A DNA stretch of 64,000 nucleotides from assembly GCF_900250075.1 (NCBI RefSeq), contig NZ_LT977070.1:806001-870000 (forward strand). Direction: 5' to 3'. The notes beneath the pieces were generated by a model. That model saw only the letters and a list, made by a program, of their open reading frames with translations. It was not told the origin of the DNA and made no database searches. Of the stretch, positions 1 to 64,000 are shown one piece after another (positions within the stretch are counted from its first letter, which is position 1; the number at the start of each line of letters is the position of its first letter). A program made the position numbers and the translations under genes. The DNA comes from Cupriavidus taiwanensis (GTDB lineage: Bacteria; Pseudomonadota; Gammaproteobacteria; Burkholderiales; Burkholderiaceae).

Positions 1-1112
1 ATCTTGTTGTGGTAGACCACGCTGGCCAGCTGCGGCACGCGCGAGGCCAGGGTCTTCTTGCGGTCCTGGTCGAAGAAGAACTTGGCGTCGGCCAGGCGCG
101 GGCGCACCACGCGCTCGTTGCCGCTGATGATCGATTGCGGCGTCTCGGTGGCCAGGTTGGAGACGATCAGGAAGCGGTTGCGCAGGTGGCCGTCGGCATC
201 GGTCAGCGCAAAGTACTTCTGGTTGGTCTGCATGGTCAGGATCAGGCATTCCTGCGGCACCGCCAGGAAGGCTTCCTCGAAATGGCAGGCGTACACCACC
301 GGCCATTCCACCAGCGAGTTGACCTCATCGAGCAGCGCCTCGGGCATGATGACCTGGTCGGCGCCGGCCTCCTGCAGCAGCGCGCTGCGCATGCGCTCGC
401 GGCGCTCGGCATAGCTCGCCACCACGCGGCCGGCGGACTCGAGCTGCTGCGCATAGTCGTTGGCATGGCGGATCTCGATCGCGCCATGCGACAGGAAGCG
501 GTGGCCCTGGGTCAGGTTGCTGGCCTGCAGCCCCAGCAGCGTCACCGGCAGGATCTCGGCGCCGAACAGCGCGATCAGGCTGTGCGCCGGGCGCACGAAA
601 TGCACCGTGCTGCCGTCCGGGCGCTGGTAGCTCATCACCTTCGGGATCGGCAGCTTGGCCACGGTGTCTTCCAGCGTGGCCTGCAGCCCGGCGGCCAGCT
701 CGGCGCCGCGCGCGGTATAGCGGTAGAAGAAGGCCTCGGCCTTGCCGTCGGAGGCGCGCTCCAGCGACTGCCAGTCGATCTCGGCAACGCCGATCGACTT
801 GGCCAGCGCGGCCAGCTTCTTGGCCAGCGGGGCGGTCGGCTCGCCGTTGGCGTCCAGCGCCACCGACAGCGGCAGGACCTTCTCGCGCTGCTCGCGGTCC
901 GGCGCGTTGCGGCGCACGCCGCTGACCAGCGCGGCCAGGCGGCGCGGGGTGGCGAACGGCGTCACGGTGGCGCCCGGCTCAAGCAGGTCGCGCTCGCCCA
1001 GGCCGGCGAACAGGCCCTGCGCGAAGGCGTCGCCCAGGCGCGCCAGCGCCTTGGGGGGCAGCTCTTCGGTGAACAGTTCGATCAGCAGCGAGTCGGTCAT
1101 GGGTTGCGACAT
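1..1112 (-). CDS. glyS: Glycyl-tRNA synthetase beta subunit (partial, 3' end outside window)
   Basis: Beta chain of the bacterial alpha2-beta2 glycyl-tRNA synthetase, which charges tRNA-Gly in the cytoplasm; the beta chain supplies tRNA recognition. About 370 N-terminal codons are present and the gene runs off the left edge, so the C-terminal anticodon-binding part is not seen. The protein opens with [19 protein letters not shown], the typical start of this family. Two in-frame ATGs four codons apart (1112 and 1100) are possible starts; neither has a strong Shine-Dalgarno, and I chose the longer. It lies 38 nt downstream of a small secreted-protein gene that itself overlaps glyQ, so the three form one operon. 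Identity is secure. Confidence 0.95.
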
Positions 1113-1150
1113 GAATCGTATCCAACAGGTTGTAGCGCGCGCAGCCTGGC

Positions 1151-1789
1151 TCAGCAGCGCGGCGAAAGATTAGGTTCGACTCCGGACAGCAGCCACAGGC
1201 CGTTCTGTTGCCGGAATTGCAGCGTGGTGTAGGCGCATTGCGCGGCTGCTGCTGCGGCGGCGGCGCTGGCGGCGCCATTGGTACCGCCGCGGCTGCCCGC
1301 CGCCGGGAAGCGCGCGTCGATGCGGCGCAGGCGCTTGTCGTAGCGGATCTCGTCGATGCGCCCGCCCACCCAGAAATCGATCTTCGGCGGCAGCTGCGAG
1401 GCCGAGTAGTAGGTCTTGACCTTGCGCCGGGTGCGGCCGTTGTGGGTCTCGGTTTCGACCCAGGTCAGCGGGTAGCGGATCGCGCTTTCATAGGCGCGCA
1501 GCGGCACCCGGTGCCAGCCCAGGTCGCGCTGGCCGGACAGGTCGCACGAGAACGAGCGCACCAGCTGCGTCCACTGGTCCAGCGCGTTCAGCGACGGCCG
1601 CCACTGGCGCGCCATCGCCAGCTGCAGCGCCTGCGCGTCGGCCTCGCACACATTGCTCAGTTCGGCCGGCAGCATCAGCACCTGCGCGCTGGGAGCGGCC
1701 TGCGCACGCGCGCCCGCGGCATTGCCCGCCGTGGCCAGCGTGGCGAGGGCCAGGGCGCAGCCCAGCGCGCTGCGCGCCAGCAGCCTCAT
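1151..1789 (-). CDS. Secreted hypothetical protein embedded in the glyQ–glyS operon
   Basis: A 212-residue protein with a clear Sec signal peptide ([19 protein letters not shown], followed by AGARAQA as likely cleavage region). I do not recognise a named domain. The mature part has two tryptophan-rich segments, a PLTWVETET stretch, a short alanine run near residue 185 and a final Cys, giving a few cysteines that could pair in the periplasm. The ATG overlaps the glyQ stop in an ATGA arrangement, which indicates translational coupling, and glyS follows 38 nt later. A periplasmic protein between two subunits of a cytosolic synthetase has no obvious functional link; the gene order is probably lineage-specific. 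Start chosen from the overlap and the signal peptide. Confidence 0.85.
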
Positions 1790-2736
1790 GCCCGCGCTCC
1801 GTCGCGCTGGCCGCACATCGGGAAGCCGAGCGCCTCGCGCGAGTCGTAGTAGGCCTGCGCCACCTGGCGCGACAGGTTGCGGATGCGGCCGATATACGCC
1901 GCGCGCTCGGTGACCGAGATCGCGCCGCGCGCATCGAGCAGGTTGAAGGTGTGCGCGGCCTTGAGCACCTGTTCGTAGGCGGGCAGCGCCAGGCGCGTGC
2001 CGGTTTCCTGAGCGGCGTCGGCGCCGTCGCCATTGCCCATCAGCCGCTTGGCCTCGCTCTCGTGCTCGGCGAAATGACGGAACAGGATTTCGGTGTTGCT
2101 GTGCTCGAAGTTGTAGGTGGATTGCTCCACCTCGTTCTGGTGGTACACGTCGCCGTAGGTCAGGCGGCGGGTCTCGCCGTTCTCGACCCACTCGGTCCAG
2201 ACCAGGTCGTAGACGTTCTCGACCTTCTGCAGGTACATCGCCAGGCGTTCGATGCCGTAGGTGATCTCGCCGGTGATGGGCTTGCAGTCGATACCGCCCA
2301 CCTGCTGGAAGTAGGTGAACTGGGTCACCTCCATGCCGTTGAGCCAGACTTCCCAGCCCAGGCCCCAGGCGCCCAGCGTGGGGTTTTCCCAGTCGTCCTC
2401 GACGAAGCGGATGTCGTTCTGCTTCAGGTCCAGGCCGAGCGCCTCGAGCGAGCCCAGGTACAGCTCCAGGATGTTCTCCGGCGCGGGCTTGAGCACCACC
2501 TGGTATTGGTAGTAGTGCTGCAGCCGATTCGGGTTCTCGCCGTAGCGGCCGTCCTTGGGGCGCCGCGACGGCTGCACGTAGGCGGCACGCCACGGCTCGG
2601 GGCCGATCGCGCGCAGGAAGGTATGTACGTGGGAAGTGCCGGCGCCGACCTCCAGATCGATGGGTTGCAACAGCGCGCAGCCCTGCCGGTCCCAGTAGGC
2701 CTGCAGGGTCAGAATCATTTGTTGGAAGGTCAGCAT
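1786..2736 (-). CDS. glyQ: Glycyl-tRNA synthetase alpha subunit
   Basis: Catalytic alpha chain of heterotetrameric glycyl-tRNA synthetase: activates glycine with ATP and, with GlyS, transfers it to tRNA-Gly. The 316-residue length is normal for the family. It begins [20 protein letters not shown], the usual GlyQ opening, and carries the conserved blocks [19 protein letters not shown] and [18 protein letters not shown] of the class II fold. First gene of the operon with the embedded secreted protein and glyS. The stop codon overlaps the next ATG by the ATGA pattern. A much longer upstream reading frame exists but contains no conserved sequence, so the start at 2736 is firm. Confidence 0.97.
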
Positions 2737-3030
2737 AGGAAGACTAGGTAGAGGCAAGCGGAGGCAAGCCGAGGCCGCGCAGCGCGTGCCGGAGCCGCCG
2801 CATACGGATTTTGCCAAACCCTGAATTCTATCGGCTTTTTGGCGCGGCGCCCCGTTTGGCAGGGCCGCATGGGGCACGCATCGATGGCCGGACCGGTGCG
2901 CCGATGTCGGCCCAGCGCAACGCATCGGGAAAATACTGACGCCGATTTCAGGTTGCGGCGCTGCTTGCCGATAACGTTTTTGTATACAGTATGAGTAAGC
3001 AACCCGTTTCAGAGCGTTGCGATTGACAGT

Positions 3031-3080
3031 CCGTGCCGGTATGCAGGCACGGCGGCTGCCCGGTCTTGCCGCGGCAGCCG
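3031..3080 (+). other. Two adjacent hairpins in a putative leader
   Basis: CCGTGCC (3031–3037) pairs with GGCACGG (3046–3052), and directly after it CGGCTGCC (3053–3060) pairs perfectly with GGCAGCCG (3073–3080). Neither is followed by a T-tract, so these are not ordinary terminators. They lie 38 nt before the possible small membrane peptide gene. They may be a structured 5' leader, a small RNA, or simply GC-rich chance structure. The rest of the 2737–3293 interval shows no other gene. Confidence 0.4.
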
Positions 3081-3118
3081 TATGTCAGGAACTGATTATT
3101 GATGGGGACATTCGGATC

Positions 3119-3211
3119 ATGGCACTTCTTTCTCGCAAACCTTATCTGGTCGCAATCGCGGTCATGATCGCCGCGGCCACCGTGTCCGTGGTGACCGGGC
3201 TGCTGAACTGA
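3119..3211 (+). CDS. Possible 30-residue membrane peptide
   Basis: A short frame encoding MALLSRKPYLVAIAVMIAAA followed by TVSVVTGLLN: a basic N-terminus, then about 22 hydrophobic residues, shaped like a single transmembrane helix. It lies alone on the plus strand between two minus-strand operons. A weak Shine-Dalgarno (GGGGA) sits about 10 nt upstream. The preceding leader has two perfect hairpins (3031–3052 and 3053–3080) and, further up, a TATACAGTATGAG promoter-like stretch. No family is recognised. It could be an expressed small protein, a type I toxin-like peptide, or a chance frame; coding potential cannot be judged from 30 codons. Confidence 0.3.
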   Translation: MALLSRKPYLVAIAVMIAAATVSVVTGLLN

Positions 3212-3293
3212 ACCTGCCCGCGCGCCGCTGACGCGCCTGCGGCACCGGGGCTGCGGCGGTGATCCGCCGCGCCCGGCGCCCAGCCTTGCGCCT

Positions 3294-4901
3294 TCAGCCG
3301 GTCGTGCGCGCCCTGCGCGCGCGCCAGGCCGCCATGCCCAGCACCAGCGCGATCAGCGCCAGCACCGGCGCGTTGCCCCAGCGGATATAGGGTGTCAGCC
3401 CCTGCATGCCCTGCACCTCGGCCGTCAGCGTGCCGACGGTGAAGGTCGGCAGGCGTTGCTGCACCGAGCCGTCCGGGCGCACCACCGCGGTCATGCCGGT
3501 ATTGGTCGAGCGCAGCATCGGGCGGCGCGTTTCCAGCGCCCGCATGCGCGAGATCTGCAGGTGCTGGTCCAGCGCGATGGTGTCGCCGAACCACGCCAGG
3601 TTGGTCAGGTTGGCCAGCAGGTTGGCCGGCGCCGGCTGCTGGCGCAGCGTCTGCGCGATCTCTTCGCCAAACAAATCCTCGTAGCAGATGTTCGGCGCCA
3701 CGCGCACGCCCCGCACCGGCAGCGAGGCCTGGTCCAGGCCACCCCTGCGGAAGTCGCCCAGCGGCATCTTCATCATGTCGACGAACCAGCGGAAGCCGAG
3801 CGGGATGAATTCGCCGAACGGCACCAGGTGGTGCTTGTTGTAGCGGTACAGGCGCTCGGTTTCAGGGCCCAGGCCGAACACGCTGTTGGTGAAATCGACC
3901 GGGGAATCGGCTCCGGCGGCGCCGAACAGCACCGTGGTGCCGCTTTCCAGCGCGAAGTCGCGCACGGTGACGGCGACGTCGACCGGCAGCTCCTGCAGGA
4001 TCACCGGGAACGCGGTTTCGGGCGTCACCACCAGGTCGGCCGGCGCCGCGGTGATCATGTCGCGGTACAGCTCGATCGAGCGCTGGATGCCGGCGGGCTC
4101 GAACTTGATGTCCTGCGCCACGTTGCCTTGCAGCAGACGCACCGTCAGCGGCTTGCCCGCAGGCGTGGTCCACGCCAGCGGCGCCAGCGCCGCGCCGGCG
4201 GCGGGCACCAGCAGGGCCAGCGCCAGCGCGCCCAGCGCGCGGCGCCGTTCGCCCCGGCCGAGCCCGCGCACCGCGCCCGCCAGCAGCGCCGCCACCGCGG
4301 CGGCCAGCGCGCCGATGCCGTACACGCCCAGCACCGGCGCGAAACCCGCCAGCGGGCCGTCGGCGTGCGCATAACCGCCCGACAGCCACGGGAAGCCGGT
4401 GAACACCACGCCGCGCAGCCATTCGGTCAGGCCCCACGCCGCGCCGAACACCAGCGGCGCCAGCAGCGTGCCCGCGGGCAGGCGCGCCGTCAGCCGGTGC
4501 CAGAGCGCGCCGGCCAGCGCGGGGTAGAGCGACAGGAAGCCCGAGAACAGCACCACCGCCAGCGCGGCCATCCACGACGGCATCTCGCCGTACACGTGCA
4601 TGCTGATATAGAGCCACCAGATGCCGGACAGGAACCAGCCCAGGCCGAAGGCATAGCCGATGGCGCCGGCCGCGCGCGTGCGCGGCGCCTCGGCGATCAG
4701 CGCGGCCAGGCCGGCCAGCGACAGGATCTGCAGCCACCACCAGTCATGCGGGGCGAAGGCCTGGGTATGGGCGATGCCCAGCACGCCGGCCAGCAGCAGG
4801 CGCGCCAGCACCGCGGCGCGCGATTGCGCGCGCGTGCCGGGCACGCCGGTGGCGCCGGCGTCGGCAGCGGCGCCGTTGGGGAGCGGGGCGGGCAGCTTCA
4901 T
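3294..4901 (-). CDS. lnt: Apolipoprotein N-acyltransferase
   Basis: Inner-membrane enzyme that adds the third acyl chain to the N-terminal cysteine of lipoproteins, the last step of lipoprotein maturation. The 535-residue protein has an N-terminal half of several hydrophobic segments (about 30–245), a periplasmic nitrilase-like domain (about 255–500) and a final transmembrane helix. The nitrilase catalytic triad is visible: E295 in TPETAFP, K356 in YNKHHLVPFGE and C406 in NICYEDLF. The ATG at 4901 overlaps the corC stop as ATGA, so translation is coupled; corC–lnt is a conserved arrangement. The residues before about 30 are Ala/Pro-rich and not conserved, but no better start exists given the overlap. 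Confidence 0.96.
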   Translation of the reverse strand: MKLPAPLPNGAAADAGATGVPGTRAQSRAAVLARLLLAGVLGIAHTQAFAPHDWWWLQILSLAGLAALIAEAPRTRAAGAIGYAFGLGWFLSGIWWLYISMHVYGEMPSWMAALAVVLFSGFLSLYPALAGALWHRLTARLPAGTLLAPLVFGAAWGLTEWLRGVVFTGFPWLSGGYAHADGPLAGFAPVLGVYGIGALAAAVAALLAGAVRGLGRGERRRALGALALALLVPAAGAALAPLAWTTPAGKPLTVRLLQGNVAQDIKFEPAGIQRSIELYRDMITAAPADLVVTPETAFPVILQELPVDVAVTVRDFALESGTTVLFGAAGADSPVDFTNSVFGLGPETERLYRYNKHHLVPFGEFIPLGFRWFVDMMKMPLGDFRRGGLDQASLPVRGVRVAPNICYEDLFGEEIAQTLRQQPAPANLLANLTNLAWFGDTIALDQHLQISRMRALETRRPMLRSTNTGMTAVVRPDGSVQQRLPTFTVGTLTAEVQGMQGLTPYIRWGNAPVLALIALVLGMAAWRARRARTTG

Positions 4902-5785
4902 GCGCTGGCCGCGCTGGCGCTGTCGGTGTTGGCTTCGCGGTGCACCTGCAGCAGGTGCACCTGGCGCGCGTCGGCGCGCAGCACCTCGAAGCGGATCGGC
5001 GGCAGCGTGATGACCTCGCCGCGATGGGGCACGTGGCCCACGTGGTTGGACAGCAGCCCGCCGACGGTGTCGACATCGTGGTCCGAGAAGCCCGTGCCGA
5101 AGGCCTCGTTGAACTGCGCGATCTCGGTCAGGCCGTGCACGCGCCAGCTGCCGTCGGGCATCGGCAGGATATTGTCCTGGTCTTCGTCCAGGTCGAATTC
5201 GTCCTCGATATCGCCAACGATCTGTTCCAGCACGTCCTCGATCGTCACCAGCCCGGCCACGCCGCCGTATTCGTCGACCACCATGGCGATATGGTTGCGG
5301 TTGATGCGGAACTCGCGCAGCAGGATGTTCAGGCGCTTGGATTCGGGAATGAACACCGCCGGACGCAGGGTCTCGCGCAGGTCGAAGGCGGGATCGGTGT
5401 AGTAGCGCAGCAGGTCCTTGGCCAGCAGGATGCCGATGATGTTGTCGCGGCTGCCTTCGTAGACCGGGAAGCGCGAGTGCGCGGTCTGCTGCATGAAGGG
5501 GATGAAGGTCTCCGGCGCGTCGGCGATATTGACCAGATCCATCTGCGCGCGCGGCACCATGATGTCGGCGGCGGTCAGTTCGGAAACCTGGAACACGCCC
5601 TCGATCATCGACAGGGAATCGGCATCGATCAGGCTGCGCTCATGCGCTTCCTGGAGCACTTCAAGCAATTCCGCGCGGGTGTCCGGCTCGGGGGAGATCA
5701 GGTCTGACAGGCGTTCGAGCAGCGATCTTGGCCGATCGGCCTGCTTCAGGTAAGCGGGCTTCGAACTGGGATAGGGGTCGTTCAT
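4898..5785 (-). CDS. corC: CBS-pair protein of the CorC/HlyC family
   Basis: Soluble partner protein of the CorC/YbeX group, linked to magnesium/cobalt efflux and, in recent work on the family, to ribosome-related physiology. The 295-residue protein has an acidic helical N-terminus, two CBS domains (about 70–130 and 140–200; hallmark segments ADIMVPRAQMD and MVVDEYGGVAGLVTIEDVLE) and a C-terminal CorC_HlyC transporter-associated domain (about 215–290). There is no large membrane domain, which separates it from the CNNM-like long forms. It begins a two-gene unit with lnt and lies 132 nt from ybeY. The exact biochemical role is uncertain. Confidence 0.93.
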   Translation of the reverse strand: MNDPYPSSKPAYLKQADRPRSLLERLSDLISPEPDTRAELLEVLQEAHERSLIDADSLSMIEGVFQVSELTAADIMVPRAQMDLVNIADAPETFIPFMQQTAHSRFPVYEGSRDNIIGILLAKDLLRYYTDPAFDLRETLRPAVFIPESKRLNILLREFRINRNHIAMVVDEYGGVAGLVTIEDVLEQIVGDIEDEFDLDEDQDNILPMPDGSWRVHGLTEIAQFNEAFGTGFSDHDVDTVGGLLSNHVGHVPHRGEVITLPPIRFEVLRADARQVHLLQVHREANTDSASAASA

Positions 5786-5917
5786 TTCGCGGCGAGCGCG
5801 TGGTGGAGATCGTCTGAAGGATACACTAAAAGCCTGTCGGTCCCGTGACGGCGGGCCGCGGCCGTACTTCAGATGTGCCGCAGGAGACGCTCGTCGGCGC
5901 CGCCTGCGGCAGCCGCG

Positions 5918-6673
5918 TCACGCGGCCCGGTCGGCCTTCTCCGCCCGGTAGGGATCGGCATAGCCGAGCGCCTGCAGCGTCTCGGTCTCGATCGCTTCCA
6001 TTTCCTCGGCCTCGGCGTCGTCCTCGTGCTCGTAGCCTTGCGCATGCAGCACGCCGTGCACCACCAGATGGGCGTAATGGGCCTCGAGCGGCTTGCGCTG
6101 CTCGCGCGCCTCGGCTTCCACCACCGGGCAGCACAGCACGATGTCGCCGGTGACCGGATCCTCCTCGCGCTCGGCATAGGCGAAGGTCAGGACATTGGTG
6201 GCGTAGTCCTTGCCGCGATAGGTGCGGTTCAGCGTGCGGCCTTCTTCCTCGCCCACGAAGCGGATGGTCAGCGCGGCGTCGGCGTACAGCGCCGACTTGA
6301 CCCAGGTCTCGAGCTTGCGCCGCGCCGGCAGGCCGTTGCCCTTGGCGATGCCGTCGCCGTGCTGGACTTCCAGTTCCAGCGCCGGCGGCGTGGCGGGGGT
6401 GCCGGTGGTGGTGGTCAGCGGCGCGGCGGTCACCGCCACCGACAGCGCGTCATGGTTGTCCGGGCGCACCAGCAGGCCGGCCTGCTGGTTGGTATCGGTG
6501 TGCTCGGCCAGCAGCGCGACCACGCCATCGGCGGCCTGCGACAGGTCCAGCGTCAGGCTGCGGCCGTCGGGCAGCTGCACGCGCAGCGCATGCGCGGCGC
6601 TCTTGCGCGCGCGGCCTTCGTTATCGAACAGCGTCAGGCTGACGCCGGAAGACTTGGATTTCGGGGATTTCAA
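5918..6673 (-). CDS. ybeY: Endoribonuclease YbeY with long N-terminal extension
   Basis: Metal-dependent RNase of 16S rRNA 3'-end maturation and ribosome quality control. The zinc motif H-x3-H-x5-H is present at residues 206, 210 and 216 ([11 protein letters not shown]), and the core opens at [10 protein letters not shown] near residue 97. The family is normally about 150–180 residues; here the frame gives 251. The only start codon reaching the full frame is TTG at 6673, which directly follows the phoH stop (TAATTG); no ATG occurs before the core, only internal GTGs. The extension is low in conserved sequence, with a Thr/Ala/Pro-rich stretch before the core. The true start is therefore open, though the core is certain. 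Operon with phoH upstream. Confidence 0.85.
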
Positions 6674-7681
6674 TTACGCGTCCTTGTGCTGGGCGTGGTA
6701 TTCGTCATAGGCATCGACGATGCGGGCCACCAGCGGATGGCGCACCACGTCGATGCTGGTAAAGCGGGTGCAGGCGATGCCGCGCACGTCGCGCAGCACG
6801 TGCTGCGCTTCCACCAGGCCGCTCTTCTGCCCCTTGGGCAGGTCGATCTGCGTGGTGTCGCCGGTGATCACCGCCTTGGAGCCGAAGCCGATGCGGGTCA
6901 GGAACATCTTCATCTGCTCGGGCGTGGTGTTCTGCGCCTCGTCCAGGATGATGAAGGCGTGGTTCAGCGTGCGCCCGCGCATATAAGCCAGCGGCGCGAT
7001 CTCGATCATCTGGCGCTCGAACATCTTCTGCGTGCGGTCGAAGCCGAGCAGGTCGTACAGCGCGTCGTACAGCGGGCGCAGGTAGGGGTCGACCTTCTGC
7101 GCCAGGTCGCCGGGCAGGAAGCCCAGGCGCTCGCCGGCTTCTACCGCCGGGCGCGTCAGCACGATGCGCTTGACCGCGTCGCGCTCGAGCGCGTCGACCG
7201 CGCACGCCACCGCCAGGTAGGTCTTGCCAGTGCCGGCCGGGCCGATGCCCATGGTCAGGTCGTGCGACAGGATATTGCGCAGGTAGTCGCGCTGCGCCAC
7301 GGTGCGGCCCTGCAGGCCGGTGCGGCGCGTATGCAGCACCGGCGATTCATCGCCTTCCTCGCGCTCGGCCTCGTCGTCATCGCCGTTGCCGTTGCCGGGC
7401 AGGTAGCTGCCATGCGCGCTGAGCTGGCGCGTCTCGACCAGGCCCAGCTGCACGTCGTCGATCGACAGCGGCGTGCGCGCCTGGTTGTAGAAGCGCTCGA
7501 GCGCCAGCGCGGCATCCTGCGCGTGGCCGCCGCGGATGGTCATGCGGTGGCCGCGGCGCTGGATGGTCACGTCCAGCGCTTGCTCGATCTGGCGCAGGTT
7601 CTCGTCGAGCGGGCCGCACAGGTTCTGCAGCCGGGTGTTGTCGTCCCGCGGGGCGACAAATTCTGCGGAAGGGACTTTCAT
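6674..7681 (-). CDS. phoL: PhoH family ATPase (PhoL)
   Basis: P-loop ATPase of the PhoH group, usually neighbouring ybeY and miaB and thought to act in RNA metabolism. The 335-residue protein has an N-terminal KH-like region (about 20–80), an acidic low-complexity linker ([16 protein letters not shown], about 98–113) and the ATPase domain with Walker [11 protein letters not shown] at 145–154 and Walker B IILDEAQN near 245. The start ATG at 7681 opens [15 protein letters not shown]; a longer frame upstream is unconserved. The stop abuts the ybeY start, and miaB ends 49 nt upstream, so miaB–phoH–ybeY form one transcript. Confidence 0.95.
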
Positions 7682-7730
7682 CGGTGGGCGATGGCCTTGC
7701 TGGAAGCTGCTGGGTGGATGGGTCGGAGCG

Positions 7731-9083
7731 TTACTGCCGCACCACGATCTCGCCGCGCAGCGAGTGCGGGAATGCCTGCGTGATGCTGACATCGACCAGC
7801 TGGCCGACCAGCCGGTCGCGGCCCGCCTGCGGTACCCCCGGCAGGGCGAAGTTGACCACGCGATTGTTCTCGGTGCGGCCATGCAGCTCGGTCGGGTCCT
7901 TGCGCGCCGGGCCTTCGACCAGGATGCGCTGCACCGTGCCGACCATGTTCCGGCTGATGCGCTGCACGTTTTCCTCGATGGTGGCCTGCAGCCGCTGCAG
8001 GCGCTGCAGCTTGACCTCGCGCGGGGTGTCGTCGTGCAGGTTGGCAGCGGGCGTGCCCGGCCGCGGGCTGAAGATGAACGAGAACGAAGTGTCGTAGCCG
8101 ATCTCCTCGATCATCGCCATCAGCTTGTCGAAATCGGCATCGGTCTCGCCGGGGAAGCCGACGATAAAGTCCGACGACATCGACATGTCCGGGCGCAGCA
8201 CGCGCAGCTTGCGGATGATGCTCTTGTACTCCAGCACGCTGTAGCCGCGCTTCATCGCCATCAGGATGCGGTCGGATGCATGCTGCACCGGCAGGTGCAG
8301 GTGGTTGACCAGTTTGTCGCAGCGGCCGTACAGCTCGACCAGGCGCGAGGTGAATTCCTTGGGATGGCTGGTGGTGTAGCGGATGCGCTCGATGCCCGGG
8401 ATCTCGGCCACGTATTCGATCAGCAGCGCGAAGTCGGCGATCTCGGCGGTATCGCCCATCTTGCCGCGGTAGGCGTTGACGTTCTGGCCCAGCAGCGTGA
8501 CTTCGCGCACGCCCTGGTCGGCCAGGCCTGCGACCTCGGCCAGCACGTCCTCGAACGGGCGCGACACTTCCTCGCCGCGCGTGTACGGCACCACGCAATA
8601 GCTGCAGTACTTGGAGCAGCCTTCCATGATCGACACGAACGCGCTTGGCCCCTCGACGCGCGCGGGCGGCAGGTGGTCGAACTTCTCGATCTCGGGGAAG
8701 GAGATGTCCACCTGCGACTGGCCGGTGCGCTGCCGGCGCGCAATCAGGTCAGGCAGGCGGTGCAGCGTCTGCGGGCCGAACACCACGTCGACATAGGGCG
8801 CGCGCGAGACGATGCTGGCGCCTTCCTGGCTGGCCACGCAGCCGCCCACGCCGATCACCAGGTCGGGCTTGGCGGCCTTGAGCGCCTTCATCCGGCCCAG
8901 CTCCGAGAACACCTTCTCCTGCGCCTTCTCGCGCACCGAGCAGGTGTTGAACAGGATCACGTCGGCGTCTTCGACGTTGTCGGTGGCTTCCAGCCCCTGG
9001 CTGGCGTTGAGGACGTCGACCATCTTGTCCGAGTCGTACTCGTTCATCTGGCAGCCGTACGTCTTGACGAAAACTTTCTTCAT
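7731..9083 (-). CDS. miaB: tRNA-2-methylthio-N6-dimethylallyladenosine synthase
   Basis: Radical-SAM methylthiotransferase that converts i6A37 to ms2i6A37 in tRNAs reading codons that begin with U. The 450-residue protein has the N-terminal MTTase domain with cluster cysteines C11, C48 and C82, the radical-SAM motif CSKYCSYC at 156–163, and a C-terminal TRAM domain (about 380–450). Length and start ([19 protein letters not shown]) fit MiaB rather than MtaB or RimO. First gene of the miaB–phoH–ybeY run. Confidence 0.97.
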
Positions 9084-9173
9084 ATGCCGATCTCAGTGGT
9101 TGACCTGGGGGCATCAGGGTGTTGCAACAACACGGCCGGCGCGTGGGGCACGCCGGTCGCACTTCGGGGCTGG

Positions 9174-9569
9174 TTATTTCTTCAGCGCCTGCTGTTCGGC
9201 CTCGCTCAGCACCCATGCGGTCAGCAGCTGGCCGTAGAGGTCAAGCTTGTACCGCACCGGCAGCTTCTGGCCCGCCACCGCGGCGCTGGCCAGCAACTGG
9301 TTGTCGGTGCCGAACAGGCGCAGGCCCGGCGCCACGCCCACGCGCTTGCCGTCGAGCGTGGCAGTCTGCGGCGCGCCGGCCGACGGCGCGGCGATGACCA
9401 GCCTGGCCGCCACGGCATCGTCCGGAATCGCGCGCACCGGCTGGGCCGCCGCGACTGCCGCACCCAGCAGCAGCGCCGCGCCGCACGCCAGTCCTGCGCA
9501 ATGCTTGCGCAGGCGGCTGGATGTCACGGACTCCGGCGCCTCGCGGCGCGTATCACGACCTGCTGGCAT
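9174..9569 (-). CDS. Small exported hypothetical protein
   Basis: A 131-residue protein with a basic N-terminus and a hydrophobic signal segment ending in GAAVAAAQPVRA, so probably exported by Sec. The mature part contains ARLVIAAPSAGAPQTATLDG and VAPGLRLFGTDNQLLASA, suggesting a small beta-rich periplasmic fold; I do not recognise the family. I chose the ATG at 9569 because GGAG lies 5–8 nt before it; a longer frame beginning at 9638 has a Pro-rich unconserved leader. It lies 90 nt upstream of miaB on the same strand and may share its transcript. Confidence 0.7.
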   Translation of the reverse strand: MPAGRDTRREAPESVTSSRLRKHCAGLACGAALLLGAAVAAAQPVRAIPDDAVAARLVIAAPSAGAPQTATLDGKRVGVAPGLRLFGTDNQLLASAAVAGQKLPVRYKLDLYGQLLTAWVLSEAEQQALKK

Positions 9570-9700
9570 GGGGAACTCCGACAAATAGGGCAGTGCGGTG
9601 GGTGGATGACCCGCTGGCCGTGGCCGAAAGGCGGGCAACCGCGCATTTTACCTCGCCGGCGCCGGCTTGGTGTGGCAGGCAGCGTGGCAGGCAAGCGGCG

Positions 9701-11446
9701 TCAGAACAGGCAGGATGCCTCTTGCAGCACGCGTTGCTTGGAAACCGTCCCCATCAGTTCGCGCCCGGCCGGGTCGCGCACCAGCGGGATCCGGTTGATG
9801 CCGTGCTCGGCGAATACCGCGAGGGCGTCGCGCAGCCGCGAGTCCGGCGTCAGCGCCGGGAAGTCGCGCTCGGCCAGCGCCAGCACGTCGTCGGGCGCGC
9901 CTTCGCGCTGCGCGCGCTGCAAGGCATGGATCGACAGCGCGCCCAGCAGGCGGCCGTCGGGCTGCACCAGGTAAAGGTAGCGGGTGCCGGTCTCGGCGAA
10001 CTTGTCGGCGGCCGCGGCCAGCGTGGCGTTGGGATCCAGCACGGTGTCGGTCGGGTCGCACAGGCCTGCCAGCGTCAGCGCGCGGGCATGCTCGGCGGCC
10101 GCCGACGCCTGCGCGCGCTCGGCGATCACGCTGTACAGCGACAGCGTCTGGCAACGCGACGCGGTGTAGTACGCCGCCACCGCGCCGATCATCGACGGCA
10201 GCAGCAGCGCCGGCGCCAGCGTCATCTCGAACACCATCAGCACCGACATCAGCGGCGCCTGGCTGGTGGCCGCCAGGAACGCGCTCATGCCCACCAGCGG
10301 CAGCAGCGGCGCCGCGCCCGGGCCCTGCATGCCGAGCGCCAGCAGCTGGCCCAGCGCCGCCCCCACGAATAGCGATGGCGTGAACACGCCGCCGACCGCG
10401 CCCGAGCCCATGCTGATCACCGTCGCCGCCAGCTTGGCCAGCAGCACGGCGGCCACCGGCACGCTCAGCGGCTGCTCCTGCAGCAGGGTCTGGATGGTGG
10501 AAAAGCCGTTGCCGACGACTTCCGGCACCGCCATCGCCAGCACGCCGACCAGCGCGCCGCCCAGCGTCAGCCGCGCCACCGGCCCGCCCGGCAGCGCCGC
10601 GAAGCGGCTGCGCGCGAAGCCGGCGGCGCGCAGGAACAGCGCGCCCGCGATGCCGGCGGCCACGCCCAGCGCCGCCGCCGCCAGCAGGATCTGCGGGCGC
10701 AGGTCCGGGGTGATATCGAGGCCGGGATAGAGCGGCTGCATGCCGCCGTGCCACTGGCTGACCATGGCGCCGGCGACCGAGGCCAGGAACAGCGGCATCA
10801 GGCGCTGCACCGCGAGCGCGCCGAACACGACTTCGGCGACAAAGACGGCGGCGGAAAAAGGGGTGTGGTAGACGGTGGCCAGGCCCGCCGCGGCGCCGCA
10901 GGCGGTCAGCATGCGGCGCATGTTGGAGCCGCCGCCGCGCTCGATCCGGGTCGACGGGAACAGCGACCCGCACAGCGCCGCCAGCTGGATCATCGCGCCT
11001 TCCTTGCCGACCGAGCTGCCGCTGACGATCGAGAAAAAGGAGGACAGCGCGCGCAGCAGCGTGATCCGCACCGGCAGCCGGCCGCTGCCGTTGGCGACCG
11101 CTTCCATATAGTCGGTGGCGCCGGGGTGGGTGCTGGCCAGCCGGTTGGCCAGCACCAGCAGGCCGCCCGCGAGCGCGCCGCCGACGGCCGGCACCACCAC
11201 GCGCCATGCCAGCGCCAGCGTCGCGAACACCGTGACCACGTCGGCATGGCTGGAAAACAGCACGATGCCCGCGCCGTCCAGCGCCTCCTTGAACAGCGTG
11301 GTGGCAATGGCGGCGACGATCCCGACCGGGATGGCCGCGAGCAGTGTGACTTCCTGGTCTTCGAGGAAACGCAAGCGCATGGCGGCTTTCCGGGCAGGCG
11401 GGGCGACGTGCCGGCCCGTGGCGGCGGGGCGGACCGAGGCCGTCAT
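9701..11446 (-). CDS. CLC-family chloride channel/transporter with C-terminal CBS domains
   Basis: Integral membrane protein of the voltage-gated chloride channel family, 581 residues. Visible CLC signatures are [10 protein letters not shown] (gating glutamate E149) and [17 protein letters not shown]. About ten to twelve hydrophobic segments fill residues 30–435, and a CBS pair occupies about 455–580 ([15 protein letters not shown] and [20 protein letters not shown]). The position that carries the internal proton glutamate in E. coli ClcA appears to be valine here (VAEVVFG, E205-V206), a feature of passive channels rather than H+/Cl- antiporters. That alignment was made by eye. A second possible start is M23. 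Confidence 0.92.
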
Positions 11447-11678
11447 GATAGCGCAGCGCCACCCGCGCGCAGCCCGTGTGCGCCGGCGCGCATGCGCGGC
11501 CGGATCCAGTGCAGAACCCGCCTGCGCCGGACTGGTACACTACCGCTCTTTCCTTCGCGGGCGGGCCGGTGCCCTGCCAGGCCGGCTTCCCGGCGTTCGC
11601 GTTCCGATCCGATCGATTACAAGGAGCCATCCGGCGTTTGGCGCACCGCGTGCGCAGCGATGGCCCAAGCAGCAATTC

Positions 11679-13238
11679 ATGTCTTTTTCTGAACTCGGCT
11701 TGTCCGAAAAGATTGTGCGTGCCGTAGCCGAACAGGGCTACACCACCCCGACTCCCATCCAGGCCCAGGCAATTCCCGCCATCCTCAAGGGTGGCGACCT
11801 GCTCGCCGGCGCCCAGACCGGCACCGGCAAGACCGCCGGCTTTACCCTGCCGATGCTGCAGCTGCTGTCCGAAACCGCGGCTCGCCACGCCAGCGGTGCC
11901 CCGCGCGGCGCACGCGTGGCGGTGCGCGCGCTGGTGCTGACGCCCACGCGCGAGCTGGCGGCGCAGGTCGAGGAGAGCGTGCGCAACTACGGCAAGTACC
12001 TGCGCCTGCGCTCGATGGTGATGTTCGGCGGGGTCGGCATCAACCCGCAGATCGAGCAGCTCAAGCGCGGCGTGGAGATCGTCGTGGCCACGCCCGGCCG
12101 CCTGCTGGACCATGTGTCACAGCGCACCATCGACCTGTCGCAGGTGGAACTGCTGGTGCTCGATGAAGCCGACCGCATGCTCGACATGGGCTTCATCCAC
12201 GATATCCGCAAGATCCTCAACGTGCTGCCGGCCAAGCGCCAGAACCTGCTGTTCTCGGCGACGTTCTCGGACGATATCCGCGCGCTGGCCGACCGCCTGC
12301 TGAACAATCCCGCGTCGATCGAAGTGGCGCGGCGCAACACCACCGCCGAGACCGTGGACCAGCGCGTCTACCCGGTCGACCGCGAACGCAAGCGCGAACT
12401 GCTGGCCCACCTGGTGCGCCAGCACGACTGGCACCAGGTGCTGGTGTTCACGCGCACCAAGCATGGCGCCAACCGGCTGGCCGAGCAGCTGACCAAGGAC
12501 GGCCTGTCGGCGCTGGCGATCCACGGCAACAAGAGCCAGTCGGCGCGCACGCGCGCGCTGTCCGAGTTCAAGGCCGGCACGCTGCGGCTGCTGGTGGCGA
12601 CCGATATCGCCGCGCGCGGCATCGACATCGACCAGCTGCCGCACGTGGTCAATTTCGACCTGCCCAACGTGCCCGAGGACTACGTCCACCGCATCGGCCG
12701 CACCGGCCGCGCCGGCGCCGAGGGCGAGGCGATCTCGCTGGTGTGCGTGGACGAGCTGGGCCTGCTGCGCGACATCGAACGCCTGATCAAGCGCAAGCTC
12801 GAACAGACCGTGCTGCCGGGCTTCGAAGTAGACCCGAGCATCGCCCCGGAGCCGATCCAGAAGGGCCGCCAGCAGCGCGGCGGTGGCGGCCAGGGCCAGG
12901 GCCAGGGCCGCGGACGCGCCGAGGCACGTCCGGCCGGCGACGGCGAAGGCGCGCAGCGCCAGCGTCCCGCGCGCCAGGGACAGGGCGCGCCGCGCCAGGG
13001 CCAGGGCCAGGGCCAGGCCCAGCGCGGCAACGGCGCCGCCAACGGCAACCGTGCCGCCCAGCCCGCCGGGGCGCGCACTCCCGCTCCGCGCCGCGACGGC
13101 CAGGACCCGGCACGCCCGCAACGCGCCGCGGCCCAGCCCGCGCGCCAGCCCAATGACGCCGCGCCGGCGCCGGCGCGCAACCGCCGTCCGGCGCCGCAGG
13201 CGGCGCTGCTGGGCGGCAACCGCAAGCCGGCGCGCTGA
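11679..13238 (+). CDS. rhlE: DEAD-box RNA helicase, RhlE type
   Basis: ATP-dependent RNA helicase of the RhlE group, associated with ribosome assembly and RNA turnover. The 519-residue protein has motif I AQTGTGKT (45–52), Ia PTRELA (89–94), DEAD (162–165), SAT (193–195) and [10 protein letters not shown] of motif VI near residue 333. Residues from about 385 to the end form a low-complexity tail rich in Gly, Gln, Arg and Ala (repeats such as [10 protein letters not shown]), a typical unstructured RNA-binding tail. The start opens [16 protein letters not shown]; the upstream in-frame extension is unconserved. Transcribed away from the CLC gene; srkA follows after 20 nt. Confidence 0.96.
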
Positions 13239-13258
13239 CGCGGAGCCGGCCGGCAATC

Positions 13259-14305
13259 ATGCACGCGTCCGACGCCCCCGCCGATTCCGGTGTTCCCTAC
13301 GCCGGCCTGACGCCCGAACTGATGCTGGACGCGCTCGAGGGCGCCGGCCTGCGCCCCGACGGGCGCCTGCTGGCCCTCAACAGCTACGAGAACCGGGTCT
13401 GGCAGGCAGGCATCGAGGACGCCGCGCCGGTCATCGCCAAGTTCTATCGCCCGGGCCGCTGGACCGATGCGGCCATCCTGGAAGAACACGCCTTCGTGCA
13501 GCAGCTGGCCGACGCCGAGATTCCCGCCGTGCCGGCGATGGCGCTGGCGCCCGGCGAGGCCGGCACGCTGCTGCATCACGCGGGCTTCCGCTTTGCCGTC
13601 TTCCCCCGCTGCGGCGGGCGCGAACCGGCGCTGGACCGCGCCGATACGCTGACCTGGCTCGGCCGGTTCATCGGCCGCATCCATGCGCTGGGCGCGGCCC
13701 AGCCCTACCAGGCGCGTCCGGCGCTGGACCTGGACACCTTCGGCATTGCCCCGCGCGACTGGCTGCTCGCCAGCGGCTGCATTCCGGCCGATCTGCTGCC
13801 GGCCTGGCAGTCGGTGGCGCAGCTGGCGCTGGACGGCGTGCAGCGCTGCTATGAACGCGCCGGCGACGTGCGGCTGCTGCGCGTCCATGGCGACTGCCAT
13901 CGCGGCAATGTGCTGTGGATCGACGAAGAAGATGCCCGCGGCGGCGCCCATGGCGAGCCGGGCCCGCACTTCGTCGACTTCGACGACAGCCGCATGGCCC
14001 CCGCGATCCAGGACATCTGGATGCTGCTCGAGGGCGACCGCGCGGCCATGCAAAGCCAGCTGGCGGACATCGTCGCAGGCTACGAGGATTTTGCGGAATT
14101 CCACACGCGCGAACTGTGGCTGGTCGAAGCGCTGCGCACGCTGCGGCTGCTGCACTACAGCGCCTGGCTGGCCAGCCGCTGGGCCGACCCGGCCTTTCCG
14201 GCCGCCTTCCCGTGGTTCGGCACCGCGCGCTACTGGCAGGACCGGATCCTGGAATTGCGCGAACAGGTCGCGCTGATGGACGAAGCGCCCCTGTGGGGCG
14301 CCTGA
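13259..14305 (+). CDS. srkA: Stress response kinase A (YihE type)
   Basis: Cytoplasmic Ser/Thr protein kinase of the SrkA/YihE family, which has a choline-kinase-like fold and counteracts stress-induced cell death in E. coli. The 348-residue protein shows the ATP-contacting lysine in VIAKFYRPGRWTD (K61), the catalytic loop HGDCHRGNVLW (210–220) and the metal site DFDDSRMAPAIQDIWMLL (from 240). Length and motif spacing fit the family. It follows rhlE by 20 nt on the same strand and converges with the universal stress protein gene. Confidence 0.93.
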   Translation: MHASDAPADSGVPYAGLTPELMLDALEGAGLRPDGRLLALNSYENRVWQAGIEDAAPVIAKFYRPGRWTDAAILEEHAFVQQLADAEIPAVPAMALAPGEAGTLLHHAGFRFAVFPRCGGREPALDRADTLTWLGRFIGRIHALGAAQPYQARPALDLDTFGIAPRDWLLASGCIPADLLPAWQSVAQLALDGVQRCYERAGDVRLLRVHGDCHRGNVLWIDEEDARGGAHGEPGPHFVDFDDSRMAPAIQDIWMLLEGDRAAMQSQLADIVAGYEDFAEFHTRELWLVEALRTLRLLHYSAWLASRWADPAFPAAFPWFGTARYWQDRILELREQVALMDEAPLWGA

Positions 14306-14355
14306 GGCCTGCCGCAAGGCGGCGCCATTTGCGGCACCGCCAGTCAGTTGGGGGC

Positions 14356-14796
14356 TCAGCCCTTCTTTTCCGGGGTCTTGACCAGCACCACCGGACACTC
14401 TGCCTGGGCCAGCACCCGGCCCGCCACCGAACCGATCACGGCATCGAAGAACGAGCCGCGCCCGTGCGTGCCCATCACGATGGCCGCCGCATCCACCGAG
14501 TTCGCATAGGCGACGATGCGTTCGGGCGCGAAGCCGTGCAACGGGTGCCGCTCGAACGGCACATTGGCCGCGGCGAGGATATCGCAGACCGCCGCCATCG
14601 CCTTGTCGCTGGCTTCCCTGTGCCAGTCGTCGATGGTTTCCTTGCTGACGAAGGCGCGCACCTGGCCGCTCACTTCGGGCGCGACATGGACGACATGCAC
14701 GGTGAAGCCGTTCTGCAGCAGCTTGCCTTCGGCGATAAAGCGTGCCGCGGCGTCGCTGAAGGCCGAGCCGTCGGTGGCGAGGACGATATTGGTCAT
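14356..14796 (-). CDS. Universal stress protein, UspA family
   Basis: A 146-residue single-domain Usp beginning MTNIVLATDGSAFSDAAARF, the standard ATP-binding-type opening. The C-terminal GTHGRGSFFDAVIGSVAGRVL carries the G-2x-G-9x-G-[ST] nucleotide-binding signature, so ATP binding is likely. The start ATG at 14796 is preceded by GGAGATCCCGCC on the coding strand. The upstream interval contains an FNR/Anr-like site (14893–14906), fitting the frequent anaerobic control of usp genes, although this is only a sequence resemblance. Confidence 0.92.
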   Translation of the reverse strand: MTNIVLATDGSAFSDAAARFIAEGKLLQNGFTVHVVHVAPEVSGQVRAFVSKETIDDWHREASDKAMAAVCDILAAANVPFERHPLHGFAPERIVAYANSVDAAAIVMGTHGRGSFFDAVIGSVAGRVLAQAECPVVLVKTPEKKG

Positions 14797-15145
14797 GGCG
14801 GGATCTCCTGGATGGGGGCTGTCGGAAGCGCCGCGGCCATGTGGCCGCAACGCCATCTGGAACCATCATGCCCCCTAGTGTCCCGCCAGGATGCGATTCA
14901 GATCAAGTCGGATCGGAATTGTCCGATTTCCTGGTGCGATAACCGGTCGGCCGGTCCGTTGATTTATTCCGTCATTCCGGCTGATGCATTTGGCCATTGC
15001 CCCGTCAACACGGCGGCGCGTAGCATGCTCCCGAGCCCCACGGCCTGCATGGCCCGCCCGTGCGGCAACGGGCAGACGATCCAACCACCAATACCAGCCG
15101 CCTCCCGCCACGGTGCGCGCAGGCGGCGAACCGGAGACAACCATC
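14797..15145. other. Divergent intergenic region between usp and the CoA-transferase gene
   Basis: 349 nt separating two divergently transcribed genes. Apart from the FNR-like site there is an imperfect inverted repeat around 14908–14929 (TCGGA … TCCGA). The second half is GC-rich and contains no credible small gene. The CoA-transferase Shine-Dalgarno (GGAGA) is at its right end. Confidence 0.5.
14893..14906 (-). promoter_or_regulatory. FNR/Anr-like site upstream of usp
   Basis: Read on the minus strand the sequence is TTGATCTGAATCGC, matching 8 of the 10 fixed bases of TTGAT-N4-ATCAA. It lies about 100 nt before the usp start. No experimental support; a resemblance of this quality can arise by chance. 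Confidence 0.35.
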
Positions 15146-16213
15146 ATGAGTGAGCGCGGCAACCTGCAGCCCCTGCGCGGTATCAAGGTCGTGGAATTCG
15201 AAGGCATCGGCCCCGGCCCGCTGTGCGGCGCCATGCTGGCCGGCCTCGGCGCCGAGGTTACGCTGGTGACCCGCCCGGTGGCTCCCGACGCGCGCCGCAT
15301 CCTGCGCGGCCAGTCGGTTCCCGCCGAGATGGAGCTGGAGCACGGCAAGCGCGTGGTGCAGCTGAACCTGAAGGCGCCCGCGGACGTGGCCGCCGCACTC
15401 GACCTGGTCGCCGGCGCCGACGCGCTGATCGAGGGCCTGCGTCCCGGCGCGATGGAGCGCCTGGGGCTGGGCCCCAAGGCCTGCCATGCGCGCAATCCGC
15501 GCCTGGTCTACGGCCGCATGACCGGCTGGGGCCAGAGCGGCCCGCTGTCGCAGAGCGCCGGACATGACCTCAACTACATCGCGCTGACCGGCCTGCTGTC
15601 GATGGCCGCGCGCGAAGGCAGCCTGCCCATGGTGCCGCCGACCGTGATGGGCGATGCCACCGGCGCGCTCGGGCTGGCGTTCGGCATCACCAGCGCCATC
15701 CTCAGCGCGCGCGCCAGCGGCGAGGGCTGCGTGGTCGATGCCGCCATCACCGACATCGTTGCCATGCTCGGCTCGCTGGTGCAGGTGTCGCGCGCGGCCG
15801 GCACGCTGGGCGGCCCGCAACCGAGTCCGTTCCATGACTCGCCGTTCTATGATGTGTTCCCGTGCGCGGACGGGCGTGCCATCACCCTCGGCGCGCTCGA
15901 GCCACAGTTCTACCGCGAACTGCTCGAGCGACTGGAACTGACCGATATCGACCCGGCCGCGCAGTACGACCGCGCCCAGTGGCCGGCGGTCAAGGCACGC
16001 ATCGCCGCGGCGATTGCCGCCAGGCCCAGCACGCATTGGGAGTCCGTGCTGGGCGGCACCGACGTGTGCTTCGCGCGCGTGCTGACGCTTGACGAGGCCG
16101 CACGCCATCCGCACAACCAGGCACGGGGCACGTATCGTCTCTATCAGCAGGGCGAGCGCGAGGTGCCGCGCTCCGCGCCCGCGCCGCGTTTCCTGCCGGC
16201 CGGGACGGAATGA
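15146..16213 (+). CDS. Class III CoA-transferase family, alpha-methylacyl-CoA racemase type
   Basis: A 355-residue enzyme of the CaiB/BaiF family. The three residues used by alpha-methylacyl-CoA racemase are recognisable with the correct spacing: H140 in AGHDLNYIALTG, D170 in VMGDATGA and E252 in ALEPQFY. This suggests epimerisation of 2-methylacyl-CoA thioesters in branched-chain fatty acid or steroid degradation rather than CoA transfer. The start ATG follows CGGAGACAACCATC; a longer in-frame extension upstream is unconserved. It stands alone, without other beta-oxidation genes nearby, so the natural substrate cannot be read from context. Confidence 0.9.
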   Translation: MSERGNLQPLRGIKVVEFEGIGPGPLCGAMLAGLGAEVTLVTRPVAPDARRILRGQSVPAEMELEHGKRVVQLNLKAPADVAAALDLVAGADALIEGLRPGAMERLGLGPKACHARNPRLVYGRMTGWGQSGPLSQSAGHDLNYIALTGLLSMAAREGSLPMVPPTVMGDATGALGLAFGITSAILSARASGEGCVVDAAITDIVAMLGSLVQVSRAAGTLGGPQPSPFHDSPFYDVFPCADGRAITLGALEPQFYRELLERLELTDIDPAAQYDRAQWPAVKARIAAAIAARPSTHWESVLGGTDVCFARVLTLDEAARHPHNQARGTYRLYQQGEREVPRSAPAPRFLPAGTE

Positions 16214-16403
16214 GCGGGTCGGAATGGCCGGCGCTGCAGCCACTTGACGCCAGCCGCGTCATCGAAGGAAAAGCCTGACTCTTGTGCAGAATCTGCTGCG
16301 TCCGCGCAGTGAGGATTCGGCGCATCAAGGTTCCTCAGGGCCCTTAATCTTGGCATAGCCAGTTCCCTGGCCAATTCCCCGCCAGTTGTTAAGGAGCCCT
16401 GAA

Positions 16404-17030
16404 TTGCCCCCAACGCTGATCGTCGACGAACCCTCGAGGTTCCGCACCTTGTTATGCGCCGAACTCGCCGCCGAGTTTGACACCGACGAGGTCCTGGAAA
16501 CGGATGGAGTCCGCGAGGGCTACCGCCTCGCCCGCGAGCACCGGCCCGGCCTGGTGCTGGTCGACGTCGAACGCTTCGGCAATCCCGGCATCGACTTTGT
16601 CCGCAGGGTGGTCGCCACGCTGCCCGGCGTGCCGCTGCTGGTGCTGTCCGGCAACGACACCGCCCAGGCGCCGGTACGGGCACTGCGCGCCGGCGCGCAC
16701 GGCTTCGTGGTCAAGCAGCGCGGCGTCGAGGAAGTGATGCAGGCCGTGCGCGGCGTGCTGAGCGGCTATCTGGTGTTTCCGCTGCAGACGCTGGAGACGG
16801 TGCGCCAGCTCGGCGAGCAGCAACAGGCGGGCCTGCCGCGCCTGAGCAACCGCGAGATCACCATCCTGCAATACCTGGCGCGCGGACATTCCAACAAGTC
16901 GATCGCCGCGCAGCTGCTGATCAGCAGCAAGACCGTCAGCACGCACAAGGCCAACATCATGGCCAAGCTGCACGTGGGCTCGCTGGTCGAGATGGTGGAC
17001 TACGCGCGCCGGCACCAACTGGTGTGGTGA
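16404..17030 (+). CDS. LuxR/NarL-type response regulator
   Basis: A 208-residue two-domain regulator: an N-terminal receiver domain (acidic pair in LIVDEPSRF, probable phospho-acceptor Asp in LVLVDVERFG, Lys in FVVKQRG) and a C-terminal LuxR helix-turn-helix (LSNREITILQYLARG … SSKTVSTHKANIMAKL). I place the start at the TTG at 16404 because a perfect AAGGAG lies at 16391–16396, seven bases upstream. Another TTG at 16386 would precede that site. No histidine kinase is adjacent, so this is an orphan regulator with an unknown partner. Architecture resembles BvgA/EvgA-type regulators. Confidence 0.88.
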   Translation: MPPTLIVDEPSRFRTLLCAELAAEFDTDEVLETDGVREGYRLAREHRPGLVLVDVERFGNPGIDFVRRVVATLPGVPLLVLSGNDTAQAPVRALRAGAHGFVVKQRGVEEVMQAVRGVLSGYLVFPLQTLETVRQLGEQQQAGLPRLSNREITILQYLARGHSNKSIAAQLLISSKTVSTHKANIMAKLHVGSLVEMVDYARRHQLVW

Positions 17031-17143
17031 ACGTTACCTGGCGGGTTTGCCCGCGGCATGCGCCTTCTGCCACGCCTTGCCGCGCCCATCCGCTATCGCG
17101 GGTAGACTGTTGGCATCTGTGACGAATCCGAGCTATCCGCCCG

Positions 17144-18733
17144 ATGCCCCAGATCCTGAATGCTGCCGTGCGCCGCCTCGGCGCCGTCGCCATTGCCTGC
17201 GCCACGTGGCTCGCCGCTCCCGCCTTCGCCAACGAGCCGATGTGGTTCGTGCAGGGCCGGCCAGTGCCGGAGGCACGCCAGGCGGTGGACGCGCTGGCCG
17301 CCGTGGCCGCCGATGGCCTCGATCCGCGCGACTACGATGCCGAAGCCCTGCGCCAGGCCGTGACCCAGGCCACCCACGGCCCGGCGCTGCCCCCCGATGC
17401 CGCGGCCCGGCTCGATGCGGCGCTGAGCGCCGCCATGGAACGGATGCTGTCCGACCTGCACGGCGGCCGCATCAACCCGCGCGCGGTCCATGCCAATTTC
17501 GCGCCGCCGGCCGAACGGCCTTTCGATGCCGCCACCTGGCTGCGCGATGCCGTTGCCCAGCACCGCCTGCCCGATGCCATCCGCCAGGCGGCGCCGACGT
17601 TCCCGCTGTACGGTACGCTGCGCCAGGCCCTGGCCCGTTACCGCGACATCGGCCGGCAGCCGGTGTGGCAGCAGCCGCTGCCGCCGCTGCCGGCCAGCAA
17701 GCTGACGCCGGGCCAGCCGTGGGCCGGCACCGCCGCGCTGACCGCCCGCCTGGTGGCGCTGGGCGACCTGCCGGCCGGCACGCAGGCGCCGCCGCGCTAC
17801 GAGGGCACGCTGGTCGAAGGCGTCAAGGCCTTCCAGTCGCGCCATGGGCTGCAGCCCGACGGCGTGATCGGCGCGGCCACGCTGGCGCAGCTGAACCTGC
17901 CCATCGCCGAGCGCGTGCGGCAGATCGAACTGACCATGGAGCGCCTGCGCTGGACCCCGCTGGACGGTCCGCGCATGATCGTGGTCAATGTGCCGGAGTT
18001 CATGCTGCGCGCCTATGAAATCCGCGACGGCAAGCTCGACATCAAGCTGGAGATGAAGGTGATCGTCGGCAAGGCGCTCGACACGCGCACGCCGCTGTTC
18101 GAGGAGGACATGCGCTATATCGAATTCAGCCCGTACTGGAACATCCCGCCGTCGATCGCGCGGCGCGAGACGGTGCCGCGGCTGCGGCGCGATCCGGGCT
18201 ATTTCAACCGGCAGGGGCTGGAGTTCGTCGGCGGCGACGGCAAGGCCGTGACCAGCTTGTCCGAGGAGAACCTGGAGGCGGTGCTGAACGGCAGCCTGCG
18301 CATCCGCCAGCGGCCCGGCCCGCTCAACGCGCTGGGCGACATCAAGTTCGTGTTCCCCAACAACGAGAACATCTATTTGCACCACACGCCGTCGCCGCAG
18401 CTGTTCAAGCGCGACCGGCGCGACTTCAGCCACGGCTGCATCCGCGTGGAAGCCCCAGTAGCGCTGGCGCAATTCGTATTGCACGATATGCCGGACTGGA
18501 ACGAGACCCGGATCCGCGAGGCGATGGCACGTGGCAAGTCGAACACGGTGCGCCTGCAGCAGCCGTTGCCGGTGGTGCTGGCTTACGGCACGGTCATCGC
18601 GCGCGCCGATGGTCGTGTATCCTTCCTGCCTGACATCTACGGTCACGACAAATTGCTGGACAAGGCGCTGCGGCAACGCAACGGTCGCCCCCAGCCGCGC
18701 GCTGTGGCAAGCGCCTCCGGCGTCATCCATTGA
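17144..18733 (+). CDS. L,D-transpeptidase, YcbB/LdtD type
   Basis: Periplasmic peptidoglycan cross-linking enzyme of 529 residues. It has a signal peptide (ACATWLAAPAFA), an N-terminal scaffold region, a PG-binding domain (VEGVKAFQSRHGLQPDGVIGA, about 225–250) and a YkuD catalytic domain containing SHGCIRVE near residue 430, where the Cys is the nucleophile. The layout and length are those of E. coli YcbB (LdtD), which makes 3-3 cross-links. It is followed after 33 nt by a Tat-exported M15-like peptidase, a pairing also seen with ycbB–ycbK in enterics, so the two probably work on the same murein material. Confidence 0.93.
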   Translation: MPQILNAAVRRLGAVAIACATWLAAPAFANEPMWFVQGRPVPEARQAVDALAAVAADGLDPRDYDAEALRQAVTQATHGPALPPDAAARLDAALSAAMERMLSDLHGGRINPRAVHANFAPPAERPFDAATWLRDAVAQHRLPDAIRQAAPTFPLYGTLRQALARYRDIGRQPVWQQPLPPLPASKLTPGQPWAGTAALTARLVALGDLPAGTQAPPRYEGTLVEGVKAFQSRHGLQPDGVIGAATLAQLNLPIAERVRQIELTMERLRWTPLDGPRMIVVNVPEFMLRAYEIRDGKLDIKLEMKVIVGKALDTRTPLFEEDMRYIEFSPYWNIPPSIARRETVPRLRRDPGYFNRQGLEFVGGDGKAVTSLSEENLEAVLNGSLRIRQRPGPLNALGDIKFVFPNNENIYLHHTPSPQLFKRDRRDFSHGCIRVEAPVALAQFVLHDMPDWNETRIREAMARGKSNTVRLQQPLPVVLAYGTVIARADGRVSFLPDIYGHDKLLDKALRQRNGRPQPRAVASASGVIH

Positions 18734-18766
18734 GGCGCCGCACCCCGCACATTCAGAGGAAGTACC

Positions 18767-19366
18767 ATGACTGACGCGACGCGCAAGGCACGCCGCCGCT
18801 TTCTTCATACCACCGGAACCCTGGCGCTCGCCGCCGGACTGATGCCGCTGGCGCCGCGCCGCGCGCTGGCAAGCCTGCCCGCGAACCTGCCCGCCAACCA
18901 GGCGCTGGCCGGCCTGCCGGATGCCCGCACCCTGGCTTTCGATCACACCCACACCGGCGAGCGCGTGTCGCTGGTCTATGCCGTGGGCGACCGTTTCGTG
19001 CCCGACGCGCTGACCACGCTTAACGGTTTCCTGCGCGACCATTATTCCGGCAAGGTCGGCACCATCGATCCGCAACTGTTCGACATGTTGTTCCAGGTGC
19101 GTCGCGAACTCGGCACCGACAAGCCGTTCCAGGTCATTTCCGGCTACCGCAGCCCGGCCACCAATTCGCGCCTGCGCAACTCGCGCGGCGGCGGGGTGGC
19201 CAAGCACAGCCTGCATATGGACGGCAAGGCCATCGACATCCGGCTCGCCGGCGTGTCGCTGGCCGATGTGCGCGATGCCGCCAAGTCATTGCAGCGCGGC
19301 GGCGTCGGCTACTACGAGTCCGACCAGTTCGTGCATATCGACACCGGGCGCGTGCGCTACTGGTAA
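18767..19366 (+). CDS. Tat-exported M15/DUF882 peptidase (YcbK/MepK-like)
   Basis: A 199-residue protein with a twin-arginine leader (RRRFLHTTGTLALAAG, residues 9–24) ending near RRALAS. The mature domain has the DUF882/peptidase M15 metal site: SGYRSPATN, HSLHMDGKAIDIR and FVHIDTG. In E. coli the homologue MepK cleaves meso-diaminopimelate 3-3 cross-links, the bonds produced by the LdtD-like enzyme encoded just upstream. The two genes are 33 nt apart and presumably co-transcribed. The start follows AGAGGAAG. Confidence 0.92.
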   Translation: MTDATRKARRRFLHTTGTLALAAGLMPLAPRRALASLPANLPANQALAGLPDARTLAFDHTHTGERVSLVYAVGDRFVPDALTTLNGFLRDHYSGKVGTIDPQLFDMLFQVRRELGTDKPFQVISGYRSPATNSRLRNSRGGGVAKHSLHMDGKAIDIRLAGVSLADVRDAAKSLQRGGVGYYESDQFVHIDTGRVRYW

Positions 19367-19443
19367 GCGATTGCCTGCTGGGCCGTCCGGCATGGGCGGC
19401 CTTATCTTGTTGCCACGAACGCCAGTCCTTGAGCACCAAAGCA

Positions 19444-19477
19444 AAAAGCCGCAAACCCTTGCGGGATCGCGGCTTTT
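19444..19477 (-). terminator. Rho-independent terminator for the tRNA gene
   Basis: AAAAGCCGC at 19444–19452 pairs with GCGGCTTTT at 19469–19477. Read on the minus strand it follows the tRNA and ends in a run of T. It has A/T runs on both sides and may also stop transcripts from the peptidase gene. Confidence 0.8.
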
Positions 19478-19485
19478 CAAATAGA

Positions 19486-19562
<77 letters not shown>

Positions 19563-19642
19563 AACGAAGACTGAGATTATACCTGGGCTTTCTCGGCTGT
19601 CAACACCTTCCGGCGAAGATTTTGCACGGGGCTTCCGTGCAT

Positions 19643-19673
19643 AAAAAAACGGCAGGCCCGTGGGCCTGCCGTT
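19643..19673 (-). terminator. Rho-independent terminator of the MFS transporter gene
   Basis: AACGGCAGGCCC and GGGCCTGCCGTT form a perfect stem (19648–19673) followed on the minus strand by seven T (19643–19649). It lies 22 nt past the transporter stop codon. Confidence 0.9.
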
Positions 19674-19695
19674 CTGCTTAATGCCGCACGACCGC

Positions 19696-21393
19696 TCAGT
19701 CGTTGGCGTAGATGTTCACGTCCTTGGTCTCGCGGATAAACAGCGCGCCGACCACGAAGGTGAGTGCGGCGATGATGATCGGGTACCAGAGGCCGTAGTA
19801 GATGTTGCCGTTCTGGGCCACCAGCGCGAACGAGATGGTGGGCAGCAGGCCGCCGAACCAGCCGTTGCCGATATGGTAGGGCAGCGACATCGAGGTGTAG
19901 CGGATGCGGGTCGGGAACAGCTCCACCAGCATGGCGGCGATCGGGCCGTACACCATGGTGACGTAGATCACCAGGATGACCAGGATCACCAGCACCATGA
20001 TCGTGTTCATCTGCGCCGGGTCAGCCTTGGTCGGGTAACCGGCCGCGGCCATCGAGCTGCCCACCTCCTTCTTGAACGCCGCGATCTGCTGCTTGCTGGC
20101 GTCGTCGAAGCTGTGGCCGTTCACCAGCTTGGCATCGAAGGCCTTGATCTCCTTGTCGCCGATCTTGACGCTGGCCACGGTGCCGGCCGGTGCCTCGACC
20201 ACTTCATAGCTGGCCGAAGCCTGCGCCAGGGTGCGCTTGACGATGTCGCACGAGCTGCGGAAGTCGATCTCGCGGGCGATCGGGCTGCCCTGGAACGAGC
20301 ACTGCTTCGGATCCGCCGTCACCACGATCTGGGCGCTTTGCTGGGCGCGCTCCAGCGCCGGGTTGGCGTAGTGGGTCAGGGCCTTGAACAGCGGGAAGTA
20401 GGTCAGCACGGCCAGCGCGCAGCCCGCCATGATGATCCACTTGCGGCCGATCTTGTCCGACAGCGCGCCGAAGAAGATGAAGAACGGCGTGCCGATCACC
20501 AGTGCGCCGGCGATCAGCAGGTTGGCCGTCTTGGCATCGACCTTGAGCACCTGGGTCAGGAAGAACAGTGCGTAGAACTGGCCGGTGTACCAGACCACGG
20601 CCTGGCCGGCGGTCAGGCCCAGCAGCGCCAGGATCACGATCTTCAGGTTGCGCCACTGGCCGAACGATTCGGTCAGCGGTGCCTTGGAGGTCTTGCCCTC
20701 GGCCTTCATGCGCTGGAACGCCGGCGATTCGTTCATCGACAGCCGGATATAGACGGACACGCCCAGCAGCAGGATCGACAGCAGGAACGGGACGCGCCAG
20801 CCCCAGACCTCGAAGTTCGGACCGGTCGCCTCGCGGCACAGCAAGATCACGATCAGCGACAGGAACAGGCCGAGCGTGGCGGTGGTCTGGATCCACGAGG
20901 TGTACGCACCGCGCTTGCCGTGCGGGGCGTGTTCGGCCACGTAGGTGGCGGCGCCGCCGTACTCGCCGCCGAGCGCCAGGCCCTGCAGCATGCGCAGCGC
21001 GATCAGGATGATCGGCGCGGCCCAGCCGATGGTGGCGTAGCCGGGCAGCAGGCCGACGATGAAGGTCGACACGCCCATGATCAGGATCGTCACCAGGAAG
21101 GTGTACTTGCGCCCGATCATGTCGCCGAGCCGGCCGAACACCAGCGCGCCGAACGGCCGCACGATAAAGCCGGCGGCAAACGCGAGCAGCGCGAAGATGA
21201 AGGCCGAGGTCGGATCCAGCCCGGCAAAGAACTGCTTGGCGATGATCGCCGCCAGCGAGCCATACAGGTAAAAGTCGTACCACTCGAACACCGTGCCCAG
21301 CGACGAGGCAAAGATCACCTTGCGCTCTTCGGCAGTCATCGGTGCGTTCTGCGCGCCCCCTCCGGGCACCGCAACGTTTTGCACGTTTGCCAT
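19696..21393 (-). CDS. MFS transporter, metabolite:H+ symporter (MHS/ShiA-ProP) type
   Basis: A 565-residue inner-membrane carrier. The N-terminal half shows the MHS hallmarks FEWYDFYLYGSLA and GRLGDMIGRKY, with LALGGEYGGAATYVAEHAP in helix 4. Ten to twelve hydrophobic segments are seen. Unusually, about 110 polar residues containing two cysteines (CSFQGS and SSCDIV) separate the ninth hydrophobic segment from the next, where ordinary MHS members have a short loop. The start at 21393 is preceded by a strong GGAGGAG. Substrates of this family are carboxylates such as citrate, dicarboxylates or shikimate; the one here is unknown. A two-component operon lies directly upstream on the same strand. 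Confidence 0.92.
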   Translation of the reverse strand: MANVQNVAVPGGGAQNAPMTAEERKVIFASSLGTVFEWYDFYLYGSLAAIIAKQFFAGLDPTSAFIFALLAFAAGFIVRPFGALVFGRLGDMIGRKYTFLVTILIMGVSTFIVGLLPGYATIGWAAPIILIALRMLQGLALGGEYGGAATYVAEHAPHGKRGAYTSWIQTTATLGLFLSLIVILLCREATGPNFEVWGWRVPFLLSILLLGVSVYIRLSMNESPAFQRMKAEGKTSKAPLTESFGQWRNLKIVILALLGLTAGQAVVWYTGQFYALFFLTQVLKVDAKTANLLIAGALVIGTPFFIFFGALSDKIGRKWIIMAGCALAVLTYFPLFKALTHYANPALERAQQSAQIVVTADPKQCSFQGSPIAREIDFRSSCDIVKRTLAQASASYEVVEAPAGTVASVKIGDKEIKAFDAKLVNGHSFDDASKQQIAAFKKEVGSSMAAAGYPTKADPAQMNTIMVLVILVILVIYVTMVYGPIAAMLVELFPTRIRYTSMSLPYHIGNGWFGGLLPTISFALVAQNGNIYYGLWYPIIIAALTFVVGALFIRETKDVNIYAND

Positions 21394-21640
21394 TTGTCTC
21401 CTCCGTCTGGAATGGATCCCGGGGCGGGCGTGGCGCGCGGAAAGCGCCGCGCGGCTGGCCGCTATGCCCAGAGTTGCAGAGGATTGTGGGTGGCGAAACT
21501 TACTGCGTTCTGACAGATTCCGGCGCGCCGCCAGCAAAAAACGTCGGGGTATACGCTAGGCGTGCACGGGGCTGTGGATGCTGCGCTGCGGGCCCTCGGC
21601 GCATGCGCTCCGCATGGTTATGCGCGTTGCGGGCGTGCGG

Positions 21641-21973
21641 CTATGCAGCATCCGCGCCCGCCCCGCGCGAGGCGCCTTGCGATGGCATTGCCGCCGGCGG
21701 CGGCTCGGCGCTGACGGCTTCGGCATCGTCATGGTTCATGCGCCAGGCATAGAGCGCGGCCATCAGCACATAGACCACCAGCGCGCCCTGTGCGCCGACC
21801 CAGAACGAGAACGGCCAGCCGAAGAAATCGAAGCGCAGGTCGCGTGCAAACCACGCCACCACGAAGGTGACCGTGAACCAGACCGCGAGCAGGCCGCAGA
21901 TCCAGCGCAGGTTGCGATGCCAGGCAAGGCGATGGCGCGCGTCGGCGCCGCCGGGGGCAGGGGTGTCGTTCAT
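21641..21973 (-). CDS. DUF4212 protein (sodium:solute symporter small-subunit type)
   Basis: A 110-residue protein with two hydrophobic helices. It contains RHRLAWHRNLRWICGLLAVWF and the second helix segment FWVGAQGALVVYVLMAALY, matching the DUF4212 family, whose members usually precede a large sodium:solute symporter. No such symporter is present here; the next gene is an MFS carrier 247 nt away. The ATG overlaps the stop of the histidine kinase (ATGA), so the protein is translationally coupled to the sensor. The tail after about residue 85 is Ala/Pro/Gly-rich. Confidence 0.8.
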   Translation of the reverse strand: MNDTPAPGGADARHRLAWHRNLRWICGLLAVWFTVTFVVAWFARDLRFDFFGWPFSFWVGAQGALVVYVLMAALYAWRMNHDDAEAVSAEPPPAAMPSQGASRGAGADAA

Positions 21974-23514
21974 GCGGACGGAAAGTTTTCGGGGCGGCGC
22001 AGCGTCACGCGGAAATGCGCGCCGGCCAGCCGTGGCGATTGCTGGTAGACGTGGTCCGAGATCTGGACGTCGCCGCCGTGCTGCTGCACGATCTCGCGGA
22101 CGATCGCCAGGCCCAGGCCGCTGCCTTCGGTGTTGGTGCCGAGCACGCGGTAGAAGCGCTCCATCACGCGCTCGCGCTCCGACGGCGCAATGCCCGGGCC
22201 GGTGTCTTCCACGTCGAGGTAGGCGAACGGTTCGAAGGCGTCGGCGCTGACCCGCACCGTGGCGTGGCCGCCGCGCGGCGTGTAGCGGATGGCGTTGTCG
22301 AGCAGGTTGTTCAGCATCTCGGTCAGCATCAGGCGGTTGCCCTGGACCATCACCGGATGGTCGTCGGCATCGAGGCCCAGGTCGATGTCGCGCGCCCATG
22401 CCTGCGGCAGCCAGTCCTTGACCACCTCGCGCGCCAGCGCTGCCAGGTCCAGCGCGGCCATGCCGCCGGTGCCGGCCAGGTTTTCCATGCGCGCCAGCGA
22501 CAGCAGCTGCGTGACCAGGTGCGCGGTGCGTTCCGAGCTGCCCGCGATCTGCGCCAGCGAGCGCCGCAGTTCTTCCGGCGACTGCTCGCGCTGCGCCAGC
22601 TCGGCCTGCATGCGCAGGCCCGCCAGCGGCGTCTTCATCTGGTGCGCGGCATCGGCGATAAAGCGCTTCTGGGTCTGCACCGACTGGTCCAGCCTCGCCA
22701 GCAGGTCGTTGAACGAGCCCACCAGCGGCGTGATCTCCTGCGGCGCGGCGCGTTCGTCGATGGGACTGGTATCGCCCGGATTGCGCGCGCGGATGCGCTG
22801 CTGGATCGCGGTCAGCGGCGCCAGTCCGCGCGACAGCCCGAACCACACCAGCACCACCGCCAGCGGCAGGATCACGAACTGCGGCAGGATCACGCCCTTG
22901 ATGATCTCGTTGGCCAGCCGCGCGCGCTTGTCCAGGGTTTCGGCCACCTGCACCAGCACCGGCTGGGTGCCGCTGACCTGCTTCAGCTCGATATAGGTGT
23001 AGGCCACGCGCACGTCGTTGCCGGCGACGCGGTCATCGCGCAGCGACACCAGCCCGGCGTGGCCCTGGTCTTCCTCGGAAGGCAGCGGCAGGTCCTGGTC
23101 GCCGGCGATGTACTCGCCGCGCTTGCCGACCACCTGGTAGTAGATGTTGTCGGTCTCGTCGGCACGCAGGATCTCGCGCGCCGACAACGGCAGCTGCAGC
23201 GTGACCCGGCCATTGACCTCGCGCACCTGCTGCGACAGCACGATGGCGCTGGCTTCGAGCGCGCGGTCGAAGGGACCGTTGGCAATCGACTTGGCCACTA
23301 GGTAGGTCACCGCGATGCTCATCGGCCAGAGCAGCAGCAGCGGCGCCAGCATCCAGTCCAGGATCTCGCCGAACAGCGAGCGCGGCGCGGGATGGGCGGT
23401 GCTTTCCTCCAGGTGCGGCAGCGCGTCGGCCAGGTCCTGGTCGGTGGCGTCCGTGGCAGGAGGAGGGGGCGCGGCGCGCGGCACGCGCCGCCAGGGCAGT
23501 CGCAGCAGGCTCAT
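21970..23514 (-). CDS. Sensor histidine kinase, TctE-like
   Basis: A 514-residue membrane sensor. It has a Pro/Ala-rich cytosolic N-terminus, a first transmembrane segment (about 55–75), a periplasmic domain (about 80–200), a second segment (about 207–228), a HAMP-like linker, and the kinase core: H291 in DAAHQMKTPLAGL, N box MLNNLLDNAIRYTP, and DTGPGIAP and GSGLGLAIV of the ATPase lid. Similar to TctE, which senses tricarboxylates. Its partner regulator is 48 nt upstream and DUF4212 overlaps its stop. It presumably controls carboxylate uptake, possibly the MFS gene downstream; this is inferred from context. Confidence 0.93.
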   Translation of the reverse strand: MSLLRLPWRRVPRAAPPPPATDATDQDLADALPHLEESTAHPAPRSLFGEILDWMLAPLLLLWPMSIAVTYLVAKSIANGPFDRALEASAIVLSQQVREVNGRVTLQLPLSAREILRADETDNIYYQVVGKRGEYIAGDQDLPLPSEEDQGHAGLVSLRDDRVAGNDVRVAYTYIELKQVSGTQPVLVQVAETLDKRARLANEIIKGVILPQFVILPLAVVLVWFGLSRGLAPLTAIQQRIRARNPGDTSPIDERAAPQEITPLVGSFNDLLARLDQSVQTQKRFIADAAHQMKTPLAGLRMQAELAQREQSPEELRRSLAQIAGSSERTAHLVTQLLSLARMENLAGTGGMAALDLAALAREVVKDWLPQAWARDIDLGLDADDHPVMVQGNRLMLTEMLNNLLDNAIRYTPRGGHATVRVSADAFEPFAYLDVEDTGPGIAPSERERVMERFYRVLGTNTEGSGLGLAIVREIVQQHGGDVQISDHVYQQSPRLAGAHFRVTLRRPENFPSA

Positions 23515-23562
23515 GTGGGCGAGATTGCGCTCAGGTCGGTCACGCGGCCTGCGGTGATGGAA

Positions 23563-24252
23563 TCAGTGCGGCGCGGCCACCGCCGGCTGGAATTTTTCCA
23601 GGCAGTAGCCCAGCCCGCGCACGGTGGCGATGCGGATGCCGCCGACCTCGATCTTCTTGCGCAGGCGGTGCACATAGACCTCGATGGCGTTGTTGCTGAC
23701 TTCCTCGCCCCATTCGCACAGGTGGTCCACCAGCTGTTCCTTCGACACCAGGCGGCCGCTGCGCGTCAGCAGGATCTCCAGCAGGCCGATCTCGCGCGCG
23801 GACAGCTCCAGCATCTGGTCGTTGAGGTAGGCGATGCGCCCGACCTGGTCGTAGGCCAGCGGCCCGTGGCGCATCAGCGTGGCGCCGCCGCCGGCGCCGC
23901 GCCGAACCAGCGCGCGCACGCGCGCTTCCAGTTCGGACAGGGCGAAGGGCTTGGCCATGTAGTCGTCGGCGCCGAGGTCCAGGCCCTTGACGCGCTCGTC
24001 GACGCTGTCGGCGGCGGTCAGGATCAGCACCGGCAGCATCGCGCCGCGCGCGCGCAGCCGCTTGAGCACCTCCAGCCCGGACATGCGCGGCAGGCCCAGG
24101 TCGAGGATCAGCAGGTCGAAGGTCTGGGTCGACAGGGCCGAATCGGCTTCCAGGCCATTGGCGACATGGTCGACGGCGTAGCCAGAGTGGCGTAGCGAGC
24201 GTGTCAGGCCGTCGGCCAGCACGTCGTCGTCTTCGGCGATCAGAATGCGCAT
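23563..24252 (-). CDS. OmpR-family response regulator, TctD-like
   Basis: A 229-residue regulator with receiver domain (acidic EDDD at 7–10, phospho-acceptor D51, K101 in DDYMAKPF) and a winged-helix DNA-binding domain (ELSAREIGLLEILL … NNAIEVYVHRLRKKI). Start at 24252 chosen because GGAGAC lies just upstream; a longer frame from 24285 lacks support. First gene of the operon regulator–sensor–DUF4212. Divergent from recA across 236 nt. Confidence 0.94.
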   Translation of the reverse strand: MRILIAEDDDVLADGLTRSLRHSGYAVDHVANGLEADSALSTQTFDLLILDLGLPRMSGLEVLKRLRARGAMLPVLILTAADSVDERVKGLDLGADDYMAKPFALSELEARVRALVRRGAGGGATLMRHGPLAYDQVGRIAYLNDQMLELSAREIGLLEILLTRSGRLVSKEQLVDHLCEWGEEVSNNAIEVYVHRLRKKIEVGGIRIATVRGLGYCLEKFQPAVAAPH

Positions 24253-24318
24253 GGTTGTCTCCACCCTGGCCGGCATAGCCGGCACCGGTGCGCAACGGGC
24301 ACGGGGGCGCGAAGGGGC

Positions 24319-24347
24319 TTGCCAAGCATACTGTTTTTTTATACAGT
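24319..24347 (+). promoter_or_regulatory. recA promoter with overlapping LexA box
   Basis: A perfect SOS box CTGTTTTTTTATACAG (CTGT-N8-ACAG) occupies 24331–24346. It covers a promoter with -35 TTGCCA (24319–24324) and -10 TACAGT (24342–24347) at 17-bp spacing. LexA bound here would block RNA polymerase, so recA is DNA-damage inducible. The box is 142 nt before the recA ATG. Confidence 0.9.
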
Positions 24348-24488
24348 ACCCGCACGTTCCGCTGGGGCCGCCCGGGGAGACCCCCTGGAGTGCAGCCGCG
24401 CAGACAGCCGGGCCGGCGCTGATGCCGGCAAATGCCGGTGCCGCGCCACATGCGGCCTATTTATACACCATTTGATTCAAGGACGACC

Positions 24489-25553
24489 ATGGACGACAAG
24501 AAGGCAGGTGCCGGCGTGAGCGCCGAGAAGCAGAAGGCGCTTGCCGCCGCGCTCTCCCAGATCGAGAAGCAGTTCGGCAAGGGCTCGATCATGCGCCTGG
24601 GCGACGGCGAGGTCGAAAAGGACATCCAGGTGGTTTCCACCGGTTCGCTCGGCCTGGACATCGCACTTGGCGTCGGTGGCCTGCCGCGCGGCCGCGTGGT
24701 CGAGATCTACGGGCCGGAATCCTCGGGCAAGACCACGCTGACGCTGCAGGTCGTGGCCGAAATGCAGAAGCTGGGCGGCACCTGCGCCTTTATCGACGCC
24801 GAGCACGCGCTGGACGTCAACTACGCCTCCAAGCTCGGCGTCAATGTCGGCGACCTGCTGATCTCGCAGCCCGACACCGGCGAGCAGGCCCTGGAAATCA
24901 CCGACGCGCTGGTGCGCTCGGGCTCGATCGACCTGATCATCATCGACTCGGTTGCCGCACTGGTGCCCAAGGCCGAAATCGAAGGCGAAATGGGCGATTC
25001 GCTGCCCGGCCTGCAGGCCCGCCTGATGAGCCAGGCGCTGCGCAAGCTGACCGGCACCATCAAGCGCACCAACTGCCTGGTGATCTTCATCAACCAGATC
25101 CGCATGAAGATCGGCGTGATGTTCGGCTCGCCCGAAACCACCACCGGCGGCAATGCGCTGAAGTTCTACGCCTCGGTGCGCCTGGACATCCGCCGCATCG
25201 GCTCGATCAAGAAGGGCGACGACGTGATCGGTAACGAGACCAAGGTCAAGGTGGTCAAGAACAAGGTATCGCCGCCGTTCCGCGAGGCCTTCTTCGACAT
25301 CCTCTACGGCCAGGGCATCTCGCGCCAGGGCGAGATCATCGACCTGGGCGTGGATGCCAAGATCGTCGAAAAGTCCGGCGCCTGGTACAGCTACAACGGC
25401 GACAAGATCGGCCAGGGCAAGGACAACGCCCGCGAATACCTGCGCGAGAACCCCGACATTGCCGCCGAAATCGAAAACAAGGTGCGCGCGGCACTGGGCG
25501 TGGTGGCCATGAACCCCACCGCTGCAGCCGCCGCGGCAACGGTCGAAGACTGA
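24489..25553 (+). CDS. recA: Recombinase RecA
   Basis: DNA strand-exchange ATPase and LexA co-protease, 354 residues. Walker A GPESSGKT is at 75–82, with [23 protein letters not shown] and the L2-region [24 protein letters not shown] all intact. Start opens [23 protein letters not shown] lies just upstream. Controlled by the LexA box at 24331. A strong terminator follows before recX, so recX expression probably needs read-through or its own promoter. Confidence 0.99.
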
Positions 25554-25582
25554 CCGCGGCCGGCGGTCGCTGCGCCATCCGG

Positions 25583-25616
25583 AAGGCCGGGGCATCGCCG
25601 ATGCCCCGGCCTTTTT
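25583..25616 (+). terminator. Terminator between recA and recX
   Basis: AAGGCCGGGGCAT and ATGCCCCGGCCTT form a long stem around CGCCG, followed by a short T run (25612–25616). It probably attenuates recX relative to recA, as seen in other proteobacteria. Confidence 0.88.
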
Positions 25617-25667
25617 GCTTGGCCCGCGGCGCCCGTTCTTTCTGTTAACCGCTGATCCTGGTCACCC

Positions 25668-26135
25668 ATGGCAACCCGTCCCCCGCTGTCGCTGAAGGCG
25701 CGCGCCGTCGGCTACCTGTCGCGCCGCGAGCACAGCCGCGCCGAGCTCGCGCGCAAGCTGGCGCCGCATGCCGAGTCGCCCGAGCAGCTGGAACAACTGC
25801 TGGACGCGCTGGAGCGCGAGAACTGGCTGTCGAACCAGCGCTTTGCCGACAGCCTGGTGCATCGCCGCGGCGCCCGCTACGGTACCGCGCGCGTGATGCA
25901 GGAAGCCAAGACCCACAAGCTCGGCAGCGAGCAGCTGGGCGAATTGCAGGAGCGTCTGCGCGCCACCGAGGTCGAGCGCGCGCGCGAGGTCTGGCGCAAG
26001 CGCTTCGGTACGCCGCCCGACACGCCCGAGGCGCGCGCCAAGCAGATCCGCTTCATGGTGGCACGCGGCTTTTCGCGCGCGGTGGTCGGCAAGATCATCC
26101 AGGGCGCGGACGAGGACTACGGCGACGCGGACTGA
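25668..26135 (+). CDS. recX: Regulatory protein RecX
   Basis: A 155-residue RecA modulator that binds RecA filaments and limits recombinase and co-protease activity. It has the family's repeated three-helix units: LKARAVGYLSRREHSRAELARKL at the N-terminus, LEQLLDALERENWLSNQRFADSLVHRRG in the middle and KQIRFMVARGFSRAVVGKII at the end. The usual genomic position behind recA supports the identity. Confidence 0.95.
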   Translation: MATRPPLSLKARAVGYLSRREHSRAELARKLAPHAESPEQLEQLLDALERENWLSNQRFADSLVHRRGARYGTARVMQEAKTHKLGSEQLGELQERLRATEVERAREVWRKRFGTPPDTPEARAKQIRFMVARGFSRAVVGKIIQGADEDYGDAD

Positions 26136-26471
26136 GCCGAGTGACGAGGCAGCCTCGGGAAGTACCTGCGCTGTCGTCATGTGTATTTCGCTGCGTTGCG
26201 TCATCGCGCCATGCCGGCCCCCCGTTCTTGTCGGGGCCGCGAGCCGGTGCCTGCTGGTGCATTGCGGCAAGGCCGCCGGCCCTGCCGCGGCGCCATGGTC
26301 GGCCGACAATCCGGGCGCGACAGTCGCCGCACAAGGATGTTCCCGGCCAACGCGGCATGGCATGTTAAACTCCCCGGGTTATTCGGTGCCGCGTCGGCAC
26401 CGCGGCATCACGGTGCCCCAGCCCCCCGGATTCTCCGTAGCTTCCGTATCTTCCGTATTCCCAGCCTGGCC
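26136..26471. other. Intergenic region between recX and the DUF2889 gene
   Basis: 336 nt without a convincing gene; several overlapping frames exist but their translations are Arg/Pro/Cys-rich and unconserved. No hairpin with a T-tract was seen. The stretch GTTAAACTCC near 26363 could hold a -10 element for the next gene. Confidence 0.4.
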
Positions 26472-27179
26472 ATGCCTCTGTCCCAGCCCGTCAACCGCTC
26501 CCTGCGCCACCGCCGTGCCATTGCGGCCGAGGCGTACCAGAGAGAGGACGGCCTGTGGGACATCGAGGTGCGCCTGACCGACACCAAGCCTCGCGACATC
26601 GAACTGGCCGGCGACCGCATCCGCCCGCAAGGCCAGCCGCTGCACGACCTGTGGCTGCGTATCACGATCGACGAGGAAATGACGGTGCTGGATGCCGAGG
26701 CCTGCTCGGACTGGGTGCCGTACCCGTCCCATTGCGACACGATCGGCCCGGCTTACCGCAAGCTGATCGGGCTGAACCTGCGCAAGGGCTTTCGCAAGGC
26801 GGTGCGCGAGCGCCTGGGCGGCATGCACGGCTGCTCGCACCTGACCGAAGCCGCCGGGGTGCTGCCGAGCACCGCGATCCAGGCCTTTGCCGGCGAGGTC
26901 ATCAGTATCCGCGACAACGGCGAGGACGATCCGAATCCGGAGCCGCCCTATCAGTTGAACGGCTGCCACGCCCTGCGTTTCGACGGCGAGGTGGTTCGTC
27001 AGTTTTACCCGCGCTGGTATGGTCACCAGCCGACGCCCAAGGCAAGGGCCGAGGCCGCGCCTGCCGTCGCATCCGCGCCTCAGGCGCAGCAGGCCGCGGC
27101 CAATGGCGACCGCGGTGGTCACGCAATCGACGGCAACGACGCTGTCCCGGCCGACCGGCCGACCGGCACCTCCGGCTGA
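26472..27179 (+). CDS. DUF2889 domain protein
   Basis: A 235-residue cytoplasmic protein with the DUF2889 signature: [21 protein letters not shown], then [20 protein letters not shown] and the histidine/cysteine segment [10 protein letters not shown]. This family is common in betaproteobacteria and of unknown function. The conserved part ends near residue 185; the remaining 50 residues are Ala/Pro/Gly-rich. Start at 26472 ([20 protein letters not shown]) preferred over long unconserved extensions. It lies 89 nt before sucC. Confidence 0.82.
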
Positions 27180-27268
27180 TTCTCAGGATCGGCCAGCCCG
27201 ACGAGAGAGTTCGTCTTCTTTCAGATTCTTCCCTTCTACCTTTTACGCCTACCCGAAAGGAAACACGC

Positions 27269-28435
27269 ATGAATATCCATGAGTATCAAGGCAAGGAAAT
27301 CCTGCGCAAATACAATGTGCCGGTTCCGCGCGGCATCCCCGCGTTCTCGGTTGACGAGGCCCTGAAGGCCGCAGAACAACTCGGCGGCCCGGTGTGGGTT
27401 GTCAAGGCGCAGATCCACGCGGGTGGCCGCGGCAAGGGCGGCGGCGTCAAGGTTGCCAAGAGCATGGACGAGGTCAAGACCTACGCGTCCAACATCCTGG
27501 GCATGCAGCTGGTCACGCACCAGACCGGTCCGGAAGGCAAGAAGGTCAACCGCCTGCTGATCGAAGAAGGCGCCGACATCAAGAAGGAACTGTACGTTTC
27601 GCTGGTGGTGGACCGCGTGTCGCAGAAGATCGCCCTGATGGCATCGAGCGAAGGCGGCATGGACATCGAGGAAGTCGCTGCCCACAGCCCGGAAAAGATC
27701 CACACCCTGATCGTCGAGCCGTCGACCGGCCTGACCGACGCCGACGCCGACGACATCGCCCGCAAGATCGGCGTGCCCGACGCGAGCGTGGCGCAAGCCC
27801 GCCAGGCCCTGCAAGGCCTGTACAAGGCGTTCTACGAAACCGACGCTTCGCTGGCCGAAATCAACCCGCTGATCCTGACCGGCGACGGCAAGGTGATCGC
27901 GCTCGACGCCAAGTTCAACTTCGACTCGAACGCGCTGTTCCGTCATCCGGAAATCGTCGCCTACCGCGACCTGGATGAAGAGGACGCCAACGAAATCGAA
28001 GCCTCGAAGTTCGACCTGGCCTATATCTCGCTGGACGGCAACATCGGCTGCCTGGTGAATGGCGCCGGCCTGGCCATGGCCACCATGGACACCATCAAGC
28101 TGTTCGGCGGCGAGCCGGCCAACTTCCTCGACGTGGGCGGCGGCGCCACCACCGAGAAGGTGACCGAAGCCTTCAAGCTGATGCTGAGCAACAAGAACGT
28201 GCAGGCCATCCTGGTCAACATCTTCGGCGGCATCATGCGTTGCGACGTGATCGCCGAAGGCGTGATCTCGGCCTCGAAGGCCGTGTCGCTGAACGTGCCG
28301 CTGGTCGTGCGCATGAAGGGCACCAACGAAGAGCTGGGCCGCAAGATGCTGGCTGACTCGGGCCTGCCGATCATCTCGGCCGACACGATGGAAGAAGCCG
28401 CCCAGAAGGTCGTGGCTGCCGCCGCCGGCAAGTAA
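27269..28435 (+). CDS. sucC: Succinate–CoA ligase, beta subunit
   Basis: ADP/GDP-forming succinyl-CoA synthetase beta chain of the TCA cycle: substrate-level phosphorylation from succinyl-CoA. The 388-residue protein has an N-terminal ATP-grasp domain ([38 protein letters not shown]) and a C-terminal CoA-ligase domain ([30 protein letters not shown]). The start is preceded by GAAAGGAAACACGC. Its partner sucD begins 405 nt downstream instead of directly after, because a GIY-YIG-bearing repeat element sits between them. Confidence 0.99.
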
Positions 28436-28457
28436 TAACGCTCGAAGGTAAGGAGAT

Positions 28458-28826
28458 CGTCGTCCCCGCGCAAGCGGGGACCCAGCGTCTTAGACTCGAT
28501 GACCCAACAATCCTACGTCTACATGTTGGCAAGCCAAAGAAATGGCACGCTTTACGTGGGCGTCACGTCAGACCTGTTGAGACGGGTATGGCAGCACAAG
28601 GAGGGGTTTGTCGAGGGGTTCACCAAGCAATATGGGGTGAAGCAATTGGTCTGGTATGAATCGCACGAATCGCTGGAAGCAGCAATCACGCGGGAAAAGC
28701 AGATCAAGAAGTGGAACCGGGCTTGGAAGATTGAACTAATTGAAGGCGCAAATCCTTACTGGAACGACTTGTACGCAGGCCTAACCGCCTAAAAGACACT
28801 GGGTCCCCGCGTACGCGGGGACGACG
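28458..28826 (+). mobile_element. Repeat-flanked GIY-YIG element (copy A) inside sucC–sucD
   Basis: A 369-bp unit bounded by inverted arms of about 34 bp. The left arm begins CGTCGTCCCCGCG and ends CCCAGCGTCTT (to 28491); the right arm (from about 28792), read on the other strand, begins CGTCGTCCCCGCG and ends CCCAGTGTCTTTT. Each arm folds on itself: GTCCCCGC-GCAA-GCGGGGAC on the left and GTCCCCGC-GTAC-GCGGGGAC on the right. Everything between the arms is one gene, which starts 7 nt after the left arm and whose stop codon touches the right arm. Four short copies without a gene occur elsewhere in the window. No clean target duplication is seen; AAGGA occurs in both flanks but may be ribosome-binding sequence. 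Confidence 0.75.
28499..28792 (+). CDS. GIY-YIG family nuclease (small, single domain)
   Basis: A 97-residue protein consisting only of a GIY-YIG catalytic domain. The two tyrosine motifs appear as YVYML and LYVGVTSDLLRRVWQHKEG, with the arginine helix following. The probable metal-binding Glu lies in LEAAITREKQIKKW. It resembles the short COG2827-type endonucleases. It belongs to no operon logically; it fills the space between two inverted repeat arms in the sucCD operon. Base composition is close to half GC (28 of the first 60 bases by my count), clearly below its neighbours, and codons such as TTG, AAT and CAA are frequent, which suggests foreign origin. No Shine-Dalgarno is obvious. Confidence 0.88.
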   Translation: MTQQSYVYMLASQRNGTLYVGVTSDLLRRVWQHKEGFVEGFTKQYGVKQLVWYESHESLEAAITREKQIKKWNRAWKIELIEGANPYWNDLYAGLTA

Positions 28827-28840
28827 GAAAGGAAAAGCAA

Positions 28841-29722
28841 ATGAGCATTCTGATCAACAAAGACACCAAAGTCATCACCCAGGGCATCACCGGCAAGACC
28901 GGCCAGTTCCACACCCGTGGCTGCCGTGACTACGCCAACGGCAAGAACGCGTTCGTCGCCGGCGTGAACCCGAAGAAGGCCGGCGAAGACTTCGAAGGCA
29001 TTCCCATCTACGCCAGCGTCAAGGACGCCAAGGCCCAGACCGGCGCCACCGTTTCGGTCATCTACGTGCCGCCCGCAGGCGCCGCCGCCGCGATCTGGGA
29101 AGCCGTTGACGCCGACCTGGACCTGGTGGTCTGCATCACCGAAGGCATCCCCGTGCGCGACATGATGGAAGTCAAGGACCGCATGCGCCGCGAGAACAAG
29201 AAGACCCTGCTGCTGGGGCCGAATTGCCCGGGCCTGATCACGCCGGACGAAATCAAGATCGGCATCATGCCGGGCCACATCCACAAGAAGGGCCGCATCG
29301 GCGTGGTGTCGCGCTCGGGCACGCTGACGTACGAAGCCGTGGGCCAGCTGACCGCGCTGGGCCTGGGCCAGTCGTCGGCTGTCGGCATCGGTGGCGACCC
29401 CATCAACGGCCTGAAGCACATCGACGTGATGCAGATGTTCAACGACGATCCGGAAACGGACGCCGTGGTCATGATCGGTGAGATCGGCGGTCCGGACGAA
29501 GCCAATGCGGCCAACTGGATCAAGGACAACATGAAGAAGCCGGTGGTCGGCTTCATCGCTGGCGTGACCGCGCCTCCGGGCAAGCGCATGGGCCACGCCG
29601 GCGCGCTGATCTCGGGCGGTGCCGACACCGCCCAGGCCAAGCTGGAAATCATGGAAGCCTGCGGTATCAAGGTGACCAAGAACCCGTCGGAAATGGGCCG
29701 CCTGCTGAAGGCAATGCTGTAA
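28841..29722 (+). CDS. sucD: Succinate–CoA ligase, alpha subunit
   Basis: Alpha chain of succinyl-CoA synthetase, 293 residues, carrying the CoA-binding Rossmann domain (MSILINKDTKVITQGITGKT) and the phosphohistidine site in KRMGHAGALISGGADTAQAK near residue 250. Forms the active enzyme with SucC. The ribosome-binding site (GGAAAGGAAAAGCAA) begins just after the right arm of the repeat element, so the insertion left sucD translation intact but separated it from sucC by 405 nt. Confidence 0.99.
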   Translation: MSILINKDTKVITQGITGKTGQFHTRGCRDYANGKNAFVAGVNPKKAGEDFEGIPIYASVKDAKAQTGATVSVIYVPPAGAAAAIWEAVDADLDLVVCITEGIPVRDMMEVKDRMRRENKKTLLLGPNCPGLITPDEIKIGIMPGHIHKKGRIGVVSRSGTLTYEAVGQLTALGLGQSSAVGIGGDPINGLKHIDVMQMFNDDPETDAVVMIGEIGGPDEANAANWIKDNMKKPVVGFIAGVTAPPGKRMGHAGALISGGADTAQAKLEIMEACGIKVTKNPSEMGRLLKAML

Positions 29723-29765
29723 GCCTGGCCGACTTTCCCGCGACAGCGGGATCGACCGTTCCCTC

Positions 29766-29798
29766 AATGCCCCCGCTTCGGCGGGGGCATTGTCTTTT
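29766..29798 (+). terminator. Terminator after sucD
   Basis: AATGCCCCCGC pairs with GCGGGGGCATT around TTCG (29766–29791), then GTCTTTT. A UUCG-type tetraloop and strong GC stem make this a convincing end of the sucCD transcript. Confidence 0.9.
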
Positions 29799-29958
29799 CC
29801 GCGGACGTGATTCAGGCGCCTTGATGGCCCCGAACATTACAAGATTGAAATCTAATCGAAAGGTTGGTCGGGTAAACAGTCATGTCTGCGCCTTCAGACA
29901 TCCGAAATCCCGTCAGATGACGAGGCGCGCCATCACATAGAACTCGAGGAGCCTCCCC

Positions 29959-30654
29959 GTGGAACTGCTGTCTTCCACCACTTTCTGGATTGCGTTGGGA
30001 TCGATCATCCTGACCAATATCGTCCTGTCCGGCGACAACGCGGTGGTGATCGCGCTCGCCTCGCGCAACCTGCCGCCGGCCCAGCAGAAGAAGGCCATCT
30101 TCTGGGGCAGCGCCGCCGCCATCATCATGCGTGTGGTGCTGACCGTGGCCGCGGTCAAGCTGCTGAGCCTGCCGTACCTGAAGATCATCGGCGCCGTGCT
30201 GCTGGTCTATATCGGCGTGCAGCTGCTGACCGGCGAGGACGACGAAGACGGCCATGACGCCAAGGACAATATCTGGGCCGCGATCCGCACCATCCTGATC
30301 GCCGACCTGGTGATGTCGCTGGACAACGTGGTCGCCGTGGCCGCCGCCGCGCAAAAGGGCCCGGAAGGCAGCCAGCTGCTGCTGCTGATCGTCGGCCTGG
30401 GGCTGTCGATCCCGCTGATCGTGTTCGGCAGCACCATCCTGCTCAAGGTGATGGAGCGCTTCCCCGTCATCATCGTGCTGGGCGCCGCGCTGCTGGGGTA
30501 CCTTGCCGGCGAAATGCTGGTCAGCGACCCGGTCGACGCCGCCTGGTTCGAAATCCACGTGCCGCACGCCCACCTGGTCTTCGGCGCCGCCGGCGCGATC
30601 CTTGTCGTGATCATCGGCAAGCTGCTGAGCCGCCGGTCGGCACAGGCGGCCTGA
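29959..30654 (+). CDS. TerC-family membrane protein (YjbE type)
   Basis: A 231-residue integral membrane protein with seven hydrophobic segments. The family signature is visible twice: LTNIVLSGDNAVVIALASR near the start and DLVMSLDNVVAVAAAA in the middle; the acidic residues in these helices are thought to bind metal. Members of this group are linked to manganese export during protein secretion or to tellurium resistance. The start is GTG at 29959, set by GAGGAG at 29946–29951. I looked for a yybP-ykoY manganese riboswitch upstream and did not find its conserved core. Confidence 0.9.
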   Translation: MELLSSTTFWIALGSIILTNIVLSGDNAVVIALASRNLPPAQQKKAIFWGSAAAIIMRVVLTVAAVKLLSLPYLKIIGAVLLVYIGVQLLTGEDDEDGHDAKDNIWAAIRTILIADLVMSLDNVVAVAAAAQKGPEGSQLLLLIVGLGLSIPLIVFGSTILLKVMERFPVIIVLGAALLGYLAGEMLVSDPVDAAWFEIHVPHAHLVFGAAGAILVVIIGKLLSRRSAQAA

Positions 30655-30674
30655 CGGCAATCAGCGCATGTGCG

Positions 30675-30702
30675 AAGGGGCGGCCAGCTGGCCGCCCTTT
30701 TT
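30675..30702 (+). terminator. Terminator after the TerC-family gene
   Basis: GGGCGGCCAG pairs with CTGGCCGCCC (30678–30697) followed by five T. It lies 20 nt after the stop codon. Confidence 0.9.
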
Positions 30703-30886
30703 CATTGGGGGCTGCGCCAGGTGTGTCGGTGCCCATGCCCACTAACTCATGTGAGTGATCGCACTTTTTGTCGCGCTTGCCTGTGGTAGCGGTCCCGGGT
30801 GACAATTTTTGGCGCAACCGGCAAGCATCACCCCGACGGGTGACGAAATTTGTCGTTTTTCACCCCCTACCGATGGGGGATGCGCC

Positions 30887-30902
30887 TGGCACACTTGCTG
30901 CT
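30887..30902 (+). promoter_or_regulatory. Putative sigma-54 promoter of the pilin gene
   Basis: TGGCACACTTGCTGCT: the GG at 30888–30889 and the GC at 30900–30901 are exactly 10 bases apart, as required for -24/-12 elements. The -24 TGGCAC is perfect; the -12 is CTGCT instead of TTGCT. Type IV pilin genes are commonly transcribed by sigma-54 with PilR. Confidence 0.6.
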
Positions 30903-30971
30903 CAATCGTCCCCGCGTCACGAAACCGAAGACGTGCAACGCTTAACCAAAATCTCTTCGAGGGGTCAAATC

Positions 30972-31487
30972 ATGCAACGGGTACAACAACTGAAGAAGCT
31001 GGGCCGCCGCGTCCAGAAGGGCTTTACGCTGATCGAACTGATGATCGTGGTGGCGATCATTGGTATCTTGGCGGCGATTGCGATTCCCGCTTACCAAGAC
31101 TACGTGATTCGCGCTCGCGTTACCGAAGGTTTGACGCTGGCTGATTCAGCAAAGACTTCTGTTACCGAGAATGCCGCGAACGGTGTCGCACTTGCAAACG
31201 GTTGGGCTGCTCCTGCCGCCACGCAAAACGTTACGGGCATTGCAATTGCGGCGAACGGTCAAGTTACCATTACTTATGCTGCCCGTGCGGGCAACGGTAC
31301 ACTCGTACTGGTGCCGTCTTCCGGCGGCGCTGCGCTGGTAGCAGGTACTCCGCCGGCTGGCGGCTCTGTGGATTGGGAGTGCTTTTCGGCGGCAAAGGCG
31401 GCCTCTACTCTGCCCGCTCCTGGCCCGGCGCCCGCAGCAGCTGCGACTCTCCCGGGTAACGTCTCACCGGTTAGCTGCCGTACCTAA
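30972..31487 (+). CDS. pilA: Type IV pilin major subunit (PilA-like)
   Basis: A 171-residue type IVa pilin. The leader is 17 residues, cleaved by PilD between G17 and F18 ([20 protein letters not shown]), and E22 (+5 of the mature protein) needed for assembly is present. The globular part is rich in Ala, Thr, Asn and Gly, and two cysteines (WECFSA and VSCRT at the C-terminus) probably form the D-loop disulfide. Base composition is lower in GC than the neighbours. It is the first of a two-gene cassette with a PglL-like transferase. Other pilus assembly genes are not in the window. A long upstream frame is not part of the gene. Confidence 0.95.
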
Positions 31488-31504
31488 TCGTCCTGCGAAC
31501 GAAT

Positions 31505-31530
31505 GAAAAAGCGCCTTTGGGCGCTTTTTC
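31505..31530 (+). terminator. Terminator after the pilin gene
   Basis: GAAAAAGCGC pairs with GCGCTTTTTC around CTTTGG. It would limit read-through into the glycosyltransferase, so pilin is made in large excess over its modifying enzyme. Confidence 0.9.
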
Positions 31531-31581
31531 TTTGCCTGGCGCCCAAGCTATCATGCGCCTTTTCCCAACCCAGGCGCCGCA

Positions 31582-33396
31582 ATGCCGCCTTCCCGGCCAA
31601 ACTTCTCGTCGGCTGTTCTCGTCGCAGCAATCGTCATCCCGCTGCTGGTCTCCCGGCACACGCTGCCGCTTGCCACGTTCTATGGCGAATGGGCGGCCGC
31701 GCTGTGCGGCATGGTCGCGGTTGCTGCCGTCGTGGTTCAAGCGATTCGCCGGCTGGGGACCTCGACTGACGTTGCTTTCGCATCGCTGCCGCTCATCTCG
31801 CTGCTATTTCTCTGGCTTGTTGTCGTCAGCCTGATCTTTGCGATCCATGGCCACGCCGACGTTTCCGGCAGTCGCCTGATGACTGTCCTCACGTTGCTGC
31901 TCGGCGCCACTGTGGCATCTGCTGCATGGTGGTACCGCCGCACCCAAGGCAGCACGTCGGATTCTGCGGACGCCCTTGCGATTGCGGCGTTGATCGCCGG
32001 CCTGCTCGGGACCGTCACCCAATGGGTCCAGCTCTTCCACCTCGAACCCCGCTCCTTCGGCCTCGTCTCCACCTACTTCTACGACACCAACCGCCGCCTC
32101 TGGGGCAACCTGAACCAGCCCAACCACCAGGCCACCGTACACGGCCTGGCACTGGTCGCGTCAGTGTGGCTGGCCTCGCGCGGCCGCTTGCGTTTCCCGA
32201 TGTGGCTGGCCGCGGTGGCCTTGCTGGAAAGCGGTATTGTGCTGTCCGGCTCGCGTACCGGCGTGCTGCATGTGGGCCTTGCCGCGTGCTACGCGTTGAT
32301 TGCGGCATGGCTGGCGCGGGGCGAGCGACGCGGAGCGGATCCGATGCAGCGCCCGGTCGGGCTGGTCGTCGCCGCGGTTGCCATGGGGGCGATGCTTTTG
32401 ATATTGCAACCCACGATCAAGGCGGCCGGGCAGGCCTTCGACTGGCGCCTGTTCGACACCGTCGCGCAGCTCGAAGCCGAAGACCAGATTTCAGCACGGG
32501 GCGCGCTGTGGGCGCATGCCATCGCCATGTTCCGCGCCCATCCGTGGTTCGGCGTCGGCTGGGGCGAGTTCGGCTGGGCGCAATTCCAGCAGCTCGATCA
32601 GGTTGGTGTGAAGGTCGAGATGTCCCTGCACGCCCACAACGCGATTCTCGATCTGCTGGCGAAGACCGGGATCGTTGGCACCGCCGGCGTGGGCGTGATC
32701 CTGCTGGCATGGCTGTGGCGGGTGGTGCGGGTGCGCTTGTGGCATGGCGATGCGGAAGAGCGCAGGCAGACGGTGCTGGTGCTGACCTGGCTGGCGATGC
32801 TGTGCGCGCATTCGATGCTGGAATACCCGCTGCATTACCTGTATTTCTTCCTGCCGTTCTGCTTCATGCTGGGGTGGCTGGAGCCGTCCGGCTTCGGGCG
32901 CTGGCGGGTGCCGTTGCCGGTGGCGCGGGGGCTGGCGCTGGCGTTTGTCGCGGTGGCCGCGGTGGTGCTGGGCACCATGTGGCAGGACTATCGCCGCGCA
33001 GAAGCGCGCGAGTATGCCAGCAATGAAGGCCGCCAGGCGCTGCCGATGCCGCGTTTCTGGTTCCGCCAGCATGCGCAGGCCGATGCGGCGGGGCAGGCCG
33101 CGATCACGCCGGAGAATGCCGCGTCACTGTTGCCTGCGCATGTCGCGGCGGTGCACCTGCTGCCGACCCCCACCATGATCGCGCGCACGGCATGGCTGCT
33201 GGCGCTGACGGGCGATGCCGCGCAAGGCCGGCAGTGGATGGAGCGCCTGCGCTGGTACTACCTTGGCGACGAGGCCGCGCAGTACGCGACGATCGCGCAG
33301 GCGTGCCGCGGCGTCAAGGCGGACCAGCGCCCGCAGGCGTTCTGCGGCTGGGTGCTCGACCGCTCGCGGCGGCTTGCGGAACTGGGCCGGGACTGA
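31582..33396 (+). CDS. PglL-like O-oligosaccharyltransferase (Wzy/O-antigen ligase superfamily)
   Basis: A 604-residue inner-membrane protein with about 11 hydrophobic segments. The Wzy_C core is seen in GNLNQPNHQATVHGLALV and SGSRTGVLHVG, and the large periplasmic loop in PWFGVGWGEFGWAQFQ with the conserved HAHNAILDLLAKTG; the C-terminal third matches the Wzy_C_2 region typical of PglL. Such enzymes transfer lipid-linked glycans to Ser of type IV pilins in the periplasm. It lies directly behind the pilin gene, a common arrangement for a dedicated pilin-glycosylating enzyme. No good Shine-Dalgarno precedes the ATG at 31582, so the start is likely but not certain. Confidence 0.88.
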   Translation: MPPSRPNFSSAVLVAAIVIPLLVSRHTLPLATFYGEWAAALCGMVAVAAVVVQAIRRLGTSTDVAFASLPLISLLFLWLVVVSLIFAIHGHADVSGSRLMTVLTLLLGATVASAAWWYRRTQGSTSDSADALAIAALIAGLLGTVTQWVQLFHLEPRSFGLVSTYFYDTNRRLWGNLNQPNHQATVHGLALVASVWLASRGRLRFPMWLAAVALLESGIVLSGSRTGVLHVGLAACYALIAAWLARGERRGADPMQRPVGLVVAAVAMGAMLLILQPTIKAAGQAFDWRLFDTVAQLEAEDQISARGALWAHAIAMFRAHPWFGVGWGEFGWAQFQQLDQVGVKVEMSLHAHNAILDLLAKTGIVGTAGVGVILLAWLWRVVRVRLWHGDAEERRQTVLVLTWLAMLCAHSMLEYPLHYLYFFLPFCFMLGWLEPSGFGRWRVPLPVARGLALAFVAVAAVVLGTMWQDYRRAEAREYASNEGRQALPMPRFWFRQHAQADAAGQAAITPENAASLLPAHVAAVHLLPTPTMIARTAWLLALTGDAAQGRQWMERLRWYYLGDEAAQYATIAQACRGVKADQRPQAFCGWVLDRSRRLAELGRD

Positions 33397-33397
33397 C

Positions 33398-33913
33398 CTA
33401 GTAGTACGGGTACGGGCTGTAGTAGACCGGCGGCGGGGGCGGCGGATAGTAGTAGCGCGGGGCCGGCGCCGGGACGGCGGCCACGCGCCCCGGCACGGGC
33501 ACGCGATTGCCGCTGGCGTACATGCACTGCACGTAGGCGGCGTCGTACTGCTGCTGCGTGCCATAGCCGGCGTATTGCGCATTGCCGGCGCCGACCGCGG
33601 CACCCGTGAGCAGGCCGAGGCCCGCGCCCACCGCCGCGCCCGATCCCCCGTCGAAGGCCGCCCCCGCAGCAGCGCCCAGCGCGGTGCCGACCACGGCGCT
33701 GCCGAGCGCGGCATTGTTGGCCGCCTGGGCCGAAGACACGCCGCCGACGCGCCCCAAGGCGAACTGCCGGCAGTTGTAGTCGTCGGCGCGGAACTGGTCG
33801 AAGTTCTTGCCGGTGCCGGGCAGTGCCATCACGCTGGGTCCGGAGGGCAGCACGGCGCAGGCGCCGAGGGCGAGGGTGGCCACGGCCAGCGTGGCGCGGG
33901 TCAGGGCATGCAT
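33398..33913 (-). CDS. Glycine-zipper lipoprotein, Tyr/Pro-rich C-terminus
   Basis: A 171-residue putative outer-membrane lipoprotein: signal peptide with lipobox LALGAC, so lipidation at the Cys about residue 19. The middle (NNAALGSAVVGTALGAAAGAA … GLLTGAAVGAG) is a glycine-zipper-like segment that may insert in or lie on a membrane. The end is a Pro/Tyr run (RYYYPPPPPPVYYSPYPYY). Cys residues in YNCRQF and VQCMYASG may pair. Function unknown. It follows, 14 nt apart, a second Tyr/Pro-rich secreted protein on the same strand. Confidence 0.85.
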   Translation of the reverse strand: MHALTRATLAVATLALGACAVLPSGPSVMALPGTGKNFDQFRADDYNCRQFALGRVGGVSSAQAANNAALGSAVVGTALGAAAGAAFDGGSGAAVGAGLGLLTGAAVGAGNAQYAGYGTQQQYDAAYVQCMYASGNRVPVPGRVAAVPAPAPRYYYPPPPPPVYYSPYPYY

Positions 33914-33927
33914 GGTGTCACCCCGTG

Positions 33928-34362
33928 TCAGGAATTGGCGGGCGGCTGTGCCGGCACGCGTTGCCAGCCGCCCGGGCAGGATGCGACGTAAGGGTAGTAG
34001 CCTTCCGGCTGGGTGCAGTGGTACCACCAGCCCTGCTGCGGCATGACGCCGTCCGGGCCGGGGGCGGGCACCGGGCCGTGCGGGCCTTGCTCGATGTATT
34101 CTGGCGGCGCCGCGGGCACCGCGACCACGGCGGGCGGGTAGTAGTACGGCGCGGGGTAGCCGTAGGGATAACCGCCGTAGAACGCGCCGGGGCCGAGATA
34201 GATGCCCACGCCTACGCTGGTGCGCGTCTTCACCATGCCGTCGCGGAGATCGCCGCCATGCCAGGCGGCATCGTGGAGATCGGCCCGCCCGGCAAGGGCG
34301 GCGCCGCTGGCGGCCGTGGCCGCGAGTGCCAGGGCGATCTGGCAGAGCATGCGCCCGTTCAT
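33928..34362 (-). CDS. Secreted Pro/Tyr-rich hypothetical protein
   Basis: A 144-residue protein with a Sec signal peptide ([20 protein letters not shown]) and a mature part of low complexity: GVGIYLGPGAFYGGYPYGYP, APYYYPPAVVAVP, then a small compact C-terminus with WWYHCTQPEGYYPYVASC, in which two cysteines may pair. Such proteins are widespread in Burkholderiaceae with unknown function, probably on the cell envelope. Start at 34362 chosen from the signal peptide. First gene of a pair with the glycine-zipper lipoprotein. Confidence 0.82.
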   Translation of the reverse strand: MNGRMLCQIALALAATAASGAALAGRADLHDAAWHGGDLRDGMVKTRTSVGVGIYLGPGAFYGGYPYGYPAPYYYPPAVVAVPAAPPEYIEQGPHGPVPAPGPDGVMPQQGWWYHCTQPEGYYPYVASCPGGWQRVPAQPPANS

Positions 34363-34595
34363 GGTGTCCACCTCATCCCCGCGCGCGTCGCGGACAGGGT
34401 CAGCCGGCCGCAATCCCTGGCGGCCCGCAATCATATTGAATACCAAATTGTCGCGCGCGGATGGTGGGGACGGCGCGTGTGGAAATGCGGCGTTACCTTT
34501 ATTACCAGGGAAGGAATATGGCGTAAGACGAGGCAACGTCCGCCGTGGCCCGGCGTACTGCGCACGTCACGTAGGCTGTGTCGCGAGGATCGCGA

Positions 34596-35075
34596 TCAAC
34601 CTGCCGCCACCCAATCCCCGGACTTGCCGCCATGCTTTTCCAGCAGCTTCACGTTGCCGATCACCATGCCGCGATCCACCGCCTTGCACATGTCATAGAT
34701 CGTCAGCAGCGCGACCTGCACGCCGGTCAGTGCCTCCATCTCCACGCCGGTCTGGCCGCGGGTCTCGGTGCGCACGGTGCAGGCGACGGTGGCGGTGGCC
34801 TCGTCCAGCGCGAACTCGACCGCCACCTTGGTCAGGCCGATCGGGTGGCATAGCGGGATCAGGTCGGCGGTGCGCTTGGTGGCCATGATCGCCGCCACGC
34901 GGGCGATGCCGATCACGTCCCCTTTCTTGGCGCTGCCGTCGCGCACCAGGGCGAAGGTGGCGGGCTGCATGGTGATGGTGCCGGTGGCCACCGCGACGCG
35001 ATGGGTGCTGGCCTTGTCGCCGACGTCGACCATGTGGGCTTGTCCGGCGGTGTCGAAATGGGTGAGCTGGGTCAT
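34596..35075 (-). CDS. moaC: Cyclic pyranopterin monophosphate synthase
   Basis: Second enzyme of molybdenum cofactor synthesis: converts 3',8-cyclo-7,8-dihydro-GTP (made by MoaA) into cPMP. The 159-residue protein matches the family along its whole length: [70 protein letters not shown], and the final [10 protein letters not shown] with the active-site Lys. No other moa genes are adjacent. Start at 35075 opens [19 protein letters not shown]; the longer frame upstream has no support. Confidence 0.97.
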
Positions 35076-35193
35076 GATCGAAAGCTTCGGGCGAACTGCA
35101 TGCATGGGGCCGCCGGTGCCGCCAGTGTCGCCCCGAAAGGTCCGACCGACGTGTCCGATGGGAACGGCCACGGGAGGCCGCTATCATAGCAAC

Positions 35194-37017
35194 ATGCCAA
35201 AACACCCATCGCTTCGCAGGTCTGCCGCATCTGGCCGTGGCGCCGTGGCGGATGCCGTTCCTGCCGGTTCCGCGTCACATCGCGAAGCCGGCCGCCGCCG
35301 CCGCGCCGGCGGCGCCTGGGCGCCATGGCGGCGGCCGCTGGCGGCGCTGCTGGCGCTGACGTTGGCGGCACCGGCCTGGCCACAGGGTACGCCGCGCCCG
35401 GCAGCGGCGCCAGCGACGCCGGTGGCTGCGCCCCGTGCGCCGGCGCCGGCCACCTCGGCCGAGGCGGCGGACCAGGTCTACGACAACCTGAACCGCAGCG
35501 TCAAGGCGGGCCAGAAGTCCGAGTTCGGCCTGCGCACCAACAATGCGGTGGTGGAGGCCGGCGGCGTGCAGCTGCCGGACCTCGGCGATCCGTCCACCGC
35601 GTCGCTGTCGCCCGACATGGAAAAACGCCTGGGCGACCGCATCATGCGCGATATCCGGCGCGATCCGCTGTACGTGCCCGATCCGCTGCTGTCCGACTAC
35701 CTGAATGCGCTCGGCTACCGGCTGGTGCAGGCGGCGCGGCGCCAGAACATCTCCGGCTCGACCGGCGCCGGCACCTTTGCTACCGGCTTCGACCTGTTCG
35801 CCGTGCGCGACCGCAGCATCAACGCCTTTGCGCTGCCGGGCGGCTATATCGGCGTGCACACCGGGCTGCTGGTGCAGTCCGATACCGAGTCCGAGCTGGC
35901 CTCGGTGCTGGGCCATGAAATCGGTCACGTGATGCAGCGGCATATCGCGCGCGGCATCACCCAGCAGGACCAGTCGATGTGGATTGCGCTGGCGTCGATG
36001 GTGCTTGCCGGGCTGGCCGCGACGCGCAGCCCGGACGCGGCCGCGGCGCTGGCCATGGGCGGGCAGGGCGCTGCCATTGCCAACCAGCTGTCGTTCTCGC
36101 GCGGCGCGGAGCGCGAGGCCGACCGGGTCGGCTTCCAGATCCTGACCGCGGCGGGGTTCGATCCGCAGGGCATGCCCGATTTCTTCATGCGGCTGCAGCG
36201 CGCCGCGGGCACCGCCGAGAATTCGGTGCCGTCCTATGTGCGCACCCACCCGCTGACCTCCGAGCGCATCGCCGACATGCAGGACCGCGTCAGCCATGCC
36301 AGCCAGCGCAAGGTGCCCAACACACCCGAGTACGAATTCGCGCGCATGCGCGCCCGCGTGATCCAGGAAGCGTCGCCGAGCGAGCTGCAGAACCTGCGCG
36401 CGGCGCTGCGCACGCAACTGGCGGGTGCATCCGCACTGCGCGCGCCGGCGGTGCACTACGCGCTGGCGTTGGTCGAGCAGCGCCTGCGCCGCTATCCGGC
36501 GGCCGAACAGGAACTTGCCGAAGCCCGGCGCCTGTACGGCAACATCCCCGGCGCCAGCTCCGGCAGCCCGATGCTCGACGTGATGGCGGTGGAACTGGCG
36601 CGCGCGCAGGGCCGCGTGCCCGAGGCACTGTCGCAGGCCAGCGCTTCGATGAAGGCCTTCCCGCTGTCGCATGCGGTGGCGGTGGCCTACGCCGAGACCC
36701 TGATCGGCTCCGGCCGCCATGACGAAGCGGTGCGCTTCCTGCGCGAACGCACGCGCCAGGAGACCGGCCGCAGCGAATGGTGGGAGATGCTGGCGCGCGC
36801 GTACGCCGGCCAGGGCAAGCGGCTGCAGCAACATCAGGCACTGGCCGAGAAATATGCGATGGATGGCGCCTACCAGGCCGCCATCGAACAGTTGCAGATC
36901 GCGCGCAAGGCCGGCGACGGCGATTTCTATACGCTGTCGGAGGTCGATGCGCGCCTGCACCAGCTGGAGCGCCAGTACCGCGAGGACAAGCAGGACAACA
37001 AGGGCATGCCTAACTGA
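35194..37017 (+). CDS. bepA: M48 metalloprotease with TPR repeats, BepA-like
   Basis: Periplasmic zinc protease/chaperone for outer-membrane protein assembly and LptD maturation in the model homologue BepA (YfgC). The 607-residue protein has an Arg-rich N-terminus and signal segment (PLAALLALTLAAPAWPQG, about 48–65), an Ala/Pro linker, the M48 domain with HEIGH at 241–245 and the third ligand Glu in RGAEREADRVGF near 305, and a C-terminal TPR region (about 400–600). Residues 1–47 before the hydrophobic core are long for a signal peptide; the only Shine-Dalgarno (GGGAGG) is far from this ATG, so a later start is possible. Confidence 0.92.
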   Translation: MPKHPSLRRSAASGRGAVADAVPAGSASHREAGRRRRAGGAWAPWRRPLAALLALTLAAPAWPQGTPRPAAAPATPVAAPRAPAPATSAEAADQVYDNLNRSVKAGQKSEFGLRTNNAVVEAGGVQLPDLGDPSTASLSPDMEKRLGDRIMRDIRRDPLYVPDPLLSDYLNALGYRLVQAARRQNISGSTGAGTFATGFDLFAVRDRSINAFALPGGYIGVHTGLLVQSDTESELASVLGHEIGHVMQRHIARGITQQDQSMWIALASMVLAGLAATRSPDAAAALAMGGQGAAIANQLSFSRGAEREADRVGFQILTAAGFDPQGMPDFFMRLQRAAGTAENSVPSYVRTHPLTSERIADMQDRVSHASQRKVPNTPEYEFARMRARVIQEASPSELQNLRAALRTQLAGASALRAPAVHYALALVEQRLRRYPAAEQELAEARRLYGNIPGASSGSPMLDVMAVELARAQGRVPEALSQASASMKAFPLSHAVAVAYAETLIGSGRHDEAVRFLRERTRQETGRSEWWEMLARAYAGQGKRLQQHQALAEKYAMDGAYQAAIEQLQIARKAGDGDFYTLSEVDARLHQLERQYREDKQDNKGMPN

Positions 37018-37027
37018 TGCGGGCGGC

Positions 37028-37618
37028 TCAGCCGGCCGGCGCCGCCGGCTGACGCACGAACCCGAAGCGCTTCGGCACCTCGCTCTCGGCGATCGGCTCG
37101 ATTGCCAGGTCGCGGCCATCGTGGTGGAACACGCCCAGGTCGGCGCCGCAGGCTTCGCCATGCCAGGTGCTGGCGCCGCTGAACTGCTCCAGGTCGTGGT
37201 CGTGCAGCAGCGCCGCCTGCAACGCCGGCGCGGTGCCCGGCGCCATGCCGGCGACGGTGCCTGCCAGCACCACGTTGCCGTGCTCGTCGGCAAAGCAGGC
37301 CTGCAGCGTGAAGGCCTGCCCCGTGGTGGTCTGCAGCGCGCCCTGGTGCAGCCGCACGATCCACGGCGCATAGCCCAGCGTCACGAACACCCGCTGCGGC
37401 CCGTTCTGGAAGTACCAGCAGCCGCGTTCGTCGCACTGGTAGTTGCGCTCGATAAAGCCGATCAGCGCTTCATGGCGGATCGGGTCGCCCGAAAGCCCGT
37501 GCTGCTGCGCATATTCATTGCGCAGGCGCCACTGCCCGCGGCGGTCCAGCGTGAGCCAGCCGTAGGCATTGGGCACGTTGGGCCAGCGTGCCATGGCCTG
37601 CCTGACGATGTCGTCCAT
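37028..37618 (-). CDS. Conserved hypothetical protein (betaproteobacterial)
   Basis: A 196-residue soluble protein beginning MDDIVRQAMARWPNVPNAYGW. It contains LDRRGQWRLRNEYAQQHG, a DERGCWYFQNGPQRVFVTLGY segment in which GCWYFQNGPQRV looks highly conserved, and a C-terminal half with several His and Asp (LLHDHDLEQFSGAS, HGEACGADLGVFHHDGRD). I recall homologues across Burkholderia and Cupriavidus annotated only as domains of unknown function. Converges with bepA and shares a strand with the YheT-like hydrolase 39 nt upstream. Confidence 0.8.
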   Translation of the reverse strand: MDDIVRQAMARWPNVPNAYGWLTLDRRGQWRLRNEYAQQHGLSGDPIRHEALIGFIERNYQCDERGCWYFQNGPQRVFVTLGYAPWIVRLHQGALQTTTGQAFTLQACFADEHGNVVLAGTVAGMAPGTAPALQAALLHDHDLEQFSGASTWHGEACGADLGVFHHDGRDLAIEPIAESEVPKRFGFVRQPAAPAG

Positions 37619-37657
37619 CTCGGTCTCCCTGGCGGGCTGTCGGGACCGGTGCCCGCC

Positions 37658-38737
37658 TTACATCATGCTGTCGAAAAATCTCAGGATCCGTGCCGGCAGC
37701 CATTCGATATGACCGCCGAAGCGTCCGTCGGCCCGCAGCGGCAGGTGGCGGCGCCAGTCCGCGGGCGGGGTCATGAAGCCGACATGGCCGCCGTGCTCGG
37801 GCTGTTCCAGCCACACCTGCGGGCTGGCGTCGGCCGGGCCGGGCAGGTGCCGCGCGGGCAGGAAGGGATCGTTGCGCGCGTTGAGCACCAGCGTGGGCAC
37901 GGCGATCTCGCGCAGCACGGGTTTGCTGGCGGCGCGGCGCCAGTAGTCGTCGGTATCGGCAAAGCCGTGCAGCGGCGCGGTGACGACATTGTCGAAGGCG
38001 TACAGGTCGCGGCTGGCCAGCATGGCGTCGCGGTCGAACAGGCCCGGGAACTGCTCCAGCTTGGCCAGCGACTTGCGCTTGAGCGTCTGCAGGAACATGC
38101 GCGTGTAGACCAGGTTGAAGCCGGCCGACAGCGCGGCGCCGCCGGCGGCCAGGTCCAGCGGCGCGGAAATCGCCGCGGCCGCATGCACGTGGCCGGCGGC
38201 GCTGCCGTCTTCGCCCAGCATGCGCAGCAAGGCGTTGCCGCCCAGCGAGATGCCCACCACCAGCAGCTTGCGGCCGCCGGCGCAGTGGTGCTGGCGCATG
38301 CGCTCCAGCACCCAGCGGATTTCGGCCGAATCGCCGGAGTGGTAGAAGCGCGGCGCCAGGTTGAGCTCGCCGGAACAGCCGCGGAAATGCGGGATCACGC
38401 CCTGCCAGCCGCGCAGCGACAGCGCATGCATCAGCGCCTGCGCGTAGTGGCTGCCGGAGTCGCCCTCGAGGCCGTGGAACATCACCACCAGCGGCGTGTC
38501 CGCCTGCACCGCATGTGTGGTCCAGTCGAGGTCGATGAAGTCCTGGTCGGGCGTGGCCCAGCGTTCGCGGCGAAAGCCCACGCGCGGCGGCCGGCGCGTG
38601 AAACGCGCAGGGATGATGGTCTGCGCGTGGCCGCCGCGCAGCCACCAGGGCATCGGTGTGCCATCGCCATAGCCATGCGCGCTGGCGGGATCTGCCTGGA
38701 CCGCGTAGGGCAGTCGGTGGTGCGGAAGCTGCGTCAT
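37658..38737 (-). CDS. Alpha/beta hydrolase, YheT family
   Basis: A 359-residue putative esterase/hydrolase. It has the YheT landmarks: PWWLRGGHAQTIIPARF, VVMFHGLEGDSGSHYAQALM, HFRGCSGELNLAPRFYHSGD, the nucleophile elbow GISLGGN with S164, and the Asp/His end NARNDPFLP and GGHVGF. Substrate unknown in the family. Start at 38737 (MTQLPHHRLPYAVQ) chosen over an unconserved extension. Followed closely by the conserved hypothetical gene. Confidence 0.92.
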   Translation of the reverse strand: MTQLPHHRLPYAVQADPASAHGYGDGTPMPWWLRGGHAQTIIPARFTRRPPRVGFRRERWATPDQDFIDLDWTTHAVQADTPLVVMFHGLEGDSGSHYAQALMHALSLRGWQGVIPHFRGCSGELNLAPRFYHSGDSAEIRWVLERMRQHHCAGGRKLLVVGISLGGNALLRMLGEDGSAAGHVHAAAAISAPLDLAAGGAALSAGFNLVYTRMFLQTLKRKSLAKLEQFPGLFDRDAMLASRDLYAFDNVVTAPLHGFADTDDYWRRAASKPVLREIAVPTLVLNARNDPFLPARHLPGPADASPQVWLEQPEHGGHVGFMTPPADWRRHLPLRADGRFGGHIEWLPARILRFFDSMM

Positions 38738-38777
38738 GCCGGCTTGTGTTGCAGCAGGCCGCTGCGCGGCCGCGGGT

Positions 38778-39218
38778 TCAGTGCAGCGCCTGGCCAGGCG
38801 TGGCGGCCACCGCGGCAACCTGCACCGCGTTGGCCGGGCTGCAGTGGATGTGGGCCAGGCGCCAGCCTTCGTGGTTCTGCATCAGCACGTAGGTGGTGTG
38901 CACGTACAGGTCGGCCTCGACGCGGTCGCTGCCGAAGCGCAGCGCCTCGGTCACGTCGAAGATCGACACGGCCATCGACGCATGGCTGCTGGTCTCGATG
39001 GCGTCGACCAGCACCGGTTGTTCTTCCAGCAGTTGGGAGAACGCCTGGCGCAGCTGTTCATGGCCGATCAGGCGCTGGCCGTCGGGCAGCACGCAGGTGA
39101 TCGAGTCTTCGTCCAGCCACAGGCGCAGCGCGCCTTCGGCGTCGCGCAGCTTCAGCGCTTCGCGGAAAGCGTCGACGATGTCTTCGGCGGAATCGAACAG
39201 GCGGGCAAAGCGAGGCAT
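38778..39218 (-). CDS. SnoaL/NTF2-like fold protein
   Basis: A 146-residue protein of the nuclear transport factor 2-like superfamily (DUF4440/SnoaL type): EDIVDAFREALKLRDAEGALRLWLDED, then DGQRLIGHEQLRQAF, and the strand-rich end TTYVLMQNHEGWRLAHIHCS. These proteins are small cone-shaped binding or isomerase folds; no catalytic residues can be assigned. It lies between waaF and the YheT-like gene on the same strand, about 30–40 nt from each, so an operon is likely. Confidence 0.85.
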   Translation of the reverse strand: MPRFARLFDSAEDIVDAFREALKLRDAEGALRLWLDEDSITCVLPDGQRLIGHEQLRQAFSQLLEEQPVLVDAIETSSHASMAVSIFDVTEALRFGSDRVEADLYVHTTYVLMQNHEGWRLAHIHCSPANAVQVAAVAATPGQALH

Positions 39219-39249
39219 GTTGGCAATGGACGTGGCTAGGGCGGGGAGG

Positions 39250-40272
39250 TCAGGGCCGGTGCAGCAGCTTGCGCAGCTCGACGAACACCATTTCCGGTTC
39301 GATCTCTTTCAGGCAGCGCAGGTGGCCCAGCGGGCACTCGCGCTTGAAGCACGGACTGCACTCCAGCTGCAGCCACATGATACTCGCTGCCTGTGACAGC
39401 GGCGGCGTGTGGCGCGGATCGCTCGAGCCGTACACCGCCACCTGGGGCCGGCCCAGCGCCGCGGTCACGTGCATCAGGCCCGAATCGTTGCAGACCGCGG
39501 CTTCGGACAGCGCCAGCAGGTCGACCGCGTCGTCGAGCGAGGTCTGGCCGCACAGGTTGCGCACGAACGGCGCCTCGCTGGTGATTTCGGCGGCGATCTC
39601 GGCATCCTTGGCCGAGCCCAGCGCGATCATCTGCGCGTACGGATACGAGCGCCGCAGCATCTGCGCCAGTTTGGCGAAATGGGCGGCGGGCCAGCGCTTG
39701 GCCGGGCCGAACTCGGCGCCCGGGCAGAACGCGATCACGCGCGTGTGCGGCGCCAGGCCGAAGCGCTCGGCGGTGGCGGCCACGCGCGCCGGGTCCACGC
39801 GCAGGCGCGGCTCGCTCAGGTTCTCGGGCAGGCGCGCCCCGGGCTTGAGCGCCAGGCGCGCGTAGTGCTCCACCATCGGCGGGCGGTGGTCGCGCGGCGG
39901 ATTGGCGTGGCGCACGTTGAGCATGCCGAAGCGCGCTTCGCCGCGGTAGCCGATGCGTAGCGGAATGCCGGCCAGCCACGGGATCAGCGCCGACTTGAGC
40001 GAGTTCGGCAGCACGTAGGCGAGGTCATAGCCTTCGTTCTTCAGCTGCTGCGCGAACATCAGCCGCGCCGACAGCTGCAGCTTGCCGTGCGCGAGGTCCG
40101 ACGGGAACACGCGGCCGATTTCCGGCATGCGCGCGAGCACCGGCGCGACCCACTTGGGCGCGAGGGCATCGATGACCAGGCGCGGATGGCGCGCCTTGAG
40201 CAGCGCGAACAGCGGCTGCGCCATCAGGGCGTCGCCGATCCAGTTGGGGGCGATGACGAGGGCTTTCTTCAT
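39250..40272 (-). CDS. waaF: Lipopolysaccharide heptosyltransferase II
   Basis: GT9 glycosyltransferase that adds the second L-glycero-D-manno-heptose to the LPS inner core at the cytoplasmic face. The 340-residue protein starts KKALVIAPNWIGDALMAQPL, the WaaF hallmark, and contains CPGAEFGPAKRWPAAHFA and NDSGLMHVTAALGRPQVAVYGSSDP of the ADP-heptose site. Cysteines in LECSPCFKRECPLGHLRC near the end are characteristic of the family. Followed by the SnoaL-like gene; a small CHCC zinc-protein gene is upstream. Confidence 0.97.
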   Translation of the reverse strand: MKKALVIAPNWIGDALMAQPLFALLKARHPRLVIDALAPKWVAPVLARMPEIGRVFPSDLAHGKLQLSARLMFAQQLKNEGYDLAYVLPNSLKSALIPWLAGIPLRIGYRGEARFGMLNVRHANPPRDHRPPMVEHYARLALKPGARLPENLSEPRLRVDPARVAATAERFGLAPHTRVIAFCPGAEFGPAKRWPAAHFAKLAQMLRRSYPYAQMIALGSAKDAEIAAEITSEAPFVRNLCGQTSLDDAVDLLALSEAAVCNDSGLMHVTAALGRPQVAVYGSSDPRHTPPLSQAASIMWLQLECSPCFKRECPLGHLRCLKEIEPEMVFVELRKLLHRP

Positions 40273-40390
40273 GGAAGGGGCGCAAGGAGCCGGCACGGGC
40301 GCAGCGGCGCTGGCGCCGGCAACGCCAACGCTCCGGGGCGCCAGTGGGCGGCCCGGAGCGTCAGGGAGGTGCAATGGCAGGCGGCTCGGG

Positions 40391-40585
40391 TCAGTGGTGG
40401 CCCTTCAGCACGGTGCCCGGCTTGAGCTTGTACACGGTGCCGCAGTACGGGCACTTGGCTTCGCCGGTGTCGGCCACGTCGAGAAACACGCGCGGATGGT
40501 AGTTCCAGGCCGGGGTGTTGGCGGTCGGGCAGTGCAGCGGAATGTCTTCGGCGCCGATTTCGATGATGGTCGCGGTTTGCGTCAT
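40391..40585 (-). CDS. Small zinc-finger (CHCC-type) protein
   Basis: A 64-residue protein with the zf-CHCC pattern: HCPTANTPAWNYHPRVFLDV … KCPYCGTVYKL, giving Cys-His-Cys-Cys ligands. The family includes the mitochondrial complex I accessory subunit NDUFS6; bacterial members are of unclear role. It sits between ilvE and waaF on the same strand, an arrangement I recall from other betaproteobacteria. Short but well conserved, so a real gene. Confidence 0.92.
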   Translation of the reverse strand: MTQTATIIEIGAEDIPLHCPTANTPAWNYHPRVFLDVADTGEAKCPYCGTVYKLKPGTVLKGHH

Positions 40586-40680
40586 GGTGTTGCAGGGAAT
40601 AAAACGTATTGTTTGTCAAAACAAGGCGCGTGCCGCGCCCGCGGGGGCGGGCGACTGGCACGCGGGCCGGCGGCCGGTGC

Positions 40681-41601
40681 TCACACCAGCGTCAGCCACT
40701 TCTTGTACTTTTCGTCGGTGCCGCCGACGGCGGCAAAGAAGGCGTCCTGGATCTGCTTGGTCACCGGGCCGCGGCGGCCTTCGCCGATGATGCGGTCGTC
40801 CAGCTCGCGGATCGGCGTGACTTCGGCGGCGGTGCCGGTGAAGAAGGCTTCGTCGGCGCAGTACATCTCGTCGCGGGTGATGCGCTTCTCGCGCACTTCG
40901 ATGCCCAGGTCGCGCGCGATGGTCAGGGTGGCGTCGCGGGTGATGCCGTCCAGGCACGAGGCCAGGTCCGGGGTGTAGATCACGCCGTTGCGCACGATGA
41001 AGACGTTCTCGCCCGAGCCTTCGCTAACGTAGCCGTCGGTGTCGAGCAGCAGCGCTTCGTCGTAGCCCAGGCCGGTGGCTTCCTGGTTGGCCAGGATCGA
41101 GTTGATGTAGTAGCCGCTGGCCTTGGCGCGCACCAGCGACACGTTGACGTGGTGGCGGGTGAACGACGAGGTCTTCACGCGGATGCCGCGCTCCATGCCT
41201 TCCTCGCCCAGGTAGGCGCCCCACGGCCATGCGGCGATGGCGACGTGGATGGTGTTGCCCTTGGCCGAGACGCCCAGCTTTTCCGAGCCGATCCACACGA
41301 TCGGGCGGATGTAGCAGGATTCCAGGTTGTTGGCGCGCACCACTTCGCGCGTGGCGGCTTCGAGCGTGGCCTCGTCGAACGGCATCGCCATCTGGAAGAT
41401 CTTGGCGGAATTGAACAGGCGGCGGGTGTGCTCTTTCAGGCGGAAGATGGCAGTGCCGGCGGGGGTCTTGTAGGCGCGCACGCCCTCGAACACGCCCATG
41501 CCGTAGTGCAGCGTATGCGTCAGCACATGGATCTTGGCGTCGCGCCACTCGATCAGCTTGCCATCCATCCAAATCTTGCCGTCGCGATCCGCCATCGACA
41601 T
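40681..41601 (-). CDS. ilvE: Branched-chain amino acid aminotransferase
   Basis: PLP-dependent class IV aminotransferase, last step of Ile, Leu and Val synthesis. The 306-residue protein carries the Schiff-base lysine K160 in LVRAKASGYYINS, the class IV signature around EALLLDTDGYVSEGSGENVFIV, and LTHTLHYGMGVFEGVRAY near the start. Length matches E. coli IlvE. Two ATGs two codons apart (41601 and 41595) are possible. Probably co-transcribed with the zinc-finger gene and waaF. Confidence 0.97.
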   Translation of the reverse strand: MSMADRDGKIWMDGKLIEWRDAKIHVLTHTLHYGMGVFEGVRAYKTPAGTAIFRLKEHTRRLFNSAKIFQMAMPFDEATLEAATREVVRANNLESCYIRPIVWIGSEKLGVSAKGNTIHVAIAAWPWGAYLGEEGMERGIRVKTSSFTRHHVNVSLVRAKASGYYINSILANQEATGLGYDEALLLDTDGYVSEGSGENVFIVRNGVIYTPDLASCLDGITRDATLTIARDLGIEVREKRITRDEMYCADEAFFTGTAAEVTPIRELDDRIIGEGRRGPVTKQIQDAFFAAVGGTDEKYKKWLTLV

Positions 41602-41734
41602 GTCCGTTCTCCCTGCGCCGTGGAAATAGCAAAAACGATATTGTAAGCCGCGGGGGCATGGGTCACAACGCGATGCCGGCGCTGCGGCGGTCTAGAATGC
41701 CTCTTTTTATGGCGATTCCGTTCAGTTAACCGCT

Positions 41735-41805
41735 CGTCGTTCCCGCGCAGGCGGGAACCCAGCGTCTTTATGAGTCACTGGATTCCCGCCTGCGCGGGAA
41801 TGACG
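41735..41805 (+). repeat. Miniature palindromic element, copy B
   Basis: 71 bp. Left arm CGTCGTTCCCGCG…CCCAGCGTCTTT and right arm …AGTCACTGGATTCCCGCC…GGGAATGACG are inverted, almost touching. Stems TTCCCGC-GCAG-GCGGGAA and ATTCCCGC-CTGC-GCGGGAAT. Lies between ilvE and the SNF2 gene, 35 nt before the latter's putative start codon. Confidence 0.9.
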
Positions 41806-41840
41806 GTGGAGGTTGAATCCTCGTTCCATCGAATCATGCT

Positions 41841-44843
<3,003 letters not shown>

Positions 44844-44915
44844 AGCGCAGACCGCGCCGAGGTGGTTGCCATATGCCCGCACGGCATACCTTCAGGCAAA
44901 CTCAGTCGTTTGGTT

Positions 44916-44932
44916 TTGGCAGGAACCTTGCT
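44916..44932 (+). promoter_or_regulatory. Sigma-54 promoter upstream of the Bug protein gene
   Basis: TTGGCAGGAACCTTGCT differs from the consensus TTGGCACG-N4-TTGCT at one base and has the exact GG-N10-GC spacing. The start of transcription would fall near 44944, about 85 nt before the ATG at 45028. Such promoters need an AAA+ activator; none is encoded nearby. Confidence 0.75.
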
Positions 44933-45027
44933 ATCTTGTTGCGCTGGCCCGGGGCTCAGACCCCGGCCATCATGCAGGTCCGCCGCGCCGGGCCGCTTCC
45001 TTGTGACATTCACCCGACGGTGCCCCC

Positions 45028-46044
45028 ATGCCCAACTCGTCCCGCCTGCTTCCGCGCTTGTCCTTCCGTTCCGCCTTCCGCGTGGCCGCGCTGTGCGCCG
45101 CCGTGGCCGGCACGGCCAGCCTGCCCGCCCACGCGCAGGGCGAATGGCCGACGCAGCCGGTAACGATCCTGATGGGCTTCACCGCGGGATCCGGCGTCGA
45201 CATCGTCGGCCGTACGCTGCAGGAATCGCTGCAGAAGTCGCTGAAGACCACCATCGTCTATGACTACCGGCCGGGCGCCGGCGGCAACGTGGCCTCCGAG
45301 GTGGTGGCGCATGCCAAACCGGACGGCTACACGCTGCTGCTCGGCACCGCCGCGACGCACGGCATCAACCCGGCGCTGTACAAGACCCTGCCGTTCGATG
45401 CCGACGCCGATTTCACCCCGATCGCGCCGCTGGTCGAGGTCTCCAACGTGCTGACCGTCAACCCGGCGGTGCTCGACGTCAAGTCGGTCAAGGAGTTCAT
45501 CGAGAAGGTCAAGGCCAATCCCGGCAAGTACAACTTTGCCTCCACCGGCAACGGCACCGGCACCCACCTGGCGTTTGCCGAGTTCAATGCGCGCGCCGGG
45601 CTGGACATGGTGCACGTGCCCTACAAGGGCGGCCCCGATGCGCTGCAGGCAGTGGTGAAGGGCGAGGTCTGCTGCATCTTCAACCAGGTGCAGAGCGTGC
45701 TGCCGCAGTTCCGCGCCGGCAAGGTGCGCCTGCTGGGCGTGACCACCAAACAGCGCGTGCAGGTGATCGGCGATGTGCCGACCATTGCCGAGAGCGGCCT
45801 GCCCGGCTTCAACAGCACCATCTGGTTCGGCCTGTTCGGGCCGAAGGGGCTGGACCCGAAGATTGCGCGCAAGGTCAATGACGCGGTCAAGGTGGCGCTG
45901 GAAACGCCGGCGATCCGCCAGAAGCTGGTCGACGCCGGCAACACGCCGCGGGTCGAGACCGTGGAGCAGTTCAAGGCCACGGTGAAGGCCGACCGCCAGA
46001 AGTGGGCGGGCGTGGTCAAGACCGTGGGCGCTTCGATCGACTGA
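45028..46044 (+). CDS. Tripartite tricarboxylate transporter substrate-binding protein (Bug/TctC family)
   Basis: Periplasmic solute-binding protein of 338 residues, with signal peptide ending GTASLPAHAQG. The mature protein has the Bug landmarks WPTQPVTILMGFTAGSGVDIVGR, YRPGAGGNVASEVVAHAKPDGYTLL and HVPYKGGPDALQAVVKGEV. These proteins bind carboxylates or other small organic molecules; Cupriavidus and Bordetella genomes hold many, mostly without membrane partners, as here. A near-perfect sigma-54 promoter lies upstream, and two LuxR-type regulators converge on it from the right. Confidence 0.93.
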   Translation: MPNSSRLLPRLSFRSAFRVAALCAAVAGTASLPAHAQGEWPTQPVTILMGFTAGSGVDIVGRTLQESLQKSLKTTIVYDYRPGAGGNVASEVVAHAKPDGYTLLLGTAATHGINPALYKTLPFDADADFTPIAPLVEVSNVLTVNPAVLDVKSVKEFIEKVKANPGKYNFASTGNGTGTHLAFAEFNARAGLDMVHVPYKGGPDALQAVVKGEVCCIFNQVQSVLPQFRAGKVRLLGVTTKQRVQVIGDVPTIAESGLPGFNSTIWFGLFGPKGLDPKIARKVNDAVKVALETPAIRQKLVDAGNTPRVETVEQFKATVKADRQKWAGVVKTVGASID

Positions 46045-46072
46045 TGCGTCGCCGGCGGCAGCGCCCGCGGCG

Positions 46073-47209
46073 CTAGGGGCGCACGCCCAGCCGCGTGAGC
46101 AGGTGCGCCAGCTGCGCCTGCGTGCCGGTGCCGGTCTTGGTGAAGATCGCCTTGAGCTGGGTGCGCCCGGTCTCGCGCCGGATGCCGATCAGCTCGCAGG
46201 CCTCGGGCAGGCCGATGCCCGAAGACAATTGCAGCGCCAGCCGGATCTCCGCCGGCGTCAGGCCGTAGAGGTCGCGCAGCACGGTCGGCAGCGTCATCGG
46301 CGCGGCGCCCGGTTCGTGGATCGCCACCAGCACGCTGGGGCGCTGCCATTCCAGCGCGAGGTGATGTGCCGGGGGCAGCGGCATCAGGATTACCTGCGCC
46401 TGCCGCCCGGCGCCGTCGACGGCGCGCAGCGCCTGCGCCGGCTGCGCGCTGGCCGGGTTGCTCGCCGCGCGCAGCGCTTCCGCGAACGGGCGCGACAGGG
46501 TCCAGCCGCCATCCTCGCGCGCGGCCAGCGGCGCCGCGACGCTGGTCTCGATCGACACCGCCGGCAGCAGCCGGCGCACCCAGGCTTCGCCGATGCTGTT
46601 GGCCAGCAGCGCCTTGCCATCTTCGCGGAACACGATCACGCCGAACGGCAGCCGCTCCATCAACTGCGACGACGCATGCGCCAGCGCCGACACCTGGTGG
46701 GTGCGCTCGCGCAGCGCCATGGCCTGGCGCACGTGCGGGATGGCCCAGTCGAGCGCGCGCGCGTCCTCGGGCGAGTAATGGTCGTGGCCATGCGGGCGCT
46801 GCAGCGACAGGAACACGTCGTAATGCGGCTGGCGCTCGATCAGGCAGGCCATCACCGACGACTGTTCGATCGGCCGCAGGAACTCGCCGTAGAAGGGCGA
46901 CTGCCGCATGACCTGCGGCCCCAGCTCGCGCGAATCGATATACCAGCTGCCCACCGCCATGCGCCGCGCGAACGGCAGCGCCGGGTCGATCGCGGCGAAC
47001 TGGTCGCGATAGGCGGCGACGGCCTCCGGCATCGGGTTGACCTCCTGGTGTACCAGCACGCGCTGGTGCACGGTGTCGAGCACGAGCAGATGCGCGTGGC
47101 TGCTGCCGCTGGCCTGGCACAGCGCGCTCAGGCTGCGCTGCCAGGCATCGGCGTCGAAAATCCCCTCGTACAGCGCGCGAATGGTGTCGTGCATCTGTGT
47201 GTCGCTCAT
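46073..47209 (-). CDS. LuxR-type transcriptional regulator (paralogue 1)
   Basis: A 378-residue protein with a long N-terminal region (about 1–300) and a C-terminal LuxR helix-turn-helix (LYGLTPAEIRLALQLSSGIGLPEACELIGIRRETGRTQLKAIFTKTG). No receiver domain. The N-terminal part includes YIDSRELGPQVMRQSPFYGEFLRP and a PAS-like segment around FGVIVFREDGKALLANSIGE, so it probably senses a ligand or redox cue. Clearly paralogous to the next gene. Converges with the Bug protein gene 28 nt away. Confidence 0.87.
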   Translation of the reverse strand: MSDTQMHDTIRALYEGIFDADAWQRSLSALCQASGSSHAHLLVLDTVHQRVLVHQEVNPMPEAVAAYRDQFAAIDPALPFARRMAVGSWYIDSRELGPQVMRQSPFYGEFLRPIEQSSVMACLIERQPHYDVFLSLQRPHGHDHYSPEDARALDWAIPHVRQAMALRERTHQVSALAHASSQLMERLPFGVIVFREDGKALLANSIGEAWVRRLLPAVSIETSVAAPLAAREDGGWTLSRPFAEALRAASNPASAQPAQALRAVDGAGRQAQVILMPLPPAHHLALEWQRPSVLVAIHEPGAAPMTLPTVLRDLYGLTPAEIRLALQLSSGIGLPEACELIGIRRETGRTQLKAIFTKTGTGTQAQLAHLLTRLGVRP

Positions 47210-47310
47210 GGCTTCCCTTCTTTTTACTTCTTGTACTTTTGGGGTACTTTACCCGCGTGGCAGAGCGCGTGCCGCCGGCGCGGCGCCGGCCGGTGGCACG
47301 GCTTGCGGGT

Positions 47311-48414
47311 TCAGCCCTGTTCCAGCGCCGCGCCCAGGCGCGAGAGCAGGTGCGTGAGCTGGGCCTGGCTGTTGCAGCCGGTCTTGTGGAACACCGCCTT
47401 GAGCTGCGTGCGCGCGGTTTCATGACGGATGCCGAGCTGCTGGCTGGCTTCGGGCAGGCCCTGGCCGTGCGCCAGCTGCACGCTCAGCCGGGTCTCGGCT
47501 GGCGTCAGCCCGTAGAGGTCGCGCAGCACGGGACCGAGCAGCAGCGGGGCGCGGTCCTGCTCGTGCACGATCACCAGCGCGGCCGGTTCCTGCCACTGCG
47601 CGGCAAAGGCGTGCGACGGCGGCAGCGGCAGCACGATGACCTGCGCACTGGCGTCGCCGCTGGTGGCGCGCGCCGCCTGGGCGGCCACGGCGTGGCGCGG
47701 GTCGCAGGCGGCCTGGACCATGCCGGCGAACGGGCGCGACAGGGTCCAGTCCGACACCTTGCCCGCCGGGTCCAGGCGCCGCGCCCAGCGTTCGCCGGCG
47801 CGGTTGCACAACAGCACGTGGCGCTGCGGCGAAAACACCAGCAGGGCGAAATTGAGCCGCTCCACCAGCTGCGTCGACAGCCGCGCCAGCACCGTCAGCC
47901 CGAGGGTGCGGTCGCGCATCGCCATGGCGCTGCGCATATGCGGGATGATCCAGTCCAGGCCGCCGGTGTCGACGCTCGAGAACAGCGGCTGCCGGCGCGC
48001 GCGCTGCATCGAGAAATAGACTTCGTAATGGGGCTGCCGCTCGACCAGGCAGGCCACGTAGGAGCGCAGGCCATAGCGGTGGAAGAAATCGCGGTAGAAC
48101 GGATGGCGCGCCATGGTGCCTTCGCCCAGCTCGCGCGCGTCGATATACCAGCCGCCCGGCTGCAGGGCCGGCGCGAACTGCTTGGCCGGGTCGATCGCCT
48201 GGTAATCCGATTCGTATTCGGTGAACAGCTCGACCACCGGATTGACGATCTCGTTGACGCTGATCTGGTCGCGCACCGTGTCCCAGACCATCATCGAGGC
48301 ATGTGCCGCGCCCGCCAGCCCGGTCAGGGTGCGCAGGCTGTCCTGCCAGGCTCCCGGATCCAGAATGCCCTCGTACAAGCCGCGGATCGCTCCGTGAATG
48401 TCGGCTTCATTCAT
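47311..48414 (-). CDS. LuxR-type transcriptional regulator (paralogue 2)
   Basis: A 367-residue paralogue of the neighbouring regulator: IRGLYEGILDPGAWQDSL matches IRALYEGIFDADAWQRSL, YIDARELGEGTMARHPFYRDFF matches YIDSRELGPQVMRQSPFYGEFL, and the C-terminal DLYGLTPAETRLSVQLAHGQGLPEASQQLGIRHETARTQLKAVFHKTG matches throughout. Start at 48414 chosen because AAGGGG lies eight bases upstream; another ATG six codons earlier is possible. The pair lies in tandem 101 nt apart, evidently from duplication, and is divergent from pgk. Confidence 0.87.
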   Translation of the reverse strand: MNEADIHGAIRGLYEGILDPGAWQDSLRTLTGLAGAAHASMMVWDTVRDQISVNEIVNPVVELFTEYESDYQAIDPAKQFAPALQPGGWYIDARELGEGTMARHPFYRDFFHRYGLRSYVACLVERQPHYEVYFSMQRARRQPLFSSVDTGGLDWIIPHMRSAMAMRDRTLGLTVLARLSTQLVERLNFALLVFSPQRHVLLCNRAGERWARRLDPAGKVSDWTLSRPFAGMVQAACDPRHAVAAQAARATSGDASAQVIVLPLPPSHAFAAQWQEPAALVIVHEQDRAPLLLGPVLRDLYGLTPAETRLSVQLAHGQGLPEASQQLGIRHETARTQLKAVFHKTGCNSQAQLTHLLSRLGAALEQG

Positions 48415-48830
48415 CTGACTTACCCCTTGCATTCGCGACAAAATAAATGCGCGGCGCCGGTGGTGCGTCCGCTTGCAACCCGGCATGCTTTGTTGTTCTG
48501 GCTGCTTGCGGCGGGCCGTATTGTCAGCCTCTTGTCGGTTGCCGCTTGTCCTGGCCGTTTGTAAACCGGCTCTGGCGTGATCGTGTGCCTGTTGTAGCAG
48601 ACGTTGCGTACATTACCGCACTTGGGGGTCTCGCGGAAAACGCGCGCGCCCCTTCTTTGGTGGGGAGTCAGGGCGGCGGGGCGCGCGTCGGCACTGGCTG
48701 GTGGGTCGGTTTGTGCCTTGCGGGCCGCATCATGGCCGGCGCCAGTCCGGATTCGGCAAAGCCCCGATCGCGTTCAGGTAAAATGCCGGTTTCCCCGAGT
48801 CCGCAGCGAAATCTCGCGCCATCCACCGTC
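48415..48830. other. Divergent region between the LuxR-type regulator and pgk
   Basis: 416 nt without a convincing gene. The right end holds a likely pgk promoter: TAAAAT at about 48779–48784 as -10. A GC-rich stretch with GCGCGCGCC repeats (about 48640–48690) has some self-complementarity but no T-tract. No tRNA or repeat element is seen. Confidence 0.4.
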
Positions 48831-50027
<1,197 letters not shown>

Positions 50028-50118
50028 CGCATCCGCCCCGCGCCCGGCGGAGCCGTGGGCCCGCCGGTCGCGCCAACCGGCCGTCGGGCCATCGAGCGCT
50101 GAAACCAGGAAACCCCGC

Positions 50119-51555
50119 ATGACCCGTTCCACCAAGATCGTCGCCACCATCGGCCCCGCCTCCAGCTCGCTGGAAATCCTGACGCGCATGATCGCGGCTG
50201 GGGTCGACGTGGTGCGGCTGAACTTTTCGCACGGCACCGCCCAGGACCATCTCGACCGCGCCCGGCTGGTGCGCGAGGCGGCGCAGGCATGCGGGCGCGA
50301 GGTCGCCATCATGGCCGACCTGCAGGGTCCCAAGATCCGCGTGGGCAAGTTCGAGCACGGCAAGGTCCTGCTCAAGCCGGGCGAGCCCTTTATCCTCGAT
50401 TCCAACTGCAAGCTCGGCAACGAAGAGCGCGCCGGCCTGGACTACCAGGACCTGCCGCGCGACGTCGGCCCGGGCGACCTGCTGCTGCTTAACGACGGCC
50501 TGATCGTGCTGGTGGTCGACCGCGTGTTGGGCAACGAGATCTTCACCACCGTGCGCGTCGGCGGCGAGCTGTCCAACAACAAGGGCATCAACCGCCAGGG
50601 CGGCGGGCTGTCGGCGCCGGCGCTGACCGCCAAGGACATGGAGGACATCAAGACCGCCATGGCGCTGGGCGCGGACTACCTCGCGGTGAGCTTTCCCAAG
50701 AACGCCACCGACATGGAAATGGCGCGCCAGCTGGCCGCCGTGGCCGGCCAGCCGCACGGCCACCGGGCCCGCATGATCGCCAAGATCGAGCGCGCCGAGG
50801 CCATCCATCCGGGCGTGCTGGAAGAAATCCTGCAGGCCTCCGACGGCATCATGGTGGCGCGCGGCGACCTTGCCGTGGAAGTCGGCAACGCCGCCGTGCC
50901 GGCGCTGCAGAAGCGCATGATCCGGCTGGCGCGCGAGGCCAACAAGCTCACCATCACCGCCACCCAGATGATGGAAAGCATGATCGTCAACCCGGTGCCG
51001 ACGCGCGCCGAGGTCTCGGACGTGGCCAATGCCGTGCTGGACGGCACCGACGCCGTGATGCTGTCGGCTGAAACCGCCGCCGGCCGCTATCCGGTCGAGA
51101 CCGTCGAGGCCATGGCCGCGGTCTGCATCGAGGCCGAGAAGTCCGAGGTGGTGCAGCTCGACACCGATTTCCTGAACCAGACCTTTTCGCGCATCGACCA
51201 GTCGGTGGCGATGGGGGCGCTGTTCACCGCCTATCATTTGCAGGTGAAGGCGATCGCGGCGCTGACCGATTCCGGCGCGACCGCGCTGTGGATGAGCCGG
51301 CACCGCATCCATGTACCGATTTACGCGATGACGCCCAACCTGGCGTCGCAGCGCAAGATGCAGCTGTACCGCAACGTGGTGCCGCTGCCGCTGCAGTCGA
51401 GCACCGACCGCGATACCGCGCTGGAGCAGGCCGAGGAGCTGCTGCTGGCGCAGGGCGTGGTGCAGCGGGGCGATTTCATCGTGCTGACCATCGGCGAGCC
51501 GATGGGACAGCCGGGCGGTACCAACACCCTGAAGATCGTCAGGGTGGGGCATTGA
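50119..51555 (+). CDS. pyk: Pyruvate kinase
   Basis: Final glycolytic enzyme, phosphoenolpyruvate + ADP to pyruvate + ATP. The 478-residue protein starts MTRSTKIVATIGPASSS and has FSHGTAQDH, MADLQGPKIRVG, the active-site MIAKIERAEAI, GDLAVEVG and ITATQMMESMI. The C-terminal allosteric domain is complete. Lies 91 nt after pgk; fba follows after 50 nt. Confidence 0.98.
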   Translation: MTRSTKIVATIGPASSSLEILTRMIAAGVDVVRLNFSHGTAQDHLDRARLVREAAQACGREVAIMADLQGPKIRVGKFEHGKVLLKPGEPFILDSNCKLGNEERAGLDYQDLPRDVGPGDLLLLNDGLIVLVVDRVLGNEIFTTVRVGGELSNNKGINRQGGGLSAPALTAKDMEDIKTAMALGADYLAVSFPKNATDMEMARQLAAVAGQPHGHRARMIAKIERAEAIHPGVLEEILQASDGIMVARGDLAVEVGNAAVPALQKRMIRLAREANKLTITATQMMESMIVNPVPTRAEVSDVANAVLDGTDAVMLSAETAAGRYPVETVEAMAAVCIEAEKSEVVQLDTDFLNQTFSRIDQSVAMGALFTAYHLQVKAIAALTDSGATALWMSRHRIHVPIYAMTPNLASQRKMQLYRNVVPLPLQSSTDRDTALEQAEELLLAQGVVQRGDFIVLTIGEPMGQPGGTNTLKIVRVGH

Positions 51556-51605
51556 GCGCCGACAGAAGAATACCGAGACATCTCATTTTCATTTAGGAGT
51601 TAGAC

Positions 51606-52670
51606 ATGCCACTCGTTTCGATGCGCCAGCTGCTGGACCACGCAGCCGAGAACAGCTACGGCCTGCCGGCCTTCAACGTGAACAACCTCGAGCAAGTGCA
51701 GGCCATCATGCAGGCGGCCGACGAGGTCAACGCTCCGGTGATCATGCAAGCCTCGGCCGGCGCCCGCAAATATGCCGGCGAGCACTTCCTGCGCCACCTG
51801 ATCGAAGCCGCGGTCGAAGCCTATCCCCATATCCCGGTGGTGATGCACCAGGACCACGGCCAGTCGCCGGCGATCTGCCAGGCCGCGATCGACCTGGGCT
51901 TCTCGTCGGTGATGATGGACGGCTCGCTGCGCGAAGACGGCAAGACCCCGGCCGACTACGAATACAACGTCGATGTGACCCGCAAGGTGGTGCAGCTGTC
52001 GCACGCCATCGGCGTGACCGTCGAGGGCGAGCTGGGCTGCCTGGGCTCGCTCGAAACCGGTGAAGCCGGCGAAGAAGACGGCATCGGCGCCGAAGGCAAG
52101 CTGGACCACTCGATGCTGCTGACCGACCCCGAACAGGCCGCCGACTTCGTCAAGGCCACCCAGCTCGACGCGCTGGCGATTGCCATCGGCACCTCGCACG
52201 GCGCCTACAAGTTCACCCGCAAGCCCACCGGCGACATCCTGGCGATCAACCGCATCAAGGAAATCCACGCCCGCATCCCCAACACCCACCTGGTGATGCA
52301 CGGCTCGTCGTCGGTGCCGCAGGAACTGCTGGAAGAGATCCGCAAGTTCGGCGGCGACATGAAGGAAACCTACGGCGTACCGGTCGAGGAAATCCAGGAA
52401 GCGATCAAGTACGGCGTGCGCAAGATCAACATCGACACCGACATCCGCCTGGCCATGACCGGCGCGATCCGCCGCTTCTTCGTCGAGAACCCGAGCAAGT
52501 TCGACCCGCGTGAATACCTGAAGCCGGCCCGCGAAGCCGCCAAGCAGGTGTGCAAGGCGCGCTACCTCGCGTTCGGCTGCGAAGGCCAGGCCGGCAAGAT
52601 CAAGCCGGTGGCGCTGAGCGAGATCGCGCAGCAGTACAAGTCGGGCAAGCTGGCGCAGGTCGTGCAGTAA
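51606..52670 (+). CDS. fba: Fructose-bisphosphate aldolase, class II (Calvin subtype)
   Basis: Zinc-dependent aldolase cleaving fructose 1,6-bisphosphate. The 354-residue protein begins [27 protein letters not shown] and contains VMHQDHGQS with a zinc-ligand His, [19 protein letters not shown] and [10 protein letters not shown], features of the Calvin-type (CbbA) class II subgroup. A clear TTAGGAGTTAGAC precedes the ATG. The gene ends 8 nt before repeat copy C. Confidence 0.98.
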
Positions 52671-52678
52671 GTTTCAAT

Positions 52679-52770
52679 CGTCGTTCCCGCGCAGGCGGGA
52701 ACCCAGCGTCTTTAACGCGGCGCTGACCAAAGGCAAAAGTCACTGGGTCCCCGCTTCCGCGGGGACGACG
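52679..52770 (+). repeat. Miniature palindromic element, copy C
   Basis: 92 bp between fba and purC. Left arm CGTCGTTCCCGCG…CCCAGCGTCTTTAA; right arm AAAAGTCACTGGGTCCCCGC…GCGGGGACGACG, with about 20 bp between. The right hairpin uses the CCCC/GGGG variant (GTCCCCGC-TTCC-GCGGGGAC), the left the TCCC/GGGA variant, so base pairs change on both sides of the stem together. Confidence 0.9.
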
Positions 52771-52833
52771 CATTTTTAAGCGTCAGTGTTTTTTGCAGAC
52801 GCTGTGCTTTACCTCCGTTCGATCGGAACCATC

Positions 52834-53742
52834 ATGACCAACGCTCTCTACCAGTCCTCCATCAACTCGCTGCCGCTGCTGGGCCACGGCAAGGTGCGCG
52901 ACAACTACGCCGTCGGCAACGACAAGCTGCTGATCGTCACCACCGACCGCCTGTCGGCGTTCGACGTCATCATGGGCGAGCCGATCCCCGACAAGGGCCG
53001 CGTGCTGAACCAGATGGCGAACTTCTGGTTCCGCAAGCTCGCGCACATCGTGCCGAACCACGAGACCGGCATCGCACCCGAGACCGTGGTGGCCGCGGAT
53101 GAAGTGGAGCAGGTCAGGGGCCGCGCGGTGGTGGTCAAGCGCCTGAAGCCGATCCTGGTCGAGGCCGTGGTGCGCGGCTACCTTGCCGGCAGCGGCTGGA
53201 AGGACTACCAGGCCACCGGCAAGGTGTGCGGCATCGAGCTGCCGCCGGGCCTGCAGAACGCGCAGAAGCTGCCCGAGCCGATCTTCACCCCGGCGGCCAA
53301 GGCCGAGATGGGCGAGCACGACGAGAACATCTCGTTCGCCGAGGTCGAGGGCCGCATCGGCATCGCGCTGGCGCGCCAGATGCGCGAGATCTCGATCCGC
53401 CTGTACAAGGAAGCGGCCGAGTTCGCCGCCACGCGCGGCATCATCATCGCCGATACCAAGTTCGAGTTCGGCCTGGACGACAACGGCGTGCTGACGCTGA
53501 TGGATGAAGTGCTGACCGCCGACTCGTCGCGCTTCTGGCCGGCCGATTCGTACCAGGTCGGCACCAACCCGCCATCGTTCGACAAGCAGTTCGTGCGCGA
53601 CTGGCTGGAAGCCGTGCGCATCGACGGCAAGCCCTGGCCCAAGACCGCGCCGGCGCCGCAGCTGCCGGACGACGTGATCCAGAAGACCGCGGCGAAGTAC
53701 CGCGAGGCGCTGACGCGCCTGACGGGCGAAGAGTTGAAGTAA
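52834..53742 (+). CDS. purC: Phosphoribosylaminoimidazole-succinocarboxamide synthase
   Basis: SAICAR synthase of de novo purine synthesis: CAIR + Asp + ATP to SAICAR. The 302-residue protein has [50 protein letters not shown] and [26 protein letters not shown]. It is of the longer, eukaryote-like PurC length usual in betaproteobacteria. Start at 52834. Flanked on both sides by miniature repeat elements. Confidence 0.98.
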
Positions 53743-53750
53743 GACTACCT

Positions 53751-53841
53751 CGTCATTCCCGCGCAGGCGGGAATCCAGCGTCTTTTGCGAGCCTCGATGC
53801 ATAACCTAAAGTCACTGGGTTCCCGCCTTCGCGGAAATGAC
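53751..53841 (+). repeat. Miniature palindromic element, copy D
   Basis: 91 bp between purC and purE. Left arm CGTCATTCCCGCG…TCCAGCGTCTTTT; right arm TAAAGTCACTGGGTTCCCGCC…GGAAATGAC, the latter with one decayed stem base. The spacer reads GCGAGCCTCGATGCATAACC: CTCGATG also occurs where the nuclease gene of copy A starts, and TAACC/TAAAG resembles the end of that gene. This suggests an internal-deletion derivative. Confidence 0.88.
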
Positions 53842-53860
53842 AACCGAAGGAACAAAGAAA

Positions 53861-54358
53861 GTGAGCAAGCAAGATAAGCCATTGGTCGGCGTCGTCATGG
53901 GCAGCAGCTCGGACTGGGACGTGATGCAGCACGCCGTGGCGATGCTGAAGGATTTCGGCGTGCCGTTCGAAGCCCAGGTGGTGTCCGCGCACCGCATGGC
54001 CGACGACATGTTCCGCTATGCCGAGAGCGCGCGCAGCCGCGGCCTGCGCGCCATCATCGCCGGTGCCGGCGGGGCCGCGCACCTGCCCGGCATGATCGCC
54101 GCCAAGACCATCGTGCCGGTGTTCGGCGTGCCGGTGCCGTCGAAGTACCTGCGCGGCGAGGACTCGCTGCTGTCGATCGTGCAGATGCCCAAGGGCGTGC
54201 CGGTCGCCACCTTCGCCATCGGCGAGGCGGGTGCGGCCAACGCCGCGCTGCACGCCATCGCCACGCTGGCCACTACCGACGACGCGCTGGCCGCGGCGCT
54301 GGGAGCCTTCCGCGCCAAGCAGACCGAAGCCGCGCGCGCCATGACCTTGCCGCTGTAA
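53861..54358 (+). CDS. purE: N5-carboxyaminoimidazole ribonucleotide mutase
   Basis: Converts N5-CAIR (product of PurK) to CAIR in purine synthesis. The 165-residue protein contains [21 protein letters not shown] and the SAHRM motif ([12 protein letters not shown]) plus [14 protein letters not shown]. The start is GTG at 53861, with GAAGGA at 53845–53850. An in-frame ATG at 53837 lies inside the right arm of repeat copy D and has no ribosome site, so it is rejected. purK follows after 42 nt. Confidence 0.96.
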
Positions 54359-54400
54359 ATGCTGCCGCTGTAACCCTCCGGACCGACACGGAACCGAGCA

Positions 54401-55645
54401 ATGCCTACCGATATCCATCCCCACCTCTCCGAAGCCCACACGCCGGAATCGCGCGCCGAGTTCGGCGTCGACCGTCCCGACGCGCCCATCCTGCCCGGCG
54501 CGTGGCTGGGCATGCTGGGCGGCGGCCAGCTCGGCCGCATGTTCACGCATGCGGCGCAGGCGATGGGCTATCGCGTATGCGTGCTCGACCCGGACCAGGA
54601 CAGCCCGGCCGGCGTGGTCGCCGACAAGCATATCTGCGCGCAGTACACCGACGAGGCCGCGCTGGCCGAGATGGGCAAGCTGTGCCAGGCGGTCAGCACC
54701 GAGTTCGAGAACGTGCCGTCGCTGTCGCTGGACCGGCTCGAGCAGCTGGGCGCGTTCGTCGCGCCGCGCGGCTACTGCGTGTCGATCGCGCAGAACCGCA
54801 TCGGCGAGAAGAAGTTCTTTGCCGCGTGCGCCGAGCGCACCGGCGTGCCGACGGCGCCGCACTGGGTGATCCAGCACGACGCCGACGTCGACCAGCTGCC
54901 CGACCACGTGCTGCCCGGCATCCTCAAGACCGCGCGCATGGGCTATGACGGCAAGGGCCAGGCGCGCGTGAAGACGCGCGACGACGTGCGCGCCGCGTGG
55001 AAGGCGATGCAGCATGTGCCGTGCGTGCTGGAGCAGATGCTGCCGCTGGCGTACGAGGTGTCGGTGCTGGCCGCGCGCGGCGCGGACGGCGCCACCGCCA
55101 CCTGGCCGCTGGCCGAGAACGTGCACCGCGACGGCATCCTGTTTTCGACCGAGATGCCGTCGACCAGCGTCTCGCCCGAGATCGCCGAGCGCGCCCGCGC
55201 CGCCGCCGCCGCGATTGCCACCGAAATGGGCTATGTCGGCGTGCTGTGCATCGAGTTTTTCGTGCTGACCGATGGTTCGCTGGTCGCCAATGAAATGGCG
55301 CCGCGCCCGCACAATTCCGGCCATATCACCATGGACGCCTGCGAGACCAGCCAGTTCGAGCAGCAGGTGCGCGCCATGGCGCGGCTGCCGCTAGGCAGCA
55401 CGCGCCAGCATTCGGCCGGCAAGATGCTGAACCTGCTGGGCGACGTGTGGTTCGAGTTCGGGCTGGAGCGCACCCCGGCCTGGGACGAGGTGGTGGCGCA
55501 ACCCGGCGCCAAGCTGCACCTGTACGGCAAGAGCGATGCGCGCCCGTCGCGCAAGATGGGGCACGTCAACTGCATCGGCGAGCATGCCGAGGCCGCCGAC
55601 GCCGCTTTCCAGGCGGCCGCGCAGGCGCTGCACATCCCGCTCTGA
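54401..55645 (+). CDS. purK: 5-(Carboxyamino)imidazole ribonucleotide synthase
   Basis: ATP-grasp enzyme making N5-CAIR from AIR, bicarbonate and ATP. The 414-residue protein has the N-terminal [21 protein letters not shown], the grasp segment [15 protein letters not shown] and [20 protein letters not shown]. About 30 residues precede the usual N-terminus, a modest extension. Operon with purE and, upstream, purC. Confidence 0.97.
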
Positions 55646-55684
55646 ATTTCCGCCGACCGCCACGCCACCCTTTGAAGGAACACG

Positions 55685-56674
55685 ATGTCGCCGCGCACGC
55701 CCACGGCCGCCGAACTGGATGAAGCCGTCCGCCTGCTCGAGGCCGGGCAACTGGTCGCCTTCCCGACCGAGACCGTCTACGGCCTTGGCGCCGACGCAGA
55801 AAACCCCGCGGCGGTCGGCCGCATCTTCGCGCTCAAGGGCCGGCCGTCGAACCATCCGGTGATCGTGCACGTAGTCGACGGTGCCGACATCGGCTACTGG
55901 ACCGACGACGTGCCCGCGGCCGCGCAGCAGCTGATCGACGCCTTCTGGCCCGGCCCGCTGACGCTGATCCTGAAGCGCGCCGCGCATATCGATGCCGCCG
56001 TCGCCGGCGGGCAGGACAGCATCGGCCTGCGCTGCCCGTCGCATCCGGTGGCGCAGGCGCTGCTGTCGCGCTTCAAGCGCGGCCGCGGCGGCATTGCCGC
56101 GCCTTCCGCCAACAAGTTCGGCCAGGTCAGCCCGACCACCGCGCAGCATGTGCGCGAGGAATTCGGCGACGCGGTCTATGTGCTGGAAGGCGATGGCGTC
56201 GAGGTCGGCATTGAATCGACCATCGTCGACCTGTCGCGGCTGGACCAGGGCATCGGCCCGGTGCTGCTGCGCCCGGGCGCGGTCACGGTGGGGATGCTCG
56301 CGCAGGTGCTGGGCGAAGCCCCGCTGCCGCCGGACGCCGCCGCGCCGCGCGCGTCGGGAACCCTGAAGGCCCACTACGCCCCGCACACGCCGCTGCTGCT
56401 GGCCGATGCGCAGGCCGCCGCCGCGCGCCTGGAAGCGCTGCCGGCGGATGCCCGCGTGGCATGGGTCGGGCGCGCGCCGCTGGCGGACCAGCGCTGCACC
56501 TGGGTGCAGGCGCCTGCCGATGCCGCCGCCTATGCGCAGGAGCTGTACCGGCTGCTGCGCAAGCTCGACCGGCAGGGGTACACGCAGCTGGTGTTCGAGG
56601 TGTTGCCCGAAGGGCAGGACTGGGCCGGAGTGCGCGACCGGCTGGAGCGGGCGGCGGCGGCGTTTGGGGGCTAG
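55685..56674 (+). CDS. L-threonylcarbamoyladenylate synthase (Sua5/YrdC family)
   Basis: Makes threonylcarbamoyl-AMP from Thr, bicarbonate and ATP for t6A37 of tRNA. The 329-residue length indicates the Sua5 form: a YrdC domain (about 1–205; VAFPTETVYGLGADAENPAAVGRIFALKGRPSNHP, PSANKFGQVSPTTAQHV) plus a C-terminal Sua5 domain (about 215–329) joined by a linker with KAHYAPHTPLLL. Lies 39 nt after purK and may share its transcript. Confidence 0.95.
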   Translation: MSPRTPTAAELDEAVRLLEAGQLVAFPTETVYGLGADAENPAAVGRIFALKGRPSNHPVIVHVVDGADIGYWTDDVPAAAQQLIDAFWPGPLTLILKRAAHIDAAVAGGQDSIGLRCPSHPVAQALLSRFKRGRGGIAAPSANKFGQVSPTTAQHVREEFGDAVYVLEGDGVEVGIESTIVDLSRLDQGIGPVLLRPGAVTVGMLAQVLGEAPLPPDAAAPRASGTLKAHYAPHTPLLLADAQAAAARLEALPADARVAWVGRAPLADQRCTWVQAPADAAAYAQELYRLLRKLDRQGYTQLVFEVLPEGQDWAGVRDRLERAAAAFGG

Positions 56675-56722
56675 GGCGGACAGGGGTTTGCCGCTGGCCT
56701 GACCTGGTCGATCCGCCGGCCC

Positions 56723-57049
56723 TTACCCCCCCAGCACCCGCAACGCCGTATAAACCGCCATCCCCACCACGATCATTCCCACCATCTTCCTGGTCAGCAG
56801 GTAGAACACCGTCGCGGCCACGCCCGCCATCAGCTTGTAGTTGGAAAACGCCACGGTGAAATGCCCCTGCCAGGTCATCAGGTCCGGCAGGATGATGGCG
56901 GCCAGCGCCGCCGCCGGCGCATAGCGCAGCGCGCGCTGGATGCGGTCGGGCACGGTGATGTGCTCGCCCGCCATCAGAAACAGCGCGCGCGTGACCACGG
57001 TGACGACCGCCATGCCGACCAGCGCGATCCAGACTTCGGTATGGCTCAT
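56723..57049 (-). CDS. azlD: Branched-chain amino acid exporter small subunit, AzlD family
   Basis: A 108-residue membrane protein with three to four hydrophobic segments, matching AzlD: WIALVGMAVVTVVTRALFL, ALRYAPAAALAAIILPDLM and LMAGVAATVFYLLTRKMVGMI. Works with AzlC as a two-component exporter of branched-chain or other amino acids. Its ATG overlaps the azlC stop (ATGA). Confidence 0.92.
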   Translation of the reverse strand: MSHTEVWIALVGMAVVTVVTRALFLMAGEHITVPDRIQRALRYAPAAALAAIILPDLMTWQGHFTVAFSNYKLMAGVAATVFYLLTRKMVGMIVVGMAVYTALRVLGG

Positions 57050-57894
57050 GCGCGGTCTCCCGGTACGTCCGCCGGCTCGGGCGCTGGCTTGGAAGCGGGT
57101 TTGGAAGCGGGCTTCGACAGCGGTGCCTGCCTGCGCCGCTGGATGCCGCGCAGCGCGGCGCGCGCGGCCAGTTCGTCGCTGGCCATGCCGGCGGCGATCG
57201 CGCCCACCACGGCCACCACCAGCCCGAGCCGGTACGGCAGGTCGAAGCACAGCAGCGCCAGCACCGCGGAGATCACCACCGCCATCAGCGTCGAGCGCGA
57301 ATTGATGGTGGCGATCATCACCGGGATCAGCGCCATGGTGCCGGCCAGCCCCAGGCCCCAGCTGTCCGGGAACAGGCTGGCCAGCACGATGCCGATGATC
57401 GACGACACCTGCCACATGCAGAAATTCGTCAGTGCCATGCCCCAGAAGTAGCCTTCCTTGCCGGGCTCGTAGCCCGGTGTGCTGTACTTCTGCAGGAAGT
57501 AGACGAAATGCAGGTCGCCGTTGAAGAAGCCCAGCACCGTGCGCCGCGCCAGCGTCAGGTAGCTGAAATGCGGCTGCATGCCGGCGCTGAAGATGACGAA
57601 GCGCAGGTTGACCATGGCCGCGGTCAGCCAGATGGTCCATAGCGGCAGCCCTGCTGCGAACAGCGGCAGCACCGCCAGCTGCGCCGAGCCGGCGTAGACC
57701 AGCAGCGACATGCCGATGGCCTCGGGCACGGTCAGCACGGATTTGCTCATGGCCACGCCCGTGACCAGGCCCCAGGAAAATACCGCGGGCAGCGACGGGG
57801 CAAAGCGGCGCGCGCCGTCGATAAAGCCGGCGCGTTCGGCGGGTGCGAAGCGATGCCAGAGGCGCAACCACACCGGGGGTTGTGGGGAAGTCAT
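57046..57894 (-). CDS. azlC: Branched-chain amino acid exporter large subunit, AzlC family
   Basis: A 282-residue inner-membrane protein with the AzlC core GARRFAPSLPAVFSWGLVTGVAM, SLLVYAGSAQLAVLPLFAAGLP and AAMVNLRFVIFSAGMQPHF. The final 40 residues are a charged Pro/Ala/Lys tail (SKPASKPASKPAPEPA), not typical of the family. Forms an exporter with AzlD. Promoter candidate at 57978–58005. Confidence 0.93.
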   Translation of the reverse strand: MTSPQPPVWLRLWHRFAPAERAGFIDGARRFAPSLPAVFSWGLVTGVAMSKSVLTVPEAIGMSLLVYAGSAQLAVLPLFAAGLPLWTIWLTAAMVNLRFVIFSAGMQPHFSYLTLARRTVLGFFNGDLHFVYFLQKYSTPGYEPGKEGYFWGMALTNFCMWQVSSIIGIVLASLFPDSWGLGLAGTMALIPVMIATINSRSTLMAVVISAVLALLCFDLPYRLGLVVAVVGAIAAGMASDELAARAALRGIQRRRQAPLSKPASKPASKPAPEPADVPGDRA

Positions 57895-57977
57895 GTCAGA
57901 GGAAGCGGGGGCGATGCGGCCCGGGGCCGCAGGCCGGCCCGGAAGGCTGCCGCCGCAGGACGCGCCGGCACCCAGGC

Positions 57978-58005
57978 ATTATAGGGTGGGATGGCGGGCT
58001 GGTAA
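57978..58005 (-). promoter_or_regulatory. Sigma-70-type promoter for azlCD
   Basis: On the minus strand a perfect -10 TATAAT (57983–57978) is preceded by TTACCA (58005–58000) at 16-bp spacing. It lies about 84 nt before the azlC start. Confidence 0.65.
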
Positions 58006-58080
58006 GCGAGCGCTTAACAAAATGCCGCCGCGCGTTGGAGGCAGGCCACGGCCCCGCGCCCCAGCCCGCCCGGCGGGGCG

Positions 58081-59706
58081 TCAATGCGCCCCGCGGTACA
58101 CCCACTGCAGCAGCGCGTCGTGCGCCTCCTGCGCCTGCGCGGCGTTGGCATGGTTGATCATGCTCACCACCACGTAGCGGCCGCCCTCGGCGGCATCGAC
58201 GTAGCCGGCCAGCGCGCGCACATCGGCCAGCGTGCCGGTCTTCAGGTAGCCGCTGCCGGCCGCGCTGGCGCGGGTCAGGCGGTTGCGCAGCGTGCCGTCG
58301 ACGCCCAGCACCGGCAGCGAGTCGATCAGCACCGGGCCGACCGGGCTGGCCGCGGCCTGCTGCAGCAGCCGCGCCATGTCATAGGCGCTGATTCGTTCCG
58401 CGCGCGACAGGCCCGAGCCGTTGTCAAGCACCAGGCCCGGCAGCTCCAGCCCCTGCCGCGCCAGCCAGCGCTGCACCACGCGGATCGAGCGGCCGGTGCT
58501 GGCGGGCCCGCCGCGGTCCATCTCGGCGCCGAGGGTCAGGAACAGCTGCCGCGCCATCACGTTGTTCGAGAACTTGTTGATGTCGCGCACGATGTCGGCC
58601 AGCGGCAGGCCGTAATGGCGCGCCAGCAGCACCGCGCCGCGCGGCACCTTGCCGCTGCGCAGCGCGGGCAGGCGGGCAAAGCGCCCGCCGGCGCGCTGCC
58701 ACTCGGCGACAAAGCCGCCCCAGGTGAATTCCGCATGCGACAGCGTGGCGATATTGAGCACGTGCTCGCCGCAGTCGCTGGAATAGTCGCCCGAGAACGA
58801 GGCCAGCACGGTGCCGTCGGCCTGCGGCAGCACGGTCGGGCTGGCGCTGCTCTGCCAGTCGCCGCAGCGGCCGTTGGTCAGCGTGAGGCGGTTGTCCAGT
58901 TTCAGCTGCGCCAGCTCCGGCGTGACGCTGACCGCCACGGTCTGCGAGGCCGGGTCCGGCGTCAGCGTGAACGACAGCGTCTTGAAGGCGTACAGCAGCG
59001 CATCGGGGCCGACGTTGTAGGCGCGCTGCACCTCGCCGTCGATGGTGCCGTTGCTGTCGAGGCCATCGGCGAAGTAGCTGCGGTCCAGCACCAGGTCGCC
59101 GTTGATGGTGTTGGCGCCGGCGGCGCGCGCCCGCGCCACCAGCTTGGCCATTTCCTCGGGCACCAGCTTGGGATCGCCGTGGCCGCGCAGGTAGACGTTG
59201 CCGTTGACGGTGCCGTCGTTGCCCGGCTGCGCGTCGGCGTAGAGCGAGGTCTGCCAGCGATAGTCGGGCCCGAGCAGCTGCAGGCCGGCGAAGGTGGTGA
59301 CCAGCTTCATGGTCGACGCCGGGTTCATCGGCAGCTGCGCGTTCCAGCTGGCGCGCGCGGTGCTGTCGCCCAGCCGCACCACATAGAAGCTGGCCGCTGC
59401 AGCCGGCACCCCGGCGCGGCGCAGCGCCGCGGCCACCGGCGCGGGCACGCCGGCGCTGACCAGCGCCGGATCGGTGGCGGCTTTGGTGGCCGCTTTGGCA
59501 GCGGCTTTGCCGGCTTTCGGCGCTTTGGCGGGCTTGGTCGCCTTGGCCGCCTTGGCGGGCGGCTTGGCGTAGGCCGGGGTCAGTGCCGGACCGCCGGCCA
59601 GCAGCACGGCGGCAAGGATGGACGAGAGCAATAGCGACAGGCGGCGCGGCAGCGCGCCGGGTCGCGCTGCGGTGGGCGCGGCGAGGGTTCTTGGCATGGC
59701 GGCCAT
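58081..59706 (-). CDS. dacB: D-alanyl-D-alanine carboxypeptidase/endopeptidase, PBP4 type
   Basis: Periplasmic class C penicillin-binding protein (peptidase S13) that trims or opens peptidoglycan cross-links. The 541-residue protein has a signal peptide (SLLLSSILAAVLLAGGPALTPAYA), then an unusual Lys/Ala/Pro-rich stretch (about 48–78), and the catalytic domain with SxxK at S131–K134 (NPASTMKLVT), SNN in NKFSNNVMARQ and KTG in YLKTGTLADVRALAGY. All active-site residues are intact. Confidence 0.95.
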   Translation of the reverse strand: MAAMPRTLAAPTAARPGALPRRLSLLLSSILAAVLLAGGPALTPAYAKPPAKAAKATKPAKAPKAGKAAAKAATKAATDPALVSAGVPAPVAAALRRAGVPAAAASFYVVRLGDSTARASWNAQLPMNPASTMKLVTTFAGLQLLGPDYRWQTSLYADAQPGNDGTVNGNVYLRGHGDPKLVPEEMAKLVARARAAGANTINGDLVLDRSYFADGLDSNGTIDGEVQRAYNVGPDALLYAFKTLSFTLTPDPASQTVAVSVTPELAQLKLDNRLTLTNGRCGDWQSSASPTVLPQADGTVLASFSGDYSSDCGEHVLNIATLSHAEFTWGGFVAEWQRAGGRFARLPALRSGKVPRGAVLLARHYGLPLADIVRDINKFSNNVMARQLFLTLGAEMDRGGPASTGRSIRVVQRWLARQGLELPGLVLDNGSGLSRAERISAYDMARLLQQAAASPVGPVLIDSLPVLGVDGTLRNRLTRASAAGSGYLKTGTLADVRALAGYVDAAEGGRYVVVSMINHANAAQAQEAHDALLQWVYRGAH

Positions 59707-59757
59707 GTTAACGCATGGCCGCCCGCAAGCGGATGACAGTTCCGCGGGGCCGGCGGT

Positions 59758-60345
59758 TCAGCCGGCGCGCGGCGGTGCCAGCCGTGCCAGCAGCGCTTTC
59801 AGCGTGGCCTGCTCGGCCTCGCTGAGCGCCGAGCTGACGTGGTCGTCGTGCGCCTGGACCGCCTGCGTGGCGGCTTCGAGCGTGCGGCGCCCGGCCGGGG
59901 TCAGCACCAGGCTGTAGGCGCGCCGGTCGCCCGCGGCGGGGCGGCGCGCCACCAGCTTCATGGCTTCGAGCGCATCCACCAGCAGCACCGCGCCCGACCG
60001 CGCGATGCCGAGGATCTGCGCCAGCTCGGTCAGCTTCAGGTGCGGGTTGCGCGAGATGATCACCAGCGCCGAGAAGCGCGGCGGGGTGATCTGCCATTGC
60101 GCCAGCGACTGCACGAAGTCTTCGTAGATGCGGATCTGCGCGCGGCGGATGGCGTAGCCGACCAGGTTGTCGAGCACGCCGTAGTCGATGTTCGGCACAT
60201 GCGGGTCGAAGCCGCCATCGGCGCCGTCGCCGGCGGCCGGGTCGGGCGCCAGCGCATCGCGCGTCCTGCGCCGCGCGGGCGCTGCGGCGGTGCGGGCCCG
60301 CCGCGCGGGGGTGGCGGGCGGGGTGCCGGATGCGTCGGGAATCAT
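59758..60345 (-). CDS. MarR-family transcriptional regulator
   Basis: A 195-residue regulator with an Ala/Arg/Pro-rich leader (1–45) and a MarR winged helix: QWQITPPRFSALVIISRNPHLKLTELAQILGIARSGAVLLVDALEAMKLVARRPAAGDRRAYSLVLT. The ATG overlaps the stop of the solute-binding protein gene (ATGA), so it is co-expressed with the flavin monooxygenase and binding protein. It probably autoregulates the operon through the inverted repeat at 62924–62942. Confidence 0.92.
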   Translation of the reverse strand: MIPDASGTPPATPARRARTAAAPARRRTRDALAPDPAAGDGADGGFDPHVPNIDYGVLDNLVGYAIRRAQIRIYEDFVQSLAQWQITPPRFSALVIISRNPHLKLTELAQILGIARSGAVLLVDALEAMKLVARRPAAGDRRAYSLVLTPAGRRTLEAATQAVQAHDDHVSSALSEAEQATLKALLARLAPPRAG

Positions 60346-61493
60346 TTGAGCAGTTTCCAGTTGCCGTTCTCTATTGTCACCATAACCCGACCACGCTGGT
60401 CAAAGCCATAGTGGTCTTGCGCACTGAAGTTCAGCACCCCGTGCGAGACCACGATGTCGCGCTCGGTTTCCAGTGCGTGGCGCAGCGCCTGGCGGAAGGC
60501 CGGCGTGCCGGGGCGGGCCTGCTTCAGCGCCACCGGCACGATGCGCTCGAGCACCAGCCCGGCATCGTAGGCATGGGCGCCGAACTGCGTGCGGGTCTCG
60601 GCCCCGTACTGCTTTTCATAGCGGGTGACGTAGTCCAGCCCTGGCTTGCGCACCGGATCGCCGGCGGGCAGCTGCTCCGGCACGATCACCGGGCCGGCGG
60701 GCAGGATCGCGCCGTTGACCAGGCGCCCGCCGATGCGGATCAGGTCCTTGGTGGCCGCGCCGTGGGTCTGGTAGAGGGTGCCGCCGTAGCCGCGCTCGCG
60801 CAGCGTGGTGTGCGGCAGCGCCGCGCCGGTGCCGGCGCCGGCGATCAGGATGGCGTCGGGCTTGGCGGCGATCAGCTTGAGCACCTGCGCGGTCACGCTG
60901 GTGTCGGCGCGGCCGTAGCGCTCGGTGGCGATCAGGCGGATGCCGTTGGCGGTGGCGGCGGCGGTGAAGTCCTTCAGCCAGGTTTCGCCGTAGGCATCGG
61001 CAAAGCCGATAAAGCCGATGGTCTTGACGCCCTGGTTCTTGGCGGTCGCCGCCACGGCATTGGCCATCAGCCGCACCGGCTGCGCCAGCCGGAAGGTCCA
61101 TGCGCCGCGCCCGGGCTTGAGTTCGATCGGCGAGAACGCCAGCTGTACGGTCTGGGCTTCGTCGGCGACCTCGGCAATCGCGATCGACGGCGCCACCGCG
61201 GACGAGCCCAGGATGATGTCGACCTTGTCCTCGGCGACGAAGCGGCGCGCCGCCTTGGCGCCCTGGGTCGGATCGGAGGCATCGTCCAGCACGATGTAGC
61301 GCACCGGCTCGCCGCCGATCCGTTGCGGCAGGTAGGCCAGCGTATTTTTTTGCGGGATGCCGAGAGAAGCGGACGGGCCGGTGGTCGACAGGCTGACGCC
61401 GACGGTGATGTCGGCGAGGGCGGTGGTGGCGGTGAAGGCCAGCAGGGCGGCCAGCGCGAGGCGGGTGAGGTCGGTTGGGGTTCGGGGTGCCAT
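60342..61493 (-). CDS. ABC transporter substrate-binding protein, branched-chain amino acid (LivK) family
   Basis: A 383-residue periplasmic binding protein with signal peptide LALAALLAFTATTALA. The mature part reads DITVGVSLSTTGPSASLGIPQKN, the usual type I peripheral-binding opening. No permease or ATPase genes are nearby. Start at 61493 is preceded by GGAGACAACC. Lies between a flavin monooxygenase and a MarR regulator on one strand; in such operons the ligand is often an aromatic or amide compound, here unknown. Confidence 0.92.
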   Translation of the reverse strand: MAPRTPTDLTRLALAALLAFTATTALADITVGVSLSTTGPSASLGIPQKNTLAYLPQRIGGEPVRYIVLDDASDPTQGAKAARRFVAEDKVDIILGSSAVAPSIAIAEVADEAQTVQLAFSPIELKPGRGAWTFRLAQPVRLMANAVAATAKNQGVKTIGFIGFADAYGETWLKDFTAAATANGIRLIATERYGRADTSVTAQVLKLIAAKPDAILIAGAGTGAALPHTTLRERGYGGTLYQTHGAATKDLIRIGGRLVNGAILPAGPVIVPEQLPAGDPVRKPGLDYVTRYEKQYGAETRTQFGAHAYDAGLVLERIVPVALKQARPGTPAFRQALRHALETERDIVVSHGVLNFSAQDHYGFDQRGRVMVTIENGNWKLLK

Positions 61494-61604
61494 GGTTGTC
61501 TCCTCGGTCTGAATGATCTTATGTGTTTTCCATCCCGCTGGATTGCTTCCCTCTCCCGCTTGCGGAAGAGGGAGTACACCCGCGGTAGTGATCAAGGCAT
61601 CGCC

Positions 61605-62858
61605 TTACGCCTTGCCCTGCATCGACTGCCGGTCGAACCCCGCCAGCTGCTTGTACCGCAGCGAAATCGCTTCCAGCTCCGCGCGCGGAATCACCTGTTC
61701 GATATCGCTGAACCCCTGCGGCGCGCGCTCCTCGGCCAGCTGCATCACCTGCTCCGGCCCGTTCATGCGGTTGCGCAGCACGATGCCGGCGGTGCGCGGC
61801 AGGCGCTCGGCCTCGTATTCGCGCAGCGCGTAGCCAGTGTCGCGGGTGCCGAGCAGGCTGTCGACCAGGTAGCGCGCGTCGAGGATGGCCTGGGCGCTGC
61901 CGTTCGAGCCGATCGGATACATCGGGTGCGCGGCGTCGCCCAGCAGCGTGACGCGGTCGAAGGTCCAGCGCGGCAGCGGGTCCTTGTCGACCATCGGGAA
62001 TTCGTAGATGGCCTCGGCGCCGTCGATCAGCGCGGGGATGTCGATCCAGTCCCACTGCCAGTTTGCAAACCGGGCGCGGAACACGGCCTTGTCGACCTGC
62101 TTGTTCCAGTCGCTGCGCGGCGGGGTGTCGGACACGCTGTCGGGCACGCGCAGCTCGGCAATCCAGTTGACCAGCGCGCGGCCCTGGCGGCGCAGCGGTT
62201 CGGAGATGGGGTAGGCGACGAACTTCTGGTCCTGGTGCCCGGCCATGAACATCGAGCGGCCGTCCAGGTAGGGCGGCGCCTCGGTGACCGCGCGCCACAG
62301 CAGCCGGCGCGAAAAGCGCGGCAGGTCGCCGGCGGGATAGAAATGGCGGCGCACCGCCGAATGGATGCCGTCGGCGCCGACCAGCACGTCGGCGCCGGAC
62401 TCTACCACGGCGTTGTCGGCGCGGCGGCGCAGCACGAAGCGCGCCTGGCCGCGCGCGCCGGTATCCAGCACGGACTCGAAACTGTGGCCGGTATGGACCG
62501 CGCCGGCCCCCAGGCGCTCGACCACGGTGCGGTGCAGCAGCATCTGGAATTCGCCGCGATGGATCGAGAACTGCGGCCAGTCATAGCCGGCGGCCAGCCC
62601 GCGCGGCTCATGCCAGATGCGCTGGCCCAGCTTGTTGTAGTAAGACAGGGACGAGGTCTCGACCGCGATCGCGGCCAGCGCATCGCGCAGGCCCAGCTCG
62701 GACAGCACGCGCACGGCGTGCGGCAGCAGGTTGATGCCAACGCCCAGCGGGCGCAGCGTTTCGCTGGCTTCCCAGACCTCGGCCTCGATGCCGTGGCGGT
62801 GGCATAGCAGCGCCAGTGTCAGGCCGCCGATGCCGCCCCCGGCGATTGCGATTTTCAT
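61605..62858 (-). CDS. FAD-dependent monooxygenase (PhzS/salicylate hydroxylase-like)
   Basis: A 417-residue class A flavoprotein monooxygenase. FAD-binding motifs are MKIAIAGGGIGGLTLALLC (dinucleotide fold), DVLVGADGIHSAVRRHF (DG motif) and FDRVTLLGDAAHPMYPIGSNGSAQAI (GD motif). It resembles flavin oxidoreductases such as PhzS. With the binding protein and MarR regulator downstream it probably forms an inducible catabolic or detoxifying unit for an aromatic compound. Start at 62858 follows GGGGAGACACC. Confidence 0.92.
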   Translation of the reverse strand: MKIAIAGGGIGGLTLALLCHRHGIEAEVWEASETLRPLGVGINLLPHAVRVLSELGLRDALAAIAVETSSLSYYNKLGQRIWHEPRGLAAGYDWPQFSIHRGEFQMLLHRTVVERLGAGAVHTGHSFESVLDTGARGQARFVLRRRADNAVVESGADVLVGADGIHSAVRRHFYPAGDLPRFSRRLLWRAVTEAPPYLDGRSMFMAGHQDQKFVAYPISEPLRRQGRALVNWIAELRVPDSVSDTPPRSDWNKQVDKAVFRARFANWQWDWIDIPALIDGAEAIYEFPMVDKDPLPRWTFDRVTLLGDAAHPMYPIGSNGSAQAILDARYLVDSLLGTRDTGYALREYEAERLPRTAGIVLRNRMNGPEQVMQLAEERAPQGFSDIEQVIPRAELEAISLRYKQLAGFDRQSMQGKA

Positions 62859-62923
62859 GGTGTCTCCCCGCGTGCAGGTCGCGCCGGGGCCGCGCACGCG
62901 GCGCCGCTCCCGGCGAATCGAAT

Positions 62924-62942
62924 TTGTTATGGAGTATAACAA
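62924..62942. promoter_or_regulatory. Inverted repeat, probable MarR operator
   Basis: TTGTTAT-GGAGT-ATAACAA is a perfect 7+7 palindrome with a 5-bp centre, extended imperfectly outward (GAAT…ATTC). On the minus strand it includes TATACT, a good -10, 66–84 nt before the monooxygenase start. Size, A+T richness and overlap with the promoter fit a MarR-family operator. Confidence 0.75.
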
Positions 62943-63023
62943 TTCGGGCGAATCCCCTGCAGATAAGGAAAAACCCGCAGGAGCGGGTTTGATAGGAAGT
63001 ACAGGTAGCGTGCCGATCACTAC

Positions 63024-63111
63024 CGTCATTCCCGCGAAGGCGGGAATCCAGCGTCTTTCAAGTCCCCTTCGGGGATGAAGTCACTGGGTTCCCGCCTTCG
63101 CGGGAACGACG
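63024..63111 (+). repeat. Miniature palindromic element, copy E
   Basis: 88 bp between the monooxygenase operon and the PACE gene. Left arm CGTCATTCCCGCG…TCCAGCGTCTTTCAA; right arm GAAGTCACTGGGTTCCCGCC…GGGAACGACG. The spacer contains a further small hairpin (CCCCTTCGGGG). Unlike the other copies, its flanking genes run on the minus strand, yet the element keeps the plus orientation. Confidence 0.9.
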
Positions 63112-63136
63112 TGTCAGGGTAGTGAAAAACCCGCGC

Positions 63137-63601
63137 TCAGCCCAGCGCGGCGTTTTCCGGATTGGCCGGGGCCGCGGCCTGGGCCTTGAGCGCCGGCACC
63201 GGGAACACGATGTCGTACAGCCAGTTGTACACCAGCGCGTAGAGCATATAGAAGCCGGCCACGGCGATGTCCATGATGAGCGCGTCGAGCAGGCTGATGT
63301 CGAGGTACCACGCCAGCGACGGCAGGAACACCACCAGCAGGCCCAGTTCGAACAGCACCGCGTGCAGCACGCGCACCGGCACCGACTTGCGCAGCTGGCC
63401 GGTGAAACGCAGCATGCCCTTGTCGAACAGCACGTTGTAGAGGTAGTTCCAGCCTGTGGCGACCAGCGAGGCGACCGCGCCGATCAGCCCCATCTGGTGC
63501 AGTTCATAGCCGAAGGCCCAGCTCGCCAGCGGGGCGAAGATCAGCAGGCCGACCACCTCGAAGCCCACGGCATGGCGGATCCGGTCCCTGGTATTGCGCA
63601 T
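63137..63601 (-). CDS. PACE-family efflux protein
   Basis: A 154-residue inner-membrane protein made of two tandem bacterial transmembrane pair domains (four helices). The first opens RDRIRHAVGFEVVGLLIFAPLASWAFG, carrying the conserved membrane Glu of the AceI family, and the second RVLHAVLFELGLLVVFLPSLAWYL. PACE proteins export biguanides and polyamine-like cations such as chlorhexidine by proton exchange. Divergent from a LysR regulator, matching the AceI–AceR arrangement. Confidence 0.93.
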   Translation of the reverse strand: MRNTRDRIRHAVGFEVVGLLIFAPLASWAFGYELHQMGLIGAVASLVATGWNYLYNVLFDKGMLRFTGQLRKSVPVRVLHAVLFELGLLVVFLPSLAWYLDISLLDALIMDIAVAGFYMLYALVYNWLYDIVFPVPALKAQAAAPANPENAALG

Positions 63602-63636
63602 GATTTCTCCTTGCGGGCAAATACGATGGTGCCTAG

Positions 63637-63690
63637 TCTATCTGCTGGGCAGGGATTGCCAAGTTGGATACTATCGCCAGAACAGATAGA
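63637..63690. promoter_or_regulatory. Inverted repeat in the PACE–LysR divergent promoter region
   Basis: TCTATCTG (63637–63644) is repeated in inverted form as CAGATAGA (63683–63690), 38 bp apart, within the 108-bp interval. Such paired arms are compatible with LysR tetramer contact sites. Confidence 0.5.
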
Positions 63691-63709
63691 TGAAAGGGTT
63701 GGGTTACGT

Positions 63710-64000
63710 ATGAGTCTCTCTCTGGAGCAATTGCAAGCCTTTGTCGCGGCGGCCGACACGGGCTCGTTCTCGGCCGCCGCGCGCCGGCTCGGCAAGGCCC
63801 AGTCGGTGGTCAGCGCGGCCGTGTCCAACCTCGAGATCGATGCCGGCAACGCGCTGTTCGACCGTACCGGCCGCTACCCGGTGCTGACCCCGGCAGGCGA
63901 ACGGCTGCTGGCCGAGGCGCGCGTGATCCTGGAACGCTGCGAGCACTTCCGCGGCGTAGCCAAGAGCCTGGGCGAGGGTGTCGAGACGCGGCTGGTGCTG
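63710..64000 (+). CDS. LysR-family transcriptional regulator (partial, 3' end outside window)
   Basis: The first 97 codons of a LysR regulator: MSLSLEQLQAFVAAADTGSF, SAAARRLGKAQSVVSAAVSN and the wing LFDRTGRYPVLTPAGERLL form the complete winged-helix domain; the ligand-binding domain lies beyond the right edge. It diverges from the PACE gene across 108 nt and is probably its activator, as AceR is for AceI. Confidence 0.93.
   Translation, partial: MSLSLEQLQAFVAAADTGSFSAAARRLGKAQSVVSAAVSNLEIDAGNALFDRTGRYPVLTPAGERLLAEARVILERCEHFRGVAKSLGEGVETRLVL

What the first reader, a model, noticed from the sequence alone, without database searches (positions are those of the whole stretch)
28458..28826. 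GIY-YIG nuclease gene exactly bracketed by palindromic inverted arms: a possible minimal mobile unit
The 97-residue nuclease gene starts 7 nt after one 34-bp arm, and its stop codon touches the other. The arms are inverted copies of one another, and each is also a hairpin. The gene is lower in GC than everything around it. Gene-free versions of the same arms occur four more times in the window. Together this looks like a nuclease-carrying element with MITE-like offspring. A single-domain GIY-YIG enzyme would replace the tyrosine-type (RAYT) transposase that moves classical REPs. Seen: arms, gene, copies. Known: GIY-YIG enzymes act in homing; RAYTs move REPs. Inference: the nuclease cuts or moves the arms.
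Basis: partly seen in the sequence, partly recalled or inferred. Interest (0 to 1): 0.87.

Follow-up and report, generated by a model that had tools for sequence, protein, structure and literature searches.

The report
Nuclease gene between matching DNA hairpins
A tiny bacterial DNA-cutting gene sits between two inverted hairpin repeats, and many related genes in other bacteria are bracketed the same way, with hairpin type tending to follow gene type; this points to an unrecognised kind of small mobile element and a candidate enzyme for a class of repeats that had none.

Summary
A 97-residue GIY-YIG gene (28499-28792) lies between inverted 34-nt hairpin arms in the sucC-sucD intergene of a Cupriavidus genome.

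The arms are CGTC-tagged REPs, a superfamily described in 2013 as apparently lacking a dedicated transposase. Of 76 close-homologue loci with usable flanks, 72 carry such an arm within 150 nt and 50 carry them inverted on both sides; neighbouring ORFs: 9 and 1 of 143. A phylum-wide sample is weaker but positive: 45 of 107 with strict arms, and 36 of 56 without any short arm have other inverted repeats beyond control.

Arm type follows nuclease type, even among paralogues of one genome. Gene-free pairs in this genome share the element's inner ends. One genome has three similar copies at different places. Of 60 congeners, 57 lack the gene.

Not shown: that the protein cuts the arms, any transposition event, a clean empty site, exact element ends or a target duplication. 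Several genomes keep many arms without the gene.

I read it as a GIY-YIG-encoding REP element with REPIN-like offspring; cutting and movement are inferred. Eight open-literature searches naming GIY-YIG showed no paper on the link; two listings were capped.

The parts
28458..28491 (+). left arm: CGTC-tagged REP hairpin (CGTC end outward, CCA tail inward) plus conserved inner tail GCGTCTT
28499..28792 (+). 97-aa single-domain GIY-YIG nuclease gene, subfamily with an NPxWxDLY-like C-terminal signature
28793..28826 (-). right arm: inverted CGTC-tagged REP hairpin, inner tail GTGTCTT
41736..41804 (.). gene-free inverted arm pair (REPIN-like), absent at the orthologous site of both near relatives
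52680..52769 (.). gene-free inverted arm pair, conserved in both near relatives
53752..53777 (+). arm whose inverted partner, about 40 nt downstream, is degenerate; no arm at the site in both near relatives
63025..63110 (.). gene-free inverted arm pair, absent in both near relatives

Best explanation
The segment 28458-28826 is one copy of a small genetic element: arm, GIY-YIG nuclease gene, inverted arm. The arms are CGTC-tagged REPs, and the nuclease is the enzyme dedicated to them. Shown by sequence: gene and arms tend to be inherited together as a type-matched unit in many bacteria; similar units occur at different places; gene-free pairs carry the same inner ends. Inferred: the nuclease recognises its own arm type, probably as a hairpin or cruciform (its fold resembles UPF0213 and, more weakly, the branched-DNA nuclease Slx1), and cuts there. 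Break repair, replication-associated copying or rejoining then moves or loses the arm-to-arm segment. Internal deletion leaves short inverted pairs (REPIN- or MITE-like) that can be acted on in trans. Rough confidence by step: unit with dedicated nuclease 0.85; nuclease acts on the arms 0.65; that action causes mobility 0.5.
For: Bracketing: 76 close-homologue loci, arm within 150 nt on either side in 72, inverted on both sides in 50; pseudo-positions in the same loci 2 of 4927; arm density 4.38 per kb near the gene, 0.123 per kb elsewhere; neighbour ORFs 9 of 143 either side, 1 of 143 both. Broader sample: 45 of 107 strict, 51 of 107 generic, 30 of 107 generic on both sides inverted; generic controls 41 and 3 of 878. 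The 56 left have best inverted-repeat scores with median 21 against control median 8; 36 of 56 exceed the control 95th percentile of 12. Co-inheritance: protein and arm distances correlate, r 0.43, 0 of 1000 permutations; arms shuffled only among paralogues of one genome never fit as well, 0 of 2000. Copies: three in G228, 87-91% identical over the 505-508-nt unit, at different places. Presence/absence: 3 of 60 congeners have the gene; 29 of 29 other congeners read have a 32-99-nt sucC-sucD intergene without arms; a G228 site has the gene in 1 of 30 loci read. Offspring: 33 of 33 arms read in the genome share the inner-tail pattern. Co-occurrence: gene with at least 6 arms, odds ratio 8.4 over 299 genomes, relatedness not corrected. 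Specificity: the genome's Y1 transposase hit and its three other GIY-YIG loci have no arms. dN/dS 0.10-0.23 among the G228 copies.
Against: No clean insertion junction or target duplication: the empty sites seen have rewritten intergenes. Element ends are approximate: similarity among the G228 copies runs 20 and 50 nt beyond the arms in two comparisons and 150 and 81 nt beyond in the third. Of 224 gene-negative genomes, 28 still have 6 or more arms, and in 14 arm-rich gene-negative genomes a looser search found only 3 weak distant hits, so arms persist and perhaps spread without the gene. Only 41 of 75 gene-positive genomes reach 6 arms, in part because the pattern misses longer stems. In the phylum sample 20 of 107 homologues show neither a short arm nor an inverted repeat above control. 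The own genome holds a single gene copy. Monophyly of the Cupriavidus proteins is not rejected (p-AU 0.60), so one old insertion with many losses is possible here. GIY-YIG enzymes are not known to join DNA strands (recalled).
Confidence: 0.6

Rival explanations
1. Passenger: CGTC REPs are spread by some other enzyme (a RAYT or another transposase) and the nuclease gene was captured between two arms and is carried along.
For: Arm-rich genomes without the gene exist. REPs of the GTAG class are thought to be moved by RAYTs (PMC3733652, abstract and passages).
Against: In this genome no other inverted arm pair within 5 kb leaves a gene-sized gap, and the only Y1 transposase hit has no arms. The 2013 survey found no tyrosine transposase gene flanked by CGTC repeats. 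Paralogous nucleases in one genome tend to keep different arm types that match those of their relatives elsewhere.
Confidence: 0.2
2. Host-serving nuclease: the protein is a structure-specific repair enzyme that removes hairpins or cruciforms formed by REPs, and lies beside its substrate for regulation rather than for mobility.
For: Fold resembles UPF0213 (Foldseek E 2.6e-4) and, weakly, Slx1 (5.3e-3). Low dN/dS among the G228 copies. A Caulobacter paper discusses three such small genes as possible repair endonucleases, one with an SOS box (PMC1839093, passages).
Against: Patchy presence (3 of 60 congeners), several copies in some genomes and similar arm-flanked copies at different places look like a mobile unit, not a housekeeping gene.
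Confidence: 0.15
3. Homing variant: the nuclease cuts arms or gene-free pairs elsewhere and repair by gene conversion copies the gene-bearing version in, so it spreads among existing arm sites rather than to new sites.
For: Gene-free pairs share inner ends with the element. At one G228 locus, 7 of 29 other loci read carry partial matches to the element's arm regions but no gene. The genes at sucC-sucD in three Cupriavidus species are nearly saturated at silent sites (pS 0.74-0.75 against the window's gene) while kept neighbour ORFs have 0.02-0.57, as if replaced in place.
Against: Arms are short for homologous recombination. Cupriavidus monophyly is not rejected. Replacement was not seen directly.
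Confidence: 0.25
4. Ordinary coincidence: small genes live in intergenes, and intergenes of REP-rich genomes hold hairpins.
For: Arms are common in some hosts; flanks of different species also match each other at times, because arm types are shared.
Against: Neighbouring ORFs in the same loci: 1 of 143 bracketed, 0 of 69 for ORFs under 600 nt; within-genome arm-type matching.
Confidence: 0.02

Closest known systems
CGTC-tagged REPs (Di Nocera, De Gregorio and Rocco 2013, PMC3733652; abstract and passages read)
   Same: CGTC end, stem of 8-9 bp mostly beginning AT, loop of 4-5 nt, CCA tail, mostly paired; includes Neisseria repeats
   Different: Published as apparently lacking a dedicated transposase; here a GIY-YIG gene lies between the arms. 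Repeats with longer imperfect stems and other tails also occur at homologues.
RAYT/REP systems with REPINs (GTAG class)
   Same: A small enzyme gene flanked by REPs, with gene-free inverted pairs elsewhere in the genome
   Different: RAYTs are tyrosine transposases with a HUH motif (PMC3733652 passages); here a GIY-YIG nuclease, CGTC tag, and no arms at the genome's Y1 hit
Neisseria dRS3 repeats
   Same: A gonococcal homologue (62% identical) has this arm type within about 185 nt on both sides
   Different: Recalled as intergenic mosaic repeats and phage targets; a search for GIY-YIG with dRS3 found no paper
UPF0213/YhbQ-type GIY-YIG proteins and Slx1
   Same: Single GIY-YIG fold; nearest solved structures
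   Different: The own-genome UPF0213-like paralogue (my label, from its small size and weak profile match) lacks the C-terminal signature and has no arms; Slx1 is larger and partner-dependent (PMC7017083, passages)
GIY-YIG homing endonucleases
   Same: Catalytic fold; weak PHROG match to a homing endonuclease family (E 0.0023, residues 6-40)
   Different: No intron seen, a single domain, hairpin arms as borders; tblastn at E 1e-10 found none in 50,697 phage records

Membership tests
CGTC-tagged REP (arms) | Unpaired CGTC tag, 8-9 bp stem, 4-5 nt loop, CCA tail, multicopy, mostly inverted dimers | tested here: met
   definition. Many arms here begin GT rather than AT in the stem
GIY-YIG superfamily (protein) | Pfam GIY-YIG domain with conserved Tyr, Tyr, Arg, His, Glu | tested here: met
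   E 1.4e-16; Y8, Y19, R29, H33, E66 invariant in 40 sequences; catalytic roles recalled
GIY-YIG superfamily (protein) | Nuclease activity | not testable with these tools
   needs purified protein
RAYT/REP system | Y1 HUH tyrosine transposase encoded between the REPs | tested here: not met
RAYT/REP system | GTAG tag on the repeats | tested here: not met
   CGTC tag
Mobile element with MITE-like derivatives | Copies at different places, alike between the ends, unrelated outside | tested here: inconclusive
   G228 has three such copies, but similarity runs 20-50 nt beyond the arms in two comparisons and 150 and 81 nt in the third; the window's own genome has one gene copy
Mobile element with MITE-like derivatives | Gene-free derivatives sharing terminal sequence | tested here: met
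   33 of 33 arms read
Mobile element with MITE-like derivatives | Clean empty site or target-site duplication | tested here: inconclusive
   Empty sites found, but intergenes rewritten
Homing endonuclease gene | Insertion into an occupied recognition site by repair | tested here: inconclusive
Anti-phage defence (PADLOC) | Convincing match to a defence protein model | tested here: not met
   only PDC-S14 at E 0.013 over part of the profile

The most novel reading that the evidence does not exclude
A new class of bacterial mobile element: a single-domain GIY-YIG nuclease, with no transposase, recognises its own type of CGTC hairpin and drives spread of the arm-to-arm unit and of gene-free REPINs, in Pseudomonadota and other phyla. 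It would be the missing enzyme of the CGTC-REP superfamily, including Neisseria dRS3-type repeats.
Probability: 0.5. Interest if true: 0.95.

Novelty: new variant of a known kind. Interest (0 to 1): 0.85.

Why it matters
CGTC REPs occur in bacteria of several phyla, and the survey that named them left open what mobilises them (PMC3733652, passages). This result names one candidate enzyme family, whose named members in the listings carry only labels such as GIY-YIG nuclease family protein or putative endonuclease, and gives type-matched arm and protein pairs that can be tested on simple hairpin oligonucleotides. If right, a nuclease that is not known to join strands (recalled) would sustain a genome-wide repeat family, unlike HUH transposases.

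Tried and rejected
A relaxed stem pattern in the window alone is only mildly above chance (1 of 100 shuffles reaches it). RAYT as the mover here: the single Y1 hit has no arms. Phage origin: no tblastn match at E 1e-10 in 50,697 phage records. Defence system: no convincing PADLOC match. A known RNA family at the arms: only two sub-threshold Rfam hits, not at the arms. Clean empty sites by comparison with G013/G014 and with 29 other loci at a G228 site: absence is clear, junctions are not. Independent insertion into the same sucC-sucD site: suggested by near-saturated silent sites, but the one-clade test does not reject Cupriavidus monophyly. A first test that left close Cupriavidus relatives outside the clade gave p 0.0127 and was set aside for that reason. 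Excision scars: one REPIN site is a single collapsed hairpin in a relative, but in the held loci such head-head hairpins are few: 5 hits, three of which look like one orthologous site, against 3 tail-tail hits, so no claim is made.

Dropped rows: one search used 76 of 80 loci (the rest had short flanks). The phylum sample used matches covering at least 80 of 96 model positions: 29 loci plus 80 of 83 further eligible rows; three were not fetched (one at a contig edge), and two of 109 had short flanks, leaving 107. One search used 159 of the 162 coded among 202; some codes are noisy (L184's differs from the repeat seen). In one search the gene-picking rule was crude and kept some wrong-strand ORFs, so the neighbour pS range is rough. 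In one search ten loci gave length 0 because minus-strand hits were not turned; one search repeats the count with that mended, 29 of 29 readable.

Paper searches naming GIY-YIG: (listings only). Searches accepted any 2 of 6 terms and listed 40 of 46 and 25 of 666 papers. One search covered the names COG2827, UPF0213 and YhbQ; dRS3 with Neisseria. The library holds open-licence PubMed Central papers and no preprints, so absence from print is not established. Passages were read in PMC3733652, PMC9465073, PMC1839093 and PMC7017083; in PMC12306157 and PMC6006769 the terms matched only the reference list.

Full report
What is there. The window lies in a 6.77-Mb, 14-contig genome (G000). Between sucC and sucD, in the same direction, lies a 97-codon gene with a GIY-YIG domain (E 1.4e-16), framed by 34-nt inverted arms that are themselves perfect 8-bp hairpins. 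The start codon is 7 nt from one arm and the stop codon touches the other. The gene is 51.0% GC against 63-64% for its neighbours.

The arms are a known repeat class. A strict arm pattern occurs 63 times in the genome and its reversed control 0 times. There are 24 inverted pairs within 5 kb: 23 are spaced 42-64 nt, and one, the gene-bearing pair, 341 nt. The 33 arms that I could read in the 30 fetched stretches all continue inward with the same kind of tail, GCGTC/GCGAC or GTGAC/GTGTC, mostly followed by TT, as the element does. Stems covary. [quoted passage not shown]

Homologues are bracketed too. A back-translation scan of genome contigs confirmed 289 relatives and kept the best 80, so this set is biased to close kin. 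In the 76 with enough flank, an arm lies within 150 nt upstream in 61, downstream in 61, on either side in 72, and inverted on both sides in 50; the four without are L033, L037, L064 and L075. At 4927 pseudo-positions in the same loci both sides were met twice; arm density is 4.38 per kb within 300 nt and 0.123 per kb elsewhere. Of 143 other ORFs in the same loci, 9 have an arm on either side and 1 on both; of the 69 under 600 nt, 6 and 0. A direct search for the best inverted repeat gave scores of 20 or more in 49 of 78 loci, and in 56 of 400 deliberately mismatched flank pairs; the latter is high because different species share arm types. The organisms named are mostly beta- and gammaproteobacteria, with a cyanobacterial isolate (Leptolyngbya sp. 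PCC 6406) and MAGs of several other phyla; the MAG assignments are not independent proof of host range. In the large protein database the search returned 8000 relatives, its cap.

A wider sample. In 299 genomes drawn over the phylum, 75 have the gene at E 1e-15. Of 107 homologues with flanks, 45 have a strict arm within 150 nt on either side, 51 a looser GTC-headed hairpin, and 30 such hairpins inverted on both sides; controls for the looser kind 41 and 3 of 878. The remaining 56 were tested for any inverted repeat between the flanks: median score 21 against 8 in mismatched flanks, and 36 of 56 above the control 95th percentile of 12. A number of these are longer repeats with a CGTCATT-like head, an ATCCA-like tail and a long structured loop, so the arm family looks broader than the strict pattern. 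The other 20 of 107 show nothing above control. Of 12 plasmid-collection homologues that I fetched out of 31 records, 11 have a hairpin of this kind (GTC- or CTC-headed) within 220 nt on at least one side; Planktothrix (L206) has none. The strict scan alone, out to 400 nt, finds arms at 7 of 12.

Arm type follows nuclease type. I coded the first eight stem bases for 162 of 202 loci. Protein and arm distances correlate (Mantel r 0.43, 0 of 1000 permutations). To remove host lineage, I shuffled arms only among paralogues of the same genome (17 genomes, 45 loci): the arm of a nuclease resembles that of its nearest relative in another genome (mean difference 2.47 of 8) more than in any of 2000 shuffles (2.95, sd 0.14). 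Genome G257, for example, has five paralogues, most about 50% different, whose arms fall into about four types. Four of the 159 rows used were broken copies. This shows co-inheritance, which fits specificity but does not prove it.

Copies at several places. Genome G228 has three copies 87-91% identical over a 505-508-nt arm-to-arm unit; one has an in-frame stop. Two of the three comparisons lose similarity 20 nt outside one arm and 50 nt outside the other; in the third (L260 with L267) it continues 150 and 81 nt outside, so the exact ends are not fixed by these copies. dN/dS among them is 0.10-0.23. At one of these sites the gene is present in G228 only, of 30 loci read out of 61 genomes matched; 7 of the other 29 carry partial matches to the arm regions. 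At sucC-sucD, all 29 other congeners read have intergenes of 32-99 nt without arms (mending), and a profile search finds the gene in 3 of 60 congeners, at the same site in all three. The near relatives G013 and G014 lack it. Of 18 arm sites of the genome checked against these two, 11 had both flanks: arms or a remnant are kept at four, and no strict arm is found at seven, the element's own site among them. In no case was the junction clean.

Genome-wide co-occurrence. Over 299 genomes, at least 6 arms are found in 41 of 75 gene-positive and 28 of 224 gene-negative genomes (odds ratio 8.4, Fisher p 1e-12); relatedness is not corrected. In the genus sample the three gene-positive genomes have 68, 100 and 112 arms, and 11 of 57 gene-negative ones have 12 or more. 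Against a simple picture, some gene-negative congeners have more arms (G003 with 128, G031 with 131), and a looser search of 14 arm-rich gene-negative genomes found three weak, distant GIY-YIG hits and nothing else. So the gene is not needed for arms to persist.

The protein. The 40-sequence alignment has invariant Y8, Y19, R29, H33 and E66, the kind of residues expected of a GIY-YIG active site (recalled). The model has mean pLDDT 93.5. The nearest solved structures are UPF0213 BH0048 (Foldseek E 2.6e-4; sequence profile E 1.3e-5) and, more weakly, Slx1 (5.3e-3). A signature near NPxWxDL is present in 176 of 202 homologues, 34 of which have no coded arm, and is absent from the genome's UPF0213-like paralogue, which has no arms.

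How it may work. The simplest account is that the nuclease cuts its arm type as an extruded hairpin or cruciform, and that repair, copying or rejoining moves or deletes the arm-to-arm segment; gene-free pairs are internal deletions acted on in trans. A homing version, in which gene-bearing copies convert gene-free sites, is close behind. A single REPIN site that in a relative is one collapsed hairpin would fit excision by cuts in both loops, but such cases are too few to count. A passenger role or a host repair role is less likely but not excluded.

Novelty. The repeats are known, the fold is known, and RAYT-REP systems are the known kind that this resembles. A GIY-YIG gene as the enzyme of CGTC REPs was not seen in the listings of the open-licence paper searches (two of them capped), nor in the passages read of the four papers named in Tried and rejected. 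Preprints and most subscription papers were not searched. I file it as a new variant of a known kind on present evidence; if catalysis on the arms is shown, it would be a class of its own.

Noticed in passing
L165 and L218 (genome G120): Two element copies 99% identical over 291 nt; one carries an insert of about 150 nt, holding an inverted CGTC pair, near the gene's 3' end, between short TTTA-like repeats.
   Followed up: partly
L325:6556-6581, site orthologous to own-genome C1:81496: A REPIN in this genome is a single GTC-stem-loop-stem-GAC hairpin in relative G014, as if both arms had been joined at their loops.
   Followed up: partly
window 28458-63110: Four other arm sites lie within 40 kb of the gene, 0.5 expected by uniform placement (simulated p 0.0017, post hoc); G376 also has many arms near its gene.
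   Followed up: partly
sucC-sucD intergene in G000, G015, G376: The nuclease genes at the same site are nearly saturated at silent positions against the window's gene (pS 0.74-0.75) while kept neighbour ORFs range from 0.02 to 0.57; Cupriavidus monophyly is not rejected.
   Followed up: partly
L206 (Planktothrix agardhii plasmid): A homologue without arms lies between an MmeI-type restriction gene and DISARM drmA.
   Followed up: no
L169 and L214 (genome G333): Two homologous gene matches lie within about 1.2 kb of each other on one contig, with arms around them.
   Followed up: no
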